Below are positions 1 through 64,000 of a DNA stretch of 64,000 nucleotides, one piece after another (positions within the stretch are counted from its first letter, which is position 1; each line of letters begins with the position of its first letter). Below the pieces are notes generated by a model. That model searched no databases. It had not been told where the DNA came from and saw nothing but the letters and a program-made list of their open reading frames with translations. This stretch comes from Diadophis punctatus similis (Eukaryota > Chordata > Lepidosauria > Squamata > Dipsadidae), in the NCBI GenBank assembly GCA_023053685.1, contig JALIGW010000001.1, positions 229,420,934-229,484,933 of the forward strand, written 5' to 3'. A program made the translations under genes and the position numbers.

Positions 1-169
1 GTACATCCTAAGTCACAATCTTCTACAAGATATTGAATATATACATGAAGACGAGTGTGCAGTAGAGGGGAAGATTTAGATTTGTCTTGGGAAGACTTCA
101 GCCCTACTCTACTCTTATCCATGGAAGCTCATCGGGTGACATTACTCTTTCTCACCGCAACTGGTTTGC

Positions 170-660
170 TGAACCAATAGAGACGGCTGGCTGGCCACGC
201 CCCTGAACCAGTCCCCCGGTCGCCGCTCGCTCGCCCTGTCCCGCCCCTCTCAGCCCACCACATGTGCAGCCCCGGGACATCCGCTTGCCATCCCGGAGCG
301 CCGCTGACAACGCCACTCTCAGCCCCAGAACAGCAGCAGCAGCTTCACTAAGCATGGCAGGGCTGCGGCCCGCAGGGAAGGGAGTAGGGGAGGCAGGCTT
401 ACCAAATACGTCGGGCGGAGGATCTAGAAGGTAAGGCCGACACTGGCAGTGGGGGGGGGAAGACCCGCTGTGCTCGTCCGAGGAGCCGCTTTGGAGGGAC
501 ATAGTGAGGCTCACTTGCCTTTTGGGCCTGGCGCGCCTGGCTTCCGCGGGGCCTTTGTCTGACTGCCACCCGCTTGCCTTCCCCTCTGCCTCAGGTCCTG
601 CTCCCCGCATCCAGTCCATGACAGGAGACATGCTGCTGCCAGGCCGGGTCGCCCTGTCTC
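170..660. promoter_or_regulatory. CpG- and GC-rich island inside AP2A2 intron 2
   Basis: This is a GC-rich block in an otherwise AT-rich intron. It has a CCAAT box (about 173-178), several CCCGCCC/CACGCCC GC boxes and many CpGs. It runs into a GAAA microsatellite and a transposon end. It may be a captured or relocated promoter fragment. No AP2A2 exon 1 sequence is recognised in it. Confidence 0.45.
403..502 (-). CDS. Candidate first-exon fragment, unidentified
   Basis: On the minus strand, an ATG at 502 opens 33 codons beginning MSLQSGSSDEHSGSS and ending LLDPPPDVF, then one base before gtaagc, a good donor. The composition looks like a real N-terminal exon rather than microsatellite noise. 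I do not recognise the gene, and no second exon is visible to the left. It may be a captured gene fragment. Confidence 0.3.
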
Positions 661-670
661 CTAGAGCACA

Positions 671-795
671 TTCTTCCTTCTGCCACCGAGAGAAAGAAAG
701 AAAGGAAGGAAAGAGAGAGAGAGAGAGAGAGAAAAGAGAGACAGAGAAGAAAAAAAGAAAAAGAGAGAAAAAGAGAGAAAGAGAAAGAAAGAAAG

Positions 796-862
<67 letters not shown>

Positions 863-863
863 A
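671..863. repeat. GAAA/GA-rich microsatellite
   Basis: This is an impure AG-rich tract resolving into about 20 perfect GAAA units. Open frames across it are repeat artefacts. Confidence 0.95.
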
Positions 864-865
864 AA

Positions 866-1034
866 ACCTTATGACCACAATTGAGCCCAAAATTTTGGTT
901 GCTAAGCAAGAGCATTGTTAAGTGAGTTTCACCACATTTTACAAGTTGGGCACGCCCACCCGATCACATGACCGCCATGTCCACCAAGCCACGCCCACAG
1001 AACCGGTAGGGAAAATTTTTAGATTTCACCACTG
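866..1034. mobile_element. TIR element end fused to a GAAA-adjacent module
   Basis: This contains the TTATGACCACAATTGAGCCC module typical of the TA-type TIR family below. It ends in GAACCGGTAGGG...TTTCACCACTG, a hAT-like terminus. The partner terminus is not found to the left within the window. The same module follows a GAAA tract at 61343. Confidence 0.6.
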
Positions 1035-2800
1035 ATATAAATCTGTCAAACCAAATGCTGTTCTTTGTTTTCACCAAATGGAGCCATAAATCCTGACCTC
1101 TACCCCTCATCCTGGCTTTGGTCAATCAAGATTTGCACAGGATGCTTTTTAATGGGATGGAGAAAGTGTAGGATAGGCTGGTTAGTTGTGGCACATTTTG
1201 GCTATGTACCACAATTATAGTCAAAGGCCAGTTTTACCTAAATATGTTCACATTACTCTGTACAAACTAGGGTGTCTAAAGATTTCTTGCGAGCCAATTT
1301 ATTGTAGTCTGTATCCCATCAATTAGCGGGTTCATGTGTTATGCTGACACACTCAGAATGTCCAAGGATACCCTGCCTCTCAGTTCACTCTCTTCTGCTT
1401 GAAGAGCATCATTATTAATTTTATATTTTATTATCCTTAGCTACTTCAGGATGTAATCTCAATTCTGATGTTTCAAATGAAAGACCATGATGTAACAATT
1501 AACTTACAAGATGAAAGATGTAGATATGCTTATTAGTCACAATACAATATAAGCCCTACATGGTAGACCAGGTTAATACACCAATACCATGTAGATCAGT
1601 ACTACTTTAATTATAACAGCTATTGTAAAAGAATCTTGCAAATATGAGTGTGCTTCCTCTGAACTATGACAGAGATTTGCTGAGAGGTTTTTTCAAGTTA
1701 CTTTCTTGGCCTCTCTTATCTGACCATTTTCAATAGCAGCAGTTCTTCCGGTCCTTCAAGGCCATTCCTTGTTCCCTCTACATAGATTTTAGCCCTAGCT
1801 CCTAAAATTTTGTGTGTTTAGACCAGAGTTGTTGTAATAAACAAGATTATAAAAGAGAAGAAAGATGTTAGTCTAGGTTTTAGCTGAGGTCCATTGCAAC
1901 CACTCAAATCTTCCCTGCTAAAGCGAGTGTTAGAACCATACATTTCTAGCATGTTTTATCCCCAAGAGGGCTTCTCCATCTCCACCCATCAATGTCCACT
2001 GTAATCATCACCGAGAAAGGAGGAAAGTCACTGAAGAATACTGCTCCCTGCTCCCAAGCTTCACAACAGCTCCAGGAGAATATAATGTTGATTGATATAA
2101 AAGACTGCTGAGAGGTGCCTGACCAGGATATTTGCACTCCATCTATCCCATACTAAATGTCAACAAAATGTTGTTTTGTTCTCCCATCCAGTCCTAAATC
2201 TTGACTGAAAAGGTCCCGATAATCTGTTTTATCCAGAGTTCTCTATAAATATAGTCCAGCCACCTTGACAATACCCCCTGACAGAAGGGAAGCTAAAAAA
2301 TAATTACGAAGGTAGCCTGAACAATGAATATCTTACTTTAGAAATCACTTTTTTTCTATTGATACAGGCCAGTTTGTGATTTCTTGGCTTGATATCAGCC
2401 ATGTTGTACCCTAGAGACTGGCAGTTGCCAAGGAGAATGAATATTTTTAGGCCTTGTCTATACTGTCTTACCAGTTGCGTTCCACATCGCCAGATGCTTG
2501 TTCATCCAAACAGCCAAATGTGATTTAGAATCCATTATGTCTCTTCAAGGAAAATAATGCCAAGAGGCAAACTTGTTCTTATTTGTAGGTTACTGAATTA
2601 CTAACAGTGCCATTTTTGTATAAATAGAACAGCCATTTTTGAAGCTCTGTGTAAGATGTGAAGAAATCTAAGATGGCTACTTGTGTTGTCGATCTGCATT
2701 CATTAGACTGAATCATACTTTTTTGTCTAGATTAATAGATCAGTGCATTTTTTCTAGATGAATAGATTAAAGCACCTTTAGGCCAGCCTCTTCTGATCTT
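1035..2800. other. AP2A2 intron 2 sequence without recognised features
   Basis: AT-rich unique-looking sequence. I see no splice-flanked coding segment, and no match to AP2A2 exon 2. Confidence 0.5.
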
Positions 2801-2809
2801 TATGATGCT

Positions 2810-3215
2810 CTTTAACAACCACAGGAAGACCTCGCATTTCTGACTATCCTGATTAGCAACCGTTTGTAGTTACAACAGTGCCAAAATAGTAAATTTAGCA
2901 TTCCCATGGCCATGTAATTAACATTTGGGGACTTCGCAACCAGGAGGTGCTTATAACTGTCATAGCATCCTGTGAGTGCATGATTGCCATTTGCACACTT
3001 CATAGCCAACTTCCAATAAGCAGACAGTCAAGAATAAATGTCAATAAAAGTCTCAATAACATGATGTCTTGTTTAATGACCATAAGAGATTTGCTTAACA
3101 ACTACAGCAGAAACAACATCAGTTTGGGGTGGTCAGATGATTTTCCTCTTAATGGCCATGTCACTTAGTAAAAATGTTTCTGGTCTCAATGATGGTTGTT
3201 GTTAAGCAAGGAATA
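2810..3215. mobile_element. Decayed TIR element, TA-type snake family
   Basis: The ends resemble AACAACCACAGGAAGACCTCGC and TGGTTGTTGTTAAGCAAGG. The interior phrase CTTCCAATAAGCAGAC is shared with the copy at 62855. It is diverged, and the termini are approximate. Confidence 0.5.
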
Positions 3216-3232
3216 TCTTTATTGTTTATGGA

Positions 3233-3647
3233 ATCGGCCAACTCACCACGGCCAACATGCTGTGGGACAATTCAACAAATACAGAAAAATAGAAAAATAA
3301 AGTCAATCCAGAAATAGAAGAGTTCCAATAATTTTGGCAAAAACGTGGGCACCGATGATAAAAGTAATTGAGTGAAACGATTAATACAATGTTGACTTGT
3401 CCTGTGATGAATTATCCTACAGCAGGGCTGTCAAACTCCTGGCCTGTGGGCCGGATGCGTCACTCGCTGGTCACGCCCACGCCCGGTTTAGCGAAGGGGA
3501 AAAAAGTCCCGATACATCACATGACACCTCCGTGACGACATGAGTTTGACACCTTTGTCCTACAGCGAGTTGGCTGTGGCAAATTGGCCGTGGCAAGTTG
3601 TCCGTGGTGAATTGGCTGCAGCGAGTTGGGCATTGCATTATCCTAGG
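3233..3647. mobile_element. Inverted-repeat element interrupted by a hAT copy
   Basis: The left arm near 3233-3275 (GGCCAACTCACCACGGCCAAC) and the right arm 3560-3640 (repeated GAGTTGGC.GTGGCAA) are imperfect reverse complements. The 3423-3557 element sits between them. Confidence 0.5.
3423..3557. mobile_element. hAT-type MITE (GGGGTGTCAAACTC family)
   Basis: The termini are CAGGGCTGTCAAACTC and GAGTTTGACACCTTTG, flanked by a perfect 8-bp duplication TCCTACAG at 3415-3422 and 3558-3565. Confidence 0.85.
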
Positions 3648-3655
3648 GTCTAGGC

Positions 3656-4064
3656 CCGTGATGGCAAACCTATGGCACGCGTGCCACAGGTGGCACACAC
3701 AGAGCCATATCTGCCAGCACACGAGCCGTTGCTCCAGCTGATTTTTGGCTTGCGCTGAGGCTCTGGGAGGCCGTTTTTGACCTCCGGAGGAGCCTGGGGA
3801 GGCCGTTTTCGCCCTCCCCAGGCTCCAAGAAAGCCTCTGGTGCCTGGGGAGGGTGAAAAACGGGCCTACCAGGCCCACTGGAAGTCGGGAAACGGGAGCA
3901 GGGGGCGTCATGCGTGGGGGGCGGAGCAGTGGAGGGGGGTCACACGCGCATGCGTGGTGGTGGAGAGCATTGAATTATGGGTGTGGGCATGCACGCGTGT
4001 CTGTGCGATAGCACATGGGCGCGTGCTTTTGGCACCTGAGGGGAAAAAAGGTTCGCCATCACTG
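3656..4064. mobile_element. hAT-type MITE (GTGATGGCGAACC family)
   Basis: The termini are CCGTGATGGCAAACC and GGTTCGCCATCACTG, with a slightly decayed 8-bp duplication (GTCTAGGC / GCTTAGGC). It is the same family as 18027-18446. Confidence 0.8.
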
Positions 4065-4072
4065 GCTTAGGC

Positions 4073-4947
4073 CCTATTGTTTATGCATTTTTTGTGTGCT
4101 GCTATGATTAGTGCTAGGAGTTCCACTTCATCAGTCTTAACCACCTTCCCTCTCTTTACTACTATCCAGCAATAGTTCTCTAGTCCGAATGACATCCATG
4201 TATATTGCCAAGCTTCCTTTGAAAGTGCTCTTCACTTTTACAGCTTTAGTTTGTGACGTTAACAGTATATTTATGTGGTTCTGGGTAACATATAGAATTG
4301 TAACATTAATAGCTGATTGATCCAGTATATAAATTGAAATGATGCGTTCATAAGTAATACAAGGAAAAATGACATCAAATGCATTTCACAAATATGCTTT
4401 TCTCTAAGGATGGCAAGTCCTGTAATACATAAGAATTCAGTATTTGTTTTAATAGTGGTTCCATGAAAGCCTGTTACTTATGCAATGTACAAGATGACTT
4501 TTGAGTTTGATATACAGTATGTGCTAGTTAAAGAAAGTATTGTATTTATGTATATGTAAGTACAACTTAAATTTTTAATCAAATACAAATTTCAATCAGT
4601 TTTATGGAAGACTTTGTTTTAAATTAGCTTTGGTTCCCTGCTGATTAAGTTTATTTCTTATCTGGTTAATTTCAAGTAAATATGAATAAACCGTCTTAAC
4701 AAGTTTTCTCCCCCTACAGAGTTGTCACATAGTAATCTATAAATTATGATCTATTGTCATTATTGAAATTATAGTTCACTCTCTGACAGGAATTCAGCAG
4801 GCTTGTAGCTGCAATTTTCACGGTGTATATTGTGGAGCTGGTTCAATACTATGAGAAGACATGATGGAATGTCTAATATATTTAAAAAGCCATACAGCAT
4901 TTGTGTTTGGTTTAAGTGTTTATGGCTTCTATTTAATTACTCATTAG
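4073..4947. other. AP2A2 intron 2, end
   Basis: AT-rich intron. Nothing recognised apart from the pyrimidine tract leading to the exon at 4948. Confidence 0.5.
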
Positions 4948-52100
<47,153 letters not shown>

Positions 52101-52270
52101 ATCTTAACTCAAGACCAGCTTTGATTCTTTATTTCTGCCTGTTTTTCTTGTCCTGCTCCAGGAATGTCCCTGTGCACCAGTGTCTGCATAAATAACTGCC
52201 ATCACATTCACATTCCTGCCTTAAAGGACCTGTCCCTCTTATGTGAATAAAAGATGTGTGTAAATGTAAA
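52101..52270 (+). other. AP2A2: AP2A2 3' UTR (proximal form)
   Basis: This is the sequence after the AP2A2 stop up to the expected cleavage zone of the first AATAAA (52246-52251), which is followed by a GT-rich tract. Other AATAAA hexamers at 52818 and 53330 could give longer 3' UTRs. Transcript ends cannot be fixed from sequence alone. Confidence 0.6.
52246..52251 (+). terminator. AP2A2: AP2A2 proximal polyadenylation signal AATAAA
   Basis: This is a canonical hexamer 146 bases after the stop codon, followed within 15 bases by GT-rich sequence as expected for a cleavage and polyadenylation site. Confidence 0.6.
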
Positions 52271-54839
52271 GTTACCTAAATGTGAAAGTATTTCTGGCAC
52301 AAGGAGGCCAGGAGGCATTGTGTTTGTCACCTCAACTATTTCAGGCATTTTGTCAGGAGTTGGTCTTATGATGACTTACTTTGGTTAACAATGATCTAAA
52401 TGAAAGGTGTTTGCATTTTCCCCCTGTAAATTCCAGTGTAAATTGCTAGTAACATTGTGGTCACTTCTCTTATCCTTGCATTGCCCCAGCAGTAATCAGC
52501 AAAGTTCTATTTGATGAGACCGTGCAGTAGCTATCTTGTCACTGTACTCTTTGTCAATCTTAGGCAGATCAACTTTTGAGAATGTTCAAAATGCATCAAT
52601 GTGATGTGATGGAAAGTCAGGAATGTTGTAATGAATCTCACAGGTGTTGGCTTTTTCAAAATAGGCTATGGGCATTGACCTTGAATACAGTACACAGAGG
52701 CATTAGGATATTATTTCCCCCCTACCTCAAGCAATTTGTTTTAAACAGTTTTAATTCACCCTTTCACTTCCTCCAAATAATGAATTACCAAAGAGTAAAA
52801 TTCTCATCAAACACTGGAATAAAGAATCAGAATTATTAGATTCACTATTTCTAGAGAACTCTAGTTAATCCATTGTTCACTTGGAGTGTAAAGTTTTTTT
52901 AAAAAATCACATGGAGCTTCACTAAAAATTTCCCAGAGAATCTATGTTTCTATATTCTCTAGCCCTGGCTGTTATTATTGATAAGGCAATTTCGATGTAA
53001 TAATTTTGTTAGCATATGGGTGGGTCACACAGATACAGAAGTCTAGTATATTCAGGTCCTAAGTAAATCATTAGCTTTTGAAAGTATAATGGTCTGATAA
53101 TTGCTTTTTTGACATCACAAAGTTGGGTGCATTATTTTCAAAAAGTCTAGCAATGATATGATCTACTTTGCATGGGATATGCATTTGTAATATATTACAG
53201 AAATTCAGCCTGACATCCTTTTCAGCAAGTAGAAATAAGTTTCAATCACACTTCTCTGAAATGATTCTAAAATGGTTATAACAGTCACTCAGTAAAGCAA
53301 GAAAAAATAAGCAATGGTACCTATATTGCAATAAATGTCCTTGGGAGTTTAATCAGCTTCTTTTTTTTAAAGATAAAATTGCATGTCTAAGCCAGACAGA
53401 ACTATTATCCAGATTCCTCTAATTTGAGTACTGAATTACTGGTTTTTTTGCAAACTTCTTAAGGTAGATTTGTTGGGCTCCACTGAATTAGCACATTTTG
53501 ATAAATGAAATGGCATTAATTTGGTCATGTAATAAAACTAGGATAACTTCCAATATTCTCCTCTCACTGGATAAATTCTAAGAATGATGATCACAAAAAA
53601 CAGGTGAATGCATCCTCATTTTTCACATGGAACTGGAAACCATTAAAACACGGGATAATTAGAAGCTTGTCATATAACATATTAAGAAGATCTGCCATTT
53701 AACTTTTAAAAGGGCAGTTCTGAAGGCACTGTGATTGCATTTATTTAATACCATGGCAAAGCACTGGTGGTCTTTCCTGTGCAGTTGTGAGCAAATGTGA
53801 TTTATCCATAAAAAGATGAAGATTCCAAATCAGCTGTTCATGTGGTTTTTGTTTCCCTAATGGGGAACAGAATTGAAGTACAGGTATATACAATTTAACT
53901 TTATTGGGATAAGTTACTTGATTACCAAAGTTATATATCCTCTTTATCAACCAGAAATAATACTTTTTGTGGCTAAAACAGTATTAGTAATCCAAGTGCA
54001 GTATTTGTTATTGACTTGTGAAAGATTCCTCAACTGGAAGATGAAATGCTGTAAACTTAGGTCTACACTCCGGTATCTATGTATAACCATTTCAGTATAT
54101 GAAAAGTGGATTTTCAGCTTATATGGTCAACTTTCATTATAAGTGTATGAATCTGAAAATACATAACTCTAATCATGTTACCTTTAGCAGAAAAAATAAA
54201 TGGCTAGAAGACTAAAATTATGTTTCCTCGCTCTCAATTTTAAGAACTTTCAATGCGTCTATTTTTTAAAAAAAGAAATCTCTTTTCACACCAATGCAAA
54301 ATTACAGCTGCCTGTTGTTTAGCTGGAGTTGGTCTTTATACCCACTGAGTTCTCCCCAAGAACCTAAGGTGTTGTAATAGATCAGTGTGGTGTATGTGTA
54401 TCATTATTATTACGGTTGGTCACACAGATGTTTAGACTGGGTTTGACATTTTTATCCACCTATTGAGTCCTTCTCAAGGATTTGGGAAAGGCAGGTATTA
54501 TTTGATGGTGTTAAAAGTATTGTTGCAGGATGTAAACTGTAGCAAGTAAAGCTGCCTTTTGCAATTGATGGTTATTTTGTCAATGCCAAAGGTAGTGCTT
54601 CAGACATTTTGGGATTGAGCTCAAGTTGCTATTACTATTGATACTATCTTTGCTTTTCCCACAGTTGTACTACTTTTATTTGTAGGTCTTTATATTTTAT
54701 AATTTTCTCCAGTTCTTTTTCTGTTTTGCTGTCCTTGATATACTTTTTTGTCTTATCAAATGTTGTTAAGTCTGGGGTGTCATGTGACAGGTGCTTATTT
54801 GTTTGAATTCTGAAGCACTTTACCTTCTTCATTTTCTAT
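52271..54839. other. Region downstream of AP2A2
   Basis: AT-rich with AATAAA at 52818 and 53330, which may serve a long AP2A2 3' UTR. No gene or element recognised. Confidence 0.4.
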
Positions 54840-55502
54840 TACAGGTAGTCCTCAAGTTATGATGATAACGGAGTCTGCCCGTAATAGCTGCAAGTTATGG
54901 TCATTAAGCAAGGCACCACTTTGGGGTCCCCACAAGCTTTGGGCTGGCTTCCCCCCCCCAATACATGGTCTTCGTGGGTTTTTTACCTACTCCCAACCCA
55001 GCCACTCAGTTATCCAGGGGAGCTGTAGGCTGGCTCAAAGGCTAGTGGGGTATGAAAAACTGTTGCAGCTTGCAAGACTCAATCTGCTCCTCAGTCAGCT
55101 CCAGAACCCAGTAGCATCCTCTTTACCTTTTAGCTTCTGATAGAGATGCCCGGTTGATGTGTGAGGCTCAGATTTCCTACAGAGGCAGCCTTGTGCCATT
55201 CAGCATTTGCTCATGTGTATGCAAAGATGAACAGGTCACCAAACTCTGGTACATATTCCTGTTTTGGAAGCATGCACACTCAGATTATCACAATATAGAT
55301 AGTTCCCAGTGATCAGAATTGGAACCAGCCACATGGTCGTTAATGCCATTGTTAAGTGAAACCACAACTGTGCTTAATGATACTTCAACTTTCCTTCACT
55401 TCACAGACCTGCAAAGCTCTGCAGGAATGGCAGAGGATTGGTCATAAACTCATTTTTTTCATCAGTGTCTTAATTGTGAATGATTGCAAGGACTACCTGT
55501 TA
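54840..55502 (+). mobile_element. TA-type TIR element, diverged, expanded interior
   Basis: The termini are TACAGGTAGTCCTCAAGTTATG and AATGATTGCAAGGACTACCTGTTA. The interior has TTGTTAAGTGAAACCACAAC. It is about 660 bp, longer than the 378-bp copy at 40032. Confidence 0.65.
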
Positions 55503-55548
55503 ATTATTCTTGGAAACCGATCCTGACTTGGAATTCATTTTTTAGAGC

Positions 55549-55635
55549 AGGGGTGTCAAACTGGCGGCCCGCGGGCTGGATGCGTCATGCTCACATCATG
55601 TGATGGCAACATGACGCGGCAAGTTTGACCCCGTG
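55549..55635. mobile_element. Short hAT-type MITE (GGGGTGTCAAACT family)
   Basis: The termini are CAGGGGTGTCAAACT and AAGTTTGACCCCGTG, with flanks TTTTAGAG / TTTAAGAG. At 87 bp it is a deletion derivative. Confidence 0.75.
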
Positions 55636-55769
55636 TTTAAGAGGAATACAGACCAAAATTTCTATCTCAAGTTTTATCATATATTTAATCTGCCCAAATG
55701 GTCCTCTTCAATAGCTTACCAGGTAGGGAGAAGTAAGAAAAGTACGCTCTCTTTATTCTCTGGTTTTAA

Positions 55770-56098
55770 GGTAATGGTAAAGGTTCCCCTCGCACATACG
55801 TGCTAGTCGTTCCCGACTCTAGGGGGCGGTGCTCATCTCCGTTTCTAAGCCGAAGAGCCAGCGCTGTCCGAAGACGTCTCGGTGGTCATGTGGCCGGCAT
55901 GACTAAACGGCGAAGGCGCACAAAACGCTGTTACCTTCCCACCAAAGGTGGTCCCTATTTTTCTACTTGCATTTTTACATGCTTTCAAACTGCTAGGTTG
56001 GCAGAAGCTGGGGCAAGTAACGGGAGCTCACTCTGTTACGTGGCGCTAGAGATTCGAACCGCCGAAGTGCCGACCTTTCTGATCGACCTGTGGTTTTA
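55770..56098 (-). mobile_element. tRNA-derived SINE (GACTCTAGGGGGCGGTGCTC family), antisense
   Basis: On the minus strand the tRNA-like head ends in GGTTCGAATCTC (box B). The body includes GCGCCTTCGCCGTTTAGTC and the tail runs to ACCATTACC. The same family enters the window's right edge at 63946. Confidence 0.8.
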
Positions 56099-56099
56099 C

Positions 56100-57459
56100 C
56101 TGTCATTAATTTCAGCCTCATCCAGTGGCAAAGATGCATTTTTTATTTTACAAATTATCTTGATATAACATAATACAGATCTTGGTTAACCTTGAAAGAA
56201 ATAAAGTGGGAATTTAGGCTTGGTTTAATAGTGTTATGGACATGCTAAGAACTTGATTACTTTCAACTAATTTGAATATAATTTGGCTGTATTACTGGTT
56301 TTATAGAAAGAACATGGCTTATGTGTTCAACTCACATCTTCCATTTGATTAATGATGTTGCTTTAATATGTTCCTATACAATTGGCTTTCCACAGTATAT
56401 TCCCATGGAATGCTTTTGTATACATACAGTGCATGACCTTCCATAATCAAGCTGTTTCTGAGAGTTTCATCCAGAAATTCCTGGTATAGACTTTTCAGAA
56501 ATACTCCATTCAATTCCATTCCATTCTATTCCTTTTCTTTTTGTGTGTGTTCCTCTTCGCCAAAGATTTGATTCCCACAAATGGTACTAAACTTAATTAT
56601 ACTAGCTGGATATCCTTGATTATTTTAATATGTGTTTTCTTGCAGGGAGGAAGGTGTTTGTTCAATTACAAAGGTTCAATTACTTCTGTAAGTCTTCTCT
56701 GTCGATATGTTGCTCTGCATCACGAAAGATTCCATTTTGACAACACAAAAATGGGCATTTGAAGAATGAATTTTCCATTAGATTATAAGATTAGGAAGGT
56801 ATAACATCTCTCAGTTATTCACCATTAGAAACTAAAAAGCCAGCTAATATCTTTATTAAAACAGTAAAATTTTTTACACAGGTAGATATTAATTTGATGA
56901 AAGCCTTATAAATAAGGCAAAAATTCATTTCATTTTCCTATCTCCCAAATAATGAATAAATTAACATAATTTGTTATCAGCACTGCTCTTAAAAGAGTAG
57001 CTGCCTTCTCAGTGTTTGGACAAATTAATGTAAACAAAGGGACTCTTAACTCCAGACTTTAGGTATAATGTAAATAGCAACTGATGATTTATTTTAAATA
57101 TTGCTTCAGGGTTGATCCTGGTAAATTTGGCTAGTGTACACATCCCTCTACTTTGCATACACATTCACCAAATATAAGGATATGTGTAAAAAGTGGTTCA
57201 TTCGGGTTATCTGGATTGGGGCATGGCATCTCTATTTCCTTCTTGTAGGAAGTTTGTGGTGCGCAGCACTTGCATAGTTTTTCTATCCTTGCATTCTTCT
57301 GCCTGTGAATAAGAAAAGTCTTATTTTTGATGAAGTATGCATGTGTTTACCAAGTTAATTAATTTAAAAATACAGAAATTGTTTCCTTGGATATTGTAAA
57401 TGTAAGAAATGGTTAATAATTAACACTAATACTATTGGCTAATTGCATTTAGACATATA
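56100..57459. other. Intergenic sequence
   Basis: Nothing recognised. A short CATTC-type run lies near 56507-56532. Confidence 0.4.
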
Positions 57460-57664
57460 TCACTTCATAGTGCTTTACAGCCATCTCTAAGTGGTTTACA
57501 GAGTCATCATATTGCCCACAACAATCTGGGTCCTCTTTTTATCAACTTCAGAAGGATAGAAGGCTGAGTCAACCTTGAGCCAGCCAGGATCAAACTCCTG
57601 GCAGTGGAATGCAGAGTTAGCCTACAATACTGCATTCTAACCACTGTACCACCACAGCTCCAAG
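57460..57664 (-). mobile_element. tRNA-derived SINE (antisense), older copy
   Basis: It shows the same CTTCATAGTGCTTTACAGCC, GGTTTACAGAG and GGCTGAGTCAACCTTGAGCC string as 33689, with a more decayed tRNA-like head (ACCACTGTACCACCACAGC). Confidence 0.75.
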
Positions 57665-58837
57665 TAGGTCAACAGGCAAATAATTTGATATATTGTATGA
57701 CTTTCTGTACATAAAAATACCCTAAACTTAGGAAATACATCATGTCAGTGAGAATTCTTAACATATTTTATGTAAAATATGTAGTGTGTTTGTGTGTGTG
57801 TGTGTGTCCCTATGTGACAGATTTTTGAAAAATGTCTAAAAAACGGTTCTAAAAGTTTTAATCAATCGTTATGAAAGGGAAACATACTTTTACATTTTTC
57901 TGAGTACTATGTGGAATATCACACATGCTTACACTACATTCATACTATTTCCTTCCAGTGATCCAGTCAGCTTTTTAAAAGTAGCTAAACAATATTATAC
58001 CAAATTACTATACCAAATTATACCAAATGGAAAACTAATTCTGTATACCAAGTGAGAAATCAAATAGGTTCCTAACCAACCTAGCTGACAACTTTGTTGT
58101 CCAAAAGGTAGAGGAGGGAACTAGAGGGACAGCCATACTGGACTTAATACAAACAGAGAAGAAGTCATAGAGGGAGCTGAAACTGCAGGAATCTTGGGGG
58201 AGAGTGACCACGTCATACTAGAATTCAATATAACGCAAACACAAACAATAGAACACAACGATACCAAAGTCTTGGATTTTAAAGCTGATTTTGATAAACT
58301 CAGAGAGAAATTGGGAAAAATTCCTTGGATGAAAGTCCTAAATGGAAAAACAACTCAAGAATCTTGGGAAACTGAAAAATATTATCATAAAAGCCCAGAC
58401 CAGCACAATACCGATGAGAAAGAAAAACAAGAAATCCAAGAAGAAACCAACATGGCTGCACAAAGATCTCTCTCACAAATTGAATGAAAAAAGAACAAGT
58501 ACAAAAAATGGAAAGAGGAACACATAACTAAGGCAGAATATCAGCAGATAGTCAGAATCTGTAAAGACGAAGTAAGGAAAGCAAAGGCCCAGAATGAACA
58601 AAGACTTGCAACAAAAGTCAAAGATAATAAAAAAAGTTTCTTCCAACATATAAACAACAAGAAAATAATCAAGGAAACAGTTGGTCCACTAAAGAGAGAA
58701 GATGGCAAGGAAGCAACAGGCAACAATGCTTAACTCATTCTTTGCATCAGTCTTCACACAAAAAGAAACTATAGCCCAACCTACCAGAAATATAACTGCA
58801 AAAACAGACTGGAAACTAAAGTTAAAATGGGTTTCCT

Positions 58838-58903
58838 GCCTAAGCAGGGGGTTGGACTAGAAGACCTCGAGGTCCCTTCCAACTCTGTTGTTGTTATCAT
58901 CAC

Positions 58904-58951
<48 letters not shown>

Positions 58952-58953
58952 TA
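58838..58953 (+). mobile_element. CR1 3'-end fragment with ATC microsatellite tail, nested
   Basis: AGGGGGTTGGACTAGAAGACC and TCCCTTCCAACTCTGTTG are the CR1 3' terminus, followed by about 15 ATC units. It sits inside the coding part of the larger CR1 copy. Confidence 0.75.
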
Positions 58954-59941
58954 TCTTGATGAATACAAATCACCAGGACCGGATGGATTACACCCCAGAG
59001 TACTAAAGGAGCTGGCAGATGTCATCTCAGAACCACTGCACCACATCTTTCAAAATGCTGGAACACTGGGGAACTACCAGAGGACTGGAAAAGAGCTGAT
59101 GTGGTTCCCATCTTCAAAAAAAAGGGGGGGGGGAACTGACCCAGGAAACTACAGACCAATCAGCCTAACATCAATACCCAGGAAGATACTGGAAAAGATA
59201 ATAAAAAAAACAGATCTGTCAACACCTAGAAACGAGTAAAGTAATAACTAGCAGCCAGCACGGGTTTTTAAAAAACAGATCATGCCAAACCAGTCTCATT
59301 TCATCTTCAACACCGTGACTAAATTAGTAGACCAGCGAAACACTGTGGGCATAATATACCTAGACTTCAGCAAGGCATTCGACAAAGTAGACCATAACCT
59401 ACTTCTTCGTAAGCTAGAGAAAAGTGGGATAGACAACCTCACCACCAGATGGAACCACAATGGCTGGCCAACCATACTCAACGAGTAGTCCTTAATGGGT
59501 CTAAGTCCACATGGAGAGAAGTAAGCAGTGGGGTACCACAAGGCTCCATCTTAGGCCCAGTACTCTTTAATATCTTTATAAATGACTTAGATGAAGGAAT
59601 AGAAGTGGAACATACCAAATTTGCAGATGACACTAAACTGGCAGGAATAGCTAACACCCTAGAACAGTGATTCCCAAAGTGGGTGGTACCGCCCCTCGGG
59701 GGGCAGTGGGAACCCTCACCTCACCCTTAGGGGGGCGGTGAGAGGCAAGGGTGGCGACGGGGCGGTGAGAGGGGCCAGGGGAGCGGTAGGTGGTTCGCCA
59801 TGCTTTTGCACTTGAAGCTCCCTCGCGTTCCTCGCTCTTATGTGCAGGGCAGCCCATTCTGAAAGAAAATGCAAGATGTTTTCTTTCAGAATGGGCTGCC
59901 CTGCACACAAGAGCGTGGAATGCGATGGAGTTACAAGTGCT

Positions 59942-60120
59942 AGGTACTGAGCGTGGTACAGCGATGAGGGAAGCCGACCGCTCCCGAAGCTGCTCGAGCG
60001 AGCCCTCGCAGATCCGTGGGAAGGCCCCGCTGCGGAAGCTGCGCATGCGCGGACTTTCCCGCCCAGCATCCCCAGCGCCTAGCAACCCAGCGCGCGTAAT
60101 TCACCGGGCTCCCCTCTGGC
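59942..60120 (+). promoter_or_regulatory. CpG-rich promoter-like segment upstream of the RSPH14-like exon
   Basis: It is dense in CpG, with a GCGCATGCGC (NRF1-type) palindrome at 60041-60050 and CCTAGCAACC at about 60078, an RFX X-box-like half site common in ciliary gene promoters. It was probably captured with the exon. Confidence 0.5.
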
Positions 60121-60319
60121 ATGGTGCACCCGCAGATCTCAGCCCAGCTGCCCCCCGACATTGACCCCACCAAGGCGCCTGTGGCCTTCGGCCGCCAAGG
60201 CCTCCCCAAACTCAATGAAGAGCTGCAGCACCCCGAGCTGCTGACACGGCAGCCGGCCTTGATGGCGCTCTGCAACCTGGTGCACGACCCGGAGAATGCT
60301 TAACAAGCCATTGGCCTGG
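60121..60319 (+). pseudogene. RSPH14: Captured first coding exon of RSPH14 (radial spoke head 14 homolog), nonsense-broken
   Basis: The ATG at 60121 opens MVHPQISAQLPPDIDPTKAP, then VAFGRQGLPKLNEELQHPEL and LLTRQPALMALCNLVHDPE. This matches the N-terminus of RSPH14, an armadillo-repeat protein of the ciliary radial spoke (human has PPDIDPTKAAIAYG and SKLNEELQSRDLLTRQKALMAL). A TAA at 60301-60303 stands where the family has Tyr. The frame then goes on QAIGL and reaches a donor G|GTGAGC at 60320. The splice donor is kept, so this is genomic DNA, not a retrocopy. It lies inside a hAT element, upstream exons are not expected, and no second exon follows. Confidence 0.82.
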
Positions 60320-60350
60320 GTGAGCGGTGGTGGCGGCCTGGCCACGGCTG

Positions 60351-60493
60351 GCGGGAGGGAAGGGAAGGGAGGGAAGAAGGAAAGAAAAAGGAAAGAAAAA
60401 GAAAGAGAGAAGGAGGAAGACAGAAAGAAAGAAAGAGAAAGAAAGAAAAAAAGAAAGAAAGAAAGAAAGAAAGAGAAAGAAAGAAAGAAAGAA

Positions 60494-60565
<72 letters not shown>

Positions 60566-61342
60566 AAAAATGATGGTAGGAAGGAAGGAAGGAAGATAGA
60601 CAGAAAAAGAAAGGGAGGGAAGAAGGAAAGAAAGAAGAAAGAAAGAAAGATGGTAGGAAGGAAGACAGACAGAAAAAGAAAGGAGGGAGGAGAGGGAAGG
60701 GAGGGAAGAAGGAAAGAAAAAGAAAGAAAGAAAGCGAGGGAGGGAGGGAGGAAGAAAAAGAAAGGAAAGAAAGAAAGGAAGAAAGGAAGGAAGGAAGGAA
60801 GGAAGGAAGGAAGGAAGGAAGGAAGGAAGGAAGGAAGGAAGGAAAGAAAGAAAAAGAAAGATTGTAGGAAGGACGGAAGACAGACAGAAAAAGAAAGGAG
60901 GGAGGGAAGAAGGAAAGAAAGAAAAAGAAAGATGGTAGGTAGGTAGGAAGGAAGGAAGACAGAAAAAGAAAGGGAGGGAAGAAGGAAAGAAAAAGGAAAG
61001 AAAGGAAGGAAGGAAGAGGGAGGAAGGAAGGAAGACAGACAGAAAGAAAGATGGTAGGAAGGAAGACAGAAAAAGAAAGGAGGGAGGGAAGAAGGAAAGA
61101 AAAAGGAAAGAAAGGGAGGGAGGGAGGAAGAAAGAAAGAAAGATGGTAGGAAGGAAGGAAGACAGAAAGAAAGAAAAAGATGGTAGGTAGGAAGGAGACA
61201 GACAGACAGAAAGAAAAGATGGTAGGAAGGAAGGAAGGTAGACAGAAAGAAAAGAAAGAAAGAAAAAAAGATGGTAGGAAGAAAGACAGAAAGAAAAAGA
61301 AAGAAAGAAGGGGGAAGGTAGAGAAGAAAGAACGAAAGAAAG
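60351..61342. repeat. GAAA/GGAA/AGAC complex microsatellite, about 1 kb
   Basis: It is an AG-rich tract with pure GAAA and GGAA runs and repeated AGATGGTAGGAAGGAAGACAG blocks. It begins in what would be the RSPH14 intron. The long ORFs on either strand are repeat artefacts. Confidence 0.95.
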
Positions 61343-62327
61343 ACTTATGACCACAATTGAGCCTAACATTTTGGTTGCTAAGCAAGAGCGTTGTTAAGTG
61401 AGTTTCATCATACTTTACAAGTTGGCCACGCCCACCCGGTCACCTGACTACTAAGCTACAGCCACCTGAGGGGTTGGGGTGGGGGGTGGTGAGGATGAGT
61501 TTGTAGCACCAAGGGGGCGATGGACTGAAAAAGTTTGGGAACCACTGCCCTAGAAGATAGGCTCAAGATCCAGATGGATCTTGACAGACTTGAGCGCTGG
61601 GCCCTATCTAACAAAATGAAATTCAATGCAGAGAAAAGTAAAGTCCTACACTTAGGTAAGAAAAACCAAAAGTATACATATAAACTGGGTGAAACCAGGC
61701 TTAATAGCAGTGACTGTGAGAGGGATCTTGGAGTCCTAGTGGACAACCAGCTAAACATGAGCCAGCAGTGTGCAGCGGCAGCCAAAAAAGCCAATGCAAT
61801 CCTAAATTGCATCAACAGGGATACAATCAAGATCAAGTGAGGTACTAATACTACTCTATAAAGCCTTAGTTAGACCGCACCTGGAGTATTGCATTCAGTT
61901 TTGGTCATCACACTATTAAAAAGATGTCGAGACTCTAGAAAAAGTGCAGAGGAGAACAACCAGGGTGATTAGGGGACTGGAGACTAAAACATATGAAGAA
62001 CGGTTACAGGAACTGGACATGGCTAATCTAGTTAAGAGAAGGACCAGGGGAGGCATGATAGCAGTGTTTCAATATTTGAAGGGCTGCCACAGAGAGGAGG
62101 GGGTCAAGCTATTCTCCAAAGCACCTGAAGGACAGACAAGGAATAACGGATGGAAACTGATCAAGGAGAGATTCAACCTAGAAATAAGGAGGAACTTTCT
62201 GACAGTGAGAACAATCAACCAATGGAACAGCTTGCCTTAGGAAGTTGTGGGAGCTTCATCACTTGAGACTTTCAAGAAGAGATTGGACTGCCATTTGCCA
62301 GAAATGGTGTAGGGTCTCCTGCTTGAG

Positions 62328-62574
62328 GAGCCGAAGTGGCGCAGTGGTTAAATGCAGCTATTGCAGGCTACTCCAGCTGACTGCTAGTTCAGCAGTTCAG
62401 CTGTTCAAATCTCACCAGGCTCAAGGTTGACTCAGCCTTCCATCCTTCTGAGGTCGGTAAAATGAGAACCCAGATTGTTGGGGGCAATATGCTGAACTCT
62501 GTAAACCGCTTAGAGAGGGCTGTAAAGCACTATGAAGCGGTATATAAATCTAAGTGCTATTGCTATTGCTATTG
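62328..62574 (+). mobile_element. tRNA-derived SINE with CTATTG tail, nested in CR1 3' UTR
   Basis: The head GAGCCGAAGTGGCGCAGTGG TTAAATGC carries box A, and GTTCAAATCTCACC carries box B. The tail is TGCTATTGCTATTGCTATTG. It splits CCTGCTTGAG from GGGGGTTGGACTAGG of the CR1 3' end. Confidence 0.88.
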
Positions 62575-62633
62575 AGTGGGGGGTTGGACTAGGTCCCTTC
62601 CAACTCTGTTAATCTGTTAAAATTATGCTATAC

Positions 62634-62850
62634 ACGGGGTCCCCAACCCATGGGCCGTGGCCCACTACCAGGCCATGGCCTACTTGGAACTGGGCTGTGG
62701 TGGGCCAGCGCACGTGCACACACATGTACAACTCAACTTGAGCTGCGCCCGCAAGTGCGGGCACAGTGACCCGCTGCTCATGTGACCCAGTTTCCCTCCC
62801 TCCCAGCTGGGCCACCAAGCTGCAAAGATTGGGGACCGTTGCACTATAGG
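62634..62850. mobile_element. hAT-like element (GGGGTCCCCAACCC family)
   Basis: It begins CACGGGGTCCCCAACCCATG GGCCGTGG and ends AAGATTGGGGACCGTTGC. TIRs are visible, but the target duplication is not clear. Confidence 0.6.
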
Positions 62851-62854
62851 TGAT

Positions 62855-63280
62855 CCTCATTTAATAAGCACTCATTCAGTGACTGTTTAGACAACCTGTG
62901 AGTAGTGCTTATGACTAGTTCTTGTACTTAGAGCATGATCATGATCCAGGAGATCAACACGTGGCTTGCAAGTCATGCCATTGCAGTGTCCTGCAGTGAT
63001 GTGATCACCATTTGCAACCTTCACTACTGGCTTCCAATAAACAAAGTCAGTGGGCAGATGGTTACAAAAGGTGATCCTGTGACCTTGCATTTAACAACAT
63101 TGTGTGATGCATGTAAGGATGGCCACCAGAAGTGCTGGAACTCCCATCATTAAATGGGACACTAAATAACACTAAATAAATAAATCACTAAGCAGTGTGA
63201 TCTCACAATGTCGTGCTTTTCAACAGCATTGCTTAGCAATGGAAATTCCCGCCTAGATTATTGTTGTTAAGTGGGGATTA
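62855..63280. mobile_element. TA-type TIR element, diverged
   Basis: It has TAGGTGATCCTCATTTAATAAG at the left, AAAAGGTGATCCTGTGACCTT inside and TGTTGTTAAGTGGGGATTAG at the right. It shares the interior with 2810 and 40032. Confidence 0.55.
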
Positions 63281-63945
63281 GATGCATATGAAACTACTAA
63301 ACTACAGGAACTTTGGGAAAGGTATGGTCATATTATAGGTAGGGATTAGATCTTTTCTTGTATTGATCTTGTATTATAGATGAGCAAAAATAATCTGCCA
63401 CCGTCATATAAGCTATAGCTGGAAAAATACATTGAAATATCTTACTAATATGACTTCTAATCAGTAGTAGGCCTTATTATGGTTGCTGGAAAATATGCAA
63501 TATTATCTTATTTACCTTGTTGATGATGGACACACACCTTCACAGCGGGTTAAAGTAACATTTGAAACACAACCCCTATAAAACACTTGTTCTTCATATT
63601 CAATAGTACTACATGTGTCTGTAAAACATTAAAAGCAGCAATTAATGTAAGCGTAAGAATTCTGTTTCCTTTTGGCATTAATGAAGATTTGGGCTTATAT
63701 GCATTCTTACTACAAAGAGCTATTGTCACAGAGCGCTAATGCACAATGCAGCACAGAACATAGTAAGCACTAGATTTTACAACTGTTAATCTTTGATTTA
63801 AACAATATATTAATAAATGTAGTCCTTATTGCTAAAGATCACATAACATATTTAACACAATATTGAAAAACAATTATTTTGCTTTAGAGAATTGGTCATA
63901 AAATATGAGTGATAGCTTTCTTTGCAAAACTATATTATTTTAGAT
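63281..63945. other. Intergenic sequence
   Basis: AT-rich, nothing recognised. Confidence 0.4.
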
Positions 63946-64000
63946 AAAGGTAAAAGTTTCCCTGACAAGCCAGTCATGTCCGACTCTAGGGGGAAGTGCT
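63946..64000 (-). mobile_element. tRNA-derived SINE, cut by the window end
   Basis: AAAGGTAAAAGTTTCCCTGAC and GTCCGACTCTAGGGGGAAGTGCT match the tail end of the SINE at 55770. Confidence 0.7.

Follow-up and report, generated by a model that had tools for sequence, protein, structure and literature searches.

The question raised by this locus is whether a piece of a host gene now lying between transposon ends was carried there as the load of a mobile element and, if so, from which gene it came and how widely it has spread. The window, the whole 64,000-nucleotide stretch of Diadophis punctatus similis DNA analysed here, contains at 59665-61547 an element that an earlier, sequence-only reading had interpreted as a hAT transposon carrying the promoter and first exon of RSPH14, which we take to be a sperm-tail and cilia gene, and inserted into a CR1 LINE. 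The features of the element and its surroundings are as follows, in window coordinates.

58900-59664, plus strand: left flank of a CR1-like LINE, reverse transcriptase part (outer limit approximate)
59657-59664 and 61548-61555: left and right copies of the target-site duplication CCCTAGAA, perfect over 8 bp
59665-61547: non-autonomous hAT-type element, with terminal inverted repeats (TIRs) and the perfect CCCTAGAA duplication
59665-59807, plus strand: hAT left end, consisting of the TIR (59665-59678, CAGTGATTCCCAAA) and then GC-rich subterminal sequence
59808-59940: palindrome of 133 bp, part of the hAT, with 62-bp arms and a 9-bp loop (DNA fold z -14.9)
59947-60120, plus strand: captured RSPH14 5' flank and 5' UTR, CpG-rich, from the alignments with the native gene and P0015
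60040-60051: NRF1-like motif TGCGCATGCGCG, exact
60121-60319, plus strand: captured RSPH14 exon 1, with ATG and 66 codons plus 1 nt, phase and donor as in the native gene
60301-60303, plus strand: TAA stop in the exon, where the family consensus codon is Tyr
60320-60325, plus strand: exon 1 splice donor GTGAGC, identical in the native gene, with the GT at 60320-60321
60320-60359, plus strand: start of captured RSPH14 intron 1, about 40 bp
60360-61343, plus strand: polypurine (GAAA/GGAA) microsatellite, with 95% purine across 60357-61345
61344-61547, plus strand: right part of the element, a repeat-shared segment and then the hAT right end
61534-61547: right TIR, an inverted copy of CAGTGGTTCCCAAA that pairs with the left TIR at 13 of 14 positions
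61548-62320, plus strand: right flank of the CR1-like LINE (outer limit approximate)

When the whole window was scanned blind for inverted ends of 14 bp (one mismatch at most) flanked by identical 8-bp sequences, seven pairs were returned, among them the ends of the 59665-61547 element; 40 first-order Markov surrogates returned none. The hAT superfamily is defined by short TIRs of 10-25 bp (PMC3942097); the TIRs of this element are 14 bp long with 13 of 14 positions matching, and the 8-bp duplications are perfect in 34 of 40 scored copies and have at most one mismatch in 36. Removal of the element and one duplication joins the CR1 flanks through a single CCCTAGAA into one open frame, and the Pfam family RVT_1 spans the joint (residues 9-110 of the joined product, joint at residue 70, E = 1.4e-14), which confirms that a hAT-type element split the CR1 reverse-transcriptase frame. 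The ends, the duplication and the insertion into the LINE were thus correctly recognised from the letters alone. CR1 is used here in what we take to be its accepted definition. The open reading frames listed over the element include no transposase frame by eye. The segment at 61344-61449 matches window positions 868-972 (105 bp, 91%), where the other repeat likewise follows a GAAA tract, and the right side of the element may itself be composite, given this likeness.

The captured segment is recognised at the protein level. The 60 residues preceding the stop match PDB RSPH14 chains (E = 7.8e-19 and 3.1e-15), and a Crotalus adamanteus RSPH14-like protein matches the exon at 61 of 67 positions, the best among the snake RSPH14 matches listed; the search for full-length relatives gave 155 matches, 120 of them listed. 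Absence of RSPH14 similarity had been named in the sequence-only reading as the result that would overturn it; clear protein matches were found instead, and, together with the GT at 60320-60321, they uphold the N-terminal exon and its donor. In the alignment with the native gene, the RSPH14-derived DNA occupies 59947-60359 (413 bp), so that the first placement at 59942-60350 was right as to location and is replaced as to limits. At the left junction (59946/59947) hAT sequence ending in CAAGTGCTAGGTA is followed by CTGAGC, and at the right junction (60359/60360) GGGAGGG is followed by AAGGG, with the purine repeat beyond. P0015, a 237-aa open reading frame covering the 5' UTR, exon 1 and the first part of intron 1, aligns with 59947-60348 at 105 of 136 identical residues (E = 4e-63, one two-residue gap). 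Because this alignment covers upstream DNA as well as the intron start, the captured load is genomic, as first proposed, and the alignment with the native gene includes the same parts.

These features bear on the proposal that the copies are retroposed or segmental duplicates of RSPH14 that gained hAT ends later. The gene piece alone would be compatible with a duplicate, but the segment contains 5' flank and intron and is not cDNA, its limits are sharp (bordering hAT sequence at its left limit and a purine repeat at its right), and its left junction recurs at 919 places, which leaves this proposal with next to no probability. A processed pseudogene is a spliced cDNA without a promoter, and a retrocopy of this kind is rejected here by the presence of 5' flank and intron. 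Helitrons have neither TIRs nor target-site duplications, and capture by a Helitron is rejected by the presence of TIRs and 8-bp duplications. Searches for other contents of the element were negative within their scope: Pfam assigned no family to the captured exon, a minus-strand frame across the TIR, palindrome and promoter gave 96 candidates in the protein search with none at E 0.001, IMG/VR returned no match to the left end and five pattern stretches for the exon with none confirmed, and the phage records contained no match.

The parent gene was located in the assembly of the window's own genome (1.78 Gb, 419 contigs). RSPH14 lies on the minus strand of contig C362, with exon 1 at 2772408-2772608 and later exons found on the same contig by protein search (5 matches, 12 candidates). 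By contrast, no RSPH14 exon other than exon 1 was found in the window with four snake RSPH14s and P0015 as queries. The window as the native RSPH14 locus, the second outcome that had been named as fatal to a capture, is rejected, since it holds exon 1 only and the parent with its later exons is on C362. The tail of P0015 also matches an unrelated repeat at 40655-40735. The native 5' flank is without 28 bp that the transposon family has kept (locus L053, positions 5756-5693, on C362). P0015 aligns with the window through this stretch, which suggests that the 28 bp were lost from the native gene after the capture. The mobile copies may, in this stretch, retain an older state of the RSPH14 promoter region.

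The chimeric structure is not confined to the window. The hAT-RSPH14 left junction GTTACAAGTGCTAGGTACTGAGC (23 bases, at most two mismatches) occurs at 919 places in the genome (439 and 480), with none for a reversed-pattern control, and the 100 places listed are scattered along contigs C1 and C2, a pattern that argues against a single tandem array or segmental duplication. A first-look search with 59942-60350, as the sequence-only reading had proposed, gave 1064 candidates, of which the best 40 (the window copy and 39 others fetched with flanks) were scored. Each of them aligns over practically the full query with 89-100% identity (100% being the window copy itself), and together they lie on 16 contigs; being the top matches to the window's own segment, they favour well-kept copies and overstate the kept features. 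The hAT left end of the window element is found at the left of other copies too, and 36 of the 40 have both ends and an 8-bp duplication, all 36 duplications being different (34 perfect). The consensus of the duplications is nTCTAGAn, and of its central pair the T is present in 35 and the A in all 36; nTCTAGAn is presumably the label of a known hAT group. Four copies (L028, L030, L044 and L045) have no recognisable pair of ends. The two-ended copies are 1345-2646 bp long; most of this variation comes from the purine tract, which measures 257-1499 bp, and from how many palindrome units are present. Across all 40 copies there is one unit in 15, two in 22, three in one, four in one and none in one; in two-unit copies the units together with the spacer edges make up a larger inverted repeat, 157 bp long (87%).

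A second set consisted of eight loci, the first exact junctions listed. All eight contain RSPH14 sequence, five over the full 415-bp consensus, and five have both ends with perfect duplications, the right end not being found within 1.5 kb in three. They are more decayed than the 40 (non-CpG 1.1-3.8%, CpG 14-23%), and their exon has a stop in four of the eight, lacks the aligned end in two, contains an inner gap in one and lacks the aligned ATG in one. One chimeric structure is thus present at several loci with different duplications, and host gene DNA of an identified parent lies between TIRs; on this sequence evidence the window element is confirmed as a member of a real multicopy Pack-hAT family. 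The hAT left end alone (30 bases, at most three mismatches) occurs at 2003 places, with none for the control. The wider hAT family may therefore include elements without the RSPH14 load, the two counts having been made at different stringency such that no proportion can be derived from 919 and 2003.

It is very probable that a non-autonomous hAT captured the RSPH14 piece and then transposed the chimera to about 900 places, including the CR1 in the window. Capture came first and transposition second, because the copies share the chimeric structure but have different duplications. For animal Pack-TIRs present in single copy, the route chiefly proposed is gap filling, which needs no transposition (PMC8277862), and it would allow a different history, in which an old hAT already sitting in the CR1 suffered a break that was mended with RSPH14 sequence, and the copy never moved with its insert. 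This is most improbable, since the same left junction is found at 919 places and the same segment in 40 copies with 36 different duplications; in-place repair would explain the founding event at most, and for the window copy it is rejected by the junction shared among differently placed copies. The sequence-only reading of Pack-type capture followed by a jump is sustained by the same counts.

For capture followed by transposition, the steps may be pictured as follows. A hAT-type element with nTCTAGAn target sites acquired the RSPH14 piece; the anatomy and both junctions can be read directly, and the route was presumably a template switch or the repair of a gap within the element. The load comprised 5' flank, 5' UTR, ATG exon 1, splice donor and some 40 bp of intron 1, with the right switch point probably within the GGGAGGG stretch that continues as purine repeat. 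A transposase, presumably supplied in trans, then carried the chimera, ends included, to some 900 places, a movement to which the ends, the different duplications and the junction count attest. At the source of the burst the exon was open and the 5' flank rich in CpG.

The age and fate of the copies were assessed from the 40 scored copies. Their non-CpG distance to the consensus has a median of 1.65% and a mean of 1.59% (2.6% for the window copy), half the mean pairwise non-CpG divergence is 1.53%, in a star-like pattern, and 100 of 135 non-CpG variants are seen once. The near-equality of the pairwise and consensus distances and the predominance of single variants point to a burst from one or a few sources. 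The consensus differs from the native gene at 9 of 271 non-CpG sites (3.3%) and 7 of 114 CpG sites, and, if rates were equal, the capture would be about 1.5 times as old as the spread. An earlier estimate based on arginine losses relative to P0015 (10 of 22 lost, none gained) was discarded as superseded by the family consensus.

CpG sites differ from the consensus in 750 of 4467 cells (713 of them transitions) and other sites in 193 of 12104, so that CpG sites decay about ten times faster. CpG loss is 17.2% in the promoter, 16.7% in the exon and 14.7% in the intron, the promoter being no better protected than the exon. In the exon, 193 nonsynonymous changes were seen against 251 expected (0.77) and 130 synonymous against 150 expected (0.87). 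From the CpG pattern we infer that the copies were methylated after landing, and this pattern together with the exon changes is consistent with near-neutral decay by drift under little or no selection. Among the 40 copies the ATG is present in 39, an exon without stop or indel in 27 and the donor GT in 38, the exceptions for the GT being L010 and L037. The family consensus has an open exon and splice donor, and the stop at codon 61 occurs in three of 48 copies (the window copy, L027 and L062), the others with this codon having Tyr; the TAA fits later decay in the window copy, one of the two explanations first offered for it.

The consensus exon, MAHPRISAQLPPDIDPTKAPVAFGRRGLPKLNEELQHPELLTRQPALMALCDLVHDPENAYQAIGLG, has a single change (Pro45) relative to the Crotalus protein; of 133 RSPH14-like proteins among the matches listed, 115 could be aligned in register, and all of these lack Pro45. 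The native exon differs from the consensus also at E36 and A65. At residue 36 Erythrolamprus also has E and the remaining snakes carry the family's Q. At residue 65 the family's G is common to Crotalus and P0015 and other snakes have R, S or D, and A65 therefore looks native-specific.

The promoter region was examined with definitions of the NRF1, E2F, YY1 and X-box motifs that we take to be the usual ones. When 59942-60120 is shuffled by mononucleotides, an NRF1-like motif such as that at 60040-60051 turns up in 5 of 5000 shuffles. Three sites are common to the consensus and the native gene: an NRF1-type site TGCGCGTGCGCG (exact in 8 of the 40 copies), an E2F-type site TTTCCCGC (exact in 27) and CTAGCAAC (exact in 35); 13 of the 40 have the NRF1-type site if a looser form is allowed. 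No full RFX X-box with fewer than two mismatches was found in the window's captured segment, and a ciliary X-box is rejected, as the best full match has two mismatches and matches with exactly two occur 210 times in the window (four spacings). The specifically ciliary promoter of the sequence-only reading was not supported: what was captured appears to be a CpG-rich promoter region that is 'ciliary' only through the function of its parent.

If a copy lies in sense ahead of a splice acceptor, it could serve as a mobile promoter with a first exon. We hold tentatively, with the balance somewhat against it, the possibility that transcripts begin in some copies and are spliced to exons further downstream. 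In favour, the consensus has a CpG-rich 5' flank, an NRF1-type motif also present in the native gene, an ATG, an open exon and a donor, the exon is free of stops and indels in 27 of 40 copies, and the bat element HelibatN3, a parallel case, drives real transcripts (PMC4778049). Against this, the CpG decay of the promoter is as strong as that of the exon and the NRF1 site is exact in 8 of 40 copies, both of which make it unlikely that most copies kept a lasting promoter activity in the germline; nor was an annotated fusion protein seen among the proteins aligned in register, none of which carries Pro45. Some of the roughly 900 cassettes may nonetheless now start new transcripts or N-terminal RSPH14 fusions, making the family a genome-wide exon trap and the hAT counterpart of HelibatN3, an outcome we regard as conceivable but rather doubtful. 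If true, a hAT would have spread some 900 cassettes of promoter, ATG exon and splice donor from a cilia and sperm gene through a snake genome.

Several known systems are comparable. A survey of 100 animal genomes identified 370 Pack-TIRs, 208 of them on hATs; only four of the Pack-TIRs were multicopy (1.4%), most single-copy ones having seemingly formed in place; the frog Pack-hAT-N8_XT carries 291 bp of 5' UTR in three copies moved by transposition (Tan et al. 2021, PMC8277862). Like these animal Pack-hATs, the RSPH14 family has hAT ends and a duplication around host gene DNA of known parentage, but unlike those described there it has about 919 junctions and a load of 5' flank, ATG exon and donor (PMC8277862). 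It is also like plant Pack-MULE and Pack-TYPE elements in carrying host gene pieces between transposon ends (PMC8903248). The earlier remark that such capture is better known in plants than in vertebrates is fair, yet the 208 animal hAT cases are already published (PMC8277862). HelibatN3 carries the NUBPL promoter, six codons and a splice donor, has been shown to trap exons, and some native transcripts start within its insertions (Grabundzija et al. 2016, PMC4778049); for M. lucifugus the same paper cites Helitron captures that involve the promoters of 15 genes and amount to 4,690 copies (PMC4778049).

Both HelibatN3 and the RSPH14 family carry the promoter, N-terminal coding start and donor of one gene at high copy in a vertebrate. 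By contrast, HelibatN3 is a rolling-circle Helitron with six codons, while the RSPH14 family has hAT ends, 8-bp duplications and 66 codons, and the transcripts shown for HelibatN3 are hypothetical for the RSPH14 family. The RSPH14 family thus resembles HelibatN3 in load and scale and is not a Helitron, and HelibatN3 appears to be its closest working parallel. The portions of the open-licence literature available to us describe no vertebrate hAT family this large with a captured promoter and exon, and no capture of RSPH14. With about 900 copies from a single capture, the family suggests that capture by cut-and-paste elements can attain the scale of Helitrons in a vertebrate. It also offers a natural experiment in what becomes of a CpG-rich promoter region after landing at some 900 places, and the known parent, the open-exon consensus and the many young copies make mobile-promoter rewiring of nearby genes testable with RNA data.

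The window contains other elements with comparable ends. Short elements at 18027-18446, 19539-19900 and 40628-40762 are bounded by inverted ends of 14 bp with no more than one mismatch and by perfect 8-bp duplications, the last element being an almost complete palindrome. Two short hAT-like elements, at 7083-7324 and 50491-50758, differ in their ends (CAGTGGTTCTCAAC and CAGGGGTGAAATGC) and have in common a 109-bp core (87%) with palindromic NRF1- and YY1-like motifs, and a 33-bp piece of this core is present in the hAT-like element at 46520-46775. These likenesses suggest that internal modules are exchanged between hAT families. Long open frames at 27350-31764 appear retroelement-like by eye. 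Of four exact NRF1-type palindromes found in the window, three (7186, 18310 and 60040) lie within hAT-like elements and one (7830) outside, and hAT-like elements make up 5.8% of the window bases.
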